Below, one piece after another: positions 1 to 64,000 of a DNA stretch of 64,000 nt. The DNA is from Halothece sp. PCC 7418. GTDB lineage: Bacteria; Cyanobacteriota; Cyanobacteriia; Cyanobacteriales; Rubidibacteraceae. A program made the translations under genes and the position numbers. The notes below the pieces were generated by a model. It saw only the letters and a program-made list of their open reading frames with translations, did no database searches and was not told the DNA's origin. The stretch lies in contig NC_019779.1 in the NCBI RefSeq assembly GCF_000317635.1, forward strand, positions 3,782,001 through 3,846,000. The letters are read 5' to 3'. Every line of letters begins with the position of its first letter. Within the stretch, counting starts at the first letter, position 1.

Positions 1-1282
1 TCAAGGTGGGGATTAAGGTAAAGCGGGTGATTTTTTGATTGGTTTGCTTTTGCAGTAAGCAACGGCGGTTTAAGGAGCTAAGTGCTGTCATGACATAAGA
101 TAAATCGTTGATATCAGAAAGATTGTGTTGTATTTCTTTTAAGGTTAATCCTGAATTAGATGCTGCTAGATGAGTCATTACCTGTTTTTCTAAGGGTGAT
201 AAACGTTGGAATTGTTCGGAAAAATAACGAGATAATATTTCACCGATAAAGAGGGGATTTGAGTCTAGTAACTCATCAAAATTACCATCAAATAGGGTTT
301 GGGCTGTTGTCACCAATTCATTAATCGCGATGGGATGACCGGAATAGTCTTGTGTCAATCGAGAAAGTAAGTTTTTATCAGCAATATTAATGCCTTTTTT
401 CGCAAGAATTTCTTTTACTGTCTCGACTGTTAAGCCGTTGAGAGTCATGAAACGAGTGGGTAATTGATCGCCGGCTAGCGTTATTAATTCTAAGGGTGTT
501 TCTCGGCTTAGGAGTAAAATACTACTTTGATGACGGGTTTGAGCCACTTGTTTTAAGAGGTCTCCATAATTTTCATATCCCCCTTGATAATAACTGGCTA
601 GGTTGTTCGCTTGAAAGACACTTTCAAAGTTATCTAGAATGACTAAACAACGAGATGCTCGAAATTCTTCGATTAAGTCTGCAATGAGAGGGGGATGATT
701 ATCATTCGTTTCTATTTCTTGCGAATGACGAAAACAAGCCATGAGATCCCTGAGGAGATTGTCTAAATGGGGAACTCCTCGCAAAGATAAATTGCGCCAA
801 ATCACATAATCATAATTATCAGCAACACTTTCAATAAGACGCACCGCGATCGCGCTTTTGCCAATTCCAGCCATCCCCAATAGCCCCACTAACGGACATC
901 TCTCTTTGATGAGATCGTTTTCTAAAGTTGTCAACTGCATTGTGCGCCCGCAAAACGTTCCCACCACAGGGGCATCTCCCCAGTCAAGATGATCAGTTGT
1001 CTGCTTTTCTGCCTCTTTTTGCAGGTCATTGATCTGTTTTTGATATTCTTCGAGAATGATTTTTTGCAGTTTGGCAAATTTACCAGGTCCTGCACCTTCA
1101 ATCTGAAACTTCTTATAAACCTCACCCAAGCGTTTCTGGAGGGCGTTACGCTGTACGCCTAATCGTTGCGCGATCGCGCTTAGGTCTTCTCCTTCTAAGG
1201 TATCCAGCAACACTTGTAACTCACCCTCTGATACACCTAACCGCTTGGTCAAAGACTTCAAAAATTCTGGGGGAACAACCAT
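1..1282 (-). CDS. NB-ARC/AAA-type ATPase, C-terminus beyond window
   Basis: The frame is open from an ATG at 1282 to the left edge, so only the first 427 residues are visible. Residues 1-60 look like a small helical, HTH-like N-terminal domain. A linker follows, then a phrase typical of cyanobacterial NB-ARC proteins (VGTFCGRTMQLTTLE) and a Walker A GMAGIGKS at about residues 136-143. A Walker B-like CLVILDNFES comes about 90 residues later, followed by a helical winged-helix-like region. In cyanobacteria this arrangement usually precedes WD40 or TPR repeats in large STAND ATPases (vMAP/NB-ARC group), which act in signalling or phage defence. The repeat part would lie left of position 1 and is not seen. 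The gene is divergent from the Uma2 gene at 1422. An 11-bp-spaced GTGAGA motif lies just upstream. Confidence 0.85.
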   Translation of the reverse strand, partial: MVVPPEFLKSLTKRLGVSEGELQVLLDTLEGEDLSAIAQRLGVQRNALQKRLGEVYKKFQIEGAGPGKFAKLQKIILEEYQKQINDLQKEAEKQTTDHLDWGDAPVVGTFCGRTMQLTTLENDLIKERCPLVGLLGMAGIGKSAIAVRLIESVADNYDYVIWRNLSLRGVPHLDNLLRDLMACFRHSQEIETNDNHPPLIADLIEEFRASRCLVILDNFESVFQANNLASYYQGGYENYGDLLKQVAQTRHQSSILLLSRETPLELITLAGDQLPTRFMTLNGLTVETVKEILAKKGINIADKNLLSRLTQDYSGHPIAINELVTTAQTLFDGNFDELLDSNPLFIGEILSRYFSEQFQRLSPLEKQVMTHLAASNSGLTLKEIQHNLSDINDLSYVMTALSSLNRRCLLQKQTNQKITRFTLIPTL

Positions 1283-1302
1283 AACTTACAGTTCTACAAT
1301 TT

Positions 1303-1350
1303 GACTCATTTTAGTCTCACTTTATCATGTCACGGAGTAGAAAAGTGAGA
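1303..1350. promoter_or_regulatory. GTGAGA direct repeat (11-bp spacing) plus inverted copy
   Basis: On the minus strand, 1320-1303 reads GTGAGACTAAAATGAGTC, two TGAG-type half sites 11 bp apart, 21 bp before the NB-ARC start codon. A further copy, AAAGTGAGA at 1342-1350, faces the other way and makes a 9-bp inverted pair with TCTCACTTT at 1315-1323. A near match (15 of 18 bases) lies upstream of the GTPase operon at 3041-3058. One helical turn between half sites suggests a protein-binding site or activator-dependent promoter element. No regulator is known to me. Confidence 0.4.
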
Positions 1351-1421
1351 TTGAGGCGGGAGTCGGTGACGATCCTAGGCTAGAATCAAATCAGTTAGGG
1401 ATGAACTCTTAAACCTAAAAC

Positions 1422-2000
1422 ATGGAAACCGTCTTAAATCTAGAACCCATTGTTAATCTCACCCGAGAGAAATTTTATCAACTGTGTTTGGCTAATCCTG
1501 ATGTTTTGATGGAGCGATCGCCAAAAGGAGAATTAATTACCATGTCCCCAATCGGAGGAGAAGGAGGTCGTCGAGAAGCCTATTTAATCGCTAAGGTTGG
1601 GATGTGGAACGAACAAACTCAGTTAGGAGTGGTGTTCAGTTCTCAGACGATATTTAGCTTGCCAGGTGGAGGCGACCGCGCTCCTGATGTGGCTTGGGTA
1701 GAAAAACAACGCTGGGAAAACTTAACTCAGGAAGCAAGAGAAGGATTTCCGCCCCTTTGTCCAGATTTCATTATCGAGTTGAGATCCCGCAGCGATCGCC
1801 TAAAACCCCTCCGAGAAAAAATGCAAGAATACTTAGCCTCTGGACTGCGGTTAGGGTGGTTAATCAATGCGAACGACGGACAAGTTGAAATTTATCGATC
1901 GCGAACCGAACAAGTGGAGGCGCGATCAATGCCCGCTATTCTTTCAGGAGAGGATATCTTGCCAGGGTTTGAGTTATCTTTAGACCTGAATCAGCTTTAA
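1422..2000 (+). CDS. Uma2 family (DUF820) putative endonuclease
   Basis: 192 residues with the Uma2 layout. There is a PD-(D/E)XK-like core with PDVAWV near the middle, then DFIIELRSRSDRLKPL, in which E-x-R replaces the usual E-V-x-S. The closing phrase LGWLINANDGQVEIYR is typical of the family. Uma2 proteins are very abundant in cyanobacteria. They are predicted nucleases, but their biological role is not established. The gene stands between the divergent NB-ARC gene and a decayed ORF. This is the first of three intact Uma2 genes in the left 9 kb. Confidence 0.85.
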   Translation: METVLNLEPIVNLTREKFYQLCLANPDVLMERSPKGELITMSPIGGEGGRREAYLIAKVGMWNEQTQLGVVFSSQTIFSLPGGGDRAPDVAWVEKQRWENLTQEAREGFPPLCPDFIIELRSRSDRLKPLREKMQEYLASGLRLGWLINANDGQVEIYRSRTEQVEARSMPAILSGEDILPGFELSLDLNQL

Positions 2001-2025
2001 AACATACAGGCGATTATCAGGTTCT

Positions 2026-2175
2026 GAGGTCATCAAAATTGACGAAATCTCACATAACTTAATAGAAGCAGTGAGTCTTCATTTGGAGGGGGAAAATCCT
2101 GCTGAGTTTGGTTTAGTGGCTCAACCTTCTTTAAGTGTAACCTTTTCCGAACTAGCTGAGCATTTTTATGATTGA
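2026..2175 (+). pseudogene. C-terminal remnant of a small cyanobacterial protein
   Basis: A frame without a start codon encodes about 49 coherent residues, including EISHNLIEAVSLHLEGE and EFGLVAQPSLSVTF, and ends at a TGA at 2173-2175. The wording resembles the C-terminus of small HicB-like proteins common in cyanobacteria. I recognise the style rather than a named family. No N-terminal half is found upstream, where the Uma2 gene ends at 2000. The piece is best read as what remains of a deleted gene. Residues upstream in the other frame do not restore an ORF. Confidence 0.4.
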
Positions 2176-2252
2176 GGGGCTGCTCTCATTTAGATTTATA
2201 AGGATTAGGTGGTAATGATAGGATCAACTAAGTTGGGTATAGAGTCTTAATT

Positions 2253-2534
2253 GTGATGACAAGAAAAGAAGAGTTAATTCAGGCGATTCAGCAATCCTCA
2301 GATGAATTGGTTTCTCTACTCTGGGAAAGGTTTCAAGAGTTACAACAATCGTCGTCAGAAGCAAACAAAACTCAAGATGACTCAGAAGGCTCGAAGTGTT
2401 CACAACGGTTGCATCGCAAGCAAGGTATTTTGGTGATTAAAACTGGGGCTTCAACTCCATTGGAGATCACAGAATTAGTTAACAAAGTCAGAGAAGAACG
2501 GATTCAAAAGCAGATAGGAGACCTTAATTTGTGA
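2253..2534 (+). CDS. VapB-like antitoxin of a VapBC pair
   Basis: 93 residues. The N-terminus is helical and glutamine-rich (residues 1-45). The C-terminus, with QGILVIKTG and VNKVREERIQKQIGDL, resembles cyanobacterial antitoxins that precede PIN-domain toxins. The stop codon overlaps the GTG start of the following PIN gene (2531), the usual arrangement for translationally coupled antitoxin and toxin. Two consecutive ATG codons (2253, 2256) could start it. Because the downstream toxin is broken, this antitoxin is probably left without its partner. The antitoxin role is inferred from position and style of sequence; the DNA-binding fold is not certain. Confidence 0.65.
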   Translation: MMTRKEELIQAIQQSSDELVSLLWERFQELQQSSSEANKTQDDSEGSKCSQRLHRKQGILVIKTGASTPLEITELVNKVREERIQKQIGDLNL

Positions 2535-3014
2535 GGGTTTTGTACGATACATCTGTTCTAGTCGCTGCCTTATTAGTGGAACATCCCAACCACGATCGTG
2601 CTTTTCCTGAATTAGAGTTAGCAAAACGGGGAGAAGTACAAGGATATCTTTCAACTCACACTTTAGCAGAACTTTATAGATGTCGCCGTAAAACCAAGCG
2701 TCTTTAAGACGTTGGAGCGTCAAGCAGTGATGACACGGTTGCCTCAACCACTGAAAGTTTTACCAGAGGAAGCACAAGCACTGATCACAAACTTAATACA
2801 ATACCTGACCCCTGTATCATTATTATCCGAGGAATATCAGAGTGTCATTGCAAGGATGGTAAAGTTTCAACTAACAGGTGGTGGAATCTTTGATGCGCTC
2901 ATTGCTCAAGCTGCTTTGAAGGTACAAGCGGATTGTTTAATTACCTTGAATCCAAAAGACTTTACTCGATTGGGCGAGGAGGTAGCCACAATTGTCAAAG
3001 TTCCCTCTATGTAG
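2531..3014 (+). pseudogene. VapC-like PIN-domain toxin, interrupted
   Basis: A GTG start overlapping the antitoxin stop opens a PIN domain (VLYDTSVLVAALL with the first acidic residue, then STHTLAELY). The frame then runs into TAA at 2706-2708. The rest of the domain resumes in another frame as AVMTRLPQPLKVLPEEA and continues to FDALIAQAALKVQADCLITL, including the later PIN acidic residue, to a stop at 3012-3014. Removing 2678-2723 (46 bp) joins the two halves as LAELY-AVMTRLPQ in one frame, which is what the family has at this place. The toxin is therefore inactivated by a short insertion. The second half alone could be translated from a TTG at 2712, but it lacks the first catalytic region. 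Confidence 0.8.
2678..2723. repeat. 46-bp palindromic insertion inside vapC
   Basis: The segment contains the palindrome CGTCTTTAAGACG and, overlapping it, GACG-N6-CGTC. Its removal restores the PIN reading frame. It resembles a small palindromic repeat or the footprint of a mobile element. No second copy was noticed in this window. Confidence 0.5.
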
Positions 3015-3035
3015 AATATTTTGTTTTTTAGGGGT

Positions 3036-3058
3036 GATAAGTGAGATTAAAGTGAGAC
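3036..3058 (+). promoter_or_regulatory. GTGAGA direct repeat upstream of the GTPase operon
   Basis: The sequence GATAA followed by GTGAGATTAAAGTGAGAC places two GTGAGA units exactly 11 bp apart, about 140 bp before the first gene of the GTPase unit. It differs from the copy upstream of the NB-ARC gene at three of 18 positions, and in both cases TGATAA precedes it. The two conflict-type loci may therefore share a regulator. This is inference from sequence similarity only. Confidence 0.4.
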
Positions 3059-3197
3059 GCTACAATTCACATAAAAGCTAAAGCATCATTCAGTCATTTT
3101 CTGCTATAGTGAAAGTCAAGGAAAAAAATGCCTTTACTCACAAAATAACAGTCGATTGGCTGGGTGCCTCATCCACTCAACCTTTGGAGAAAAACCC

Positions 3198-3599
3198 ATG
3201 AGTCAGAATTCTTCCCGCCGTCAAAAAGCAGCGAAATGGGCGGGAAAAGCGTCTTTATTCGCAGCAAATCAGTATTTCCAACAGAAGCAACAACAGCCTG
3301 AAACCCCTCAAGATACAGAGAAAACGTTAGATCTCAACATATCGGAAACCCCTCAAGACAAACACGATAAGCTAGATCAACCGTCTCGTCGTCACAAACT
3401 ATGGAAATGGGGAAAGCAAGCCTCTTTATTCGCAGCAAGTGAGTATCTTCGTCGAGATCATCCGCAAGGATCTGAACCGAAAAAGCCCACACTTCTCGAA
3501 ACCTTCTTAGAAATTATCAAAGTCAGCGTCTATGCAATCTGCGCGATCGCGCTGACTATTTTATTATTAACCCTTCGCTTTGGCTATGGTGTCCATTAA
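3198..3599 (+). CDS. Small membrane protein with duplicated basic/aromatic motif
   Basis: 133 residues from the ATG at 3198, which has GGAGAAAA just upstream; an in-frame start at 3156 lacks a ribosome binding site. The sequence carries the motif RRxKxxKWxxxASLFAAxxY twice, at residues 7-26 and 64-83, with 12 of 21 positions identical. A polar linker between the copies has ETPQD twice. Residues 104-126 form one hydrophobic helix, and the C-terminus is short. I do not recognise the family. It is 42 bp upstream of the first dynamin-like GTPase and most likely co-transcribed, so it may act as a membrane anchor or partner for the GTPases. That role is inference. The tandem motif could be an amphipathic membrane-binding or GTPase-binding element. 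Confidence 0.75.
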   Translation: MSQNSSRRQKAAKWAGKASLFAANQYFQQKQQQPETPQDTEKTLDLNISETPQDKHDKLDQPSRRHKLWKWGKQASLFAASEYLRRDHPQGSEPKKPTLLETFLEIIKVSVYAICAIALTILLLTLRFGYGVH

Positions 3600-3641
3600 A
3601 TTTTTCTAATCAATCTATCATCAACTAGGAGTAAGAACACA

Positions 3642-5636
3642 ATGTCCTCTAATAACAATCAACACAACGACACTTCACATCAAACAACACGACTAGTAAA
3701 TCGCTTATGGAATGATCCTAAATATCAAAAAGCAATTAAACAAATCAGACAAATTTCTCAGGAAGATTACCCGTTTACGAAAGAAGCACTGGAAACAACA
3801 AAGTCTAATCTCAATGAGCTAGAGAGTAAACTCAGCCAAGAAATAGCAAATATTAAAGCAACAACTCAGGGAAAAGCGAAAGCAGAAACAGCTAAAGAAG
3901 TTACTACCCAATTAGAGGAAACTAAACAAGATTTAGACCAAAAAATTAAAACACAAATTAAAACTGTTCACGAAGCATTGGAAGCAAAAAAGAGTAGTTT
4001 GGATTACTTTACGATTGCATTCATGGGAAAAACCAAAGCTGGAAAAAGTACGCTACATTCAATTTTAGCTGGACAAGGATGGGATAGCATTGGTGTTGGG
4101 AAACAACGCACGACTCGCTCCAATCGCTTCTATACATGGAATAACATCCGCATTATTGATACGCCTGGAATTGGTGCGCCAGACGGAAAAAGCGATGAAG
4201 AAACTGCGGAAAGTATTATTAACGAAGCCGATCTGATTGTTTTTGTTGTCACTAACGACAGCCAACAAGAAATTGAGTTTGAGAAACTGAAACTCTTAAG
4301 AGAGAAAGCCAAACCACTTTGTATTTTAATCAACGTTTTGAAGAACTTTAATGATCCGTGTCGAGGAGACTTTGAATTAAAGCGGTTTCTGAAAAATCCT
4401 GAAAAGCTATTTAATGATCAAGAAATGCAGGGTCATTTTAACCGCATTCAAGGTTATGCTCAAAAATATTATGGAAATGATTATTTCTCTATTATTCCTG
4501 TTATGTTCTTAGCTGCACAACTCTCTTATCAAGAGCAACATCAGCAACATAAAGACCAACTTTGGGAAGCCAGTCGAATTGAGAATTTTTTAGAGCAAAT
4601 TCGCTTATCTATTGTCGAACAAGGAACAATTCGCCGTTCTCAAAACTTACTGGGAAGTACAGCTAAACCAATTAAAGATGCTTCCTTGTGGGCGCAAAAG
4701 CAAGCAACTTTTTATCACAAACTCGCTCAAGCAATTAGAGAAAAGCCCAGTAAAGTTGATCGAGAGATTGATCGAGCAATGCAAGAGGTTGAGAAAAACT
4801 TAAAAAATGAAATTGCCAAAGTATTCAAAGAACTTAAGAATAGTGTCTCTCAATTTGCTGAATTTCATTGGAATAGTTCAGAAGAAACACTTAACCGAGC
4901 ATGGAAAAGCAAACTGAAACAAGGAAAGTATGAAGAGAAATTAAATAACTTTAGTGAAAAACAATGGAATAACTTTACTAAAAAAGTACAGCAATTACTA
5001 GAAGAGATTGGAAAAGATTTACAGTTTTCTGCAAAGCTAGGCGGAATATCGGGATTTAAGCTCAATCAGCAAGATACATCAGATAATAAAAACTTGTTTC
5101 GATTTGGTGGCGGTTTTTTAGCTATTGGTCTTCTTATACCTGTACCTGGTGTGCAAATTATAGGAATTGCAGGATTAGTCATGAATCTTGTGGCTAACTT
5201 GTTTGAATCAAAAGCAGATAAAAGACGTAAAGCAGTTCAAAAAATTAGTCAGTCATTAAAACAGCAAATTAATCAACAGGAATCACAAGTTACAAATCAA
5301 GTAACCGCAGAATTTCGCAAAAACTGTAACCAAGTTAAGACAGAAATTACAACCTATCTTCATCAACTCATATCTGGTTTAGATGCTATTTCTAAAGAGA
5401 TCAAGACATCTGAACAGAATTTAGAAGCATCAGTTAATTTACTAAACTTGGCTTATGGAAAACGCATCATTGATTGGAGTCAAAAACGTTACGAACCTCT
5501 CACTCAAGATGAAATTAATCGTGAAGTAGTGAGCGTGAAACGAGACATTGGTAAAAAGATTATGATTGAAGTTAAAAATCAGTTGACTATTACTCGCTCT
5601 CAAGAGGAACTAGATTCAATTAAACCTCTTGCATAA
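3642..5636 (+). CDS. Dynamin-like GTPase, first of a pair
   Basis: 664 residues. Residues 1-120 are charged and coiled-coil-like. The GTPase core follows, with G1 GKTKAGKST (129-137), G3 DTPG (173-176) and a weak G4, NVLK (231-234), where NKxD is expected. A helical stalk follows, then a hydrophobic stretch around residues 485-520 (FLAIGLLIPVPGVQIIGIAG), which could insert in a membrane, and a C-terminal coiled coil. This order (GTPase, helical bundle, membrane-inserting paddle, helical return) is that of bacterial dynamin-like proteins such as LeoA. AGGAG lies 10 bp before the start. It sits between a small membrane protein and a second GTPase in one orientation. Paired dynamins usually work as hetero-oligomers; a defence or membrane-repair role is inference. 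Confidence 0.8.
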   Translation: MSSNNNQHNDTSHQTTRLVNRLWNDPKYQKAIKQIRQISQEDYPFTKEALETTKSNLNELESKLSQEIANIKATTQGKAKAETAKEVTTQLEETKQDLDQKIKTQIKTVHEALEAKKSSLDYFTIAFMGKTKAGKSTLHSILAGQGWDSIGVGKQRTTRSNRFYTWNNIRIIDTPGIGAPDGKSDEETAESIINEADLIVFVVTNDSQQEIEFEKLKLLREKAKPLCILINVLKNFNDPCRGDFELKRFLKNPEKLFNDQEMQGHFNRIQGYAQKYYGNDYFSIIPVMFLAAQLSYQEQHQQHKDQLWEASRIENFLEQIRLSIVEQGTIRRSQNLLGSTAKPIKDASLWAQKQATFYHKLAQAIREKPSKVDREIDRAMQEVEKNLKNEIAKVFKELKNSVSQFAEFHWNSSEETLNRAWKSKLKQGKYEEKLNNFSEKQWNNFTKKVQQLLEEIGKDLQFSAKLGGISGFKLNQQDTSDNKNLFRFGGGFLAIGLLIPVPGVQIIGIAGLVMNLVANLFESKADKRRKAVQKISQSLKQQINQQESQVTNQVTAEFRKNCNQVKTEITTYLHQLISGLDAISKEIKTSEQNLEASVNLLNLAYGKRIIDWSQKRYEPLTQDEINREVVSVKRDIGKKIMIEVKNQLTITRSQEELDSIKPLA

Positions 5637-5724
5637 ATACGGAATTTCGTGATTTCAAAGATTACTATAAAAACTTTAGCAACTAGCTTTTCGAGAAAAT
5701 ATTACCAATTATAAAAATAAAGCC

Positions 5725-7479
5725 ATGAATACTCATCCTAATCAAAATTCTGAAGTTACAGCTAACAAAATCAGCCAACTGTTTCAAGCTAACCTGAATC
5801 AATTTGAACAATTTCTATCTAGTCAAGACAATGAGCAAATCAAAGCTATTCAACAAGAGTTACGTCAAAATTTAGATCAATACTATGAAAATGGAATTCT
5901 GACCATTGCCTTTATCGGACAATATAGCGCAGGAAAATCTACCATTATTTCTGCTTTAACTGGAAGACGAGACATTTACATCGACGCAGATATCGCCACT
6001 GATACTACTACTTCCTATGATTGGAATGGCATTAAAATCATTGACACCCCTGGACTTTATACAGATCGAACCGATCATGATCAAATCACTTACGATGCAA
6101 TTGAAAAAGCAGATTTACTGATATTCTGTTTAACCAGTATGCTGCTTGACAATATCACAGCCGATAATTTCAAAAAACTTGCCTATGATCAAGGCTATGC
6201 TTGGAAAATGATGTTAGTGATTAACAAAATGTCCCAGGCTTCAGGAGACGAACAGGAGTTAATTACGAATTATAAGGATAGCCTCGCTAAAGGTTTAGCC
6301 CCTTATTCTCTCGATGCGTTTCCACTCTTGTTTATTGATGCAAAAGATTACTGTGAAGGAATTGATGAAAACGAAGAATTTTTAGTTGAAGTTAGTCGCT
6401 TTCCTGAATTTATTGAACAATTAAACGATTTCATTAAGCAACGAGAAATCATGGCTCGTCTCGATACACCTGTTCGCATTGCACTTTCGAGTTTGAATAA
6501 AACTGAATCAGCAATACAACGCGATGATGATGAAGATAGTGCTTATTTAGAGTTGGTTAATCGTTGTGCAATTAAAGTAGAAAAAGAAAGAACTCGTTTT
6601 CGCACTGATATAGAAAAAATTGCGCTTGACCTCTACTCAGAAGTGAGACAAGAAGCTAACCCTTTACTGGATAGCCTAGGGAATATTGAAAGTGAACAAG
6701 AATGGAATCAGTTAAGTCGTAAAGCAGATCAGAATATAGAAAAACACTGTCAATCAGCACAGGAAAAATTAGAGAAAGTGGCTAATCAAGCACAGGTTTC
6801 TCTTATGGAATCTCTGGAAGATATTTTACAAGGTAACTTAGCACAAACCTTAATTCAACGCCTAGAAAATAATGATCAAGTAGCAGCTAAACAAGCTGAC
6901 CAGAATAGTTCGCAATGGAAAAGCAAACTTAACAAACTTCTGCAATTGGGTGATTTTGTCAGTGGTACATTATCAAATGCTGCAAAAAATGCAACACCAT
7001 TAGTGGGTGCGAATGGTTTTCTTAAAGCTAGTAACGTCGCTGGTAGTGGTCTTCATCAGGGAGTTTACCAAATCGGAAAATTGTTAGGGGTTAATTTCAA
7101 ACCTTGGGGTGCAGTTAACTTGGCTAAGAATGCGGGTAATGTTGCTAAAGCTGCTGGACCTGTTTTAGCGATTGGTGCATTCGTATTGGATATAATGAAC
7201 AGTAATGAAGAAGAAAAACAAAGTGAAGAATTATCTCAAGCTCGTAAAGAAATTAACAGTGACTTTCAAGATATGGCTCAACAATTACAAACCCAATTTG
7301 AAAGTATAGGGCGAGAAGTGGAACAACAAATCTACGATGAGACAGCAGAAAAAATTGAACAAATGCGAGAAGCTCACTATCAAAACATTGGTCAAAATCA
7401 GGAACATATGCAACAATTGAATAGTTTACGCCAAGAGTTTAAAGTGGTTCTTTCTGAAATTGATCAGTCATTTCATTAA
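5725..7479 (+). CDS. Dynamin-like GTPase, second of a pair
   Basis: 584 residues. A helical N-terminus of about 55 residues is followed by G1 GQYSAGKST (65-73), a threonine-rich switch region (DTTTSYDW), G3 DTPG (107-110) and a canonical-looking G4, NKMS (167-170). A long helical region follows. A glycine/alanine-rich weakly hydrophobic stretch (GNVAKAAGPVLAIGAFVLDI) lies near residues 470-490, and the C-terminal coiled coil is rich in Q and E. The overall plan matches the upstream GTPase, but the sequence is clearly different, so this is not a recent duplication. It starts 88 bp after the first GTPase with no terminator visible, so an operon is likely. Exact partners and substrate membrane are unknown. 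Confidence 0.8.
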   Translation: MNTHPNQNSEVTANKISQLFQANLNQFEQFLSSQDNEQIKAIQQELRQNLDQYYENGILTIAFIGQYSAGKSTIISALTGRRDIYIDADIATDTTTSYDWNGIKIIDTPGLYTDRTDHDQITYDAIEKADLLIFCLTSMLLDNITADNFKKLAYDQGYAWKMMLVINKMSQASGDEQELITNYKDSLAKGLAPYSLDAFPLLFIDAKDYCEGIDENEEFLVEVSRFPEFIEQLNDFIKQREIMARLDTPVRIALSSLNKTESAIQRDDDEDSAYLELVNRCAIKVEKERTRFRTDIEKIALDLYSEVRQEANPLLDSLGNIESEQEWNQLSRKADQNIEKHCQSAQEKLEKVANQAQVSLMESLEDILQGNLAQTLIQRLENNDQVAAKQADQNSSQWKSKLNKLLQLGDFVSGTLSNAAKNATPLVGANGFLKASNVAGSGLHQGVYQIGKLLGVNFKPWGAVNLAKNAGNVAKAAGPVLAIGAFVLDIMNSNEEEKQSEELSQARKEINSDFQDMAQQLQTQFESIGREVEQQIYDETAEKIEQMREAHYQNIGQNQEHMQQLNSLRQEFKVVLSEIDQSFH

Positions 7480-7599
7480 CAATTGACCCAGCCAATCAGA
7501 TATTTTTTTAAACCTCCCTTACCAAGATAGGGTCGTTTCATTCTATTTTTTGTCCGTTCGGTTATGTTACACCACTTCTAACCAACAAGCACTACGTTG

Positions 7600-7622
7600 T
7601 AGGGTGGGCAATGCCTACCCTA
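7600..7622. repeat. Perfect short palindromic repeat
   Basis: Arms TAGGGTGGGCA and a near-complement (GCCTACCCTA) form a hairpin between the GTPase operon and the next gene. Repeats of this TAGGGTGGGC type are common in cyanobacterial intergenic DNA. It could end transcription of the GTPase unit, though no long T-run follows. The remainder of 7480-7747 shows no gene. Confidence 0.5.
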
Positions 7623-7747
7623 TTTTCTTTAATTACGTTAACAAATGATTCTGAGTAACAACTGAAAATTGAAAGCCGAAAGAAGCGCGATCGCGCTCTT
7701 GTTAAGCTAAAGTTGGCAGCGATCAACGCGATAGGAGGCTAAGGATA

Positions 7748-8362
7748 ATGGTGGAAGCAGTTTCGCAACTGATGACTTTAGAGGAGTTTTGGGATTGGTA
7801 TCCTGATGGCTATGGTCGCTATGAACTGAGAAATGGAGTACCAATTGAAATGCAACCAACAGGAACACATGGGCAAGTTGGTGGGTTTTTGTCGGCTGAG
7901 TTGGTAGTTGAAATTAAGCGGTTACAGTTGCCCTATATTATTCCCCTAGAAGCCCTAATTAAACCCATTAATACAGATAAATCTGCCTATAATCCTGATG
8001 TGACTGTTTTGGATCAAACCGCGCTAGAAGATGAACCGTTCTGGAAAAAGCGATCAACCATTACTTTCGGAAAATCCATACGGGTTGCGATTGAGGTGGT
8101 TAGTACCAACTGGCGAGATGACTATGGACACAAACTCATGGACTATGAAGCCTTGGGGATTCCAGAATATTGGATTGTTGATTATTTGGGGTTAGGGGGA
8201 AGACGCTACATTGGATCGCCCAAACAACCAACGTTTTCTGTTTATCAGCTAGTGGATGGGGAGTATCAAGGACAACAGTTTCGAGGTAGCGATCGCGTTA
8301 TCTCTCCAACCTTTCCTGAGTTAAATCTCACCGCAGAACAGGTGTTTGCTGCGGGAATGTAA
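7748..8362 (+). CDS. Uma2 family (DUF820) putative endonuclease
   Basis: 204 residues. The N-terminus MTLEEFWDWYPDGYGRYELRNG carries the family E-R-G theme. PDVTVLD supplies the PD acid, RVAIEVVSTNWRDDYGHKL the E-V-S-x-N segment with K, and EALGIPEYWIVD the closing motif. All predicted active-site residues appear present. AGGAGG stands 9 bp before the start. It is about 270 bp after the GTPase operon and 115 bp before a convergent Uma2 gene. The function of Uma2 proteins is not established. Confidence 0.85.
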   Translation: MVEAVSQLMTLEEFWDWYPDGYGRYELRNGVPIEMQPTGTHGQVGGFLSAELVVEIKRLQLPYIIPLEALIKPINTDKSAYNPDVTVLDQTALEDEPFWKKRSTITFGKSIRVAIEVVSTNWRDDYGHKLMDYEALGIPEYWIVDYLGLGGRRYIGSPKQPTFSVYQLVDGEYQGQQFRGSDRVISPTFPELNLTAEQVFAAGM

Positions 8363-8477
8363 AGTTATCTGAAATCCTCCTTGGGAAGGGGGTTGGGGGG
8401 ATTGTTAGACCAGTCTTATGTAGCAACTAAGCTGTTACGCAATAATACGAAGCCCCAGCGCGATCGCTGCTTCCGAG

Positions 8478-9047
8478 TTAAGATCTGTTGCTGCTGTTCA
8501 TTTTTAACCAGCCCAACACCTGATTGACACTCAGCGTTAATTCTAAATCTTGCAAAACTGGAAGAGCGCGATCGCCTTGGTACAGTGCAGGCTGTTGCTG
8601 TTGTTGTAACACTAAAATGCTGATATCATCGGGATCGATGAGCCAACCGAGATCGCTGCCATGCTCTAAACAGTAGAGAATATTTCCTAACACTCGATTC
8701 GTTCGCTGTTCTGGAGATAGAATTTCAATCGTCCAATCGGGAGGCTGGTTAAAATGATCGGGAACATTCCCCTCTGCTGTAAACGGGATGCGCTCCCACC
8801 GAAAAACTGACACATCAGGGACAATCGATCGCTGTCCAAAGCTGCATCTCAACTCTGGGAAAGCATAAGCAATGTTTGCGTCTTCTGCAACCTGATTAAT
8901 GATCGCACAGAGCTTTCCCTGTAAGCGACTGTGTCGTCCCTTCGGCATTGGCTTTTGAATAATTTCCCCATCAATATACTCACTGGCTGGTTTCGTTTCT
9001 GGCTGTTGCAGAAATTCTTGCAAGCTCAACGAGGCTGCTTCTACCAT
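8478..9047 (-). CDS. Uma2 family (DUF820) putative endonuclease
   Basis: 189 residues, convergent with the preceding Uma2 gene. Visible motifs are SEYIDGEIIQKPMP, IVPDVSVFRWER and TIEILSPEQ, and LGWLIDPDD is also family-typical. In the active-site stretch EILSPEQ the second lysine is less obvious. It is less similar to the other two Uma2 proteins here than tandem duplicates would be, so the cluster probably gathered by separate arrivals. A palindromic C-rich/G-rich repeat lies upstream at about 9120-9152. Confidence 0.85.
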   Translation of the reverse strand: MVEAASLSLQEFLQQPETKPASEYIDGEIIQKPMPKGRHSRLQGKLCAIINQVAEDANIAYAFPELRCSFGQRSIVPDVSVFRWERIPFTAEGNVPDHFNQPPDWTIEILSPEQRTNRVLGNILYCLEHGSDLGWLIDPDDISILVLQQQQQPALYQGDRALPVLQDLELTLSVNQVLGWLKMNSSNRS

Positions 9048-9222
9048 TTTGGCTCACTCGAAGGTTCATTTTTGATTTTAGATCAAAGGATAGGAAACGG
9101 CTAAAAACACAAAAGGTGATCCCCCCTAGCCACCCTTTTCTAAGGGGGAAAAGAAAGAAGGAAAGCGCGATCGTTAGACTCTGGGATAATTTGAATAAAG
9201 AAGTGTCAAAGCAGGAACAATT

Positions 9223-9444
9223 ATGAAAACTTTAACCGACTATCAAATCATCTTGCGTCCTGATGATAATGGAACTTATGTTGCTTATGTTCCCGCGATT
9301 AAAGGATGTCATGCTTGGGGAGAAACCCCTGAAGAAGCTCACTCAGAATTAAATCATGTTTTTGCAATGATTCGGGAAGAATATTTAGAAGCTGGAAAAC
9401 CCTTACCCAAGGATGTTGAAATAACTATTTGTAATGCCAGCTAA
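9223..9444 (+). CDS. hicB: HicB family antitoxin
   Basis: 73 residues with the HicB partial RNase H-like fold: ILRPDDNGTYVAYVPAIKGC, then HAWGETPEEAHSEL. It is the short form without an added ribbon-helix-helix domain. The start of the following hicA overlaps its end (ATG at 9434, stop at 9442-9444), which is the usual coupling in hicBA operons. Since the toxin reading frame has a nonsense codon, the antitoxin may now have no function as a neutraliser, or may act on a toxin elsewhere. Confidence 0.85.
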   Translation: MKTLTDYQIILRPDDNGTYVAYVPAIKGCHAWGETPEEAHSELNHVFAMIREEYLEAGKPLPKDVEITICNAS

Positions 9445-9646
9445 AGCAAGAGTCTTGGAAAAAGTAGCGAAGAAATTAGGCTTTCAGAAAGTTCGCCAAA
9501 GAAGAAGCCATGCTCGTTGGAAACATCCAGATGGTCGTTCTACCACGATTCCGATTCATGGAAATGCTGAAATTGGGGGTTAGTTATTCCAAGAAATTCT
9601 TGAGCAATTAGGAATAACAGAAGAAGAATTTAATGAGTTGAAATAA
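9434..9646 (+). pseudogene. hicA: HicA mRNA interferase with premature amber codon
   Basis: The frame from ATG 9434 reads through a typical HicA core: MPAKARVLEKVAKKLGF, then RRSHARWKHPDGR with the catalytic histidine, then TTIPIHGNAEIGG. It stops at TAG (9581-9583, codon 50). The same frame continues as LFQEILEQLGITEEEFNELK to TAA at 9644-9646, exactly the length of a full HicA. A single base change, for example from TGG to TAG, explains it. The dsRBD-like fold would lose its last helix, so the toxin is probably inactive, although a 49-residue product could still be made. 9647-9790 shows no other gene. Confidence 0.8.
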
Positions 9647-9790
9647 ACGTCAATAATACTGAACTGTTTAAGTATTTTTGAACATTATCAAGCATGGCAA
9701 CCGCAATGACAGGTTACAGAATCTCAAGCCATGAGAGTGACTCAGCTTCTCCCAAGCAAGATGAAAAGCACTACAATAATTTAAAACCTT

Positions 9791-10243
9791 ATGAATTGTC
9801 AAACTTATTTATTGCAACTGCTTTCTCGTCGCGATTATAGCCAAGAAGAACTGCGAAAAAAAGCGATCGCGCAAGGATTTGAAGAAACAGAAATTATAGA
9901 AACATTGCAGTATTTACAGGAAATTAACGTTCAATCCGATGCTGATGTTGCTGAAAGTTTAATTTTGGGATATCTGGGAAAGTATGGAAAACGAAAAATC
10001 AAACAAAAATCCCGAGAAAAGGGGATCAGTGATGATTTGTTTGAACAAATGTGGGAACAATTGGCGGATCAGCGAGAGAGAGAAGATTTATCTCACTTGA
10101 AAGACAAGGTGATGCGGAAATATAAACTCACGCAGTTTTGCGATCTTGATCCGAAAACGAAGCGCAAAGTGTTTAACTTTCTCCAATATCGGGGGTTTAA
10201 CCCCTTTCAGTTGCTTCAGCAGTGGCAAACCGAAGAAGAGTGA
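9791..10243 (+). CDS. recX: Regulatory protein RecX
   Basis: 150 residues built of three-helix repeats. Characteristic phrases are LLSRRDYSQEELRKKAIAQGF, then YLGKYGKRKIKQKSREKGIS, and KVFNFLQYRGFNPFQLL at the end. RecX binds RecA filaments and limits recombinase activity. It is not next to recA here; it lies 62 bp before rseP in the same direction. The start ATG has no strong ribosome binding site. The length is normal. Confidence 0.85.
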   Translation: MNCQTYLLQLLSRRDYSQEELRKKAIAQGFEETEIIETLQYLQEINVQSDADVAESLILGYLGKYGKRKIKQKSREKGISDDLFEQMWEQLADQREREDLSHLKDKVMRKYKLTQFCDLDPKTKRKVFNFLQYRGFNPFQLLQQWQTEEE

Positions 10244-10304
10244 ACTCGCACTAATATTAAAATAGATGGATAAGTGTTTAGTTTAGTATAGTTGGTTAAA
10301 AATT

Positions 10305-11396
10305 ATGTCAGTTTTGGCAGCGATCGCGGTTTTGGCGGTTTTAATTATCGTCCACGAATTGGGACATTTCACGGCAGCCCGAGTCCAAGGAATCCATGTT
10401 AACCGATTTTCCATTGGGTTTGGTCCCATTTTATGGAAATATCAAGGACCAGAGGTGGAATATGGGATTCGTGCGTTTCCGTTAGGTGGATTTGTAGGCT
10501 TTCCTGATGATGATCCCGACAGCGAAATTCCCCAAGATGATCCGAATTTACTGAAAAATCGTCCCCTCGGCGATCGCGCCATTGTGATTAGTGCTGGGGT
10601 GATTGCAAACTTTATTTTTGCCTATTTCCTTCTTGTCACCCAATCAGCAGTAGTAGGGATTCCCGAACCGCAATTTGAACCAGGCATTAAAGTTCCCGAA
10701 ATTGTCAATCAAGAAGACTCTCCCGCCAGAGAAGCTGGCTTAAAAGCAGGTGATGTCATTCTCGCAGTCGATTCACAATCTCTCGGCGAAGGTCAACCTG
10801 CAATCCAAACCTTACAAACCGAAATCCAAAATTCGGTCAATGAACCTTTAAGTTTAACCGTTAAACGGGAAGCAGAAACTCTAAACCTCTCTGTCACCCC
10901 TCAAGCAGGAGATGATGGGAAAGGAAAAATTGGGGTTTTACTCTCTCCCAACGGAGAAGTTATTCGCAAACGTCCTGATGGTTTCATTGAACCGTTTACC
11001 CGAGGCGCACAAGAATATCAACGGATTTTTACCCTCACCTTCCAAGGCTTAGGACAATTAGTCAGTAACTTCCAAGAATCAGCCGAACAAGTCGCAGGCC
11101 CCGTCGCGATTGTTGCTGTTGGTGCAGATATTGCCAGTTCTGATGCCAGCAGCCTATATCAATTTGCAGCGTTAATCAGTATTAACTTAGGGATTATTAA
11201 TATTCTGCCCTTACCCGTCTTAGATGGCGGTCAACTGGTCTTCTTGCTTTTAGAAGGCGTTCGTGGCAAACCCTTACCCAGTAAAGTGCAAGATGGGATT
11301 ATGCAAACGGGAGTTGTGGTTTTACTCGGTTTAGCGATTTTCCTCGTTATTCGTGATACCGCAAACTTAGCTGTGGTTCAGGAATTTTTCCAATAA
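10305..11396 (+). CDS. rseP: RseP-type site-2 metalloprotease (M50)
   Basis: 363 residues. HELGHF near the N-terminus provides the zinc-binding HExxH. A PDZ domain occupies roughly residues 120-215 and includes SPAREAGLKAGDVILAV. The second metal-binding motif is NILPLPVLDGGQL. Four hydrophobic segments place the active site inside the membrane. Family members release anti-sigma factors or other signals by intramembrane cleavage. The stop codon overlaps the nth start by one base (TAATG), implying coupling. The length is typical of cyanobacterial slr1821-like proteins. Confidence 0.9.
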   Translation: MSVLAAIAVLAVLIIVHELGHFTAARVQGIHVNRFSIGFGPILWKYQGPEVEYGIRAFPLGGFVGFPDDDPDSEIPQDDPNLLKNRPLGDRAIVISAGVIANFIFAYFLLVTQSAVVGIPEPQFEPGIKVPEIVNQEDSPAREAGLKAGDVILAVDSQSLGEGQPAIQTLQTEIQNSVNEPLSLTVKREAETLNLSVTPQAGDDGKGKIGVLLSPNGEVIRKRPDGFIEPFTRGAQEYQRIFTLTFQGLGQLVSNFQESAEQVAGPVAIVAVGADIASSDASSLYQFAALISINLGIINILPLPVLDGGQLVFLLLEGVRGKPLPSKVQDGIMQTGVVVLLGLAIFLVIRDTANLAVVQEFFQ

Positions 11397-12043
11397 TGAG
11401 CGAATCGCAGCAAGAACGGGCGTTAGCACTTCTCGCCCGTCTCAAACAGTTGTATCCTGATGCGACTTGTACCCTTGATTATGAAACCCCGGTGCAGTTG
11501 CTGGTGGCGACGATTCTTTCTGCACAGTGTACTGATGAACGGGTGAATAAAGTGACCCCTGAGTTATTTGCCCGTTTTCCTAATGCAAGCGCGATCGCGC
11601 AAGCCCCCCGCAGTGAAATTGAATCTCTGATCCGTTCTACAGGTTTCTATCGCAATAAGGCGAAAAATATCCAAGCAGCCTGTGAAATGATTGTCTCTGA
11701 GTTTGACGGGAAAGTCCCAGATACCATGCAGGAGATTCTGAAACTGCCAGGGGTCGCCAGAAAAACGGGAAATGTCGTCTTAGCCCATGTTTATGGTATC
11801 AATGCCGGGGTTACCGTTGATACTCATGTTAAACGGCTTTCTTCACGGTTAGGATTAACGGAACACAGCGATCCCAAACGCATCGAGAAAGACTTAATGG
11901 CACTATTACCCCAACCCGACTGGGAAAATTGGTCAATTCGCTTAATTTATCATGGTCGCGCGGTTTGTAAGGCAAGACAACCGTTATGTGAAAGTTGTTC
12001 TCTGGCTGACCTTTGTCCCTTTCCCAGTGCCAATAGTCCTTAA
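11396..12043 (+). CDS. nth: Endonuclease III
   Basis: 215 residues. A helix-hairpin-helix LPGVARKTGNVVLAHVYG precedes the catalytic aspartate (VDTHVKRLSSRLGL). The catalytic lysine is in SAQCTDERVNK, and a C-terminal iron-sulfur cluster pattern has four cysteines (C-x6-C-x2-C-x5-C, KARQPLCESCSLADLC). It removes oxidised pyrimidines from DNA as a glycosylase/AP lyase. It overlaps rseP and is followed 45 bp later by rpsN. Confidence 0.93.
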   Translation: MSESQQERALALLARLKQLYPDATCTLDYETPVQLLVATILSAQCTDERVNKVTPELFARFPNASAIAQAPRSEIESLIRSTGFYRNKAKNIQAACEMIVSEFDGKVPDTMQEILKLPGVARKTGNVVLAHVYGINAGVTVDTHVKRLSSRLGLTEHSDPKRIEKDLMALLPQPDWENWSIRLIYHGRAVCKARQPLCESCSLADLCPFPSANSP

Positions 12044-12088
12044 ATTCGATAAGATAGTGAAGCAGTATTTTTAAAGCATAAATTTCTG

Positions 12089-12391
12089 ATGGCAAAAAAA
12101 GGAATGATTGAGCGCGAGAAAAAGCGCCAAAAACTAGTTGATAAATACGCTGACAAACGAGCAGAATTAAAAGAACAAATTAGAACCTCCACCTCTCCCA
12201 GAGAACGCTTCCAACTGCAACGAGAACTGCAGCGTCTTCCCCGCAACAGTTCCCGCACTCGTCTCCACAATCGTTGTAATGTAACAGGTCGTCCTCGCGG
12301 TTATTATCGTGATTTTGGACTCTCTCGTAACGTTTTCCGGGAATGGGCGCATAAAGGGTATTTACCAGGCGTTGTTAAATCAAGCTGGTAG
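12089..12391 (+). CDS. rpsN: 30S ribosomal protein S14
   Basis: 100 residues, the long zinc-free S14 form. It starts [16 protein letters not shown] and ends with [19 protein letters not shown] and [17 protein letters not shown], all diagnostic. It lies outside the main ribosomal protein operon, as usual in cyanobacteria. A hairpin with a short T-run follows at 12415-12440. Confidence 0.97.
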
Positions 12392-12414
12392 TCGTTAAAA
12401 CAACCACTCCAGAG

Positions 12415-12440
12415 AAGACAGATAAGTTATCGTGTCTTTT
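12415..12440 (+). terminator. Probable rpsN terminator
   Basis: AAGACAGATAA pairs with TTATC-G-TGTCTT and is followed by TTTT. The stem has one bulge. It lies 24 bp after the rpsN stop codon. Confidence 0.55.
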
Positions 12441-12470
12441 GGATTTGATAATAACTGCCTCAGCCTATTT

Positions 12471-12545
12471 TAGGTTGGGTTAGCCACTGTGTAACCCAAC
12501 GAAATTTTGTTAGTGTTGGGTTTCATTATTTTCAACCCAACCTAC
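12471..12545. repeat. GTTGGGTT/AACCCAAC double-hairpin repeat
   Basis: Two hairpins in a row, GTTGGGTTA-N9-TAACCCAAC (12474-12500) and GTTGGGTT-N11-AACCCAAC (12515-12541). The whole is framed by TAGGTTGGGTT and AACCCAACCTA. This design matches dispersed palindromic repeats seen in many cyanobacterial genomes. Both sides are intergenic. Confidence 0.6.
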
Positions 12546-12582
12546 TTAACTTTTTTAGTTCAGGAGTAAAAGATTTTGGCAC

Positions 12583-12828
12583 TTATCTTGCGATTTGAAT
12601 GGTTTCCTGTCGGTGACTCGTTATTTGAATTTCGATTTCGTTGACAGAAACATCTTCAATCATACGATTCAACTGCAATAATTCAGGAACTAATGTTCTT
12701 AGCTTTTGTGTCAATCCTTCTAAAGTTTCAGCTTCTGTTGCTAAACCAGGAACAGTTTCACTCTCTGCTGTCCAAACTTGAGCAGATTCATCCCAAAACG
12801 CGCTAACGTCACACTTTGTTTTATTCAT
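12583..12828 (-). CDS. DUF1902 domain, HicB-like antitoxin candidate
   Basis: 81 residues. The sequence begins with CDVSAFWDESAQVWTAESETVPGLA, the beta-strand pattern of DUF1902, a relative of HicB antitoxins. An amphipathic helix and a final strand (VNEIEIQI) follow. No toxin-like ORF lies next to it: the next gene downstream is the convergent rpsN, and upstream is rsmI, 41 bp away in the same direction. It is therefore an orphan, and a toxin-antitoxin role is only inferred from family likeness. Confidence 0.65.
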   Translation of the reverse strand: MNKTKCDVSAFWDESAQVWTAESETVPGLATEAETLEGLTQKLRTLVPELLQLNRMIEDVSVNEIEIQITSHRQETIQIAR

Positions 12829-12869
12829 GTTTTATGGCAAAAGACTACTTTTCAGGATATCAAAAATCA

Positions 12870-13706
12870 TTAGTCCGATAGGTCAAGGGAAAGCTGATAG
12901 ATTTCTTGACGGGATAAAGATGTCATTGTAGCTAACTGACGACTGGCTTGCGATCGCGTGACTCCTTGGGCTAAAAGTTGTTTCAGTTCTGTTTTAATTT
13001 CTTCGACAGACAGATCCATTTCTTCTGTTTCTGCTTTCCCTGCAATCACAAGTGTGTATTCTCCTTTTGGTGTTTGCTGATTGTAGAATAAAATTGCTTC
13101 TTCTAAAGTTGCATAATGAAAGTCTTCATAATATTTCGTTAACTCTCGTCCTAACATCACCGCGCGATCGCGCCCTAAAGACTCTCCTAAATCTTGCAAC
13201 GTTTGTTTTAATTTATGAGGCGATTCGTATAAAATAATCGTTCGTGTTTCCTGCTGCAGGAGTTGTAAACGCTCTTTTCTCGACTTTCCTTTAACGGGTA
13301 AAAACCCCTCAAAAACAAAGCGATTCGTAGGTAGCCCAGAGACAGCAAGGGCAGTAATCGCAGCCGTCACCCCTGGAATAGGAACAACAGAAATCTTTGC
13401 TTCCACACAGGCTCTCACTAAATCATATCCTGGATCGGAAATACAAGGCATTCCCGCATCTGTCACCAGCGCGATCGTTTTTCCTTGTTGCAATCGTTCA
13501 ATAATTTCTGGTTCTCGTTGCTTGCGATTATGGTCGTGATAGCTAATCTGTGGCGTTACAATGTCATAATACTGTAACAATTTCCCCGTGTGGCGAGTAT
13601 CTTCAGCAGCAATTAAATCAACCGTTTTCAGCGTATTAATCGCCCTGAAGGTCATATCTTCTAAGTTACCAATGGGAGTTCCTACTAAATAAAGGATTCC
13701 TGACAT
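12870..13706 (-). CDS. rsmI: 16S rRNA (cytidine(1402)-2'-O)-methyltransferase
   Basis: 278 residues from the ATG at 13706 (MSGILYLVGTPIGNLEDM). The open frame continues 38 codons upstream, but that part lies inside a repeat element and is not conserved protein. The SAM-dependent tetrapyrrole-methylase fold shows LYLVGTPIGN, AAEDTRHTGKLL, VTDAGMPCISDPGY and VPGVTAAITALAVSGLP. The enzyme methylates the ribose of C1402 in the small subunit RNA. A DUF1902 gene follows on the same strand. Insertion of the MITE-like repeat 22 bp upstream of the start may have replaced the native promoter. Confidence 0.93.
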   Translation of the reverse strand: MSGILYLVGTPIGNLEDMTFRAINTLKTVDLIAAEDTRHTGKLLQYYDIVTPQISYHDHNRKQREPEIIERLQQGKTIALVTDAGMPCISDPGYDLVRACVEAKISVVPIPGVTAAITALAVSGLPTNRFVFEGFLPVKGKSRKERLQLLQQETRTIILYESPHKLKQTLQDLGESLGRDRAVMLGRELTKYYEDFHYATLEEAILFYNQQTPKGEYTLVIAGKAETEEMDLSVEEIKTELKQLLAQGVTRSQASRQLATMTSLSRQEIYQLSLDLSD

Positions 13707-13727
13707 ATTTTTCTTAATAATCAATCG

Positions 13728-13876
13728 ATAGCAGTTTTCACACTTCTTGAGGTACATTCTAAATTTTGGTTCTTTGTTCTTTGTTCTTTGTTGGTTGTGA
13801 ATCAATGAACCACGAACCATGAACCATGAACGTCCACCGACTTGCTTTGTACCTCAACCAACTAGTAAACGCTATA
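13728..13876. repeat. MITE-like element, copy A
   Basis: About 149 bp with ends ATAGCAGTTTTC and AACGCTATA. Inside lie TTGAGGTAC and GTACCTCAA arms, a TTCTTTG heptamer run and an inverted GAACCATGAAC segment. Related copies are at 23486, 27917, 53976 and 63275. It lies just upstream of rsmI. Confidence 0.75.
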
Positions 13877-13900
13877 ACAATAATTGAAAAGTGCTATCAG

Positions 13901-13933
13901 AAAAAAATAACCCCCTCAGGAAGATGAAGGGGA
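13901..13933 (-). terminator. Rho-independent terminator of the 242-aa gene
   Basis: On the minus strand CCCCTTCA-N6-TGAGGGGG is followed by TTATTTTTTT. It is 28 bp beyond the stop codon of the gene at 13961-14689. Confidence 0.75.
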
Positions 13934-13960
13934 TCTGCATGGAGAACAAGAAGAAGAAAA

Positions 13961-14689
13961 TCACTGATCTAACGGATAAAAAAGTTTAGTTTCATCAGAG
14001 TATTGCCAGCGAATGTTTTCGGGATCGCGCTTTTGTGACCACTCCGCAAAATCAGGGTCAGATTTTCGACGACCAAGGGTGCTGGAATGAACGCCAAGGC
14101 GTTTGGCAAGTTCGGCTTGAATCAGAGATAAATCATCTTCTGCTGTTACCGATTGCATTGTTGCCGTAGCAACCGCACTATTTTCCGTTTCATTTTCAGC
14201 TTCAGAAGGAACAGTGGAAACTTCAGTTCCATTAGAAGTGGAAGCCATAGCAATTGATTGATTCGGTTCTTCTTGCGCTTCTAAGGCTTCTAGAGAATCT
14301 GGTTCTTCAAAAAAGTTCTCCACCGCACTCGCAGTTAAGAAATAGTAAACACTGCCTTGATTTTCTAACTCGCGCCGTTTCGCACTAAATTCAGTTGCCT
14401 TATAATCTAGAAATTTACTGGCTTTTTTGCCTTCAATATTGGCTTTCATGGCAAGATCAACTGGGGTAACACATCCATTGTTTTCTCGAATCAGTTGATT
14501 AAATGCAGGATTGACTTTACCAACAAATCGTTGCCATTGCCATTGTTGAACCACTTGCCAGACAATAATGATTAAGAGCAACCCCAGCAAAACCGGCCAA
14601 GCGGTTGCAACCACCACTGCAACAAGCGCGATCGGGATAATAAGAACTAAAAAGCCAGTTGCACCACTGTCAATTACTTTTCCAGTCAT
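13961..14689 (-). CDS. Conserved cyanobacterial membrane protein, unknown function
   Basis: 242 residues. Residues 12-47 form one or two hydrophobic helices close together (FLVLIIPIALVAVVVATAWP, then LLGLLLIIIVWQVV). A soluble helical domain follows (NPAFNQLIRENNGCVTPVDLAMKANIEG), resembling a winged-helix segment. A low-complexity linker rich in E, S, T and A spans about residues 125-185. The C-terminal segment IQAELAKRLGVHSSTLGRRK has a helix-turn-helix look and ends with a W/Y-rich stretch. This architecture suggests a membrane-tethered DNA- or protein-binding factor, but no function can be assigned. It is transcribed alone with its own terminator. Confidence 0.7.
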   Translation of the reverse strand: MTGKVIDSGATGFLVLIIPIALVAVVVATAWPVLLGLLLIIIVWQVVQQWQWQRFVGKVNPAFNQLIRENNGCVTPVDLAMKANIEGKKASKFLDYKATEFSAKRRELENQGSVYYFLTASAVENFFEEPDSLEALEAQEEPNQSIAMASTSNGTEVSTVPSEAENETENSAVATATMQSVTAEDDLSLIQAELAKRLGVHSSTLGRRKSDPDFAEWSQKRDPENIRWQYSDETKLFYPLDQ

Positions 14690-14876
14690 GGGTTTTGTTT
14701 TGAGTTGTCGGCAATTGCAGAAACTATTTTTCGGTCTGTAGAAGCAACAATTTTCTACAACCAGAGTTGTTTCTATTGACTCTTGCTCTCTATTATCTCC
14801 GATTTCACGAATTTTGTTGCATAAATTTAAATCAGTTGCACAAACGTATAATATTACAAATAACCAGTATTATTTT

Positions 14877-15641
14877 ATGAAGTCTCTCGCGAATTTGACC
14901 CGTCAAGATTGTAAAACGGTTCGTTTAATTGCCACTGATTTTGATGGTACAGTGACAGAAAATGGGCAGTTAACTGCCTCTGCAATACAAGCACTCGCAA
15001 GATTACAGCAATTTGGCATCGCAGTTGTCATTGTTACGGGTCGGTCTGCGGGTTGGGTGAATGGATTGCGCCATTATTTACCTGTTGCAGGCGCGATCGC
15101 GGAAAATGGAGGATTATACAATTCTCAACCCGATACGCCCCCTGATATCCTTGTCTCTATCCCGTCTCTCACGCAACATCGCCAAAATCTTGCCCAAGTC
15201 TTCCAAAAATTGCAGGTTACTTTCCCTCATCTGCAAGAAGCAACCGATAATCCCTTTCGCTTTACGGATTGGACATTTGATGTTGCAGGATTATCAGAGT
15301 CTGATTTAACGCAACTCCAACAGCAATCTCAGCAAGAAGGATATAGCTTCACTTATAGCAGCGTCCAATGTCATATCAAACCGCAAGCGCAAGATAAAGC
15401 AACAGGCTTAAAAACAGTTCTCAGCAAATATTTCTCTGATTTAAAGCCAGAAGAAATTTTAACCATTGGTGATAGTCCTAATGATGAGTCTTTATTTAAT
15501 CCTGATTTATTCCCGCTTTCAGTCGGCGTGGCGAATATTCAACATTACACTCAGCAACTCACACACACCCCTCAGTACATCACAGCAGCAGCAGAAGGAA
15601 AAGGCTTTTGTGAATTAGCAAATTATTTAATGAGTTATTAG
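14877..15641 (+). CDS. HAD-IIB family phosphatase (Cof-like)
   Basis: 254 residues from ATG 14877; an upstream in-frame TTG at 14814 is less likely. Motif I is ATDFDGTVTENG, motif II IVTGRSAGW, the motif III lysine is in CHIKPQAQDKATGL and motif IV is GDSPNDESLF. The cap between motifs II and III is of the C2B type. Such enzymes remove phosphate from sugar phosphates or related small molecules. Sucrose-phosphate or glucosylglycerol-phosphate phosphatases belong to the same superfamily, but nothing here decides the substrate. The stop codon borders a heptamer repeat array. Confidence 0.8.
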   Translation: MKSLANLTRQDCKTVRLIATDFDGTVTENGQLTASAIQALARLQQFGIAVVIVTGRSAGWVNGLRHYLPVAGAIAENGGLYNSQPDTPPDILVSIPSLTQHRQNLAQVFQKLQVTFPHLQEATDNPFRFTDWTFDVAGLSESDLTQLQQQSQQEGYSFTYSSVQCHIKPQAQDKATGLKTVLSKYFSDLKPEEILTIGDSPNDESLFNPDLFPLSVGVANIQHYTQQLTHTPQYITAAAEGKGFCELANYLMSY

Positions 15642-15833
15642 TCATTAGTCATTGGTCATTGGTCATTAGTCATTGGTCATTAGTCATTGGTCATTAGTCA
15701 TTAGTCATTAGTCATTGGTCATTAGTCATTAGTCATTAGTCATTGGTCATTAGTCATTAGTCATTGGTCATTAGTCATTGGTCACTGGTCATTAGTCACT
15801 GGTCACTGGTTACTGGTCACTGGTCACTGATTA
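15640..15833. repeat. Heptamer tandem array (GTCATTA/GTCATTG/GTCACTG)
   Basis: About 27 units of 7 bp, mostly GTCATTA and GTCATTG, with GTCACTG units dominating at the right end. It fills the space between two convergent genes. The last units supply the stop codon of the histidine kinase on the minus strand. It belongs to the short tandemly repeated repetitive class known from cyanobacteria. Confidence 0.9.
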
Positions 15834-17173
15834 ATAATGCTTGCTGGGAGGAATACGGTTAAAACTTCTCCCATTTCTGCACGTTGACGAACCGTTAATT
15901 TACCCCCAAGGGCTTCAAATAGGTTTTTCGTGACACTTAAATTTAAACTCAGACTTCCTGTTTCGGGTTGTAGGGTTAGCAGTTGACCAATGGACTTTCC
16001 TGGAGACTGAACCCGATTTTGACCGATGCTTTGCGCGTTGGAAGTTTGAGATAATAATTGCAGCTTAATTTGACTTCCTGCTGTAGTCACTTGGATTTTC
16101 ATTTTGCCGCCACTGGGTAAACGAGATGTAAAGTTTTCCATTAATCCCGTTAACACTTGTGTCAGTAACTCTGGACTACTAATGACGGTGGGTAACTGTT
16201 TGGGAAGAATGACATCTAATTCCACATTCCGCCGTTTGGCTTGTTTTTTCCAGTAAGGAATACTTTTGGCGAATAAATCTTCTAAGGGAATGGGAGTTAA
16301 CTGCACGCCTTGTTTGGTTTTTCCTTCTAATTCTGTCGCTTGGAAAATTAATTCCATGCGGTTAATTTGTTCGGTACACTCTTGATCAATCACGCGCAAC
16401 CGTTTCAAAACATCTGATCCTAAATCTTTCCGTTTTAGAAGTAACCGCGTTAGCATCCGAATTGTAGTTAAGGGCGTTCTCACTTCATGGGTGAGAGCTT
16501 GCAACAGTTCCACATCAGGAGTTTGGGCTTGATCAAGATTGTGATGTTCGCTGACGGGTTTCTCGGCTGGTAAATGAGTTAATAGTTGTCGAGTGAAATC
16601 GCTGACCAGACGATAATGAGGAGGACACAGGGGAAACTGTTCTCGTTTTTCTTCAATCGAGGTCAGGTGTTCTGGGGAATTTCTTTGTAAGCGCGATCGC
16701 AGCCTTAGCCAAGCCCGTTGAGTCACTTCAGGATCAAAGGAAAAATCAAAATGGGAGTTTCCTTCTGAGTCAACCGTTAGCATCAGTAACAGAGAAAATT
16801 CTGAGGTAAAAACTAAGCAAAACTGCTCATCTTGTAGGGGATCATCTGCTGATAGCGGGATTGCTTGGATCGGTGAGGAATGGTGGGCTGTTTCTTCTCC
16901 GCGAACGGGTGCAAAAGTCAGTAGGCGTGAAGAACTCACCCCCGCTAACGTGATTTCAGGGGTAAAAACAACAGTTGTCAAACTTTGATTGGGGTTGGTA
17001 ACGGGTGCGGGACTGGACAAAATCAATCCTTGCGCGATCGGTTTGAGTAATGATTCTAGTGACGCGATCGCGCTGTACCATTCCCGCCATCCTTGCAATT
17101 GATCCGTTTTTCCCGAGGACTGTTGTCTTTCCATCATTTGACTTAATGCTGGCAACTGTTGAACACTCACCAC
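15824..17173 (-). CDS. Sensor histidine kinase with divergent ATPase domain
   Basis: 449 residues from a GTG preceded by GGGGGCAA. Residues 1-200 form a soluble sensory region without obvious membrane helices. The H box is ALTHEVRTPLTTIRML with His229, followed by a normal dimerisation helix. The ATP-binding part is weak: LLTQVLTGLMENF stands for the N box, but no DxGxG G1 box is visible before the final GGKLTVRQRAEMGEVLTVFLP. No response regulator is adjacent. The C-terminus ends inside the heptamer array. It may still phosphorylate, or may act only as a dimeric sensor; the sequence does not settle this. Confidence 0.8.
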   Translation of the reverse strand: MVSVQQLPALSQMMERQQSSGKTDQLQGWREWYSAIASLESLLKPIAQGLILSSPAPVTNPNQSLTTVVFTPEITLAGVSSSRLLTFAPVRGEETAHHSSPIQAIPLSADDPLQDEQFCLVFTSEFSLLLMLTVDSEGNSHFDFSFDPEVTQRAWLRLRSRLQRNSPEHLTSIEEKREQFPLCPPHYRLVSDFTRQLLTHLPAEKPVSEHHNLDQAQTPDVELLQALTHEVRTPLTTIRMLTRLLLKRKDLGSDVLKRLRVIDQECTEQINRMELIFQATELEGKTKQGVQLTPIPLEDLFAKSIPYWKKQAKRRNVELDVILPKQLPTVISSPELLTQVLTGLMENFTSRLPSGGKMKIQVTTAGSQIKLQLLSQTSNAQSIGQNRVQSPGKSIGQLLTLQPETGSLSLNLSVTKNLFEALGGKLTVRQRAEMGEVLTVFLPASIINQ

Positions 17174-17601
17174 TTGCCCCCTTTTTCATAAATAAACTCT
17201 CACCGACTAGCCTTGATCATAACCATCCCCACCCTTACTCCCGTAGCCGTAGAACCGAACGAATCAGTCGCGATTTCCACTTGTGCTGACTTCTTTGATG
17301 AACCCAAATCGTCTGTTTTTTTTCATCTATCTTTAGTTTGATCATTTTCTTACAATATTAATTTTTATTAAGATTATGTTTTTTTTGCCCTCCCCCCTAG
17401 ACAGAAATCCAAATAAACGATTCAATGTAAGGGGTTGCTAAAGTAGCCAAATTCTAAAATGACATTTGTATTTTGGGGAAGTGTATTTAAATCAAGAAAA
17501 TTGCTCACGAGAACCTAACTCAAAGTAAACCCAAAACCTGACCAGAAGGGAAATCTAGGACTTACTTAACAGTGTTCCAATTCCTGAAATGAGGACAAAA
17601 C
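17174..17601. other. Intergenic region upstream of the betaine genes
   Basis: Between the divergent histidine kinase and the betaine genes. It is AT-rich with no gene or clear hairpin seen. It probably holds both promoters, including the salt-responsive promoter expected for the betaine genes. Confidence 0.4.
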
Positions 17602-17697
17602 ATGGAAGCAAAATCAATTAATTTGATGCTAATGATGCCAAAATTTCCCCAAAAAATGTCAAAAATTAAGACAAAGGTTGACTCAGTTGGGTTGTGA
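17602..17697 (+). CDS. Possible Met-rich leader ORF of the betaine genes
   Basis: 31 codons from an ATG with GAGGA six bases upstream. Methionine occupies positions 1, 9, 11, 12 and 19, five of 31. It ends at TGA 17695-17697, 67 bp before the gsmt start. The downstream enzymes consume S-adenosylmethionine. A leader peptide sensing methionine supply is conceivable, but the ORF is short and may be chance. Confidence 0.3.
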   Translation: MEAKSINLMLMMPKFPQKMSKIKTKVDSVGL

Positions 17698-17764
17698 GTA
17701 TTTTCAAGGAAACTGTGAAGTAAGACTCAAAACCAATAACTCCACAAACGAATAAAAGTAAATT

Positions 17765-18562
17765 ATGGCTATCAAAGAAAAACAAGTTCAAGACTACGGC
17801 GAGAATCCCATTGAAGTTCGCGATAGTGACCACTACCAAAATGAGTACATCGAAGGCTTTGTTGAAAAGTGGGATGAACTGATTAACTGGCACGCCCGTT
17901 CTAGCAGCGAAGGGGAATTTTTTATTAAAACCCTCAAAGAACACGGTGCAAAGCGTGTCCTCGATGCTGCAACTGGAACTGGATTCCACTCCATTCGTCT
18001 CATTGAAGCTGGCTTTGATGTCGCAAGCGTCGATGGTAGTGTGGAAATGCTGGTCAAAGCATTTGAAAACGCCACTCGTAAAGACCAAATCCTCAGAACC
18101 GTTCACTCTGACTGGCGACAAGTGACTCGGCATATTCAGGAACGGTTTGATGCAGTGATTTGTCTAGGAAACTCCTTTACTCACCTCTTCTCAGAAGAAG
18201 ATCGTCGCAAAACCCTCGCTGAGTTCTATTCCGTCTTAAAACATGACGGAATTTTAATTTTAGACCAACGGAATTATGACTTGATTCTGGATGAAGGGTT
18301 TAAGAGCAAGCATACCTACTACTACTGTGGCGATAATGTCAAAGCAGAACCCGAATATGTTGATGATGGGTTAGCGCGTTTCCGTTACGAATTCCCTGAT
18401 CAGAGTGTTTATCACCTCAATATGTTCCCATTGCGGAAAGATTATGTTCGTCGTCTGCTTCATGAAGTGGGCTTTCAAGATATCACGACTTATGGTGATT
18501 TCCAAGAAACCTATCATCAAGATGATCCCGACTTTTATATTCACGTTGCGAAAAAAGACTAA
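17765..18562 (+). CDS. gsmt: Glycine/sarcosine N-methyltransferase
   Basis: 265 residues, the usual length. It begins with KEKQVQDYGENPIEVRDSDHY and has the class I methyltransferase SAM loop VLDAATGTGFHSIRL, followed by an acidic strand end, VASVDGSVEM. The central VICLGNSFTHLF and the tyrosine-rich THYYY-like region are characteristic of the halophilic cyanobacterial enzyme. It transfers two methyl groups, making sarcosine and then dimethylglycine from glycine. Together with the next gene it forms the three-step betaine route known from Aphanothece halophytica. The spacing to sdmt is 164 bp with no strong terminator, so co-transcription is likely. Betaine acts as a compatible solute under salt stress. 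Confidence 0.93.
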   Translation: MAIKEKQVQDYGENPIEVRDSDHYQNEYIEGFVEKWDELINWHARSSSEGEFFIKTLKEHGAKRVLDAATGTGFHSIRLIEAGFDVASVDGSVEMLVKAFENATRKDQILRTVHSDWRQVTRHIQERFDAVICLGNSFTHLFSEEDRRKTLAEFYSVLKHDGILILDQRNYDLILDEGFKSKHTYYYCGDNVKAEPEYVDDGLARFRYEFPDQSVYHLNMFPLRKDYVRRLLHEVGFQDITTYGDFQETYHQDDPDFYIHVAKKD

Positions 18563-18726
18563 ACCTGACTGAAAATGCCGTTGGGTTAACGCTCCCAAAC
18601 AGGGTAAAATCCAGCTTGGAACATTGAACCTTGTCAGTGAACAACTGTCAGGTTAATCATTTCCTAGACCCTCTCTTGTTGGGCTGGGAAAAGCCTTAAG
18701 AACGTAACGAGGTGAAGTAATATTGT

Positions 18727-19560
18727 ATGACTAAAGCAGACGCAGTCGCCAAACAAGCACAAGATTACTACGACAGTGGTAGTGCCGACGGCTTCTACTA
18801 TCGGATTTGGGGGGGAGAAGATCTCCACATCGGGATTTATAACACCCCTGATGAACCAATTTATGATGCAAGTGTCCGCACTGTCAGTCGCATTTGTGAC
18901 AAAATTAAAAATTGGCCAGCAGGAACCAAGGTGCTTGACCTTGGCGCAGGTTATGGTGGCTCCGCTCGTTATATGGCAAAGCATCACGGCTTTGATGTGG
19001 ATTGTTTGAATATCAGTTTGGTACAAAACGAGCGCAATCGCCAGATGAACCAAGAACAGGGACTCGCTGATAAAATTCGTGTTTTTGACGGCAGTTTTGA
19101 AGAGTTACCCTTTGAAAATAAGAGTTACGATGTTCTCTGGTCACAAGATTCTATCCTCCATAGCGGGAATCGTCGGAAAGTCATGGAAGAAGCCGATCGC
19201 GTCCTCAAGTCTGGAGGCGATTTTGTTTTTACTGATCCCATGCAAACCGATAATTGTCCAGAAGGGGTCTTAGAGCCAGTCTTAGCTCGGATTCATTTAG
19301 ATAGTTTGGGTTCAGTTGGTTTCTATCGACAAGTGGCGGAAGAACTCGGTTGGGAATTTGTTGAATTTGATGAACAAACTCACCAGTTAGTTAACCACTA
19401 TAGTCGAGTGCTGCAAGAACTGGAAGCCCATTATGATCAATTGCAACCTGAATGCTCGCAAGAATATTTAGACCGCATGAAGGTTGGCTTAAATCACTGG
19501 ATTAATGCAGGTAAAAGTGGTTACATGGCTTGGGGAATTCTCAAGTTCCACAAACCCTAG
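18727..19560 (+). CDS. sdmt: Sarcosine/dimethylglycine N-methyltransferase
   Basis: 277 residues. YYDSGSADGFYYRIWGGEDLHIG opens the protein, the SAM motif is VLDLGAGYGGSARYM, and SQDSILHSGNRRKVMEE followed by GGDFVFTDPMQ complete the methyltransferase core. These are the hallmarks of the dimethylglycine methyltransferase that makes glycine betaine. It follows gsmt in the same direction. GAGGTGAAG precedes the start at a suitable distance. A C-rich/G-rich hairpin 30 bp after the stop probably ends the operon. Confidence 0.93.
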   Translation: MTKADAVAKQAQDYYDSGSADGFYYRIWGGEDLHIGIYNTPDEPIYDASVRTVSRICDKIKNWPAGTKVLDLGAGYGGSARYMAKHHGFDVDCLNISLVQNERNRQMNQEQGLADKIRVFDGSFEELPFENKSYDVLWSQDSILHSGNRRKVMEEADRVLKSGGDFVFTDPMQTDNCPEGVLEPVLARIHLDSLGSVGFYRQVAEELGWEFVEFDEQTHQLVNHYSRVLQELEAHYDQLQPECSQEYLDRMKVGLNHWINAGKSGYMAWGILKFHKP

Positions 19561-19590
19561 TTGATCGCCTTCTCAAATTAAACCGACTTT

Positions 19591-19619
19591 CCCCTTCCTG
19601 GTTTTGGGAAGGGGATTTT
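19591..19619 (+). terminator. Terminator of the betaine genes
   Basis: CCCCTTCC-N8-GGAAGGGG, an 8-bp perfect stem, followed by ATTTTA. The T-run is short, so termination may be partial. Confidence 0.6.
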
Positions 19620-19656
19620 AAAATGAAACCTTCGTTGTTGGCTATTGGTTATTTCG

Positions 19657-19966
19657 TTGACATACTCACCGCCCTAGAAGGACGGTGATTCTTCGGTCTT
19701 CACAGATTCCGAATTACTGATTCAGCGACACCACTTACTGATTCAGGTTTCCCTTCATCAGCAGAGGCGGAAGTCTCCTCAGTCGTTTGAGGTTTCCCTC
19801 TAGTTTCCCAAGGCAATTGGGTACTATTTAGATTAGACAACCAAATTTCTTGTTGATTGCTTTAATCTCGACGAGAGATCAAGGTTTTTAGACTGGTTGA
19901 ATACCTTTCCAGTATTTCCCTATATTAACACAGAACGCCCTTAAGGGCGGGGCTTTAAACCCGTGA
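19657..19966 (-). mobile_element. TnpB-type (IS200/IS605) derivative without tnpB; orphan omega RNA candidate
   Basis: Read on the minus strand, the 5' end has AAGCCCCGCCCTTAAGGGCG and the 3' end GAATCACCGTCC with a hairpin, closing in GAGTATGTCAA. The intact tnpB element at 61216 shares AAGCCCCG at its start and GAATC, the hairpin and GTCAA at its end. The interior, about 300 bp, no longer encodes the nuclease. A frame near its 3' side keeps a TnpB-like tail (EETSASADEGKPESVSG). It looks like an internal deletion that kept the guide-RNA scaffold end. Confidence 0.7.
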
Positions 19967-20086
19967 TATTTCGGTAAAAGTGTCTGTTACAAAGCAAACA
20001 ACAAATAACTAATAACAAACAAGAAAATCAAACGTCGGGAACATTTGAGCAACGGGATCATTCCAGTTACACTAAAAGATAGAAGG

Positions 20087-20464
20087 AGAGTTGGCGAGGT
20101 AGTTGCAGTTCTTGGTGTCTTGTCACCTTGAATTGAGGAAAGTCCGGGCTTCCAAAGACCAAACTGCTGGGTAACGCCCAGTGCGGGTGACCGTGAGGAA
20201 AGTGCCACAGAAAAATACCGCCGTAGAAGATCAATCTTCTGCGGTAAGGGTGCAAAGGTGCGGTAAGAGCGCACCAGCAGCATCGAGAGGTGCTGGCTCG
20301 GTAAACCCCAGTTGGAAGCAAGGTCGAGGGAAGCTATGGTTGGTCTTTTACCAGCTTCCGATGTAAGGGAGTACCGCTTGAGGCTTTTGGTAACAAAAGT
20401 CCCAGATAGATAACTACCCTCAAGTGTATCTTGAGAACAGAACCCGGCTTATGTCCAACTCTCT
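20087..20464 (+). ncRNA. rnpB: RNase P RNA
   Basis: The catalytic RNA that matures tRNA 5' ends. The helix P1 strands AGAGTTGG at the 5' end and CCAACTCT at the 3' end pair. The universally conserved GAGGAAAGTCCGGGC follows near 20140, AGGGTGCAAAGGTGCGGTAAG marks the core, and ACAGAACCCGGCTTATG lies close to the 3' end. About 378 nt, type A, normal for cyanobacteria. It is followed 80 bp later by rnc. Confidence 0.97.
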
Positions 20465-20543
20465 TTCTATTTCGGTTTTTTCGACTTGAAAAAACAATTC
20501 TTCTGTAAGCACATGGTCATTTAATAACTCTCGTAGGAAGAAA

Positions 20544-21332
20544 ATGAGGGCAAATCGCTCTTCTGAATTAGCAACCGATGGTCGTCACTCGAAAACAGAG
20601 TCAAAAGCACCCCGCTCTGGAAATCGACAGGGGCGATCGCGCCGAGGTCGGGAATTAGAAAAACTGGTAGAACGGTTAGGATTAGCAGACACCACCCCCG
20701 TTGATTGGAAATTATTGGATTTAGCCTTAACTCATCCCAGTGCGTCTAGTGTAGCGAATTATCAGCAACTAGAATTTGTGGGCGATGCTGTTGTCCGTCT
20801 CGCAGCATCAGAGTTACTCTTAGAAACCTATCCCGAAGCACCAGTGGGGGATTTTGCTGCGATTCGTTCGATTTTAGTCAGCGATCGCGTCTTAGCAGAA
20901 TTTGCTGAAAGTTATGGCATGGATGGGTTTTTATTGATGGCAGGAAGTGCAGCGAAAAATAAAGCAGGAGCGCGATCGCGCTTAGCCGACACCTTTGAAG
21001 CAGTCTTAGGTGCGCTTTATCTCAGTACCCACTCCATGAAATTAATCCGTCCTTGGCTTGATCCCATTCTCAAGGAAAAAGCGGATCAAATTCGCCAAGA
21101 TCCCGCCCGTCAAAACTATAAAGACGCACTCCAAGAATGGACGCAAGCCCATTATAAAGTTCTCCCTCACTACCAAGTCGAAGAAACTGGACATGGCTAT
21201 GATGATCCCGAACGGTTCACGGCTTATGTCTGGTTACAAGAGCGTTACTTGGGTCAAGGGAAGGGACGCTCGAAAAAAGCAGCCCAACAAGCTGCAGCCC
21301 AATCTGCTTATCAACAATTAACTCAATCATGA
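20544..21332 (+). CDS. rnc: Ribonuclease III
   Basis: 262 residues. The basic N-terminal 35 residues are not part of the conserved fold. The catalytic signature is QQLEFVGDAVVRLAASELL, with the second acidic cluster DTFEAVLGALYLS. A double-stranded RNA binding domain closes the protein (residues about 185-260, ending GRSKKAAQQAAAQSAYQQL). It processes rRNA precursors and structured RNAs. Its stop overlaps the next gene's start (ATGA). It stands directly after rnpB, so two RNA-processing activities are neighbours. Confidence 0.93.
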   Translation: MRANRSSELATDGRHSKTESKAPRSGNRQGRSRRGRELEKLVERLGLADTTPVDWKLLDLALTHPSASSVANYQQLEFVGDAVVRLAASELLLETYPEAPVGDFAAIRSILVSDRVLAEFAESYGMDGFLLMAGSAAKNKAGARSRLADTFEAVLGALYLSTHSMKLIRPWLDPILKEKADQIRQDPARQNYKDALQEWTQAHYKVLPHYQVEETGHGYDDPERFTAYVWLQERYLGQGKGRSKKAAQQAAAQSAYQQLTQS

Positions 21333-22009
21333 ATCGTCCTTACACCACTGTTGTCCTCGCCATGAGTGCTGATGGCAAAATCGCTGATACCGCGCGATCA
21401 GCAGCAGAGTTTTCCTCTCACATCGATCGCGCTCATTTAGAACGACAAGTGGCAAAAGCGGACGCAATTTTATTCGGTGCAGGGACACTCCGCGCTCACG
21501 GGAGTGCCATGTCCCTGCGTAATTCTGATTTAATTGCTCAGCGTCGTCAGCAACAAAAGCCTGATCAACCGATTCAAATTGTCTGCACGCGATCGGGTAG
21601 CATTTCCACCGAGATTCGCTTTTTCCAGCAAAAGATTCCCCGTTGGCTCTTAACTAGTCAAGAGGGGGCTCAATCTTGGCAGAGCCAATCCACTGAGTAT
21701 TTTGAAGAAATCATTACTTCTCCAACCACTGACGGTGAAATTAACTGGCAAGGCGTACTCAAAACGTTCAGGGAAAAAGGAATTGAAAACTTAGCCATTT
21801 TAGGAGGAGGAGAACTGGTTGCTGCGCTATTTTCTGAGCAACTTCTCGATGAATTATGGTTAACGGTTTGTCCTGTTTTATTAGGCGGAAAAACCGCACC
21901 CACCCCGATTGAAGGAATAGGCTGGGATGCAGAAAACGCGCAAAACTTAAAATTACTGGCAGTAGAAACGATTGATCAAGAAGTTTTTTTAAACTATCGT
22001 CTTTCTTAG
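21329..22009 (+). CDS. RibD C-terminal domain / dihydrofolate-reductase-like protein
   Basis: 226 residues. The sequence starts TTVVLAMSADGKIAD and continues with ADAILFGAGTLRAHG, then LAILGGGELVAALFSEQLLDELWLTVCPVLLGG, all typical of the reductase domain of RibD. That domain reduces 5-amino-6-(5-phosphoribosylamino)uracil in riboflavin synthesis. The deaminase domain is absent, so it is either a stand-alone reductase or a paralog with another pteridine or pyrimidine substrate. It overlaps rnc by four bases (ATGA). Confidence 0.8.
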   Translation: MNRPYTTVVLAMSADGKIADTARSAAEFSSHIDRAHLERQVAKADAILFGAGTLRAHGSAMSLRNSDLIAQRRQQQKPDQPIQIVCTRSGSISTEIRFFQQKIPRWLLTSQEGAQSWQSQSTEYFEEIITSPTTDGEINWQGVLKTFREKGIENLAILGGGELVAALFSEQLLDELWLTVCPVLLGGKTAPTPIEGIGWDAENAQNLKLLAVETIDQEVFLNYRLS

Positions 22010-22019
22010 ATCTTTTTGA

Positions 22020-22553
22020 TTAATTTTCGTATTCCTCAGCATAAGTTTGTAAAAGGCTACTAATTTGTTGAGCGACTTCTGTTTCCGTATCTTTTCCGAG
22101 AGCTTTTCGTGCTCCTAAAACTTTATCACTCTTCAGATGATGGGTAATCGCTTCTTGCACTCGTTGATTAATGAGTTCTTGTAATTCATTTTGCGCCCGT
22201 TGTTTTTGATAGTTTGCACCTTCTTCAGTTGTCGCATACAACGGCGGTAAACGATTTAAAGCGTAAGCCGTAATATCACTCAAATCTATAGATTGGTCAC
22301 TGGTGACTTCAATTTCAGCAACGATTGTTATCGCTTCAGTTAATACTAATTCCTCCATCACATTAATACACTTTTTGCGATGGCTAGCGACGACTTTACC
22401 GTTGAGTAGTGCTGACATGAGCTCATCTAAAGCACTATATTCGTCAGGAGAAAGTTCGGTTGTTGTTTCACAAATCCGACTAATTTCTCCTTCCATAACA
22501 GGAGTGAGATATCCGTCATTTAGAGCTTGAGCAACAATTGTTTTAATTTCCAT
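22020..22553 (-). CDS. comFB: ComFB family protein (late competence, c-di-GMP receptor family)
   Basis: 177 residues. The ComFB signature is clear: NVMEELVLTEAITIVAEIE, then DLSDITAYALNRLPPLYATTEEGANYQ and a helical tail. In cyanobacteria recent work describes ComFB-type proteins as receptors of cyclic di-GMP linked to natural competence, motility or cell size. Which applies here cannot be seen. It is convergent with the RibD-like gene with only 10 bp between stops, and is followed upstream by an M23 peptidase gene on the same strand. hfq, another factor affecting type IV pili in cyanobacteria, is 1.1 kb away. Confidence 0.85.
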   Translation of the reverse strand: MEIKTIVAQALNDGYLTPVMEGEISRICETTTELSPDEYSALDELMSALLNGKVVASHRKKCINVMEELVLTEAITIVAEIEVTSDQSIDLSDITAYALNRLPPLYATTEEGANYQKQRAQNELQELINQRVQEAITHHLKSDKVLGARKALGKDTETEVAQQISSLLQTYAEEYEN

Positions 22554-22571
22554 TCTCTGATAGCGTTTTGG

Positions 22572-23420
22572 TTACTGAATTTCTTGAAAGCGCCATGGCG
22601 CTGGATCAATGGCTCGACCATTGACATATAATCCCCAATGGAGATGAGGACCAGTGGAAGCTCCTGTTGAGCCTACTGTACCAATTTTTTGTCCAGCGAT
22701 CACGCGCTCTCCTTCTTGGACATTAATATCATTTAAATGAAGAAAAATACTCAGAACTCCTTGACCATGATCAATCCCAATCGTGTTCCCATGAACATGA
22801 AAGCCTTCACTTTCTTTCCCCACTAAAGCAATCCTTCCATTCGCAGGCGCAACCACTGGTGATCCAGTTCCTGCTGCGTAATCTACGCCTTTGTGATAGT
22901 AGTTTTCTGCAAACTCTCCGTTATAGTAGCGACGAACCCCAAAAACAGTGGAAACTCGCCCTCGGTTAGGACGGACAAAAGTTCCAGTCCAGTATTGTTG
23001 GGGAGTCACCAGTTTTTTGAATTGTGCAACCCGATTCAATTCTAATTCTGTTGCTGGTCTATTATTACTTCCTGATAACCAGATCCGTTGTGTTGGAAAA
23101 GCGCGATCGCGCAACCAAACTAAAAAATTTCTGGTTGTCTGTTCGCCACGAATGGTTAAAGGAACTTTCCCCGAGTCATCTAAAGGGGTTGTGGGAATCA
23201 AAGTCCGATATAGATTATTTCCCACCGCAAAGACAGGATAACTTTCATCCCCCCAAGTCACTTGCGGTTTGACCTCATTCGGGTCCGTTTCCATGGTCAC
23301 AGAAACCGTATCTCCCAATTGAGGATTATCAGGATTAATTTTGACTTCCAGCGCCTCAGCAGGAAGCGCGAGTGTGAACAAACCAAGTAAAAGCCCATAC
23401 CCCTTAATTTGCCAACCCAT
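22572..23420 (-). CDS. M23 family metallopeptidase, exported
   Basis: 282 residues from ATG 23420, which has AGGAG about 9 bp upstream; a GTG at 23438 overlaps that site and is less likely. Residues 1-24 are a signal peptide (GYGLLLGLFTLALPAEA). The middle is an Ig-like region. The C-terminal LytM/M23 domain has zinc ligands in YYHKGVDYAAGTGSPV, HGNTIGIDHGQG and GPHLHWGLYVNG. The enzyme should cut peptidoglycan cross-bridges in the periplasm, or act as a LytM activator if catalytically weak. All four usual ligand positions look present. Confidence 0.9.
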   Translation of the reverse strand: MGWQIKGYGLLLGLFTLALPAEALEVKINPDNPQLGDTVSVTMETDPNEVKPQVTWGDESYPVFAVGNNLYRTLIPTTPLDDSGKVPLTIRGEQTTRNFLVWLRDRAFPTQRIWLSGSNNRPATELELNRVAQFKKLVTPQQYWTGTFVRPNRGRVSTVFGVRRYYNGEFAENYYHKGVDYAAGTGSPVVAPANGRIALVGKESEGFHVHGNTIGIDHGQGVLSIFLHLNDINVQEGERVIAGQKIGTVGSTGASTGPHLHWGLYVNGRAIDPAPWRFQEIQ

Positions 23421-23485
23421 GATGAAAATTCTCCTCACTAAAAATCAATATTATGCTTACACTATAGATGATCAAAGAATTGCGA

Positions 23486-23641
23486 TATAGCGTTTCTTAG
23501 TCTGTTGAGGTACAAAGCAAGTCGGTGGACGTTCATGGTTCATGGTTCGTGGTTCATTGATTAACAACCAACAAAGAACGAAGAACCAAGAACGAAGAAC
23601 AAAAATTTAGATGTACCTCAAGAAGCGTGAAAACTACTATA
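23486..23641. repeat. MITE-like element, copy B
   Basis: About 156 bp from TATAGCGTTTCTTAG to GAAAACTACTATA, with TGAGGTAC and GTACCTCA arms, heptamer run and GTTCATGGTTC segment. The orientation is opposite to copies A and D. Its right end directly touches the stop codon of hfq. Confidence 0.75.
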
Positions 23642-23854
23642 TTATGATTTTGGCTTAAGATAAGCAACTGATTGTCGCCAAACTAGGGTAGATTGGTCAT
23701 AATGATCCACTAAACATAAACAATGTTGGTCTTGCCAAAGCACTCTACCGACAATTAAATCTTCACTGAGGAGTTTGATTTCCACATCCTTCTCTTCTTT
23801 AATTAAATTTTGTACCATGCGGGTACTCGGTAAACCCGTGTCAAATTCTGTCAT
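23642..23854 (-). CDS. hfq: Hfq RNA chaperone (cyanobacterial type)
   Basis: 70 residues from ATG 23854, chosen because GAGGA lies six bases upstream and 70 residues equals the length of Synechocystis Hfq. The sequence TEFDTGLPSTRMVQNLI, then DVEIKLLSEDLIVGRVLWQDQ, fits the divergent cyanobacterial Sm fold. Such Hfq hexamers in Synechocystis bind the pilus ATPase PilB and are needed for motility and DNA uptake. The stop codon borders a MITE-like repeat, so the native 3' region is lost. It is divergent from dapF. Confidence 0.88.
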   Translation of the reverse strand: MTEFDTGLPSTRMVQNLIKEEKDVEIKLLSEDLIVGRVLWQDQHCLCLVDHYDQSTLVWRQSVAYLKPKS

Positions 23855-23876
23855 CGTAATCCTCATTTAATGCACT

Positions 23877-24725
23877 ATGAAAATTAACTTTACCAAATAT
23901 CATGGACTTGGCAATGATTTTATTTTGATTGACAACCGTCATGACGATACCCCTTGTCTGACTTCCGAACAAGCGATCAAACTCTGCGATCGCCATTTTG
24001 GAATTGGGGCTGATGGGGTAATTTTTGCCCTTCCTCCCCAAGGCGACAGTAATTACACCATGCGTATTTATAATTCTGATGGCTCAGAACCCGAAATGTG
24101 TGGCAATGGAATTCGTTGTTTAGCTCGTTTTGTTGCAGAGTTAGATGGTAAAACGGAGAGTAATGAAGTTTATAAAATTCATACCTTAGCAGGGATGATT
24201 CGCCCGCAATTACAGGACGGCGATAAGGTCACAGTGAATATGGGTGAACCCTATTTACTAGCAGAAGAAATCCCAACCACTTTAGGATCTGCACAAGAAA
24301 AAGTGATTAATCAATCGTTGACGGTTGCTGAACAAACTTGGCAAGTCACTTGTGTCAGTATGGGAAATCCTCATTGCATTACGTTTGTTGATCATGCGGA
24401 TGCCATTGATCTAGAAAAAATTGGTTCTCAGTTTGAAAATCATTCTGTTTTTCCGAAACGAATTAATACCGAATTTATTGAAGTTGTTCGTCGTGATTAT
24501 ATTAAAATGCGCGTCTGGGAACGGGGGGCTGGTATTACTTTAGCCTGTGGAACAGGGGCTTGTGCTTCTGTTGTTGCTGGGGTTTTGACTAATAATTGCG
24601 ATCGCGCTTCCACGGTCGAACTGCCTGGGGGCTGTTTAGAGATTGAATGGTCAGAAAGTGACAATCATGTTTATATGACAGGACCCGCGACAAAAGTTTT
24701 TACAGGAGTATATGAGACACAATAA
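23877..24725 (+). CDS. dapF: Diaminopimelate epimerase
   Basis: 282 residues. [16 protein letters not shown] opens the protein. [20 protein letters not shown] contains the first catalytic cysteine and [18 protein letters not shown] the second. It converts LL- to meso-diaminopimelate for lysine and peptidoglycan synthesis. Divergent from hfq with 22 bp between start codons, so promoters must overlap the coding ends. A small membrane protein gene follows 25 bp later. Confidence 0.96.
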
Positions 24726-24750
24726 TAACTTTTTAACGATTTGATTAAAT

Positions 24751-25068
24751 ATGGAAATTGTACTGCCTTATATTTTAGTTGCAGTCCCTGTTATTTCCTT
24801 ATTTTTTGGCATAATTCAATATGCTCTATTTCATGAAAAAGGTCGGAAAGGGTTAGTGTGGGGTCTTCTTGGACAATTCATCACTTCGTTACTAATGATT
24901 ATTCTCTTGTGGCGAATAGTGATGCAGACGGCTCAAAAGGAAGATACAACTGGTCCGACTGCAATTGGTCTAATTTTATTTTTAGGATTGGTTACAATTT
25001 CTTTGGGTGCAAGTTTTTTGTTAAATGTAGGTATTGTATTTTTATTGCTAACTCAAAATAAATTATAG
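24751..25068 (+). CDS. Small membrane protein, unknown
   Basis: 105 residues with three hydrophobic helices (about 3-27, 34-55 and 68-100). Sequence phrases such as LPYILVAVPVISLFFGIIQ and GLVTISLGASFLLNVGIVFL carry no family signature that I recognise. It lies 25 bp after dapF and could be co-transcribed. 25069-25327 shows no further gene. Confidence 0.55.
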   Translation: MEIVLPYILVAVPVISLFFGIIQYALFHEKGRKGLVWGLLGQFITSLLMIILLWRIVMQTAQKEDTTGPTAIGLILFLGLVTISLGASFLLNVGIVFLLLTQNKL

Positions 25069-25327
25069 CTCGTTGAGGAAATAGCGTAACCAGTTATTTA
25101 AAGTTCGATTACTCTTAGAAATCACAACTGAAAAATTAGTTTGTCCAGCAGGATTGGTCACGGAAATGTTATTTGCGTTACTCACTGTATTTCTAGACGT
25201 AGCTTTTATGTTTAATTTAGTAACTGCAATAATCTTTTTAATATAGATTACAAAAAGATTCGGAATTAGATATAACGAATCTAACTAAATTTTGCCAAAA
25301 ACTATACCGATAATATTTGTATTAAAG

Positions 25328-26521
25328 ATGCAACTTAATTACTCAGATTTTAAGCAATTCCCATATTCTATAGTTAATGCTCGTCTCCCCAATCCTGATC
25401 ATCAGTATTATAAAATTGATCTTGAAGCGGGATATATTAAAAGTATTCAACAGCAAACTTGTCTTTTATCTGAAAAGAGGGATGACTCCGTGATCGATTT
25501 GAAGGGAGATTGGCTTTCTCTCGGTGGGATTGATTTACAAATTAATGGCGCGTTAGGCTTACCTTTTCCAGATTTAGAAACCGACCATTTAGATAAACTT
25601 TTTACAATTTCTAAGTTTTTATGGGAACAGGGCGTTGATGGGTTTCTCCCGACTGTTGTCACCACTTCTTCTGAAAAAATTGCGCGATCGCTGCGAACAA
25701 TTTCTGAATATATCCAACAGTATCAAACGCCAGATTTCCCTTATGCAAAAATTCTTGGTGTCCATTTAGAAGGCCCCTTTCTTAACCCGAAAAAACGCGG
25801 AGCACACCCCGAAAAATATTTATTAGACTTGACCCTTGACAACTTTAATCGGTTGATCGGAAAATATAGTAAACAGGTTAGGGTCGTTACCTGTGCGCCA
25901 GAAATAAGTTCTGACGAAAGAATAATTGCAGAACTCCGATCGCGCTACCCCAATATTTTATTCAGTCTCGGACATTCCCTCGCCACAGCAACAGAAGCAG
26001 AAACCGCTTTTCGACAAGGCGCATCCCTAGTGACACACGCTTTTAACGCGATGCCTTCTTTACATCATCGAGAAGCAGGATTACTCGGTGCAGCCTTGGT
26101 TCATTCTGGGGTGAAATGTAGTTTCATTGCCGATGGACAACATATTTCTCCCACCATGCTCGAACTATTATTGCGGATGGGAGAAAGAGAGAAACGGCTG
26201 TTTTTAGTCAGTGATGCCCTTGCGCCCTTAGGACTCGGAGATGGGGTTTATCCGTGGGATAGTCGAGAAATTAGGGTTAGTGAGGGAACAGCCAGACTAG
26301 AAGATGGAACATTAGCAGGAACCACCCTTTCCCTCTTATCAGGCGTAACGAATTTGGTGCAGTGGGGAATTTGTGACATTGCCAGCGCGATCGCGCTAGC
26401 AACAGAAAGCCCCAGAGAAGCCCTAGGAAAAGACGGTTTAAGTGTCGGACAACCAGCTAATTTATTGCGTTGGCATTGGGATGAAACAACACAATCTTTA
26501 AGTTGGGAACGACTGTTTTAA
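25328..26521 (+). CDS. nagA: N-acetylglucosamine-6-phosphate deacetylase
   Basis: 397 residues from ATG 25328; a TTG at 25292 would add 12 residues. GIDLQINGALG carries the amidohydrolase start, HLEGPFLNPKKRGAH the metal-binding glutamate, FSLGHS and THAFNAMPSLHHREAG the histidines and FLVSDALAPLG the catalytic aspartate. It removes acetate from GlcNAc-6-P in amino-sugar recycling. No nagB or transporter is adjacent. The length is typical. Confidence 0.93.
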   Translation: MQLNYSDFKQFPYSIVNARLPNPDHQYYKIDLEAGYIKSIQQQTCLLSEKRDDSVIDLKGDWLSLGGIDLQINGALGLPFPDLETDHLDKLFTISKFLWEQGVDGFLPTVVTTSSEKIARSLRTISEYIQQYQTPDFPYAKILGVHLEGPFLNPKKRGAHPEKYLLDLTLDNFNRLIGKYSKQVRVVTCAPEISSDERIIAELRSRYPNILFSLGHSLATATEAETAFRQGASLVTHAFNAMPSLHHREAGLLGAALVHSGVKCSFIADGQHISPTMLELLLRMGEREKRLFLVSDALAPLGLGDGVYPWDSREIRVSEGTARLEDGTLAGTTLSLLSGVTNLVQWGICDIASAIALATESPREALGKDGLSVGQPANLLRWHWDETTQSLSWERLF

Positions 26522-26690
26522 CGCTCAATTGAAGTATTTCTAGAAAATGCACTCTTTCATGATTATGGCAATATGGTCTCATTTGTAAAAAGTAGCTTAA
26601 CTTACGTAGGCTGCAAGCCGAGCCGTAGAGCCTCTCCCCTAACCCCCCTTAGTAAGGGCAGGAATTTACAACTGATTTAGGATTTCTATA

Positions 26691-27827
26691 TTAACAATAA
26701 TCTGTTTTCTTTAAATGCCAAAGAACATATTGTTTGACAGGTGTCGGATAGTTATCTAAATGAGTAATCGATTGCAAAATTTGATCAATTTTCTGCAAAA
26801 TCAGCTGGTGAGGTGTCGGAGATTGGGCTTTTAAGGTTTTTCCTAAAGTGGCGAGTGCTAAGGCAACTTCAGGATCAATTCCATCACTTGTAACCCATAA
26901 GAATTGATGCAGTTGGTTGATCGTATCCATTAAATTAATTTCATCCCAGTTAGGAAGAAGTTGAACTTGATTATGTAATTTTTCGATTGTTAATTGATAA
27001 AGCTGTGCGCGATCGCGATAAAGATTAATAATATCTAGTGAGTTTGGTGTTACTTTTAAAAGAGGAGGTTTTTGAGTCGCATAATTTGCCATCAGCATCA
27101 AAAGTTCTCGAATTTGTTGGCGGAAGGTAGCCACTTGACCAAGATATTGTTCTAGAGGACGTAATGGTAGCCAGTTGTCTAGAGGGGTTAGATCCCAATT
27201 CCGCAAAGGAGGAAGAGGCTGAACAGTTTTTTCTCTTTTCCATTCCTCATAAGCTGCTTTTGCGACATCAACGATATTGTCATAATTATTAGCCTTAATA
27301 TGGATTTTTTTTATTAATTTGTCTCGCGCTGGCGAACCAATGTCCATACTTTCAGAATTAGCTTGGTCATACCCTGCAAAACAAAGCGATTTTAAAAGTT
27401 GAACTGCAATTTGTGCAGTGGGAAGCGTTAAGGTTTGATCGGATAAAAAATTGAGGAGTAACTCTCCATTTTGAGATAGATTATCATACTTGAATCGCTT
27501 TTCTGCCATTGTAATTAGACAGCTTTCAATCAAGCCTGTGCCAGAATAAGATTGAATGACATCTAAAAATAGTTCAGGGGTAGCAGTAGGATAAAATAAG
27601 TCTCGACACTGACTAGGAAAAGGAAAAGCATCTAATATAAATTCTCTGACATCCCATTGAATAAGCCATAAGGTGTTGCATTGTGTACAAATTCGGATCA
27701 TCCTATTTTCAGGAGGATGCCAAGGAGTGATTTCTTCCAATTCACGCCAGCAGAGAGGATAATCAGATAAAGTTTGTGGATATCCCTGCACTGGATGACG
27801 GCATTGCTTACAGAAAGTACCTGTCAT
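26691..27827 (-). CDS. Zinc-ribbon-like protein of unknown function
   Basis: 378 residues. Two CxxC pairs, FCKQCRHPV (Cys6, Cys9) and RICTQCNTLW (about Cys47, Cys50), are likely to bind one zinc. The rest is helical and leucine/glutamine-rich with no recognised domain. It has no membrane segment. It is a single gene flanked by nagA (convergent) and a MITE copy. The zinc ribbon resembles those of RNA-polymerase-associated or ribosome-associated factors only in outline, so no function is proposed. Confidence 0.65.
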   Translation of the reverse strand: MTGTFCKQCRHPVQGYPQTLSDYPLCWRELEEITPWHPPENRMIRICTQCNTLWLIQWDVREFILDAFPFPSQCRDLFYPTATPELFLDVIQSYSGTGLIESCLITMAEKRFKYDNLSQNGELLLNFLSDQTLTLPTAQIAVQLLKSLCFAGYDQANSESMDIGSPARDKLIKKIHIKANNYDNIVDVAKAAYEEWKREKTVQPLPPLRNWDLTPLDNWLPLRPLEQYLGQVATFRQQIRELLMLMANYATQKPPLLKVTPNSLDIINLYRDRAQLYQLTIEKLHNQVQLLPNWDEINLMDTINQLHQFLWVTSDGIDPEVALALATLGKTLKAQSPTPHQLILQKIDQILQSITHLDNYPTPVKQYVLWHLKKTDYC

Positions 27828-27916
27828 GATGATTTTCGGGGATGCTTGCAGTTGTTTTTTTCTAACTTTGAAGGATTAATATTTAATTTTTAGTTTCCCT
27901 TTTTTCCAATAGAGTT

Positions 27917-28044
27917 TATAGCATTTCCTAATCTGTTGAGGTACACGAGTGATTGGTTATCAGTGACCAGTTACCAAAGAACGAAGAACAAAGAACAAAG
28001 AACAAAAATTTAGATGTACCTCAAGAAGCGTGAAAACTGCTATA
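27917..28044. repeat. MITE-like element, copy C
   Basis: 128 bp from TATAGCATTTCCTAATC to GAAAACTGCTATA in the same orientation as copy B, with a shortened middle where GGTTATCAGTGACCAGTTAC replaces the usual segment. It lies 80 bp before chlM. Confidence 0.75.
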
Positions 28045-28124
28045 TTCTCATTTCTTATACATTATGCCGATAAACGTGCTAAAGTATAAATTTTGGTAAT
28101 AGTAAATAAAGAGCGAAACTTATT

Positions 28125-28811
28125 ATGAAAAGCACTGACGATAAAACAATTGTCAAAGACTATTTTAATGCCGTTGGCTTTGAACGCTGGCGGAATATCT
28201 ACGGTGATGGCGAAGTGAATAAAGTCCAAAAAAACATCCGCATTGGACATCAACAAACCATTGATACCGTTATGGGCTGGTTGAAAGAAGACGGTAATCT
28301 TTCTCAGGTAAGCATTTGTGATGCGGGCTGTGGAACAGGTAGTCTTAGCATTCCCTTAGCACAGGAAGGCGCAACAGTCTATGCGAGTGATATTTCAGAA
28401 AAGATGGTGGGAGAAGCGGAAACTCAAGCGAAATCAGCTTTAGGAGACAATCATAAGATTCACTTCTCCGTGAGTGACTTAGAAGCCATTACAGGAAGTT
28501 ATGACACCGTTATTTGTTTAGATGTTCTCATTCACTATCCTGACCAAGACATCCCCACCATGGTTAAACATTTAGCCAATTGTGCACAATCTCGGTTTAT
28601 TATTAGTTTTGCGCCCAAAACCTTTCTCCTCAGCCTTTTAAAGAAAATTGGCGAATTCTTCCCAGGACCGAGTAAAACCACTCGCGCTTACCAACATTCG
28701 GAAGCAGAAATCGTTAAAATCCTAGAGGACAACGGCTTTGAAATTAAACGGACAGGGATGACCAGCACCAACTTTTATTATTCGCGCATTTTGGAAGCCG
28801 TGCGAAACTAA
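28125..28811 (+). CDS. chlM: Magnesium-protoporphyrin IX O-methyltransferase
   Basis: 228 residues. YFNAVGFERWRNIYGDGEVN and GHQQTIDTVMGWL are characteristic of ChlM, and VSICDAGCGTGSLSIPLAQ is its SAM loop. It methylates the C13 propionate of Mg-protoporphyrin IX. acsF, the next enzyme of the pathway, follows 165 bp later in the same direction. The gap contains no clear terminator. Confidence 0.95.
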   Translation: MKSTDDKTIVKDYFNAVGFERWRNIYGDGEVNKVQKNIRIGHQQTIDTVMGWLKEDGNLSQVSICDAGCGTGSLSIPLAQEGATVYASDISEKMVGEAETQAKSALGDNHKIHFSVSDLEAITGSYDTVICLDVLIHYPDQDIPTMVKHLANCAQSRFIISFAPKTFLLSLLKKIGEFFPGPSKTTRAYQHSEAEIVKILEDNGFEIKRTGMTSTNFYYSRILEAVRN

Positions 28812-28976
28812 AGTGTTACAAACTTTAACAAAACCCACCAGTGCATATAGATTTTTGTTGCAATCGTTAACAAGTCAGCGCGATCGCGCCCTGACCCGTT
28901 GATAAACTGAAAAGCAAAACTGCACTCATTAATCCAATCCCCATCTTTTAAGAGAAAGAAACCCAAGCAATAAAAT

Positions 28977-30050
28977 ATGGTTAACACTGCCAATAAAGAC
29001 CAACAAGAATTACGTCCGGGCATTAAACAACCGGCAAAAGAAACCCTTTTAACGCCTCGTTTTTACACCACAGACTTTGATGAAATGGCGCAGATGGATA
29101 TTTCCATCAACGAAGACGAACTCCGCGCCATTTTAGAAGAATTCCGCGCTGATTATAATCAAAAACACTTTGTTCGGGATGAAGAGTTTAACCAGTCTTG
29201 GGAACATCTCGATCCAGAAACCCGTCGCCTCTTTGTAGAATTTCTGGAACGGTCTTGCACGGCTGAATTTTCTGGCTTTCTCCTCTATAAAGAATTAGGA
29301 AGACGCTTAAAAGATTCTAACCCTCTCTTGGCGGAGTGCTTCACCTTGATGTCTCGTGATGAAGCCCGCCATGCTGGTTTTCTCAACAAAGCCATGTCTG
29401 ACTTTAACCTCTCCCTTGACTTAGGCTTTCTTACCAAGAGTCGGAAATACACTTTCTTTAAGCCCAAATATATCTTTTACGCCACCTATCTCTCGGAAAA
29501 AATTGGTTACTGGCGTTATATCACCATCTATCGCCATTTAGAACAAAATCCTGAACACCGCATTTATCCCCTCTTCCGCTTCTTTGAAAACTGGTGTCAA
29601 GATGAAAACCGTCACGGTGATTTCTTTGATGCCATTATGCAGGCGCAACCTTATGTTATTACTGGGTTCATTTCTCGCTTGTGGTGTCGTTTCTTCCTGC
29701 TAGCCGTATTCGCCACCATGTATCTTAACGATGTGCAACGGTCAGGTTTCTACGAAGCATTAGGCTTAGATGCACGGGACTATGACCAATATGTCATCCA
29801 GAAAACGAATGAAACCGCAGGACGGGTCTTCCCAACCATTTTAGATGTAGAGAATCCGAACTTCTTCAACCGTTTAGAAGTTTGCGTGAAAAATAATGAA
29901 AAGCTAAGCGCGATCGCAAATTCTGAAGCACCGCGAGTAGTTAAATTCTTCCGCAAGTTACCTCATTACGTCTCCAACGGCTGGCAATTCTTAAATCTGT
30001 ATCTGCAAAAAGCAGTTGATGCACAAGCCCAGCGCGGTGTTGTCCACTAA
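28977..30050 (+). CDS. acsF: Mg-protoporphyrin IX monomethyl ester oxidative cyclase (aerobic)
   Basis: 357 residues. The di-iron ligands are in [24 protein letters not shown] and [11 protein letters not shown]. This is the oxygen-dependent cyclase (ChlA/AcsF) that closes the isocyclic ring of chlorophyll. It directly follows chlM. AGAGAAAGAAA upstream is only a weak ribosome site. Some cyanobacteria have two copies for high and low oxygen; only one is seen here. Confidence 0.95.
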
Positions 30051-30073
30051 AAATATCTCTGAAGATTCTATTT

Positions 30074-30105
30074 CCTCTTTTCCAATTCGGAGAAGGGGAT
30101 TTTTT
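30074..30105 (+). terminator. Terminator of chlM-acsF
   Basis: CCTCTTTTCC pairs with GGAGAAGGGG using two G-T pairs, loop AATTC, followed by ATTTTTT. It lies 24 bp after the acsF stop. Confidence 0.75.
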
Positions 30106-30257
30106 AATGACAAAACAACAGAAGAAAACTAGATTAATCCCCAACAAAGATTATTTTATCAATTTCCAAACAAGTTCCAAAGCAGCACTAACACTCAGAA
30201 CAGAAATAGTATCCCTAGGATAAAATGAATATTAATTAGCCATAAGAGAGCGAAATC

Positions 30258-30329
30258 ATGAGGATACCTCCCACTCAAATTGCTTCTGGTGAAGAACAAC
30301 GATATATTTCTCCGCTCGTTAGAAGCTAG
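30258..30329 (+). pseudogene. N-terminal fragment, possibly of a Uma2 gene
   Basis: 23 codons (MRIPPTQIASGEEQRYISP...) end at TAG. The phrase resembles the N-terminus of Uma2 proteins that start with an IP...EQR theme. The remainder of the gene is missing; the structured RNA candidate begins 40 bp later. Weak evidence. Confidence 0.3.
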
Positions 30330-30370
30330 ACATTAATTGACATAGTTCGATTTTTGTTGACCTAGAAAGG

Positions 30371-30622
30371 GACGAGCGTGCAGACTCAGCCATAAATCCT
30401 GTAAAAAGGTAGGCTACCTTGAGAGGGTCATCACACCCAAGTGTAAACGCCAGCACTTGGCTCTGTGGTCTGTAATTAAACTAAGTACCGATGCTTTATA
30501 AGGTCGTGTTGCAGACGTAAAAAGCCCTTTGAAGTTTGTCGAGGCACACTTTACTGAGAAATCAGATTGGCGAAAGCAAGCCGTTTAGGAGAGGGAGATG
30601 CTAAGACCATTTCCCTCTCCAC
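30371..30622 (+). ncRNA. Structured RNA candidate, HEARO / IscB omega RNA-like
   Basis: There is no ORF in about 250 bp, but nested complementarity is clear: CAGAC (30381) with GTCTG (30468), CCAAGTG (30437) with CACTTGG (30454), a GGCGAAAGC loop near 30569 and a final perfect stem, GGAGAGGGA (30588) with TCCCTCTCC (30612). The phrases GACTCAGCCATAAATCC and GGTAGGCTACC recall the HEARO RNA class, which in other genomes precedes iscB and guides the IscB nuclease. No iscB follows. The class assignment is from memory of the motif and needs a covariance search. Confidence 0.45.
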
Positions 30623-30773
30623 CATGAAAGTAAAGCTAAGTCAAGAAATGTACAATAATTTACCTACTAGGAGTTAACCCCAAGAACAACCACAAGCGGT
30701 TAAAGCCTTTTTACGCAATCTCCGTTGTGAAAGTAATGAAAATCAATACAAATTTGTAAACTAAGAATTATCA

Positions 30774-32822
30774 ATGATGTCTTTTAATTATCCTAAAACT
30801 CCACAAGTTGAACAACTCGATCACTATCATGGTGTCGCTGTTACAGACCCCTATCGCTGGTTAGAAGATCCCGATTCTGAAGCAACGAAAGAGTGGGTAG
30901 AAGCCCAAAATAAAGTCACCTTTAGCTTTTTAGAAAACATTCCAGAACGAGAAACCATCAGAGAACGCTTAACCCAATTATGGGATTACGAAAAATATGG
31001 AATTCCCATTAAAAAAGGAGAACGTTATTTTTATTTCAAAAATGATGGTTTACAAAATCAAAGTGTTCTCTATACTTTAAAGGAATTAGACGAAGAACCG
31101 CAAGTTTTACTCGATCCCAATCAATTTTCTGAAGATGGAACGATCGCGCTGTCTGGAATGGCGATTAGTGATAATGGTCAATTTTTAGCCTACGGGATTT
31201 CTAAATCAGGTTCAGATTGGCAAGAATGGCAAGTCCGAAACGTTGAAACCAGAGAAGATTTTTCCGATCATCTCCAGTGGATTAAATTTTCGGGTGCAAC
31301 CTGGACCAAAGATAATGAAGGCTTTTTCTATAGTCGGTATGATGCCCCAGAAGAAGGCAAAAAACTGGAAGAAGCAAACTATTATCAAAAGTTATATTAT
31401 CACCGTTTAGGAACAGAACAAAGCGAAGATATTCTCATCTATCAACGTCCTGATCAAAAAGAATGGATGTTTGATGCAGATGTGACAGAAGATGGAGATT
31501 ATCTCATTATTTCGGTGAGCAAAGGAACTGATCCGAAAAACTTAGTTTTCTATCAAGATTTACAAGATCCGAACGCAGAAGTCAAAGAATTAATTTCTGA
31601 TTTTATTAGCAGTTTTAACTTCATTGAATATGAAGGCTCTCTCTTTTGGTTTCGGACTGATTATAAAGCCCCGAAAGGACGTTTGATTGGCATTGATATT
31701 AAGCAACCTGACCCCGACAGTTGGCAAGAAATTATTGCTGAAACGGAGAATACCTTAGAAGGAATTAATATCTTAAATAATCAGTTTATTGTTGATTACT
31801 TACAAGATGCGCGATCGCGCTTGCAAATTCATGCTTTAGATGGTACATATCTTAAAGATATTGAACTCCCTGGAATTGGGTCAGTGGGTGGTTTTAATGG
31901 TAAACGAGAAGACACCGAAACCTTTTACGCTTACACCAGTTTCACTACCCCCACCACCATCTATCGCTATAACCTAGAAACAGGGGAAAGTACCCTTTTC
32001 CGACAACCCACAGTCAGTTTTAATCCTGATAATTACGAAACTCGCCAAGTCTTTTATCGCAGTAAAGATGGAACACAAGTTCCGATGTTTATTACCCACA
32101 AAAAAGGCTTATTTCTCGATGGAAATAACCCCACTCTTTTGTATGGCTATGGCGGGTTTAACATTTCTTTGACCCCAAGTTTTTCCGTGAGTCGTCTGGT
32201 TTGGATGGAAATGGGGGGCGTTTATGCCGTTCCCAACTTGCGCGGTGGTGGCGAATACGGAGAAGAATGGCATCAAGCAGGAACCAAACTCGATAAACAA
32301 AATGTCTTTGATGACTTTATCGCTGCTGCGGAATGGTTAATCGAACACCGCTATACCTCTCCCCAAAAACTTGCTATTTCAGGAGGAAGTAACGGGGGGT
32401 TACTGGTGGGGGCTTGTATGACCCAACGTCCCGACTTATTTGGCGCAGCATTACCTGCCGTGGGGGTAATGGATATGTTACGCTTCCATAAATTTACCAT
32501 CGGTTGGGCGTGGTGTTCTGATTATGGTTCTCCTGATCACCCAGAAGAATTTGAAACCCTCTATGGCTATTCTCCCCTACATAATCTTCAATCAGGAACC
32601 GTGTATCCCTCAACCTTAATCACCACTGCGGATCACGATGATCGCGTTGTTCCCGCCCATAGCTTTAAATTTGCTGCTGCATTACAAGCCAGTCACGCTG
32701 GGAATAATCCTGTTTTCATTCGCATTGAAACTAAAGCAGGACACGGCGCTGGAAAACCCACCAGCAAACGCATTGAAGAAGTCGCGGATCAAATGGCGTT
32801 TTTAACGACGGTTTTAGATTAG
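30774..32822 (+). CDS. Prolyl oligopeptidase family serine peptidase (S9A)
   Basis: 682 residues, typical length. The N-terminus DPYRWLEDPDSEATKEWVEAQN is diagnostic. A seven-bladed propeller region follows to about residue 410. The hydrolase part contains the nucleophile in SGGSNGGLLVG, the aspartate in TTADHDDRVVPAHSF and the histidine in KAGHGAGKP. No signal peptide is seen, so it acts in the cytoplasm on proline-containing peptides. The two adjacent ATGs leave the start ambiguous by one codon. Confidence 0.93.
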   Translation: MMSFNYPKTPQVEQLDHYHGVAVTDPYRWLEDPDSEATKEWVEAQNKVTFSFLENIPERETIRERLTQLWDYEKYGIPIKKGERYFYFKNDGLQNQSVLYTLKELDEEPQVLLDPNQFSEDGTIALSGMAISDNGQFLAYGISKSGSDWQEWQVRNVETREDFSDHLQWIKFSGATWTKDNEGFFYSRYDAPEEGKKLEEANYYQKLYYHRLGTEQSEDILIYQRPDQKEWMFDADVTEDGDYLIISVSKGTDPKNLVFYQDLQDPNAEVKELISDFISSFNFIEYEGSLFWFRTDYKAPKGRLIGIDIKQPDPDSWQEIIAETENTLEGINILNNQFIVDYLQDARSRLQIHALDGTYLKDIELPGIGSVGGFNGKREDTETFYAYTSFTTPTTIYRYNLETGESTLFRQPTVSFNPDNYETRQVFYRSKDGTQVPMFITHKKGLFLDGNNPTLLYGYGGFNISLTPSFSVSRLVWMEMGGVYAVPNLRGGGEYGEEWHQAGTKLDKQNVFDDFIAAAEWLIEHRYTSPQKLAISGGSNGGLLVGACMTQRPDLFGAALPAVGVMDMLRFHKFTIGWAWCSDYGSPDHPEEFETLYGYSPLHNLQSGTVYPSTLITTADHDDRVVPAHSFKFAAALQASHAGNNPVFIRIETKAGHGAGKPTSKRIEEVADQMAFLTTVLD

Positions 32823-32910
32823 TCACTGGTCACTGGTCATTGGTCATTGGTCATTAGTTATTTGTTAGTGGGTAGTTTTTCTTCTTCTTTACTATCCACT
32901 GGTCACTGTC
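32822..32910. repeat. Short heptamer repeat cluster (GTCACTG/GTCATTG)
   Basis: Immediately after the peptidase stop there are about six degenerate GTCACTG/GTCATTG units, and GGTCACTGTCG near the thrB stop repeats the theme. They belong to the same family as the array at 15640. Confidence 0.7.
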
Positions 32911-33826
32911 GTTGAAAAGTTGCGCCTGTGGTGTTGACTTGTAAAACTTGGGCTTTTGCTATCACCCCTGCTTTCTTCCAAGCGGTCTGCATTTCTTGCG
33001 CCACGGTTGCAGCCTGACCCATACTGGTAATCGCAAGGAGTGTCGGACCTGCACCACTAATCGCGACTCCATAAGCCCCCGCGCACAAGGCTGCTGTTTC
33101 TACTTCAGAATAGCCTGAAATCAGTTGTTGACGATAGGGTTGGTGGAGTTGGTCTTGCATTCCAGTCCGTAACCAGTCTCCGCGTCCCGTTTCGATCGCG
33201 CGGATCAATAGTCCTAAGTGAGAGGCATTAAAAATGGCAACATCACGAGAAACCTGTGAGGGTAAGACGGATCGCGCTTCCTTTGTCGAGAGTTCAAAGT
33301 TAGGAATCGCCACCACGGGAATCAGTTGTTCCGACCAAGGAATTTCTGCAATTTCCCAAGCCTTACCAGTGGGAACCGCTAACCGACAACCGCCGAGAAA
33401 CGCAGGGACAATATTATCGGGATGACCTTCCAGCGCGATCGCGCGTTGTAATAAATCTTCATCTTCCACAGGCGATCCTGCTAAAGCATTGGCTGCGAGT
33501 AACCCCCCAACAATTGCTGTTGCTGAACTTCCCAAACCTCGGGAAAGGGGAACGCCTAACTTAATCTCAATTTTAACGGGTGGGGCGGTTTCACCAAAAT
33601 CTTCGTAAAACTGACGAAACGCCTGATAGATTAAATTATCTGGATTATTGCTAACACTCGCTGCTTCTTCCCCCTGAACGACAATTTCTACAGATGCAGT
33701 CCCCGTCGGCTGTCGAGTCAACTGAAACTGATTCTGAAGCGTTAAAGCGACACCCAAACAATCAAACCCCGGTCCGAGGTTAGCAGTGGTTGCGGGAACT
33801 TGCACGGTAACCTGAGAGAAAGCCAT
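32903..33826 (-). CDS. thrB: Homoserine kinase
   Basis: 307 residues. The GHMP signature is GVPLSRGLGSSATAIVGGLLAAN, with an N-terminal VQVPATTANLGPGFDCLG and the C-terminal GVAISGAGPTLLAI. It phosphorylates homoserine in threonine synthesis. It is convergent with the peptidase gene across a repeat cluster. No other threonine gene is adjacent. Confidence 0.95.
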   Translation of the reverse strand: MAFSQVTVQVPATTANLGPGFDCLGVALTLQNQFQLTRQPTGTASVEIVVQGEEAASVSNNPDNLIYQAFRQFYEDFGETAPPVKIEIKLGVPLSRGLGSSATAIVGGLLAANALAGSPVEDEDLLQRAIALEGHPDNIVPAFLGGCRLAVPTGKAWEIAEIPWSEQLIPVVAIPNFELSTKEARSVLPSQVSRDVAIFNASHLGLLIRAIETGRGDWLRTGMQDQLHQPYRQQLISGYSEVETAALCAGAYGVAISGAGPTLLAITSMGQAATVAQEMQTAWKKAGVIAKAQVLQVNTTGATFQRQ

Positions 33827-33908
33827 ATTTCCTTAAATTTAAACTAATCGAATCATACTATAGCGTTTTTTTGAACAACACACTCATAACAAAGTATCTC
33901 TAACAGCT

Positions 33909-35282
33909 ATGGAACGTACTACCGCTTGGTGGGAAAAAGCAACTGCAATTTTTGCTCTTTTTAGTTTACTTATCTCCTTTTTTAACTTGACTTATGTCCC
34001 CATGCGAGATGTTTACTTGCATTATTTTCCAGCCATTGTCGAACATTATGATCCCTTAAAAGGGATCACGCCTCATCCCTTTACCAAAGATTATTTAGAA
34101 ACGGTTGATCAGCTTGATCATGAACTCTCTGAACAACCAGACTTCGGTGGTAAAACTCAGCCGTTATTAAACACACTGTCCAAGAAAAGTGAAGAAATGA
34201 TCGAGAATAATCCCTTTTTAATCGCGGGAAAATTCGGGACATTTGCACGAATTAAACGTCTGATCCGAGAACATACAGGAGAAGTGACTGCTAAAGAAGG
34301 ATTACGACAATTTTGGAGTCCAGAAAACTTTCAAACCAATGGAAAAGCTGAACTCAATTATTTCCAAGAGAAAATTGCTCCTCTTTTATCTACTAATTAT
34401 TATCGGGAAGTGGATGATTATGGACGCTTTATTGATGATTTTTGGCGTATCGATTTAATTTTTATTGTTTTTTTTGCCTTGGAATTAGCAACCCGAACCA
34501 CCATTATAACTTATCGCACACAAGGGATTAATTGGTTTGATGCTTTGTTGCGACGGTGGTATGATTGGTTCTTACTTCTACCTTTCTGGCGTTGGTTAAG
34601 GATTATTCCTGTTTTAACTCGCCTTCATACCTCAAAAGTAATTGATTTTGAACGAATTTTAAGTCAAATCACTTATGAACCTGCTGCCTACTTATCAGAT
34701 CGGGTTTCTCAATATTTATTAGTGCGAATTATTAATCAAGCGAGAAATTCTGTTGTTGAAGGAGAAGCTGCTAACTTTTTACTGAATCCTCAACCTTATC
34801 TCAAAGTTAGTGATGCCAATAAAGTTGAGATTCTAACAGATCGATTATTAGCACTTACCATTTATAAAGTCTTACCGCAAGTGCAACCTGATGTGGAAGC
34901 ACTTTTACATTATGCCCTACGCGGTGCATTTTTAGAATCTGATTTTTATCAGAATTTACAACAGGTGCCCGGAATCGAAAACTTACCCGATGAATGGCTA
35001 GAAAACTTATCGAATCAACTCGCAAAATCTTCGGTTAAGGTATTAGTTTCTTCTTATGAAGATGCCGAAGGACAAGCCTTATTTGATAAACTATCTACAG
35101 ACTTTAAAGCAGCATTGAAAGAAGAGTTAAAACATAAAGAAACACTTGCTGAAATTGAAACGTTATTAGGAGAACTTTTAGAAGAAGTCAAAATTAATTA
35201 CATTAAAAAATCAGAAGAAACCGATCCCATAAAAACCATGGAGGAAGTTGAACAATTAAACACCCCCGAAGAAAAAGGATAA
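33909..35282 (+). CDS. Conserved membrane protein with channel-like segment, unknown
   Basis: 457 residues. TM1 lies at about residues 10-32. A long soluble helical part follows. Around residues 178-245 come FWRIDLIFIVFFALELATR and RRWYDWFLLLPFWRWLRIIP, resembling the S3-S4 portion of voltage-gated channels with spaced arginines. The rest is a soluble helical tail (245-457). There is no selectivity filter, so it is not a complete channel. It is found alone, divergent from thrB. Role unknown. Confidence 0.65.
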   Translation: MERTTAWWEKATAIFALFSLLISFFNLTYVPMRDVYLHYFPAIVEHYDPLKGITPHPFTKDYLETVDQLDHELSEQPDFGGKTQPLLNTLSKKSEEMIENNPFLIAGKFGTFARIKRLIREHTGEVTAKEGLRQFWSPENFQTNGKAELNYFQEKIAPLLSTNYYREVDDYGRFIDDFWRIDLIFIVFFALELATRTTIITYRTQGINWFDALLRRWYDWFLLLPFWRWLRIIPVLTRLHTSKVIDFERILSQITYEPAAYLSDRVSQYLLVRIINQARNSVVEGEAANFLLNPQPYLKVSDANKVEILTDRLLALTIYKVLPQVQPDVEALLHYALRGAFLESDFYQNLQQVPGIENLPDEWLENLSNQLAKSSVKVLVSSYEDAEGQALFDKLSTDFKAALKEELKHKETLAEIETLLGELLEEVKINYIKKSEETDPIKTMEEVEQLNTPEEKG

Positions 35283-35358
35283 TCCGTTAGCCCAACCAAC
35301 CGATCATCCTTAATCACTAATCGTCACTGACTCGAATTAACAAAACTTTTAATCGTAA

Positions 35359-35625
35359 CTAAAGCATCGCGATTCCCGAAGGGCGACTGCTTCCCCGCAT
35401 AGCACTTGGCGAAGGTAAATGTTGCAAGTAAGCTGGATCTAACCAGCATTGGGGTAAACTTTCCCCAGATGGAAACATTAAGTCTTCTTTCGGAAAATCT
35501 TCAGGATCTTGCATTTCTTCTCCCGCGTGAAACCGTCCTTGAATCATATTTTGACAAGGATTGTACATTTCCGATAGCGTGAGGACTTCGACCAAATCAC
35601 CTGTCGGTTTATGTTTTAAGAACAT
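35359..35625 (-). CDS. Small conserved cyanobacterial protein, unknown
   Basis: 88 residues with an excellent ribosome site (AAGGAGG, 6 bp before ATG). Conserved-looking core: LVEVLTLSEMYNPCQNMIQGRFHAGEE, then LMFPSGESLPQCWLDPAYL. The last 20 residues are low-complexity and lie over a G/C-rich palindrome (CCCGAAGGG), so the tail may have been replaced by a repeat. I recognise it as a type of protein found in many cyanobacteria but without known function. Confidence 0.6.
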   Translation of the reverse strand: MFLKHKPTGDLVEVLTLSEMYNPCQNMIQGRFHAGEEMQDPEDFPKEDLMFPSGESLPQCWLDPAYLQHLPSPSAMRGSSRPSGIAML

Positions 35626-35981
35626 AGCAACCTCCTTCTATAACCCCTGATACTTTAAACGTAACCGAAAACAGGGGCAGTTTATATCACAAAATGTAAA
35701 ATTCGTTACGGATTCCGTTTTTTAAGTTTTCCTTAAGTATGAGGCTGAAAATTTTTTCAAAACCAAGCGTGTCGCTTGTAGGTTACAGACCGTGACATCC
35801 GCACAGACATAACTTCAGTCATTTCACAAATAAAGGCTTACTACTTGATCTTTAATCAAGGTTGTCTGACATATTAATGATCACAGGAGTTAAATCAAAT
35901 TATATGTATTCACTAATACAGATTATCATCTTTTTTGTCAGTTAAATAGATTGCAATCAATATTTTGAGTAGCAAAGAAAA
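35626..35981. other. Intergenic region before the response regulator gene
   Basis: 356 bp with no ORF of note. CTTGATCTTTAATCAAGG near 35847 is a palindrome of 7-bp arms and may be an operator or terminator. No other structure was recognised. Confidence 0.35.
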
Positions 35982-37226
35982 ATGAATCATCACTTTCAAG
36001 TAAGCACAGCAAACCACATATTAGAACAAATCTTATCCTATGCACAAAAAGGCTTTACTGGAAAAATTGAGATCGAAATTGGTGATCAACACAAAACTGC
36101 ATTTTACTTTAACCTTGGATTCTTAGCATGGGGAACCGATGGGATTAAATCCTACCGACGCTCTACTAGACACCTCATCAAATTAGGAATATCTTCTGAA
36201 ATTGCTGTCGCCATTCTCTATCAGGAAAAGCAAACACAATCCTTAAATTGTGAGGAAGAGGGTAGTTTTGTTGCAGAAGAATATAATACTTTAGTGACTT
36301 TAATTAAAGATGGTTTATTAACCAAAAAACAAATTCAAACCTTAATTAGTAATTATTGCCAAGAACTGTTATTTGATCTAATTTCTCAACTAGAACACAA
36401 TAGAACTCAGAGACAGGACTGGCAAATTAACGTTTATCTAGGAGAACGACCTTCTCGTTCGAGTTTGATTCCTCACACTTGGTTATGTGCTTTCGATCTC
36501 GTTCTTCAACACACTAGAGAATTTTACCAAAAGTGGATTGCTTTAGAAATCCCTAATTGTTCTCCTAATCAAGTGCCTGTTATTCAACACCATAAACGAT
36601 TATCAGACAAAACAAATCCCAAAACTTATGAAAAATTAGTATCACTTTTAAATAAAAAATATACTCTTCGAGAGATTGCCGTTCAAACGAAACAAGATGT
36701 ACTTAGTATTATTACACCCTTAGCTCCCTTAATTAAAGAGGGAACAATTATCCTACAATCTCTTCCCGAAAAGTCTTCCCCAAAAACGACTACTAAGCAG
36801 GCTCATAGTAAATTAAAAATCATTGCTATTGATGACAACCGACAAACTTTACGTATTCTGGAAGGAATTGTCAAGAATGGGGGAAATGACTTTACAGGAA
36901 TTAGTAACCCGATGACCGCTTTACCACAACTCATTGAAACCAAGCCTGATTTAATTTTTCTTGATCTGATTATGCCCGTTTTCAATGGCTATGAATTATG
37001 TCGCAAAATACGAAAAGTAGAAGCATTGAGTAATGTGCCGATTATTATTCTCTCAGGAAAATTGATTGATAAAGTTCGTGCTAAACTAGCAGGGGCAACT
37101 AGCTCTTTGCAGAAACCAATTGTTTGTCAACAGGTAGAAGAAGCCATCAAGATTTATTCTGAGAAGAAAAAAGAATCTGCACTTGTTTCTGAGCCCTCCA
37201 GAGACTTGATCATGGAGGGCTCTTAG
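35982..37226 (+). CDS. PatA-type response regulator (DUF4388 plus receiver)
   Basis: 414 residues. The N-terminal 130 residues are a DUF4388-like domain (LEQILSYAQKGFTGKIEIE...FYFNLGFLAWG). A helical middle follows. The C-terminal receiver (residues about 275-395) shows AIDDNRQTLRIL, the phospho-acceptor in FLDLIMPVFNGYELC and the lysine in LQKPI. PatA-like regulators act in phototaxis, pilus function or heterocyst patterning in cyanobacteria. No kinase is next to it. Its last codons encode one arm of a terminator hairpin. It converges on the NDH-1 cluster. Confidence 0.85.
   Translation: MNHHFQVSTANHILEQILSYAQKGFTGKIEIEIGDQHKTAFYFNLGFLAWGTDGIKSYRRSTRHLIKLGISSEIAVAILYQEKQTQSLNCEEEGSFVAEEYNTLVTLIKDGLLTKKQIQTLISNYCQELLFDLISQLEHNRTQRQDWQINVYLGERPSRSSLIPHTWLCAFDLVLQHTREFYQKWIALEIPNCSPNQVPVIQHHKRLSDKTNPKTYEKLVSLLNKKYTLREIAVQTKQDVLSIITPLAPLIKEGTIILQSLPEKSSPKTTTKQAHSKLKIIAIDDNRQTLRILEGIVKNGGNDFTGISNPMTALPQLIETKPDLIFLDLIMPVFNGYELCRKIRKVEALSNVPIIILSGKLIDKVRAKLAGATSSLQKPIVCQQVEEAIKIYSEKKKESALVSEPSRDLIMEGS
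37191..37222. terminator. Bidirectional terminator inside a coding end
   Basis: GAGCCCTCCA-N12-TGGAGGGCTC is a perfect 10-bp stem, followed by TTAGTTTAGTT. It overlaps the last 12 codons of the response regulator and lies 12 bp from the stop of the convergent CO2 hydration gene. Confidence 0.75.
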
Positions 37227-37233
37227 TTTAGTT

Positions 37234-38367
37234 CTAATGAGAATTAGCTATTTGCAAACGAGTATTAAGCATTTTATCCATCCATCCTTCCAAATACTGT
37301 CGATTTTCTCGTTTTTCTGTAAGATTTGTGGTATCAAACGGATGAGGCGCAAGCCCTTTTATCGCTGCGGTTGTCACACAAAACATTGACTTCTGGAAAC
37401 TGTCACAAATTTTGACTAATAAGTCTCCTTCACCGCGTCCAGACTGTTGATAAAATTGTTGCAGATAGTCTGGGAGATAATGCCTCATATCCTGCATTAA
37501 TAAGGTTGGCGGAACACCAGCCGTTCCCGTCGTGATAACATCTGCATTTAGAGCACCATAAGCAAACTCTTCTTGTTCAACTGGAATTTGGTGCGCTTGG
37601 GCGTTGAATGATACTAAACCAGGAAACGGCGCTCCACGGAAGAAAATGGACTCAACATAAGGAATGGCTGTGTCAGGAAGAAACGTTAATCCTGCTGATT
37701 TGGGAATTAAATCATAGACTTCCCCACGAATTGTAACGCTGTAAGTAATGGGCGTATTTGCATCAGCAACTAAGCCATTTTTGATTTGTTCTACGACATC
37801 AGGAATCGAATGAATTTCTCCATTTAAATAACGATCGCTGAGTTCTAAGAAAATCTTACTCATAATTGTCCAAAACTCACCCAACCCTTTGTAATAAGAC
37901 ATCTGACGCAAATGTTCGGGTAAGAAGTCATTGAAAATAGCATGAAAGCCCTTCATTAAAGGATTAAACTTAAATTTGGCTTGAATTACTTTCTCCGCAG
38001 CGTCTCGAAATTCAGGGGTATCTAAATAAGCATCCAACCCTCCGCCTCCATGCCACATCATCGCTCGCATGGTATATTCAGCATATTCATAGTTAATGCG
38101 ATCATGCCACCAATGACGGAATAATTTTTGGGGAGTGACTTCACCATTGAAGTATTTGAAAAAGTTGAAAAAGATTAAAAATTGGTCTTCTGCAATGTAT
38201 TTCAGATTTTTCGCATAAGCATCTAAAACCACGCCATAACTTTTCAAAATTCCCACCACTTCAATTAAGTTAGTCGGAGAATCTTTTAAGAGGGCTTCTC
38301 CTGCTTCTAAGCGATAAATATCCTCAGCAAGGCGATGTTGAGACGGTTCAAACTGTGTAATAACCAT
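37234..38367 (-). CDS. cupB: CO2 hydration protein of an NDH-1 CO2-uptake complex (CupB/ChpX-like)
   Basis: 377 residues. Phrases such as YRLEAGEALLKDSPTNLIEVVGILKSYG, then FRHWWHDRINYEYAEYTMRAM and MWHGGGGLDAYLDTPEF are typical of CupA/CupB. These subunits convert CO2 to bicarbonate on the NDH-1 complex at the thylakoid. It is last in an ndhF-ndhD-cup order. I favour the constitutive CupB type because the length (43 kDa) is short for CupA and no cupS follows. That choice is inference; CupA is the alternative. Confidence 0.85.
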   Translation of the reverse strand: MVITQFEPSQHRLAEDIYRLEAGEALLKDSPTNLIEVVGILKSYGVVLDAYAKNLKYIAEDQFLIFFNFFKYFNGEVTPQKLFRHWWHDRINYEYAEYTMRAMMWHGGGGLDAYLDTPEFRDAAEKVIQAKFKFNPLMKGFHAIFNDFLPEHLRQMSYYKGLGEFWTIMSKIFLELSDRYLNGEIHSIPDVVEQIKNGLVADANTPITYSVTIRGEVYDLIPKSAGLTFLPDTAIPYVESIFFRGAPFPGLVSFNAQAHQIPVEQEEFAYGALNADVITTGTAGVPPTLLMQDMRHYLPDYLQQFYQQSGRGEGDLLVKICDSFQKSMFCVTTAAIKGLAPHPFDTTNLTEKRENRQYLEGWMDKMLNTRLQIANSH

Positions 38368-38515
38368 AATTTGTTATTTGTTATTTGTTATTGGTAACTG
38401 GTAACTGCTCACTGCTCACTGCTAACTGATTACTGCTCACTGGTCACTGGTAACTGGTCACTGATTACTGCTAACTGCTCACTGGTAACTGGTAACTGAT
38501 TACTGAGAGCAGCGG
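38368..38515. repeat. Heptamer repeats (GTAACTG/GTCACTG/TTATTTG)
   Basis: About 20 degenerate units fill the cup-ndhD spacer and extend into the ndhD coding end, where they encode the final residues of NdhD. Confidence 0.8.
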
Positions 38516-39944
38516 TTTCGGTTTCACTCCAGCGAACAAGCCAACTCGGTTGTAAACCTAAGACGACAATCAAAACGGCTAAAACTACGGCTGGAATACG
38601 GTCTGACCAAGGAACAGCAGGGAGATTGCTAAAGGCTTGGGGTAAGCGTCCAAAAAAGACACGGTTAATCATTAATAAGAAGTAAACCGCCGTTAACCCA
38701 GTTCCAACTAAACAAAGCAAAGTTGCAATCGGAAAAGCAGAGAATGTTCCCCGAAAAACTAAAAATTCGGTGATAAATCCAACCATTCCAGGAATCCCTG
38801 CACTTGCCATCACGCCTACAATCATTAAACTGCCAATGATGGGTAAGCCTCGTTCGGGGTTCAGTAAGCCTCTTAAGGTATCGACATCGCGAGTTCCCGT
38901 TTTCTTTCCCACTGTTCCCACTAAAAGGAATAATAGTGCAGAAATTAGACCATGACTAATCATTTGCCCCATTGCAGCAACTAAACTTAAGGGAGTGGCT
39001 GCTGCTGCTGCCAGTAAAATGTATGCCATGTGTGCGATAGAAGAATAAGCAACGACGCGCTTCATATCTTTCTGGGAAATGGCAGCTAACGCCCCGAATA
39101 AGGCACTAATGGCAGCCCAAATGGCAAGATAAGGGGCGAGCACTGACCACGCATCAGGAAATAAGCCAATTCCAAACCGTAAAATGCCATAGGTTCCCAA
39201 TTTGAGAAGAACACCCGCTAAGAGAATAGAAATGGGCGTAGAGGCTTCGACGTGAGCATCAGGAAGCCAAGTGTGGAAGGGGAAAATGGGAATTTTAATG
39301 CCAAAGCCCGCCAGAAGAATCAACAAGAGAATGATTTGACTTCCTAGGGGGAGAATCTGCGCTTGTAAGGGTTCATAATCGAAACTGGAGGCATCACTTA
39401 GCCAGACAATCCCGAGGAATGAGGCTAACACTAATGCCCCAGAAATAGCGGTATAGAGTAAGAATTTGGTGGCTGCATATCCTCGATTTTCTCCGCCCCA
39501 AATGGCAATGAGGAAATAAAGGGGAATCAGTTCAATTTCGTAAAACAGGAAGAATAACAGCACATTTTGCGCTAAAAATGCTCCTGCTGTTCCTGCACTG
39601 AGGAAAAGTAAGAGGGCATAATAAAAGCGCGATCGCGCAATTTTGGCAGGACTGGCATAAATCGCTATTAAGGTGAGAAAGCTATTAATGAAAATTAGCG
39701 GTAAGGCTAACCCATCTACCCCCAGATAATAGGTCAGTCCCAGTTGTTCCAGCCACGGGAAAGACTCGGAGAGAAATAAGCCTTCTTGACTGGGATCAAA
39801 TTGTAAGCCAACGGCTACGGTTAACACCAGCAGAAGACTGGCGATGATTAAGGCGAAGGGACGAGATTGATCGGCTTGCTTCTCTGGCAAAAAACCGATA
39901 ATAATCCCACCGATAACTGGAATCCAAATTAAACTACTGAGCAT
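38430..39944 (-). CDS. ndhD: NDH-1 subunit NdhD of the CO2-uptake type
   Basis: 504 residues from ATG 39944 (MLSSLIWIPVIGGIIIGF). The frame remains open upstream to 40124, but that part is pure heptamer repeat (EQRTKNK units) and is not NdhD. About 14 membrane helices; LWGGENRGYAATKFLLYTAISG, KIPIFPFHTWLPDAHVEA and AISQKDMKRVVAYSSIAHM with the conserved lysine are characteristic. It belongs to the NdhD3/D4 class that pairs with NdhF3/F4 in CO2 uptake. The last 24 residues (LSNQLPVTSEQLAVI...) come from heptamer repeats. Confidence 0.9.
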   Translation of the reverse strand: MLSSLIWIPVIGGIIIGFLPEKQADQSRPFALIIASLLLVLTVAVGLQFDPSQEGLFLSESFPWLEQLGLTYYLGVDGLALPLIFINSFLTLIAIYASPAKIARSRFYYALLLFLSAGTAGAFLAQNVLLFFLFYEIELIPLYFLIAIWGGENRGYAATKFLLYTAISGALVLASFLGIVWLSDASSFDYEPLQAQILPLGSQIILLLILLAGFGIKIPIFPFHTWLPDAHVEASTPISILLAGVLLKLGTYGILRFGIGLFPDAWSVLAPYLAIWAAISALFGALAAISQKDMKRVVAYSSIAHMAYILLAAAAATPLSLVAAMGQMISHGLISALLFLLVGTVGKKTGTRDVDTLRGLLNPERGLPIIGSLMIVGVMASAGIPGMVGFITEFLVFRGTFSAFPIATLLCLVGTGLTAVYFLLMINRVFFGRLPQAFSNLPAVPWSDRIPAVVLAVLIVVLGLQPSWLVRWSETETAALSNQLPVTSEQLAVISDQLPVTSEQ

Positions 39945-40105
39945 TATTTGTTCTTTGTTCTTTGTTCTTCGTTCTTTGTTCTTTGTTCTTCGTTCTTTGT
40001 TCTTTGTTCTTTGTTCTTTGTTCTTTGTTCTTTGTTCTTTGTTCTTTGTTCTTTGTTCTTTGTTCTTTGTTCTTTGTTCTTTGTTCTTTGTTCTTTGTTC
40101 TTTGG
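39945..40105. repeat. TTCTTTG heptamer tandem array
   Basis: About 22 consecutive units of TTCTTTG with a few TTCTTCG variants between ndhD and ndhF. On the minus strand all three frames are open over most of it. This misleads ORF calling for ndhD. Confidence 0.95.
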
Positions 40106-40111
40106 TCACTG

Positions 40112-41971
40112 TTAAAACGACCAATTAATCAAAAGCATCAACAATAACGCCCCACTAATCAAAATCGTGAGTAGGTAAAACTGAGATTGTCCAGAGGCGC
40201 TATATTTCAAACTCTGACCGCTAAAGAGAGTTCCAAAGCCAATTAAGTTGACAACGCCATCAATCACATAACGATCGAGCCAAGCACTAAATTTAGACGC
40301 TAATTCCACCGCTAACACAACCGTCCAGCGATACACCCGTTCTAAATAAAAATCATAGGCAAGAAAATCTTGGAGAAAGCGGGAACTGGTGCGAACTGGT
40401 CGCATCCATGTCCGAGGAAGGGCAATGGTCGCGCCTAAAATCACACCCACTGCACCTGATAACACTAAAAGCAACATTTCGGGTTGGTCTAAAACTGTAG
40501 CGGTACTGGCAATCGACCCCGTTTCTGCAAACCACAGTTGCCATCGTTGGGGAATTAAAGGGGCAAGCAGGGCAACAATAATTAAACTTACCATCGGAAA
40601 TGCCATCGGCCAATTGACTTCGGGAGCGCGTCGGGTTTTGGGTTGTGGTTTACCCAAGAAGACCAAACGGAAGACTCGCGTTAAATTAATGGCACTGAGA
40701 GTATTAACCAGCATGATGAAGGGTAAAAGCCACTGTGGAAGCGTCTTAAAACTCTCGATCCATTGTCCCATGACCCAAAAGTTACCGAGGGGAAGTAAGA
40801 CCACTAAACCCGAAGCCCCCACTAAGAAAGAAAGGGTGGTAACAGGCATTTTTGACCATAACCCCCCCATCTGCGTAATATTTTGATCGTTGGTCGTGAG
40901 AATAATAGACCCTACGGTCATAAACATGAGGGTTTTCGCGATCGCGTGAATCAGTAAAAGCAATAAGGCAATATCTAAGCGTCCAAAGCCAACAGCAACG
41001 AAAACTAAGCCTAAATAGACGCTGGTGGAGTGAGAGAGGGTTCGTTTCAAGTCAATCTGCGCGATCGCGACAAAAGATGCACCAACCGCCGTCACCAGCC
41101 CCACTGCAATTAAAACTTCTCTCACAATCGGCGATAACTCAAAAATCGGGTGCAACTTAATCAACACATACGCCCCTGCTGTCACCACGATCGAATTCCG
41201 CATCAGAGACGCTGGACTCGGGGCTTCCATCGCTTCATCTAACCACAAGTTTAGAGGGAATTGGGCGCATTTCCCAACTGGACCCGCAATCAGGGCTAAC
41301 CCCAATAACGTGGCGCTTAACGGGGCTAAATCGGCGGTCACCGTCCATGCTTCAATCTCGGTGAAAGTCAAGCCAACCCCATAACTCGATAACGCCACGA
41401 CTCCCATTAATAAAATAATGTCGCCCACGCGCTTCGTTAAAAACGCATCTCTGGCTGCAGTAACCACTAAAGGTTGTGCGTACCAAAAGCCCACCAAGAG
41501 ATAAGTTGAGAGCGTTAATAGCTCTAATAAACCATAGCTTAAAAGCAACGAATCACTAATGGCAATCCCTGATAAAGCAGCTTCAAAAAAGCCCATCAAG
41601 CCATAAAATCGCGCCAGTGACCAGTCCTTTTCCATATACCCCAAACCATAAATTAGGGTAACAACAGTAATGCCAGTTACTAACTCTAAAGCCCCAATAC
41701 TGACTGGGGAAATTTCAATGGCTAAAGTCAAGTCTAGATCCGCAACTTCTAACCAATGAAAGATGAATTCTTGGGGGGGTTTTTCCCAAGTCAGAACAAA
41801 CACCACTGACCCATGAATGAAGGCGATCAAGCTCATCAATAAGTTTATATAAGCAGCAGGTCTTGGCCCTGTGCGACGAATTAATCTCATTGACCAAGGA
41901 AGGGTCAACACCGCTCCTATCAGCCCATAGAAGGGAATCAACACCGTGCCTTGTACTAATAAATCATCCAT
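40112..41971 (-). CDS. ndhF: NDH-1 subunit NdhF of the CO2-uptake type
   Basis: 619 residues from ATG 41971 (MDDLLVQGTVLIPFYGLIG); an upstream in-frame start at 42037 is less typical. Fifteen or so helices are visible. Signature segments are SYGLLELLTLSTYLLVGFWYAQ, FPLNLWLDEAMEAPSPASLM and AIAQIDLKRTLSHSTSVYLG, as in NdhF3/NdhF4. It forms the antiporter-like module that supports CO2 hydration. It is first of the ndhF-ndhD-cup unit and divergent from the carboxysome operon. Confidence 0.9.
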   Translation of the reverse strand: MDDLLVQGTVLIPFYGLIGAVLTLPWSMRLIRRTGPRPAAYINLLMSLIAFIHGSVVFVLTWEKPPQEFIFHWLEVADLDLTLAIEISPVSIGALELVTGITVVTLIYGLGYMEKDWSLARFYGLMGFFEAALSGIAISDSLLLSYGLLELLTLSTYLLVGFWYAQPLVVTAARDAFLTKRVGDIILLMGVVALSSYGVGLTFTEIEAWTVTADLAPLSATLLGLALIAGPVGKCAQFPLNLWLDEAMEAPSPASLMRNSIVVTAGAYVLIKLHPIFELSPIVREVLIAVGLVTAVGASFVAIAQIDLKRTLSHSTSVYLGLVFVAVGFGRLDIALLLLLIHAIAKTLMFMTVGSIILTTNDQNITQMGGLWSKMPVTTLSFLVGASGLVVLLPLGNFWVMGQWIESFKTLPQWLLPFIMLVNTLSAINLTRVFRLVFLGKPQPKTRRAPEVNWPMAFPMVSLIIVALLAPLIPQRWQLWFAETGSIASTATVLDQPEMLLLVLSGAVGVILGATIALPRTWMRPVRTSSRFLQDFLAYDFYLERVYRWTVVLAVELASKFSAWLDRYVIDGVVNLIGFGTLFSGQSLKYSASGQSQFYLLTILISGALLLMLLINWSF

Positions 41972-42037
41972 ATAAAAAAGTTTTTCCGTAACTAACAATA
42001 TTAATTTTAAATTAAATGAGTTGCTCTCTTCTACCAA

Positions 42038-42725
42038 GCTGCTCTATTTGTCAGCAGACTGGTGTAATTTTTATTAGTTAAGTGTCAGTCTATTTGCTTT
42101 ATTTTGTCTTGCTTTTTATGGCAGTCTATTTGCTTTTTTTGCTCATTTTTTATTAAATAAAGAGAATTTTTGCTAGTGCTTATGATATCAATTATCAAAA
42201 CTTATCGTCCTCAATCCGAACAATGACCTAGACAAAAATCCCTTTTTATGGTGCGCGATCGTCCGACCACGAAAAGCCTTGGCTTCATGGCGATCTGATC
42301 CCCGTTGTCAATCAAAATTGAGAGATTCTGTTTTTCTTAACGTCATTATCAGAAATTTTAAACCTCCTGCTCTGATTCTCCCAAGGGAGTTCTCAGATCT
42401 TCAACGATTATAAAACAGTGTCTCCCTTCTCGATAGACAGAAGCATCTTCCTGCTTGGGGATCATAACCAATCATCAATATTAAAAAATATTAAACAGAC
42501 TAATTTGAAAATATTATGATATTTTATATTGTCAAAAGCGACAATGTAACTTATGCTTTTTTTTGGTAGGGAAAACAACCTACTGGTCAAAAATGCGTAC
42601 TTTCAGTTTTTGTAAGAGAAACGCCCCTCAGTTGCCGAACAGAAGGGCAGATACTCGCTGAATAGTGCCAAATTTGACCCTCTTGCATAAATAAATCTCT
42701 AGCTTGACAATCGAGGAAAACAACA
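42038..42725. promoter_or_regulatory. Divergent promoter region between ndhF and ccmK2
   Basis: About 690 bp without a gene. TCAATCAAAATTGA at 42309-42322 is a perfect TCAAT-N4-ATTGA palindrome of LysR-type style. NdhR/CcmR and CmpR, LysR-type regulators, control CO2-uptake and carboxysome genes in other cyanobacteria, so a regulator of this kind may bind here. AT-rich tracts at 42050-42200 and 42460-42540 probably contain the promoters. No hairpin terminator was seen. Confidence 0.4.
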
Positions 42726-43031
42726 ATGCCAATTGCGGTTGGAATGATAGAAACGCTAGGCTTTCCCGCCGTCGTGGAAGCAGCCGATGCGATGGTCAAA
42801 GCAGCCCGTGTGACCTTAGTGGGCTATGAAAAAATTGGAACGGGTCGTGTTACCGTGATTGTTCGTGGTGACGTTTCCGAAGTCCAGGCTTCAGTCAGTG
42901 CTGGAGTTGACTCTGCAAACCGAGTCAATGGCGGGGAAGTGTTATCAACGCACATTATTGCTCGTCCGCACGAAAACTTAGAATACGTCCTACCGATTCG
43001 CTACACCGAAGCCGTAGAACAGTTCCGATAA
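42726..43031 (+). CDS. ccmK2: Carboxysome shell hexamer protein CcmK2
   Basis: 101 residues, a single BMC domain. [35 protein letters not shown] opens it, and the pore loop is KIGTGR where many CcmK2 have KIGSGR. It forms hexameric facets of the carboxysome. First gene of the operon; GAGGAAAAC precedes the start. It is nearly identical to the following ccmK1 up to residue about 90, which lacks no BMC element. Confidence 0.95.
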
Positions 43032-43178
43032 TTGAGAGGGGGCATTTCAAGCATCCCACCTGATCTCGTGATTTTGCATCAATATCGGTTGAGATGTCCC
43101 CGCCATCTTACTTTAGTGAATAAATAATCCAAGATGAATCCGATTCATCTTTAAAACTCCGAGGAGGAAAGCAAACAA

Positions 43179-43520
43179 ATGGCAGTTGCAGTAGGAATGA
43201 TCGAAACCCTAGGGTTTCCCGCCGTTGTAGAAGCAGCCGATGCAATGGTGAAAGCAGCCCGCGTCACCTTAGTGGGTTATGAAAAAATTGGCACTGGTCG
43301 CGTTACGGTGATTGTCCGTGGTGATGTTTCGGAAGTTCAGGCTTCGGTTAGTGCGGGAACTGAGTCGGTGAAACGAGTAAATGGCGGACAGGTTTTATCC
43401 ACCCATATTATTGCTCGTCCTCATGAGAACTTAGAATATGTCTTACCCATTCGTTATACCGAAGAAGTGGAACAATTCCGAGAAGGGGTGGGTACACCTC
43501 GCAACATCACTCGCCAGTAA
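43179..43520 (+). CDS. ccmK1: Carboxysome shell hexamer protein CcmK1
   Basis: 113 residues. The BMC domain is almost the same as CcmK2, with ATAG changes such as [11 protein letters not shown] in place of [11 protein letters not shown]. It has an extra C-terminal tail, [12 protein letters not shown], as in Synechocystis CcmK1. GGAGGAAAG precedes the start. The two paralogs form mixed shell facets. Confidence 0.95.
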
Positions 43521-43528
43521 CTTAAACT

Positions 43529-43816
43529 ATGCAAATGGCAAAAGTTTGCGGAACAGTGGTTGGTACTCAAAAACTGCCCAGTATGACAGGGGTCAAACTC
43601 CTTTTATTGCAGTTTATTGATGCTAACGGTGAACTGCTCCCAAAATATGAAGTCGCTGCTGACCCCGTCGGTGCGGGACTAGGGGAATGGGTCTTGGTTA
43701 ATCGTGGTAGTGCTGCTCGCCAGACTGAATACCATCAAAACCGTCCCCTTGATGCAATGGTTGTTGCCATTATTGATACCGTTACTGTGAATAATCGCCG
43801 ACTATACGGTGAATAA
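43529..43816 (+). CDS. ccmL: Carboxysome vertex protein CcmL
   Basis: 95 residues. MQMAKVCGTVVGTQKLPSMTG and DPVGAGLGEWVLVNRGSAAR are diagnostic of the pentameric vertex family. Pentamers close the corners of the shell. The start eight bases after the ccmK1 stop suggests coupling; GCAAATGG upstream is poor as a ribosome site, so ATG 43535 remains possible. Confidence 0.95.
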   Translation: MQMAKVCGTVVGTQKLPSMTGVKLLLLQFIDANGELLPKYEVAADPVGAGLGEWVLVNRGSAARQTEYHQNRPLDAMVVAIIDTVTVNNRRLYGE

Positions 43817-44027
43817 AATAAAACCTAATTTTAGTATCGCAGGACTGGTGGTAACCCCGAGAGTGATCTCTGTTAAACAAGAAAACGCCATCAGTAAATA
43901 AATAGGACTAACCGCAACCTTAGCAAACTCAGGAGAAAGGGCGAGAAAATTTCAGAATACTTTAAGAATTTGAGATTGAATCGCTCTTGAATCATACGAA
44001 GCGTTTACATTTTAGGAGGAAAAAACA

Positions 44028-46064
44028 ATGGTAGTCCGCAGTGAAGCGGCTCCACCGACTCCTTGGTCAAAAGCCCTCGCCGAACCCCAAATAGACGAAA
44101 GTGCTTATGTCCATTCCTTTTCCAATATTATTGGTGATGTCTGGGTCGGACCGAATGTTCTGGTAGCACCTGGAACATCCATTCGGGCTGATGAAGGCTC
44201 ACCCTTCGCCATTGGAGAAGGGACGAACATCCAAGATGGAGTGGTCATTCATGGTTTAGAAGAAGGGCGTGTGGTTGGGGAAGACCGTCAGCATTATTCG
44301 GTTTGGATTGGAGAAGATACCTGTATTACTCACATGGCTCTCATTCATGGGCCCTGTTATGTCGGTAATAATTGCTTTATTGGTTTCCGATCCACTGTCT
44401 TTAATGCTCGGGTTGGTGATGATTGCATTGTGATGATGCACGCCCTGATTCAAGATGTGGAAATTCCCCAGGGTAAGTATGTTCCTTCGGGAGCAGTGAT
44501 TACCAATCAACAACAAGCAGACCGCTTACCCGATGTGCAAGAGTCAGATCGAGAATTTGCCCATCATGTTGTTGAAATTAACGAGGCACTAAGAGAAGGA
44601 TATCGGTGCGCTCGGGATGCAAACTGTATCATCCAAGTCAGAAATGAATCTAGTCGCCCAGAACAAGCTAGTAATGGGGCGAAGGTCAATGGTTATAATC
44701 GCGCTCAATCTTTCAATGAGCCCAGCAGAAGCAAGCAATCACAGGGGGGAAGCACCTTGAAACCAGAAGCAATAGAACAAGTGCGATCGCTGCTGCGACA
44801 AGGCTATCAAATTGGAACAGAACACGCAGATAAGCGTCGCTTTAGTCGCAACTCTTGGCAAAATTGTTCGCCAATTCAAGACACTCATGAACGGAACGTT
44901 ATCCAAGCTCTAGAAGCCTGTTTAGTGGATCATGCTGGGGAATATGTCCGCTTATTTGGGATTGATCCTAAAGCCAAACGTCGAGTTTCAGAACTGGTGA
45001 TTCAAACGCCAAGCGATGAACCCAGCGCAAGCTCAAGTTACAGCACCAGTAATGGGAGTTATCAACCGAGTCGCCGTCAAAGCTACCCGAGTGCAAGTCA
45101 AAGCACAGGGGGATTGGGTCAAGATGTCGGGGAACAAGTGCGATCGCTGCTCAATCAAGGCTATCAAATTGGTGTGGAACACGCCGATAAGCGTCGCTTT
45201 AGTCGGAATTCTTGGCAAAATGGCGCACCGATCCAAAGTCGTCAAGTCTCTGGCGCGATCGCGGAGTTAGAGTCTTGTTTAGCTGAATACAGTGGCGAAT
45301 ATGTCCGCTTGATCGGGATTGACCCCAAAGCCAAGCGAAGAGTTTTAGAACAACTGATTCAAGAACCTGGACAGAATGGAACTGTCCAAAAACAAGGCGC
45401 TTCTTATCAAGGGAGTTCCGCCCCTCAAGGCGGATCACAGCAAGTGGGCGGTGATATTGCTGAACAAGTGCGCTCCTTAGTTAACCAAGGCTACACCATT
45501 GGTTTGGAATATGCGGATCAACGTCGTTTCCGTCGTAACTCTTGGCAAAATGCTGGACAATTGGAAGGAAATGCGAATCAAGTTTTATCCGCACTCAATG
45601 GGTGTTTGGCGGAACATCCCAAAGACTATGTTCGTTTAGTGGGAATTGATCCGAAAGCGAAACGAAGAGTTTTAGAAACCTTGATTCAGCAACCTGGACA
45701 ACAGGGAACAACCGCGAAGCAAGGAAGTCAAACTCCTGTTAGCTATCAGAGCAATGGTCGTCAAAGCTATAGCCAATCTAACGGGAATGGCGCAAGCAGC
45801 AACTTAGATCCAGAGACGGTTGACCAAGTGCGAAGCCTACTACACCAAGGGTATCAAATCAGCACCGAACACGCTGACAAACGACGCTTTAGCCGTAATT
45901 CTTGGCAAAAAGGAGCTTCCATTGACAGCAGCCGTGAATCGGAAGTTCTATCCGCCTTAGAAGGATTTTTAGCCGATCATCGCGGAAAATATGTCCGTTT
46001 AGTGGGCATTGATCCGAAAGCGAAACGCCGAGTCTTGGAAACAACGATTCAGCAACCCGCTTAA
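44028..46064 (+). CDS. ccmM: Carboxysome scaffold CcmM with four rubisco-small-subunit-like modules
   Basis: 678 residues. Residues 1-210 are the gamma-carbonic anhydrase-like domain (hexapeptide repeat, [21 protein letters not shown]). Four small-subunit-like modules follow at about residues 251-329, 369-448, 479-555 and 599-678, each with FxRNSWQ and [15 protein letters not shown]. The modules bind rubisco and condense it. The first has two cysteines 18 residues apart (NCSPIQ and EACLVD), the spacing of the redox-active pair in Synechococcus CcmM; the second and third keep one and the fourth none. A likely internal start is TTG 44757 after GGGGGGAAG, giving the short form. GGAGGAAA precedes the main start. 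Confidence 0.95.
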
Positions 46065-46172
46065 ACTGATTCATGATCAGGAGTCTCGATAAGGCTTGGT
46101 TCTTAGCACACTCCTGATTCTTGAATCCAACTTTTGTAAACCTTATTGGAAGCCATTTAGTGGCTGAGAGCC

Positions 46173-46949
46173 ATGTCTGTGCTTTCCCTGCCGACAATAA
46201 GTCACACCCAAATTTATGTCAGTGGTGATGTGATGATTGATGAAACCGCAGCGATCGCGCCTGGCGTGATTCTGCAAGCAACCGGGAACGGCAAAATCAT
46301 CATTAAAGCAGGGGCTTGCATCGGAATGGGAGTCGTTTTAACGGCAAATCAGGGAACGATTGAAATTGGCGAAGGTGCGATTTTAGGCGCAGGGGTGTTA
46401 ATAGTCGGGTCTGGCAAAATCAGCGATCGCGCTTGTATTGGTACAGCAAGCACCCTCATTGATACCTCAGTTGAAAGCAGAGAATGTGTTGCGCCAGGGA
46501 GTCTCCTCGGAGATACATCCCGTCCAGAAACCCCATCGCCAACCAGTCACAGTGAACCAGAAAGTAATGGTAGTCATTCGCCACCAGAGCCTTCTCCCTG
46601 GGAAGCAACCACCGCCCAATCGGAAAACAATGGTCATCAATCTCCTTACCAACCGAAGAGTCCTCCATTAGAAACAACACCCGAGGAAGCGGAAAATAAT
46701 GGTCATGAAGTGAATGATCAGCCTGTGGAAGGGACAGAATCCCCTGCACCGACAAGTGATAACGATCATCCTCCTCCCTCCGATTCTGAGCAACCGCCCC
46801 CCAGCAATACCACGATTTATGGTCAAACCCACATTGAGCGTTTGATGGTTACTCTATTTCCGCATAAGGAGAAATTTAAAAAGAAGACGAATGATTGGTT
46901 TTTGGTTCTTGGTTCTTTGTTATTTGATGACTTTCCAAATAACGAGTAA
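46173..46949 (+). CDS. ccmN: Carboxysome assembly protein CcmN
   Basis: 258 residues. Hexapeptide repeat domain in residues 1-110 (DETAAIAPGVILQATGNGK, CIGMGVVLTANQGTIEIGEG), then a long proline/serine-rich linker. The encapsulation peptide TTIYGQTHIERLMVTLFPHK follows at about 213-232. It bridges CcmM and the shell. In other species the protein ends near this helix; here about 25 more residues (WFLVLGSLLFDDFPNNE) derive from a heptamer-type repeat, TTGGTTCTTGGTTCTTTG. The start uses the GTG/ATG around 46173. Confidence 0.9.
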   Translation: MSVLSLPTISHTQIYVSGDVMIDETAAIAPGVILQATGNGKIIIKAGACIGMGVVLTANQGTIEIGEGAILGAGVLIVGSGKISDRACIGTASTLIDTSVESRECVAPGSLLGDTSRPETPSPTSHSEPESNGSHSPPEPSPWEATTAQSENNGHQSPYQPKSPPLETTPEEAENNGHEVNDQPVEGTESPAPTSDNDHPPPSDSEQPPPSNTTIYGQTHIERLMVTLFPHKEKFKKKTNDWFLVLGSLLFDDFPNNE

Positions 46950-47407
46950 CATTAACCGACTTACTTGGTCTCTCAAGTAACTCAGAAAAGCGATAAGAAT
47001 CAGTTGAGATTTTTGCAATGTTTTTCGACAAATCTGTAAGAACTGAACAGCAATTGTAAAGAAAAGTAAACTTTTTAGAAACAGTAAAACCCGTTCTCTA
47101 GTTAGGGCAAGCATAATGTCGAAACTAAGAGGAGGAGCGGGTTAATTGCTGTTGTTTTTAATATTATTCTCGGAATTTGTAGCCATCGAGAAAAGAATTA
47201 GGCTTGAGAAAAGAATAAGCAAAAACTATTTTGGCAAAAATTAATATTAATAGCTAAAATGCAACCAACTCATGTTAAAGTAAAAAACTAAGTGAGGCTA
47301 ATCTATAGCAAAACCCGAAAAGAATCTATCTATAATTAAAAACGAGGACTTTTCGGCACAGTATTAAAAACTGGTGATCTCAAGACCTCAAAACTCAGGA
47401 GAAAGAA
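46950..47407. other. ccmN-rbcL spacer with decayed element
   Basis: About 458 bp. AACCCG and CGGGTT near 47090-47142 and their inner CTCT/AGAG arms form an inverted repeat. On the minus strand 46920-47114 encodes a leucine-rich ORF beginning MLALTRERVLLFLKSLLFF, which may be the start of an IS4-type transposase remnant. AAACTCAGGAGAAAG supplies the rbcL ribosome site at 47392-47404. A separate rbcL promoter probably lies in the AT-rich 47160-47370 part. Confidence 0.4.
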
Positions 47408-48826
47408 ATGGTACAAGCACAACAATCTAGCGGATTTAAGGCTGGGGTACAAGATTACGCCCTAACCTACTACACCCCCGACTACACCCCCAAAGACACT
47501 GATGTTTTAGCAGCATTCCGAGTAACTCCGCAGCCTGGAGTTCCTCCTGAAGAAGCAGGGGCTGCGGTAGCTGCTGAATCCTCCACGGGAACTTGGACAA
47601 CAGTATGGACAGACAACCTCACCGACTTAGATCGGTATAAAGGACGTTGCTACGAAATCGAAGCCGTCCCCGGGGAAGATAACCAATACTTCATGTTTGT
47701 GGCGTATCCCCTCGACTTATTTGAAGAAGGGTCTGTCACCAATATGCTCACCTCCATCGTGGGTAACGTATTTGGATTTAAGGCTCTCCGTGCGCTGCGT
47801 TTAGAAGATATGCGGATTCCCGTTGCTTATCTCAAAACCTTCCAGGGGCCTCCACACGGGATTACCGTAGAACGTGACCTCCTCAACAAATATGGTCGTC
47901 CTTTACTCGGTTGCACCATTAAGCCCAAACTCGGTTTATCCGCGAAAAACTACGGTCGGGCGGTTTATGAATGTCTCCGTGGTGGTTTAGACTTCACCAA
48001 AGACGACGAAAACATTAACTCTCAGCCTTTCATGCGTTGGCGCGATCGTTTCCTCTTCGTTGCGGAAGCGGTACACAAAGCACAAGCCGAAACCAACGAA
48101 ATCAAAGGACACTATCTCAACGTGACTGCTCCCACTTGCGAGCAAATGTTAGAGCGTGCCGAGTTCGTCAAAGAACTGGATATGCCTATTCTCATGCACG
48201 ACTACCTCACGGGTGGTTTCACGGCAAACACGACTCTCTCCAAATGGTGTCGCGCTAATGGCGTTCTCATGCACATTCACCGTGCAATGCACGCAGTAAT
48301 CGACCGTCAGAAAAATCATGGTATCCACTTCCGTGTCTTAGCGAAATGCTTACGGATGTCTGGTGGTGACCACCTCCACTCTGGTACCGTTGTTGGTAAG
48401 TTAGAAGGGGAACGGGCGATCACTCTTGGTTTTGTTGACCAAATGCGGGAAGACCACGTGGAAGAAGATCGCTCTCGCGGTAACTTCTTTACCCAAGACT
48501 GGGCTTCCATGGGGGGTGTCATGCCTGTTGCTTCTGGTGGGATTCACATCTGGCATATGCCAGCCCTGGTCGATATCTTTGGCGATGACTCCTGCTTACA
48601 GTTCGGTGGCGGTACGCTCGGACACCCTTGGGGGAACGCGCCTGGTGCAACGGCAAACCGTGTTGCCCTTGAAGCCTGTGTTCAAGCTCGGAACGAAGGT
48701 CGTAACCTTGCTCGTGAAGGCAGCGAAATCATTAAAGAAGCAGCACGCTGGTCTCCAGAACTGAAAGTGGCTTCCGAACTCTGGAAAGAAATTAAATTCG
48801 AGTACGAAGCAGTGGATACTCTCTAA
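47408..48826 (+). CDS. rbcL: Rubisco large subunit, form IB
   Basis: 472 residues. [11 protein letters not shown] holds the carbamylated lysine (Lys198 here) with the metal ligands, KPKLGLS the catalytic lysine, and VVGKLEGER loop 6. It fixes CO2 inside the carboxysome. First of rbcL-rbcX-rbcS, in line with the ccm operon. Confidence 0.99.
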
Positions 48827-48872
48827 TGACGGCTTTCTCCGTTGTGATTTGGGTCGGGAAAGGTTAAGTATT

Positions 48873-49256
48873 ATGAACTCAAAACGAGTGGCTCAAGAAA
48901 CCGCACAAGTGCTGCAAGATTATCTGACTTATCAAGCAGTGCGGACGATTCTTGACCAGTTATCAGAAACCAATCCCACCCAAGCGATCTGGCTGCGACA
49001 GTTTTCTCAACAGCATAGTTTGCAGAATAGTTCCGCTTTTCTAGAGGCTTTGATGTCAGAGCGGAAAGACTTAGTGATGCGGATTATGACCGTGCGAGAA
49101 GATTTAGCGGAGCGAGTCTTAGATTTTTTACCAGAGATGGTACGCTCAGGGATTGAAGAATCCAACTTACGCTATCGTTGCCAGATTTTAGAACGGCTGA
49201 CCCAAACCCAAGGGGAAGAGTCGGACGATCCTGATGATTCTCATCCCACTGAATAA
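48873..49256 (+). CDS. rbcX: RbcX rubisco assembly chaperone
   Basis: 127 residues from ATG 48873, preceded by AAAGGTTAAG; an in-frame start at 48849 is less likely. NSKRVAQETAQVLQDYLTYQAVRTILDQL and QNSSAFLEALMSERKDLVMRIM are characteristic. The homodimer clamps the C-terminal tail of newly folded RbcL. Placed between rbcL and rbcS as in many beta-cyanobacteria. Confidence 0.95.
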   Translation: MNSKRVAQETAQVLQDYLTYQAVRTILDQLSETNPTQAIWLRQFSQQHSLQNSSAFLEALMSERKDLVMRIMTVREDLAERVLDFLPEMVRSGIEESNLRYRCQILERLTQTQGEESDDPDDSHPTE

Positions 49257-49284
49257 TTCCGTTGTAACTATCTGAATTGAAACC

Positions 49285-49620
49285 ATGAAAACAACACCAA
49301 AACAGGCTCATTACGAAACTCTCTCTTACTTACCTCCTTTAACTGACCAACAAATTGCCAAGCAAATTCAATATATGCTGGATCAAGACTTCATTCCAGC
49401 GGTTGAGTTTGAAGAGTCTCCCAGTCCTGAAGATCACCACTGGACACTGTGGAAACTGCCTTTATTTGATGCAACTTCTCCTCAGGATGTTCTCAATGAA
49501 GTTCGGGAATGTCGCTCTGAATATTCCAACTGCTACATCCGTGTGGTAGGGTTTGATAATATTCGTCAGTGCCAAATGGTTAGCTTTATCGTTTACAAGC
49601 CCGACGGTATCCGCTATTAA
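49285..49620 (+). CDS. rbcS: Rubisco small subunit
   Basis: 111 residues. [18 protein letters not shown] and [23 protein letters not shown] are diagnostic. It completes the L8S8 enzyme. A strong terminator lies 22 bp downstream. Confidence 0.98.
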
Positions 49621-49641
49621 TTGTATTACCGATTCACTTTC

Positions 49642-49673
49642 TGCCTCCACTGTAACGGTGGGGGCTTTTTTTA
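49642..49673 (+). terminator. Terminator of the ccm-rbc operon
   Basis: GCCTCCAC-N6-GGTGGGGGC stem followed by TTTTTTT. It lies 22 bp after rbcS and 15 bp before the tlyA start. Confidence 0.85.
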
Positions 49674-49686
49674 GCTTATTCGTCAG

Positions 49687-50523
49687 ATGGCAAAACAACG
49701 TTTAGATACTTTACTGGTCAGTCGTCACCTGTGTGAATCTCGGCAAAAAGCACAACGGCTGATTCGCGCAGGTGAGGTGAAAGTTAACGATGAAGTGATT
49801 GATAAACCAGGAACTGTGGTTCATTCGGAAGCCCGCTTGCAAGTGGTGCAACCCCCTCCTTATGTGTCGCGAGGAGGAGAGAAGTTAGCGAAGGCTCTAG
49901 CAGCATTTTCCATTCCTGTTGCAGGGCGTATTTGCTTAGATGGGGGGATTTCCACTGGAGGCTTTACCGATTGCTTGCTACAAGCGGGGGCGAAACAAGT
50001 TTATGGGGTGGATGTGGGTTATGGACAAGTGGCTTGGCAACTGCGTCAAGATCAACGGGTCATCCTGAAAGAACGCACCAATCTACGTTATCTGAAACCA
50101 GAAGACTTATATGGCGATGCACCCCGTCCAGACTTAGCAGTGCTGGATTTATCCTTTATTTCTTTAACGAAAGTCTTACAACCGCTTTGGGATTTGTTGA
50201 TTCCCCCTCGGGAAGTGGTGCTTTTAGTGAAACCTCAGTTTGAAGTGGGGCGCGATCGCGTTGGAGAAAAAGGAGTCGTCCGCAACCCGAAAGATCATCA
50301 GTGGGGCATTATGGAAGTTATGACAGCAGCCCAGCATATCGGTTGGCATCCCCAAGGCTTAACTTGGTCACCGATTCGAGGCCCTGCTGGGAATATTGAA
50401 TATCTGCTCTGGTTGGCAACTGAAAACCAACCCACTGCCCAAGAAACAGCGGATGAAAGTTTTGTGGAAGCCCTCACCAAAACTGCGGTTCAAGAACTTA
50501 ATTCTCGTTCTTCATCCCACTAA
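49687..50523 (+). CDS. tlyA: TlyA family rRNA (cytidine-2'-O)-methyltransferase
   Basis: 278 residues. The S4 RNA-binding domain (RLDTLLVSRHLCESRQKAQRLIRAGEVKVN, residues 4-33 and on) is followed by an FtsJ-type methyltransferase with LDGGISTGGFTDCLL and VYGVDVGYGQ. K-D-K-E-type residues (KPQFE) are visible. It methylates ribosomal RNA ribose; the family is also called haemolysin A for historical reasons. It starts 14 bp after the rbc terminator and overlaps the convergent FHA gene by four bases. Confidence 0.9.
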   Translation: MAKQRLDTLLVSRHLCESRQKAQRLIRAGEVKVNDEVIDKPGTVVHSEARLQVVQPPPYVSRGGEKLAKALAAFSIPVAGRICLDGGISTGGFTDCLLQAGAKQVYGVDVGYGQVAWQLRQDQRVILKERTNLRYLKPEDLYGDAPRPDLAVLDLSFISLTKVLQPLWDLLIPPREVVLLVKPQFEVGRDRVGEKGVVRNPKDHQWGIMEVMTAAQHIGWHPQGLTWSPIRGPAGNIEYLLWLATENQPTAQETADESFVEALTKTAVQELNSRSSSH

Positions 50524-51197
50524 TCATCAATTTGGGTTGCCTTCGCTTGCTCTAGTTCATCTTGAGAGAGTTTGCGAGGGCGTTTTGTCCCTGGGAATGT
50601 TCCTTGGGCTTTTTCCATATCTTTTTTGGAGACGGGGGCTTTTGGTTTATTCTCAGAGGTGAGAACATCCGTCCAAATTTGCAGTTGCGGTCCGGAACTC
50701 GCTAAACGAATGACCATCCCATTTTTAACTGCAGCACGGCTAATGCGTTTCCCTTGACAGAACGTTCCATTAGAGCCCGTGTTAACCACTTCCCAGTCTT
50801 TGCCTCTCCGCCGAATCTCAACATGGTGACGAGAAACAACAGCACTGTAGAGAGTGACTTCGTTGTTTCTGGAACGTCCAATTCTAATGACAGACTTGGG
50901 TTCAAAGCGCCAAGTTTGAACCGCAACAGAATGCTGAGGATGGAGTAAGGTCAAGGTAATCATCGGCGTTTGATTATCCGATGAGGTTTCAGACGGTGGA
51001 GTGTTCTGAACGTTTTCGCCTTTATCGCCAGAATGAGTGGGTTGAGATGATGCCATTTTATGCTGAGACTGTACTGTCGATGTGGGTGGTTGCGGTAAGT
51101 GGGGAGATTTCTCGGTAACAACTGGCTTGACCGAGGAAACACTCTTCCTTGTTTGATTATACAGATGCTCTCCCTCTTTGATCATACTCCTTTTCAT
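50520..51197 (-). CDS. FHA domain protein
   Basis: 225 residues from ATG 51197; TTG 51203 and ATG 51185 are alternatives. The first 100 residues are disordered and rich in Q, S, T and P. The FHA domain spans about 115-195: VIRIGRSRNNEVTLYSAVVSRHHVEI, then NGTFCQGKRI, with the conserved GR, SRHH and NG. It binds phosphothreonine and may report on serine/threonine kinases. No kinase is adjacent. 51198-51481 shows no gene. Confidence 0.85.
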   Translation of the reverse strand: MKRSMIKEGEHLYNQTRKSVSSVKPVVTEKSPHLPQPPTSTVQSQHKMASSQPTHSGDKGENVQNTPPSETSSDNQTPMITLTLLHPQHSVAVQTWRFEPKSVIRIGRSRNNEVTLYSAVVSRHHVEIRRRGKDWEVVNTGSNGTFCQGKRISRAAVKNGMVIRLASSGPQLQIWTDVLTSENKPKAPVSKKDMEKAQGTFPGTKRPRKLSQDELEQAKATQIDD

Positions 51198-51481
51198 CTC
51201 CAATAAAGCCTCTTCAATTTGGCAACCGCAATTTTAATTCAGCTTTCAGTCAGAGTCAGTAACTCATGTTCTGGAAGCCTTGCTTCTAACTTTGATTTGC
51301 GTTTCACGGTTGACATCCGTTTTCAAGTCAGAGTTTGCTAAAAATAAATGTCGTTTAACAGGCAAGTTTTTTATTTCTTTCAGTTTAATGAATTTCCTTT
51401 CAAAAAAACATGAGGAAATCACTTAATATTCAACAATTTCTTTCTCAAGATAGAACAAGCGTAACTGCATCAATCATCTCT

Positions 51482-53176
51482 TTAATTGTGAATAATTCGG
51501 CTCGCAATTGGCATTCTCCATCCTGTTCCAAAAGCGCGATCAGTCACTTTTAAGCCAGGAGGAGCTTGACGACGTTTAAACTCTGCTCTACGCACTAATT
51601 GAGTGACTTTTTGCACTGTTTCTGATGAAAATCCAGCACGAACAATTTGGTTTGGAGATTGATGTTCATGAATAAAACGGTGCAAAATTTCATCGAGAAT
51701 GTCATAAGGGGGAAGGGAATCTTGATCTTGTTGATCGGGTTTCAATTCCGCACTCGGAGCTTTATTAATGATAGTTTCAGGGATAATTTCTTGCTCTTGA
51801 TTGAGCCATCGACACAAAGCATAAACACGGGTTTTCGGCACATCAGAAATCACGGCTAATCCTCCGTTCATATCACCATAAAGGGTACAGTATCCCACTG
51901 CCATTTCTGATTTATTTCCCGTGGAAAGTAACAAATAATTAAATTTATTTGCAATTGCCATTAAAAGGTTACCACGAATTCTTGATTGTAAGTTTTCTTC
52001 GGCAACTCCAAATTCTGTTCCCGCAAACAGGGGTTCTAGAATTTCATCGTAAGCTGTCATTGCTGACTTGATAGGTAAAGTAATGTTACGAATTCCTAAG
52101 TTTTTGACAAGGGCTTCGGCATCACTAATCGAACCTGGAGAACTATATGGAGAAGGCATCAAAACCCCCAGAACATTTTCTGCGCCAAACGCCGATCGCG
52201 CGATCGCTGCGACAAGGGAAGAATCAATCCCCCCACTCAAGCCAATCACCACTTGCTGAAAGCCACATTTGCGAGCATAATCTTTAACCCCTAACACCAG
52301 CGCCTTCCACATTTCTTCTTCTTCATTTTCTAAAGCGGGAGTGATTGCGGTGGGAATTAAATTTTGTTGGCGGGTTGAAAACTCAGCGATCATTAAATCA
52401 TCTTCAAAAGGATGAGCGCGAGACACTAATTTTCCTTGGCGGTTTAAAGCGATACTCGTCCCATCAAAAATAAGATCGTCATTAGCTCCCACTTGATTCG
52501 CATAAACGATCGGAATCCCATAATGACAAGCACTATGGCGCAGCATAGCTTCTCTTAATTTTTGTTTTCCGACACGATAAGGAGAAGCGGATAAATTAAT
52601 AATAATATCAGCCCCATTATTGGCTAAATCTTCGAGGGGATTCTCAGCATAATTTCGTTTTCCCCAGAACTTTTCATCATTCCAAAGATCTTCGCAAATG
52701 GTTACACCAATGGTAATCGGAGATAAAATTCCCTTCCCTTGTTCTTCCTTAATCACAAAACAATTACTTTGTTTTCCTGGTTCAAAATAGCGGACTTCAT
52801 CAAAGACATCATAAGTGGGAAGTAAGCGTTTATGAAAATAAGTGACGATGCTTCCTTCTTCAATTAACGCCATACTATTATGTAATGGTTTTTCCCCTTT
52901 TTCTTCTGCATGAGGATTGAGAGTCGCCAGTCCCACTAAAACCGTTAACTGCTGAGGAAGTTGTTGCGCTAACGTTTCTAGTTGTTCCGACATTTTGCTA
53001 ATAAAACCAGGATTAAGGAGATGATCCCGAGGCGGATAACCACAAAGGGAGAGTTCTGGTGTTAATAATAATTGTGCTCCCTCTTCTACTGCTTTTTCAG
53101 CAGCATCAAAGATCTTTTGAGCATTTCCTATTAAGTCGCCAATGGTGGGATTTAGTTGCGCGATCGCGATTTTCAT
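51482..53176 (-). CDS. nadE: Glutamine-dependent NAD+ synthetase
   Basis: 564 residues. The N-terminal nitrilase domain has the E-K-C triad in ELSLCGYPP, KRLLPTYDVFDE and VTICEDLWND. The C-terminal synthetase domain has SGGIDSSLVAAIARSA. It makes NAD from deamido-NAD with glutamine as nitrogen source. Last in a pncB-nadD-nrtR-nadE order; the nrtR stop is 14 bp before its start. Confidence 0.96.
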   Translation of the reverse strand: MKIAIAQLNPTIGDLIGNAQKIFDAAEKAVEEGAQLLLTPELSLCGYPPRDHLLNPGFISKMSEQLETLAQQLPQQLTVLVGLATLNPHAEEKGEKPLHNSMALIEEGSIVTYFHKRLLPTYDVFDEVRYFEPGKQSNCFVIKEEQGKGILSPITIGVTICEDLWNDEKFWGKRNYAENPLEDLANNGADIIINLSASPYRVGKQKLREAMLRHSACHYGIPIVYANQVGANDDLIFDGTSIALNRQGKLVSRAHPFEDDLMIAEFSTRQQNLIPTAITPALENEEEEMWKALVLGVKDYARKCGFQQVVIGLSGGIDSSLVAAIARSAFGAENVLGVLMPSPYSSPGSISDAEALVKNLGIRNITLPIKSAMTAYDEILEPLFAGTEFGVAEENLQSRIRGNLLMAIANKFNYLLLSTGNKSEMAVGYCTLYGDMNGGLAVISDVPKTRVYALCRWLNQEQEIIPETIINKAPSAELKPDQQDQDSLPPYDILDEILHRFIHEHQSPNQIVRAGFSSETVQKVTQLVRRAEFKRRQAPPGLKVTDRAFGTGWRMPIASRIIHN

Positions 53177-53190
53177 AATAATATTTTCAC

Positions 53191-53937
53191 TTAAATAAAA
53201 ACTAACGGTTTATCTTTTAGTAAAGCAAACGCATCTTCATCAAAACGATATAATGTTGCGGGTCGTCCTGCGCCTCGTGAAACTTTTAGCCCCGTATCGG
53301 TTAAAAACCCTAATTTTAGAAGACGCGCTCGGAAGTTAGAATAATCGGAAAAATTTTCTCCTAAAACAGTTGTGTAAAACTGATATAAATCGTTTAAAGT
53401 AAACGCTTCTGGTAAAACCTTAAACGCGATCGGGCTATATTCTAACTTATTTTTCAGGCGTTGATAACCATAGTCTAAAATTCGATTATGATCAAAAGCA
53501 AGTTCAGGGGTTTCTTTTAAGAGATACCAAACTGCTTTTTGCTGATCATTATTAATTAATTGAGTATCTTCATAGCGTACTAAAGCAAAATAACTGACAG
53601 ACAAATACCGTTGATTATAAGAATCTTCAGCTTCTCTGGGGTCGCGTCCCGGTTCGCCAAAGGTATAAAGTTGTTCTAAATAAAGATTTTCAACGGCTAT
53701 TTTTTCAGATAAAGTGCGATAAGCAGCAGCTTCCAAAGACTCACCCACCCGTACTAATGTTCCAGGTAAACTGTAGTAATGAGCGAAGGGTTCATTCTTT
53801 CTTTGCACCAATAAAATTAAAAGCCGATTGGATTGGGTATCCACTGAAAAAATAACATTATCAACACCAACTTTAAACTCAGCAAGAGGGGATTTCACGG
53901 AAGATGGCTTCGGGTTTTCCATTATATTTTTTGTCAT
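53191..53937 (-). CDS. nrtR: NrtR-like Nudix transcription regulator
   Basis: 248 residues. The N-terminal Nudix fold (FKVGVDNVIFSVDTQSNRLLILLVQRKNEPF...) carries a degenerate box: after GESLEAAAYR comes TLSEK instead of ELxEE, so hydrolysis is unlikely. The C-terminal winged helix runs to GLKVSRGAGRPATLYRFD. These are the features of NrtR, a repressor of NAD genes released by ADP-ribose. The gene is placed inside the NAD operon. ATG 53922 is an alternative start. The nadD gene is 200 bp upstream with a MITE between. Confidence 0.88.
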   Translation of the reverse strand: MTKNIMENPKPSSVKSPLAEFKVGVDNVIFSVDTQSNRLLILLVQRKNEPFAHYYSLPGTLVRVGESLEAAAYRTLSEKIAVENLYLEQLYTFGEPGRDPREAEDSYNQRYLSVSYFALVRYEDTQLINNDQQKAVWYLLKETPELAFDHNRILDYGYQRLKNKLEYSPIAFKVLPEAFTLNDLYQFYTTVLGENFSDYSNFRARLLKLGFLTDTGLKVSRGAGRPATLYRFDEDAFALLKDKPLVFI

Positions 53938-53975
53938 TGGTGATTAACTGATTTCTTGATGACAAGGAACAAATA

Positions 53976-54126
53976 TATAGCACTTCCCAATCTCATGAGG
54001 TACATTCTAAATTTTGGTTCTTTGTTCTTTGTTCTTCGTTCTTTGTTATTTGTTGGTTGTTAATCAATGAACCATGAACATCCACCGACTCGCATTACGT
54101 ACCTCAACCAACTAGGAAACGCTATA
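53976..54126. repeat. MITE-like element, copy D
   Basis: 151 bp from TATAGCACTTCCC to AACGCTATA in the orientation of copy A, with the same heptamer run and GAACCATGAAC. It is inserted between nadD and nrtR and so divides the NAD operon. Confidence 0.75.
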
Positions 54127-54136
54127 GCAATAATAG

Positions 54137-54712
54137 TCAAGAATATAACTGTTGTCTTTGAATATACTGTTTGACAGAAGAATCAACCACATCAGAATGA
54201 CCATTTTGACGATAAGCTGTGGAAGAAACAGGGGGTGCATCTAAATCAGCAACTGTATAGTTTCCCCCCATCGCAGAAAGTGTCTTTAAATCGTCTTCAT
54301 GAGGGGGATAACCAGGACGAGGAACAATTAATAAATTGACCCGTTGTAATAATTCTTCACTAGCATACCAGCGAGGAATTTGAGGAATTAAATCAGAACC
54401 AATAACAAAGGTAAAATCAACCTCTTTTCCCCATAAGGCTTCCGCTTTTTGTACGGTTTCTAGACTTCTTGGACTGCTTAAATCACTATTCAAGACAACA
54501 TTATTTTGGGGGGTTGCTAAAGAATCAATCATCAACGCCAACATTGTCATGCGGTGTTCTAACGGCGTTTGATCTGACTTTAAGGGATTATCTGCTGCCC
54601 AAACCATTACTTGGTCATAATGGTAGGATAACCACTCTAAAATCTTTTTATGTCCTTGAGTTGGGGGATCAGCACTCGTCCCAAATAAAGCAATCTGTTT
54701 CGGTTTTTGCAT
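54137..54712 (-). CDS. nadD: Nicotinate-nucleotide adenylyltransferase
   Basis: 191 residues. IALFGTSADPPTQGHKKILEWL is the nucleotidyltransferase start with the (H/T)xGH motif (TQGH), and SSTAYRQN matches the ISSTxIR signature. It adenylates nicotinate mononucleotide. 11 bp after pncB, so coupled. Confidence 0.93.
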   Translation of the reverse strand: MQKPKQIALFGTSADPPTQGHKKILEWLSYHYDQVMVWAADNPLKSDQTPLEHRMTMLALMIDSLATPQNNVVLNSDLSSPRSLETVQKAEALWGKEVDFTFVIGSDLIPQIPRWYASEELLQRVNLLIVPRPGYPPHEDDLKTLSAMGGNYTVADLDAPPVSSTAYRQNGHSDVVDSSVKQYIQRQQLYS

Positions 54713-54723
54713 TATAATTTCAG

Positions 54724-56106
54724 TTATTTTTTCTGAGTGGTTAGTTGTTGCAGTGGCGAGGAAAGTTCTACAGTTAAAGGCGTAGGATTGTGTAGCTGAC
54801 GAATTGAGTCTGGAAGTGTCAGAACAGATTGGCGAGCGCGATCGCGCAAGGTATCTAAAGCGTCCACAGCCATCTGAACTTCTCCATCTTTCATTACTAA
54901 CGTAAGCAACGGCGTTTCGCCCGCTTCAGGTGATTCTGACATTAACCCTAACCGATCGCGCTGAATTTTTCCTTGTTCCCAGCGTCGGAAAATCTGTTTT
55001 CGCCCTGGATAGGTTTCCTTACTTGTGGAGGCTTTCTGCGTTCCGATCCCATCGATTTCCACCAGTTTATACACCCCATTCACCGGTGTTCCTGTGACTA
55101 ACTTTGTGCCGATTCCATAGCCATCAATCACCGCCCCATTCCCTAATAACCCTTCAATTTCATATTCATCTAAGTCACCACTGGCAAAAATTGCCGTCTG
55201 GGGGAGCAGCGATCGGACTTCCTTAGACAGTTGCGCCACATCTCCCGAATCAATGCGAACACCACTCACTTTCCGTTCCCCTGCTTCCACTTCCTGGGCG
55301 AGACGTTTAGCTGCTGCAACGGTATCATAAGTATCGATTAACAAAGGGGCTTGGGGGAAATAGCGACTAAACGCAGTAAAGGCTTGATCTTCTGACCCTT
55401 CTAATGCAGCGATCGCCATAACTAAAGAATGCGCCATCGTGCCACTGGGAACTTCCCCTAACTGCAGTGCTGCTGCAACATTAGAGGTCGCATTAAATCC
55501 TGCTGCTAACGCTGCTCGTGCTGCCCAGAGGGAGGCTTGAGGGCTAAACGCACGGCGAGTTCCAAATTCCAGCAACTTTGCACTTTCCCCCGCCACATCT
55601 CGCATTCGGGCTGCTCGGGTTGCAATCAGCGTTTGGTAGTTGAGAGTATTGAGGAGATACGTTTCTGCAAGTTGGGCTTGCCAGAGGGGGGCTTCCACGC
55701 GCAATAATGGTTCATTGGCAAAAACAGCCGTTCCTTCAGGAACTGCCCAAACATCGCCCGTAAACACTTTTCCAGATAAAACCGACCAAAATTCCTCAGG
55801 AGCATGGTCAAAAATTCCAAGTTGTTGCAACTGTTGAATTTGCTCAGGAGAAAAAGACAACGCTTGCAGATATTCTAGGGCTTGCGCTAGCCCCATCGCG
55901 ATGAGATAGCCATAGCAAGGGGGTAAACGCCGAGCAAACAGTTCAAAACTGGCGGGTTTGTCAGCGATTCCTTCTCCCACATAACAAGCTCCCATCGTCA
56001 ACTCATACAGATCAGTGAGGAAGCTGTAGTCTTCGGGAGAGATCGTCATTCGGGCTTCCCCGAACGGGGTCTGAGGATGATCATGGATTAGAGCAGGTTG
56101 TGACAT
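54724..56106 (-). CDS. pncB: Nicotinate phosphoribosyltransferase
   Basis: 460 residues from ATG 56106; the frame extends upstream to 56196 but those residues are not family-like. SFLTDLYELTMGACYVGEG, LLEFGTRRAFSPQASLWAARA and LIDTYDTVAAAKRLA are diagnostic. It salvages nicotinate into NaMN, the substrate of NadD. First gene of the NAD unit. Confidence 0.93.
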   Translation of the reverse strand: MSQPALIHDHPQTPFGEARMTISPEDYSFLTDLYELTMGACYVGEGIADKPASFELFARRLPPCYGYLIAMGLAQALEYLQALSFSPEQIQQLQQLGIFDHAPEEFWSVLSGKVFTGDVWAVPEGTAVFANEPLLRVEAPLWQAQLAETYLLNTLNYQTLIATRAARMRDVAGESAKLLEFGTRRAFSPQASLWAARAALAAGFNATSNVAAALQLGEVPSGTMAHSLVMAIAALEGSEDQAFTAFSRYFPQAPLLIDTYDTVAAAKRLAQEVEAGERKVSGVRIDSGDVAQLSKEVRSLLPQTAIFASGDLDEYEIEGLLGNGAVIDGYGIGTKLVTGTPVNGVYKLVEIDGIGTQKASTSKETYPGRKQIFRRWEQGKIQRDRLGLMSESPEAGETPLLTLVMKDGEVQMAVDALDTLRDRARQSVLTLPDSIRQLHNPTPLTVELSSPLQQLTTQKK

Positions 56107-56129
56107 GACATTGGGGTGGGTTCTAAGTC

Positions 56130-56157
56130 TTGGTTTAATTATAGTAACTTTTACCAA
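56130..56157 (-). promoter_or_regulatory. Imperfect palindrome upstream of pncB, possible NrtR operator
   Basis: A 28-bp segment starts TTGGT and ends ACCAA with partly matching AT-rich arms (8 of 14 pairs). It lies 24 bp upstream of the pncB start. Placement fits self-control of the NAD unit by NrtR, but the match to a known operator was not checked. Confidence 0.3.
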
Positions 56158-56230
56158 AATTGAGAAGCCCCCCTCCGCAATATTATTGCTACGCACTTCG
56201 CGCTATAACCTTGAGATTTTCAGATCATCC

Positions 56231-56269
56231 CAAAAAAACAATCAGGATTGCCCAAAAGACAATCCCTGA
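56231..56269 (-). terminator. Terminator of the DUF1830 gene
   Basis: On the minus strand TCAGGGATTG pairs with CAATCCTGA around a loop of nine bases, followed by TTGTTTTTTTG. Confidence 0.8.
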
Positions 56270-56308
56270 ATTCTAAACTTTAATTTTTTAAACCAGACCT
56301 TAGAATAC

Positions 56309-56626
56309 CTACGCTGCTGCTGCAATCTCGTTTTCTGCTTCCTCTTCTACAACGACATTTGCTTGATTCTCTTCTTTCACTGCTAAACGAGAACAAGGAA
56401 TTTGGTCAGATAAAATTGCACTCGCCATCATTCCTGTATGAATTTCTAACATTGCTTCTGGTAACGATTCAAATACAAGACGTTGTCCAGGGAATACAAC
56501 TCGCTCAAAGTACCAGTTTTCAATATTTGAAATCCGTACTACTTGAATGGAACTGGTGGCATTAAAATAGCAGCAGAGAATGTGCTTGGAAGGAGTGTTA
56601 GGAACGGGATCAAGGATTTGAGCCAT
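56309..56626 (-). CDS. DUF1830 family protein
   Basis: 105 residues. The core ILCCYFNATSSIQVVRIS, then NWYFERVVFPGQRLVFE and HTGMMASAILSDQIPC, is the DUF1830 signature, a small family specific to cyanobacteria. The acidic/alanine tail is not conserved. Function unknown. It has its own terminator. Confidence 0.9.
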   Translation of the reverse strand: MAQILDPVPNTPSKHILCCYFNATSSIQVVRISNIENWYFERVVFPGQRLVFESLPEAMLEIHTGMMASAILSDQIPCSRLAVKEENQANVVVEEEAENEIAAAA

Positions 56627-57026
56627 GACAGAGATCTATATATTTTTACTAAACGTTACATTTCTAAACTAGCACTAGCTGATCCCGAATCGCTGTTAAG
56701 CCTAATACAAATTTCCAAATTGTTCTATCTTCTTCCAATTTCTTAGAAGAAGTTTAACCCTCTCAAGAGAGTGCTTAGGAGATTTTCTCCCTTTGTTATT
56801 TGTCTGATCCCAGCTTTTCTGTTTGATCCCCTCCAGCAGTCATATCAGCAATTGTTGGAACGCTACGTTAAGATATATGAAAATAATGAGAGCATTCTGT
56901 GGGCTAATTTGGTTTACTTTCTTAAAAGAAGATTAAAAACCGCAAAAGTCAATATACCATAACATTTCCCCAAAAAAATATTTTTCTGTGCTTGCGTTCG
57001 ACATTTAGCAATTTCTGAAAAAGACC
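56627..57026. other. Intergenic region before phpA
   Basis: 400 bp. A 63-codon ORF at 56771-56962 (MLRRFSPFVICLIPAFLF...) has no ribosome site and no recognised family, so I do not call it. CTCTCAAGAGAG at about 56760 is a short palindrome. No other structure seen. Confidence 0.35.
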
Positions 57027-58601
57027 ATGACCCAAAAAATCCTTTACGTCCGACTTCCTTGCAACCCGATTTTCCCCATTGGTGTCGTCTATTTAGCAGA
57101 TCACATACACAAGCTATTTCCAGAGATAGAGCAGCGTATTTTTGACATGGGAACCGTCGCGCCCCTTGATTTTGGGCGTTCTCTCGAAGCCTGTATTGAT
57201 GAGTACCAACCGACGCTGTTAGTTTTCTCTTGGCGAGATATTCAAATTTATGCCCCTGTTGGGGGAAGAGGCGGAAATCCCCTACAATACGCCTTTGAAT
57301 TCTACTATGCCAAAAACCCCCTGAAAAGAATTCATGGCGCATTAGGTGGGCTGCGCGTTACTGCTGCTTATTATGGAGAACTGTGGCGCAATCTTGGCTT
57401 GATTAAACGGGGCTTAAAGCGGGCTAAACAATATAATCCCGAAGCCCGAACCATTATCGGTGGAGGTGCAGTGAGTGTCTTTTATGAGCAGCTAGAGAAT
57501 AAACTACCCAAGGGAACAATTGTTTCTGTGGGAGAAGGAGAACTCCTTTTAGAAAAATTATTACGGGGACAAAACTTCCAAGATGAGCGCTGCTATGTGG
57601 TGGGAGAAAGCAAACCCCGCGACCAGATGATTCACGAAGCCCCAACCCCTCTGGAAAAAACCGCCTGCGACTATGATTATATTGAGCAGATGTGGCCAGA
57701 GTTTAAATACTATCTGCAAGACAACGACTTTTATATTGGCGTGCAAACGAAACGCGGTTGTCCTCACAACTGTTATTACTGCATTTATACCGTTGTGGAA
57801 GGGAAACAAGTGCGCGTTAACCCTGCTGATGAAGTGGTTGCAGAAATGCGTCAACTGTATGACCGAGGGATTCGCAATTTCTGGTTTACGGATGCTCAGT
57901 TTATCCCTGCAAAAAAATATATTCCTGAAGTGATAGAACTCTTACAAAAAATCTATGATTCAGGAATGAATGATATCCATTGGGCTGCTTATATTCGTGC
58001 GGATAATTTAACGCCAGAACTCTGTGACCTGATGGTGAAGACGGGAATGAATTATTTTGAGATTGGCATTAGTAGCGGATCTCAAGAGTTAGTCCGTAAA
58101 ATGCGGATGGGCTATAATCTGCGGGTGGTTCTCCAAAACTGTCGCGACTTAAAAGCTGCGGGTTATAACGATTTAGTTTCGGTGAATTACTCTTTTAATG
58201 TCTTAGATGAACGCATTGAAACCATTCGTCAAACCATTGCTTATCATCGCGCCCTAGAAGAAATTTTTGGGGAAGATAAAGTTGAACCCGCGATTTTCTT
58301 TATTGGCTTGCAACCTCATACTCATCTGGAAGAATATGCACTAGAAAATAATATTCTTGACGCAGATTATAACCCGATGAGTTTGATGCCTTGGACAGCG
58401 AAAAAGCTGTTATGGAATCCTGAACCATTGGGAAGTTTATTTGGGGAAGTTTGTTTGCAGGCTTGGGAAAATAACCCCAACGATTTTGGGCGCGAAGTAA
58501 TGGCAATTTTAGAACAACGCTTTGGTCGCGCTGATCTTGAAGAAGCACTAAATGCACCAATGAAAGAAACCTCCCAACAGCAACTGACTTCTGTTCGCTA
58601 G
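57027..58601 (+). CDS. phpA: Photosystem II high-light acclimation radical SAM protein
   Basis: 524 residues. It starts TQKILYVRLPCNPIFPIGVVYLADHIHKLFPE, typical of the PhpA family. A B12-binding-like region precedes the radical SAM core, whose cluster ligands are in KRGCPHNCYYCIYTV (CxxxCxxC). The product acts in acclimation of photosystem II to strong light in cyanobacteria; the substrate is not known. It stands alone with an 80-bp spacer to the DICT gene. Confidence 0.9.
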   Translation: MTQKILYVRLPCNPIFPIGVVYLADHIHKLFPEIEQRIFDMGTVAPLDFGRSLEACIDEYQPTLLVFSWRDIQIYAPVGGRGGNPLQYAFEFYYAKNPLKRIHGALGGLRVTAAYYGELWRNLGLIKRGLKRAKQYNPEARTIIGGGAVSVFYEQLENKLPKGTIVSVGEGELLLEKLLRGQNFQDERCYVVGESKPRDQMIHEAPTPLEKTACDYDYIEQMWPEFKYYLQDNDFYIGVQTKRGCPHNCYYCIYTVVEGKQVRVNPADEVVAEMRQLYDRGIRNFWFTDAQFIPAKKYIPEVIELLQKIYDSGMNDIHWAAYIRADNLTPELCDLMVKTGMNYFEIGISSGSQELVRKMRMGYNLRVVLQNCRDLKAAGYNDLVSVNYSFNVLDERIETIRQTIAYHRALEEIFGEDKVEPAIFFIGLQPHTHLEEYALENNILDADYNPMSLMPWTAKKLLWNPEPLGSLFGEVCLQAWENNPNDFGREVMAILEQRFGRADLEEALNAPMKETSQQQLTSVR

Positions 58602-58680
58602 TAGAGGTAAAGGGGTGAGAGAGAACTTGATTTAAATCTTCTCTCCCCCAATTATGAATTGTTAATTTTAATTTTTAATT

Positions 58681-60060
58681 ATGTTAGAAGGTTCTATATT
58701 ACAAAAACTCCATACGGCTCACCAAAATACAGACCACCCGTTAACTTTGGGAGTCTATTATAAAAATACGCTGGTTGCGCTGTGTCATGCCCTAGAAGAT
58801 TTTATCCTCGACAGTAAAAGCGAACCCTTAGTCATTACTGCCTTTCAGCAAGGGAAATGGTACATGGAAGAAGCCGATCGCTATGGGGATCTTGCGGGAA
58901 AAGCGCGAAAAATTGCGATTATGGCTTCCCCTGGAGCGGGTTTTGAGGAACATCCCACCAGTCAACGAGATAATGTTGATTTAGTGAGTTTAGATCCTGA
59001 CAGTGATCCAGTGGCGCAAGAATGGCATTTGATGATTTGTTCTCCGAGTTATACTGCAATGGTACTGTGTCAGGAGTTATCGGATGCGGATTATGGGAAA
59101 ACAGGACAACCCGAACATGATTTAGAACGAAAGTTTTACGGGTTTTGGACGTTTGAACCCGATTTAGTGTTAGAAACCGTAGAAATCGCGATCGCGCACA
59201 TTGCCAAATATAACCCCTCTCTCTCAGCAGAATTAGAACAACAGTTTCTGAACATTACTTCTGCCTTTGGCACGGTGGAAAAAGAAGACACTGGGGTTGT
59301 CGTCTCGCAAGTGGTAGATTATTTACAAAATTCCCAAGCGGAACTTCTCAACCGTCAACAAGCAAGTGCTGATCGCGAAGCCTCCTATTTACCGCAAGCG
59401 CAAAACTTAGACGATAATCTTCTCTCTAATGAGATGCAAGCCTTCTTACGGATGGCGCAACTGATTGATCAAGCGGATATTAATAACCCCATGGCAGCCT
59501 CAGAAGTGGCTGCATTAGCCGAAACCATGGGACAAGTCTTAGATCTCCCCGCTTGGCAACAAAAACGACTGCGGTTGGCAAGTTTGTTACATCGGCTGGT
59601 TCCCTCTTTAGGCGCAACCCCGAAACCTGAAGAACACCCCAAAGAAGTCCTTTCTTGTGAGTTAATTCCGAGTATAGAAGCCTTACGAGCTATGCCAAGA
59701 ATGAGCGCGATCGCGCGGATTATTACCCATCAGAGAGAACATTGGGATGGCACAGGCATTCCAGGACAACTTGCCCATGATGACATTCCCCTAGAATCGA
59801 GAATCATCGCCCTGACAAGTTACTTCCAATATCGCGTCAATGATTTACGCATGCAAGGCAAAACTGATACCCGCGAAGCAACTCTCAACCAAGCCTACGA
59901 AGAATGTAAAGAAAGAGCAAACACCATCTTCGATCCCAAATTAGTCGAAGCCCTCGGTTTACTTGTAATGGGATTGCAACAAGGGATGAGCTTAGAAACG
60001 GCTCAACCGAAAATTTCAGCAGGAATGTGGCTGTTGGATAATGAACAACTAATTAGTTAA
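58681..60060 (+). CDS. DICT-domain sensor with degenerate HD-GYP-like domain
   Basis: 459 residues. Residues 1-185 form a DICT sensory domain (LGVYYKNTLVALCHALEDFIL, GKWYMEEADRYGDLA, HLMICSPSYTAMVLCQE). A helical linker follows. The C-terminal part has HREHWDGTGIPGQL (His354-Pro361 around HWDGTGIP), the form of an HD-GYP signature with GIP for GYP, and ESRIIALTSYFQYRVND. The upstream metal-binding HD dyad is absent (LASLLHRL at its place). It may bind but not cleave cyclic di-GMP. DICT domains often pair with signalling outputs in cyanobacteria. Confidence 0.8.
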   Translation: MLEGSILQKLHTAHQNTDHPLTLGVYYKNTLVALCHALEDFILDSKSEPLVITAFQQGKWYMEEADRYGDLAGKARKIAIMASPGAGFEEHPTSQRDNVDLVSLDPDSDPVAQEWHLMICSPSYTAMVLCQELSDADYGKTGQPEHDLERKFYGFWTFEPDLVLETVEIAIAHIAKYNPSLSAELEQQFLNITSAFGTVEKEDTGVVVSQVVDYLQNSQAELLNRQQASADREASYLPQAQNLDDNLLSNEMQAFLRMAQLIDQADINNPMAASEVAALAETMGQVLDLPAWQQKRLRLASLLHRLVPSLGATPKPEEHPKEVLSCELIPSIEALRAMPRMSAIARIITHQREHWDGTGIPGQLAHDDIPLESRIIALTSYFQYRVNDLRMQGKTDTREATLNQAYEECKERANTIFDPKLVEALGLLVMGLQQGMSLETAQPKISAGMWLLDNEQLIS

Positions 60061-60124
60061 CAATGAAGAATTAATCATTCTCTATCCTCCAAATAACCAA
60101 GAACCAATAACAAAGAACAAATAA

Positions 60125-60760
60125 ATGATGGATATTGAAGCAATTCGCAGTGGCAAAATTCAAGACCTCGCAGGGGCAGATCTCGAAGATGAAAACTTAG
60201 CCCAAGCGCAATTAGAAAAAGCGAACCTCAACGGCGCGAATCTAGTGGGAGTTGATTTATCTCATAGCAATTTACAATCTGCTTATCTCAATGGGGCGAA
60301 CTTACTGGGAAGTAACCTTGTTAAGGCTGATCTCAGAGCCAGTCTCATCGGTGTTAACTTAACTCAAGCTAACTTAGAAGGGGCAGATCTGCGAGGAAGT
60401 AATCTCCGTGGAGCAAATTTAATGGGAGCAACCTTATCTCGGATTAGTTTAGCAGGTGCGTTTCTCAGTGGCGCAAATCTCAGTGAAGCCAATCTGCAAG
60501 GGGGAGACTTACGTGGGAGTGATCTCCGAGGCGTTAACTTGCAAGGGGCAAACCTGAAAGGGGCAAATCTAGCCGATGCAGAATTACAAGGGGCAAACTT
60601 AGCAGGGGCAAACTTAGAAGAAGCAGACTTACGAGGGGCAAACTTAGCGGGAGCCAATTTAGAGTCAGCGAACCTCTTATGTGCAGAAGTCGATCGCGTG
60701 AATTTCAAAGGAGCAAATTTAGGTAAAACTTGTTTAGTCGGGACACAAGTCGAATCTTAG
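60125..60760 (+). CDS. Pentapeptide repeat protein
   Basis: 211 residues. From residue 20 onwards nearly all sequence is A(D/N)LxG/A repeats (GANLVGVDLSHSNL, GADLRGSNLRGANL and on), forming a right-handed quadrilateral beta helix of about 35 repeats. It has no signal peptide. Functions in this class vary and none can be assigned. The upstream spacer contains CAAAGAA-type heptamers. ATG 60128 is an alternative start. Confidence 0.88.
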   Translation: MMDIEAIRSGKIQDLAGADLEDENLAQAQLEKANLNGANLVGVDLSHSNLQSAYLNGANLLGSNLVKADLRASLIGVNLTQANLEGADLRGSNLRGANLMGATLSRISLAGAFLSGANLSEANLQGGDLRGSDLRGVNLQGANLKGANLADAELQGANLAGANLEEADLRGANLAGANLESANLLCAEVDRVNFKGANLGKTCLVGTQVES

Positions 60761-60838
60761 CTTGTTTTCGGTGTCCAAAATTGCAGTTGGTAAAACCGCG
60801 ATCAGTCTCGATAATCAAGCGTCCCAACTGGATTTCAA
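60757..60838 (-). pseudogene. C-terminal gene remnant with one-base frameshift
   Basis: On the minus strand, just past the antitoxin stop, one frame gives FEIQLGRLIIETDRG and, after a one-base shift, FYQLQFWTPKTS followed by TAA. The two parts read as one protein end. The gene is not identified. It overlaps the pentapeptide stop. Confidence 0.3.
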
Positions 60839-61041
60839 AAGTCTTCTGCTTCCTGATCAGCGTGTTTGGGGGCTGATTTCACCGCACCTGTAAAAGCCAA
60901 AAAATGAGAGATATCCTTTTGGGCTAATTCTTTTTCAACCGCTTTTTGGATAAATTGAGAGAGATTTTGCTTTCCTTCCTCATCGAGCTTCGCTTGCAAA
61001 CGTTTCGCTAAGTGGTCAGGGAGATAAATTGTCGTTCTCAT
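60835..61041 (-). CDS. Ribbon-helix-helix antitoxin-like protein, orphan
   Basis: 68 residues. RTTIYLPDHLAKRLQAKLDEEG and NLSQFIQKAVEKELAQ give the strand-helix-helix of CopG-type DNA-binding antitoxins. A partner toxin is not visible: after its stop only an unidentified remnant remains. It may be an antitoxin left from a lost pair. AT-rich DNA upstream (61042-61200) is likely its operator region. Confidence 0.75.
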   Translation of the reverse strand: MRTTIYLPDHLAKRLQAKLDEEGKQNLSQFIQKAVEKELAQKDISHFLAFTGAVKSAPKHADQEAEDF

Positions 61042-61215
61042 TTTTAATTCATTGGGTTATGACTCATATTTTAATCAGACCATCTCAATTTTAAATTTTC
61101 TTTGAGAATTCCCGACACTCCCTTGGTTTTCGCTCATGATAGAAACTATAGTCGTAGCAGTTTAGGTGTCTAACAGTTTAATCAATGGACAGTTTGACTG
61201 ATAATAGCAGGATAC

Positions 61216-62564
61216 AAGCCCCGTCCTTCTAGGACGGTTTTATTAGTGCGTGTGTTATAATTTGATGTAGAGAAGTCCAACGTCAAATGTTTATTCAAGA
61301 GTTCAAGTTAAAAGGCAATAAAACTCAATATCAAGCCATTGATGAGGCAATTCGCACAAGTCAGTTTGTGCGAAACAAGATCATTCGTCATTGGATGGAT
61401 AACTATGACGTTGGACAGAAAGACCTTTATCGGTACAATACTCAACTTAGAGAAGAGTTCCCCTTTGTTAAAGCACTTAATTCTCATGCTTGCCAAACAG
61501 CAGTAGAACGGGCTTGGTCAGCCATTGCTCGTTTTTACGACAACTGTAAAAAACAGATTAAGGGAAAGAAAGGATATCCTAAGTTCAAAAAGAACTGTCG
61601 CTCTGTCACTTATAAAACGTCAGGTTGGAAGTTATCTGAAGACCGTAAGCGGATTAAGTTTACCGACAAGAAGGGAATTGGTTCTTTGAAGATGAAGGGT
61701 GGTTGGGACTTGCATCGGATTCAACAGGAACAGATAAAGCGAGTCCATTTAGTTCGTCGGGCTGATGGATATTATGTTCAATTCGTCATCAAAGAAGACT
61801 TGAGCAATATTGTCCCAACAGAATTAGAACCGACTCAACATAATGTTGGTTTGGACGTGGGACTCATATACTTCTATGTTGATTCCGACGGCAATCAAGT
61901 TCAGATTCCCCAATACTACCGTAAGTCGGAAAAGCAACTCAACCGCTTGAACCGTCGCAAGTCTCGCAAGTTCCGTAAAGGTCAAAAGCAAACTAACAAC
62001 TATCTCAAGGCTAGGAATCGTTACGCACGGAAGCATTTAAGAGTAAGTAGGCAACGTAGAGGCTTTGTGGAGAGAACTGCATTGCGCGTTATCCAATCGA
62101 CAGATGTGGTCGCCTATGAAGACTTAAATGTAGCAGGGTTGGTGCGAAATGGGAAACTAGCTAAGAGTATTAATGATGCTGCTTGGTCGTCTTTCCGAGG
62201 CTGGCTAGAATATTTTGGTAACAAGTATGGAAAGATAACGGTTGCTGTTCCTCCCCACTATACTTCGCAAGAATGTTCCAACTGTGGAAGAGTAGTCAAG
62301 AAGACTCTTTCTCAAAGAACCCATGAATGTGAATGCGGGAGTGTTCTCTGTCGCGACCAAAACGCAGCAATCAACATTCTTAAGAGAGGATTAGCTACCG
62401 TAGGGCATACGGAAGGCTTGGAGTCCGACTCCATAAACGCTTGGGGAGATCCCCCCTCTACTTTGGCTGATGGCAGTGGCTGTTTGTCAAAGCAAGGGGG
62501 GTCGTCTGCCGAACAAGGTTCGGTGAACCAAGAATCCCCCTCCTTCTAGGAGGGGGAGTGTCAA
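61216..62564 (+). mobile_element. TnpB-only IS200/IS605-type element (IS1341-like)
   Basis: The left end has AAGCCCCGTCC with hairpin CCGTCC-TTCTA-GGACGG (61221-61237). The right end has CCCCCTCC-TTCTA-GGAGGGGG (62536-62556) and ends GAGTGTCAA. There is no tnpA, so movement would depend on a Y1 transposase elsewhere. The 3' end of tnpB plus right hairpin should form the omega RNA scaffold. The guide would then be the flank from 62565 onwards. Confidence 0.85.
61287..62549 (+). CDS. tnpB: RNA-guided endonuclease TnpB
   Basis: 420 residues. The N-terminus (FKLKGNKTQYQAIDEAIRTSQFVRN) is family-typical. The RuvC aspartate lies in NVGLDVGLIYF, the glutamate in VVAYEDLNVAGL, the zinc ribbon in TSQECSNCGRVV...CECGSVLCRD (C-x2-C, C-x-C) and the last aspartate in RDQNAAINIL. 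All catalytic residues are present. It cuts DNA guided by omega RNA. The stop codon falls in the loop of the right-end hairpin. The tail NAWGDPPSTLADGSG is typical of cyanobacterial copies. Confidence 0.93.
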   Translation: MFIQEFKLKGNKTQYQAIDEAIRTSQFVRNKIIRHWMDNYDVGQKDLYRYNTQLREEFPFVKALNSHACQTAVERAWSAIARFYDNCKKQIKGKKGYPKFKKNCRSVTYKTSGWKLSEDRKRIKFTDKKGIGSLKMKGGWDLHRIQQEQIKRVHLVRRADGYYVQFVIKEDLSNIVPTELEPTQHNVGLDVGLIYFYVDSDGNQVQIPQYYRKSEKQLNRLNRRKSRKFRKGQKQTNNYLKARNRYARKHLRVSRQRRGFVERTALRVIQSTDVVAYEDLNVAGLVRNGKLAKSINDAAWSSFRGWLEYFGNKYGKITVAVPPHYTSQECSNCGRVVKKTLSQRTHECECGSVLCRDQNAAINILKRGLATVGHTEGLESDSINAWGDPPSTLADGSGCLSKQGGSSAEQGSVNQESPSF

Positions 62565-62605
62565 TAGAAGTGGATTTGATAACTGGTCACTGGTTACTGC
62601 TATAA

Positions 62606-63241
62606 ATGATCGTGTGGACTCAATTCGTTATGAATCAGCAAACGGTTTCCCCGCAACAAGTTTCTATCCCTGCTGGATATTTGAATATCATGGGCTACGT
62701 GGATGAATCGGAAGTCAATGGACCCGGTGTTCGGGCTGTGGTTTGGCTTCAAGGCTGCGATCGCCATTGTGACAATTGTTTTAATCCCCAATCTTGGTCA
62801 TTTGAAATTAACCAACTCATATCAGTTGAAGCGTTAGCCGAACAAATCCTGAGTCAACCTCGTAATCAAGGGGTCACGTTTTCGGGGGGTGAACCGTTTT
62901 GGCAGGCGATCGCGCTGACACAACTAGCAAGACGACTCAAAGGCGAAGGCTTAAATATCATGTCATTTAGTGGCTTCACCTTACAAGAATTACAATCTCC
63001 GCAAGCACCCGCAGGTGCATCGGATCTCCTGAAAGAACTGGATATCCTAGTTGATGGCCCTTATCAGCCCTCACAGGCGATTAATGAAGCGAATTCTCTG
63101 GTTTCCTCCCGCAATCAACGAGTGCGTGTGTTTAATCCCAGCTTAGAAAACCAACTCGATTGGGCGAGTGATCAAATTGAAGTTCATATCCTTAAAGATG
63201 GCACCCGCATTATTACAGGCTTTCACGGTTATCAGCCCTGA
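62606..63241 (+). CDS. NrdG-like radical SAM activating protein
   Basis: 211 residues. GYVDESEVNGPGVRAVVWLQG, then CDRHCDNCFNPQSW (CxxxCxxC), and VTFSGGEPFWQAIAL with the GGE motif show a single-cluster radical SAM enzyme. It resembles anaerobic ribonucleotide reductase activase and NrdG-type proteins of aerobic cyanobacteria. No nrdD is nearby, so the target is unknown. ATG 62630 is an alternative start. Confidence 0.85.
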   Translation: MIVWTQFVMNQQTVSPQQVSIPAGYLNIMGYVDESEVNGPGVRAVVWLQGCDRHCDNCFNPQSWSFEINQLISVEALAEQILSQPRNQGVTFSGGEPFWQAIALTQLARRLKGEGLNIMSFSGFTLQELQSPQAPAGASDLLKELDILVDGPYQPSQAINEANSLVSSRNQRVRVFNPSLENQLDWASDQIEVHILKDGTRIITGFHGYQP

Positions 63242-63274
63242 GATGAGTAACCAAAGAACCAATAACGAATGACG

Positions 63275-63397
63275 ATAGCGTTTCTTAGTCTGTTGAGGTA
63301 CAAACCGAGTCGGTGGATGTTCATGGTTCATGGTTCATAGTTCGTGGTTCATTAGATTAACAACCAACAAAGAACAAAGAACAAAGAACGAATGACT
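63275..63397. repeat. MITE-like element, copy E, truncated
   Basis: The left end ATAGCGTTTCTTAG and the centre with GTTCATGGTTC and a CAAAGAA run are kept, but the GTACCTCA-to-GCTATA right end is missing. AACGAATGAC occurs both immediately before it and at its right boundary, so deletion by repeat recombination is possible. Confidence 0.65.
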
Positions 63398-64000
63398 TAA
63401 CGATTACTATCAACCGGAAGCCGTTCAAGTTCGACGGTAATTTCTTGGGTTTGTCCATTGCGTTCCACTAAAAGGGTAACGCGATCGCCAACACTTTGTT
63501 GTTCCACAATCCGTTGCACTTGTTCTGAGGTTTCCACTGTGTCCCCATTCATTTCTCGAATCACATCCCCTGATTGTAATCCTGCTTGACTGGCTGGCGA
63601 TCCCTGAACCGTTTCTACGATTAAGACCCCAGCTTCTGCAGTAATGTCAAGATTTTGCCGAGGGAGTTGTTCCAATTGTTGCTTAATTTCTGGGCTTAAC
63701 GTGACCATGCGAATGCCAATATAGGGATATTGAACTTCTCCCGTTTCCAGAATTTCTTTAGCCACTCGTTTCGCGGTATTAATGGGAACAGCAAAGCCTA
63801 AGCCTTCCGCTTGACCAATAATCGCAGTATTGATTGCAATCACTTCTCCTCGCGCATTTAACAGGGGACCCCCTGAATTTCCTGGATTAATCGCTGCATC
63901 CGTTTGGATAAATTCTACTCGTTTATCGGAGACACCGATCGCGGAACTGGGTCGTCCTGTGGCACTAATGACCCCAACTGTAACCGTTTCATTTAATCCT
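63397..64000 (-). CDS. HtrA/Deg family serine protease, N-terminus beyond window
   Basis: The last 200 codons are visible. [13 protein letters not shown] holds the nucleophilic serine, [16 protein letters not shown] follows, and one PDZ domain ([24 protein letters not shown]) occupies the end. One PDZ only and the length fit HhoA/HhoB/HtrA of cyanobacteria. It degrades damaged periplasmic or thylakoid-lumen proteins. The start and signal peptide lie right of position 64000. Confidence 0.9.

Follow-up and report, generated by a model that had tools for sequence, protein, structure and literature searches.

A Gene for a Predicted Tail-Anchored Protein Precedes an Eleos-Type LeoBC–LeoA Dynamin Pair in Halothece sp. 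PCC 7418

Analysis of a 64,000-nucleotide stretch of DNA of Halothece sp. PCC 7418, hereafter the window (positions 3782001–3846000 of one contig of 4,179,170 bases), showed the presence of adjacent genes for two dynamin-like GTPases, LeoBC and LeoA, preceded by a small gene whose product has a predicted tail-anchored layout. The GTPases are a LeoBC–LeoA pair of the Eleos kind, which is already known, and do not represent a new system. New here is the extra gene for a predicted tail-anchored protein before the Eleos pair, an arrangement that recurs and merits testing. We put at about an even chance the reading that the locus encodes a heterotypic dynamin pair for membrane tethering or fusion, to which a tail-anchored docking subunit is optionally added.

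Organization of the Locus

Three open reading frames of 133, 664 and 584 amino acids, all on the plus strand and separated by gaps of 42 and 88 bp, occupy positions 3198–7479. They encode the predicted small tail-anchored protein (3198–3599), in which two basic, aromatic helix repeats precede a C-terminal membrane helix; the LeoBC-type dynamin-like GTPase (3642–5636), from which the N-terminal TerB domain is absent; and the LeoA-type dynamin-like GTPase (5725–7479). The small frame begins with ATG at 3198, and a longer frame from TTG at 3156 is also possible. The P-loops GKTKAGKST and GQYSAGKST, given for the two GTPases in the original prediction, are both present, and its description of three genes in one orientation without terminators holds as well: no plus-strand terminator-like site is listed in 3198–7479, the sole plus-strand site being at 7599–7623, in a scan that says little, with four sites over both strands versus a mean of 3.3 in shuffles.

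The order NB-ARC, Uma2, small gene, LeoBC and LeoA is common to the window and to locus L034 of the genome G150, and the outer genes differ. The gene of the NB-ARC (STAND) protein (2–1282, minus strand), the open reading frame of which ends just beyond the window, bounds the shared block on the left and is 63% identical in L034; its relative there (L034:5114–6421) has no PADLOC match at E ≤ 0.001. The Uma2 gene (1422–2000, plus strand) lies upstream of the small gene in both genomes and is about 90% identical in L034. The small gene itself is preceded by leader DNA (3025–3197, plus strand), conserved in the window and G150.

Two minor features were observed in this upstream part. Between the Uma2 gene and the small gene, at 2253–3014, there is a gene pair resembling a VapBC-type toxin–antitoxin module; its PIN-like frame is apparently interrupted, with a weak PIN match (E 0.083), and a counterpart of the pair is absent from L034. 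The leader, at 3037–3197, carries a short direct repeat (agtgagattaaagtgaga), a possible operator 5' of the small gene.

Other neighbours in the window include three Uma2 genes in total, a HicB-like gene, weak PIN matches (E 0.083) and the NB-ARC gene. The earlier description of the surroundings as an island rich in conflict genes is thus only in part correct, since the genes from 9791 onward, which we take to be recX, rseP and nth, keep their order across other genomes of the genus.

Identity and Predicted Fold of the GTPases

Full-length PADLOC matches were obtained for both GTPases, namely PDLC03841 for LeoBC (1.9e-102; residues 45–607, profile positions 17–593 of 601) and PDLC03839 for LeoA (1.4e-116; profile positions 7–556 of 559), which bears out the earlier assignment to a LeoA-type (Eleos) dynamin pair. 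LeoA also matches Pfam DLP_helical (3.5e-11) and, among PDB entries, the crystal structure of E. coli LeoA, 4aur (8.4e-13). Pfam MMR_HSR1 matches both LeoBC and LeoA, and Dynamin_N is above the cut-off for LeoA (32.3 vs. 27) and below it for LeoBC (23.4). Within the window genome, the LeoBC profile scores 341.5 bits at this locus, 117.6 bits at LeoA and at most 55.5 bits elsewhere.

The architecture of bacterial dynamin-like proteins was found, with a G domain carrying the P-loop and DTPG, a helical stalk and a membrane tip, the last modelled with low confidence. This hydrophobic tip, a putative membrane paddle, corresponds to about residues 468–520 of LeoBC (5043–5201, plus strand); its sequence is hydrophobic, and the pLDDT is below 50 at residues 468–500 and 510–520.

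The AF2 model of LeoBC, built from 63 sequences with a mean pLDDT of 82.9, came closest to mitofusin 1 (Z 20.9, rmsd 4.0, 322 residues), Fzo1 (Z 18.4, rmsd 3.7, 293 residues) and BDLP (Z 16.3, rmsd 34.4, 476 residues). The top Foldseek matches were BDLP, LeoA, IniA, mitofusin 1 and the Campylobacter pair, with low TM-scores (0.15–0.38 for the dynamin matches when normalized by query length), as is expected of hinged molecules in different conformations. With such TM-scores and the large rmsd to BDLP, the match of the LeoBC model to dynamins is one of predicted fold class and not of conformation. Accordingly, the families of both proteins and the fold matches of LeoBC identify LeoBC–LeoA as a fusion/tethering-type dynamin pair of the Eleos kind.

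Pairing of LeoBC and LeoA in Other Genomes

LeoBC is carried by 62 of the 388 genomes of the order sample (66 matches at E ≤ 1e-30). Sixty regions of this order sample were fetched, with weak matches in G637, G555, G363 and G526 left out, and the window was read directly. A second, overlapping set of named loci comprised the best 80 of 91 relatives and adds Bacillus, Treponema, Lachnospiraceae, Bacteroidota and Marinobacter. Pairing was counted with our own profiles at assessable loci, namely those where 2.5 kb or more of downstream sequence was present and the LeoBC match extended to profile position 560. LeoA immediately follows LeoBC in the same orientation at all 44 assessable order-sample loci, the window included, and at 54 of the 56 assessable named loci.

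LeoBC and LeoA form a single open frame at three of the 44 loci (L034, L035 and L044) and at none of the 56. An ATG stands at the beginning of the LeoA part of the fused frame in L034, and therefore a separate LeoA product could also be made there. The second pair of G150 (L035) is one frame of 1711 amino acids, with upstream TPR-like repeats and an apparent TerB remnant. Concerning mobile elements, LeoBC was found in four plasmid records at E ≤ 1e-20 and was absent from phage records at 1e-10.

Sequence and Occurrence of the Small Protein

The small protein has a single hydrophobic stretch, the best 19-residue window of which, residues 106–124 (mean KD 2.49), is the predicted membrane helix (3513–3569, plus strand), followed by nine residues. 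Ahead of it, two copies of a repeat are encoded on the plus strand at 3213–3311 (residues 6–38) and 3384–3482 (residues 63–95); 15 of 33 positions are identical, and the ungapped BLOSUM62 score of 76 was reached by none of 2000 shuffles, the maximum of which was 44. The duplicated motif in a single-pass protein, noticed at the outset, is thus real. Residues 1–98 contain 18 basic and 11 acidic residues. Helices at 4–31, 64–86 and 99–131 were obtained by AF2 from the single sequence (mean pLDDT 69.2, pTM 0.25), and the predicted layout is that of a tail-anchored protein with two repeat helices and a long C-terminal helix.

The small protein matches no family of Pfam or PADLOC at E ≤ 1, and one NCBIfam match, at 0.023, is far under its cut-off. 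Neither a small partner of LeoBC nor a TerB–LeoBC fusion is the subject of any paper among the open-licence literature matches listed, in line with the original view of the small partner as undescribed. The gene is under constraint, with 76% identity to the G150 ortholog, dN 0.14 and dS 0.33.

The protein was found in two of 388 class genomes (E ≤ 0.001), both of one genus, each time directly before LeoBC. A two-row model gave five of 388 genomes in the order sample at E ≤ 0.05, of which the two strong ones (5.0e-87 and 5.5e-85) are those of the class sample and three lie at 0.011–0.024. In the family sample, four of nine genomes matched at E ≤ 10, two of them strongly, and the same two have LeoBC. 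Relatives of the small protein are absent from the plasmids, phages and viral contigs searched, and none was found in genome contigs by short exact patterns, which reach close relatives only. At the LeoBC loci, the protein occurs only in the window and L034 among the 60 order-sample regions plus the window, and in none of the 80 named loci; it is also absent from the second LeoBC–LeoA pair of G150.

Whether the small protein always stands next to the GTPase pair was the check proposed at the outset. It stands by a pair in two of two genomes, these two being the extent of its co-occurrence with LeoBC, and the other pairs examined are without it. The small protein as a general component of LeoBC–LeoA pairs is not supported, strong matches being found in two of 388 order genomes versus 62 of 388 for LeoBC. 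A widespread small-protein family was likewise considered and rejected on the counts above.

Predicted Membrane-Anchored Neighbours of LeoBC in Other Phyla

Among 126 LeoBC loci, drawn from two overlapping sets, eight were found to have a small membrane ORF whose end lies at most 300 bp upstream of LeoBC: the window, L034, L056, L161, L157, L158, L165 and L170. The ORF in L056 lies 247 bp from LeoBC and is probably unrelated. Among the 60 order-sample regions, a tail-anchored gene directly before LeoBC was found only in L034.

The loci L157, L158, L165 and L170 belong to Bacteroidota and encode coiled-coil-like proteins bearing a membrane helix at the C-terminus, the genes of which end from 4 bp before to 3 bp inside the LeoBC start. 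The four proteins are related to one another; the window small protein, present in the phmmer target set, was not among the listed matches of L157 or L158. The Bacteroidota protein is present as a single copy, at the LeoBC start, in four of ten genomes taken for LeoBC, the search model having been built from the same four positive genomes; ten of 11 Bacteroidota LeoBC loci were used, and L154, truncated by the contig start, was left out. Among 295 genomes from the order of G717, not selected for LeoBC, the protein was found in G717 only. A fixed tail-anchor rule selected 0 of 282 ORFs in control regions, which are cyanobacterial and not from Bacteroidota, and 5 of 152 ORFs in the 11 Bacteroidota LeoBC loci, four of the five being the proteins of L157, L158, L165 and L170.

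In Lachnospiraceae, the loci L155, L161 and L164 contain an ORF, lipoprotein-like by our reading, that ends 19–65 bp before LeoBC, a further type of membrane-anchored neighbour.

A general rule could be drawn from these arrangements, and we hold it tentatively, with more doubt than confidence: LeoBC–LeoA pairs may rely on specialized tail-anchored docking proteins, the genes of which lie immediately upstream of LeoBC and arose independently in two or more phyla (this cyanobacterial genus and Bacteroidota), as bacterial counterparts of mitochondrial dynamin receptors.

Mosaic History of the Locus

Comparison of the window with G150 showed that Uma2 and the small gene are the unusually alike genes, with dS of 0.32–0.33 versus 0.94–0.99 for LeoBC and LeoA, and therefore the leader and the GTPases do not share one common recent history. 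The dS values of the NB-ARC, rseP and nth genes are 1.68, 1.13 and 1.76, respectively. Unusually fast divergence of the GTPases was rejected as an explanation, as the dS of LeoBC and LeoA is near that of rseP. High DNA identity extends over the leader and the small gene (blastn block 3025–3662, 84.7%; 81–85% in sliding windows), dips to 70–75% between the repeats and ends about 20 bases into LeoBC, at the site of the TerB domain missing from the window LeoBC. From this one genome pair, it appears that the leader segment was recombined in front of resident LeoBC–LeoA genes.

A rival explanation is an ordinary Eleos pair in front of which an unrelated small gene of the Uma2/leader block came to lie by recombination, with no functional tie to the GTPases. 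Both the dS difference and the stop of the high-identity block at about 3662 favour this explanation, as do the other examined pairs, which are without the small gene. However, the 42-bp spacing on the same strand is kept in two genomes with different wider flanks, the seven of nine family genomes without LeoBC have no strong small-protein match, and a parallel tail-anchored arrangement exists in Bacteroidota. We regard an unrelated gene as possible but rather unlikely.

Proposed Mechanism and Comparison with Known Systems

The simplest reading of the locus would be an Eleos machine whose anchor is a protein of its own, of the tail-anchored type. LeoBC and LeoA would most likely form hetero-oligomers that bridge, remodel or reseal membrane via GTP hydrolysis, as the Campylobacter pair Cj-DLP1/2 has been shown to do. 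The small protein would be anchored by its C-terminal helix in a membrane facing the cytoplasm. Its two basic, aromatic helices would then project into the cytosol and may retain or recruit the GTPases there or mark the target membrane. We infer the mutual binding of the three proteins, the docking on the small protein and a stress or phage context.

Eleos (LeoA plus LeoBC) has the same full-length matches and the same order, LeoBC then LeoA; in contrast to it, the window adds a tail-anchored gene in front, and its LeoBC is without the TerB domain of most relatives. According to Michie and others (PMC4159319), LeoA of ETEC LeoABC is proposed to act as a heterodimer with LeoBC, and the terminal hydrophobic insert of E. 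coli LeoC would tether the GTPase side to the membrane. The location of LeoA downstream of a second dynamin is common to both loci, whereas LeoBC of ETEC is split into two ORFs and has its own anchor, and the window has a single ORF of 664 amino acids and a proposed separate anchor.

The Campylobacter proteins Cj-DLP1 and Cj-DLP2, likewise a side-by-side dynamin pair, form a 2:2 heterotypic tetramer that tethers membranes (PMC6104087). Tandem dynamins are also found in cyanobacteria, namely the Tandem A/B dynamins with NosDLP/BDLP1, and in the cyanobacterial KGK clade small proteins of around 120 amino acids are encoded beside a dynamin (PMC5827413). The KGK partner is described there as downstream of the dynamin, whereas the window small protein is encoded upstream and has no KGK match in the Pfam scan. 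In relation to NosDLP/BDLP1 of Tandem B, BDLP1 (2j68/2j69) has no sequence match to either GTPase at E ≤ 1, and the similarity of the LeoBC model to it (Z 16.3) is one of fold.

Mff and Fis1 are small tail-anchored receptors that recruit dynamin to the mitochondrial membrane. The small protein of the locus has a similar predicted tail-anchored build and may likewise recruit its GTPases.

The proposed arrangement bears on the membrane targeting and the trigger of paired bacterial dynamins, for which the separate anchor would be a possible receptor and TerB a possible sensor; the anchor protein differs between lineages, and TerB is usually, not always, fused to LeoBC. In cyanobacteria, which have thylakoids as well as a plasma membrane, a docking protein could decide which membrane is served.

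Defence Context

A defence role of the pair is plausible by family, Eleos being classed by PADLOC among defence systems. Millman and others reportedly described, in 2022, protection against phage by Eleos. The Uma2, HicB-like and NB-ARC neighbours of the window are suggestive only as a pointer to defence. In B. subtilis, as a review notes, lysis of phage-infected cells is delayed by DynA (PMC9950537).

The neighbourhoods of 20 LeoBC loci were compared with control regions of the same 20 genomes, using ORFs of 120–900 amino acids, up to seven per locus, with one control ORF dropped. An excess of defence genes around LeoBC loci was not indicated: in this rough test, 26 PADLOC models at E ≤ 1e-20 were counted among 138 neighbour ORFs versus 113 among 139 control ORFs, counts that refer to models (the first 25 shown) and not to distinct proteins, one of which can match dozens. 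Such models are often redundant, and the figures therefore overstate the difference; we take from them no more than the lack of a sign of enrichment.

It is unlikely that the locus is an abortive-infection module, with the small protein as an effector harming the cell's own membrane upon phage entry and the GTPases restraining or delivering it. The single membrane helix preceded by basic helices and the listing of Eleos in PADLOC are compatible with it, but an effector without any family match (Pfam and PADLOC, E ≤ 1), pairs without the small protein as the rule, and LeoBC neighbourhoods without a sign of defence-gene excess all argue against it.

TerB Domain of LeoBC

Most relatives have a longer LeoBC ORF, extended by some 130–210 residues at the N-terminus. 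Pfam TerB was above the cut-off in six of nine such N-termini, just below it in two and absent from one. With a TerB profile made from cyanobacterial copies, the domain was found within the LeoBC ORF at 41 of 54 assessable order-sample loci, the window included, and at 52 of 66 assessable named loci; these counts are lower bounds, because L160 passes Pfam but not our own profile. TerB is absent from the window LeoBC and present in the G150 LeoBC behind the orthologous small gene, and further copies without TerB include L035, L037 and L076. TerB proteins occur elsewhere in the window genome (G000), none at the LeoBC locus.

That the small protein replaces a lost TerB domain, as the TerB-less window LeoBC and the position of the gap at the end of the conserved leader block might suggest, is highly improbable: G150 has the small protein together with a TerB-bearing LeoBC, which already weakens the idea, and at the TerB-less loci L076/L146 and L037/L099 no small membrane ORF ends in the 300 bp before LeoBC.

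In a divergent cyanobacterial LeoBC relative, L085:7318–7998, TerB is replaced by an extra small GTPase domain at the N-terminus (MMR_HSR1, 2.2e-13).
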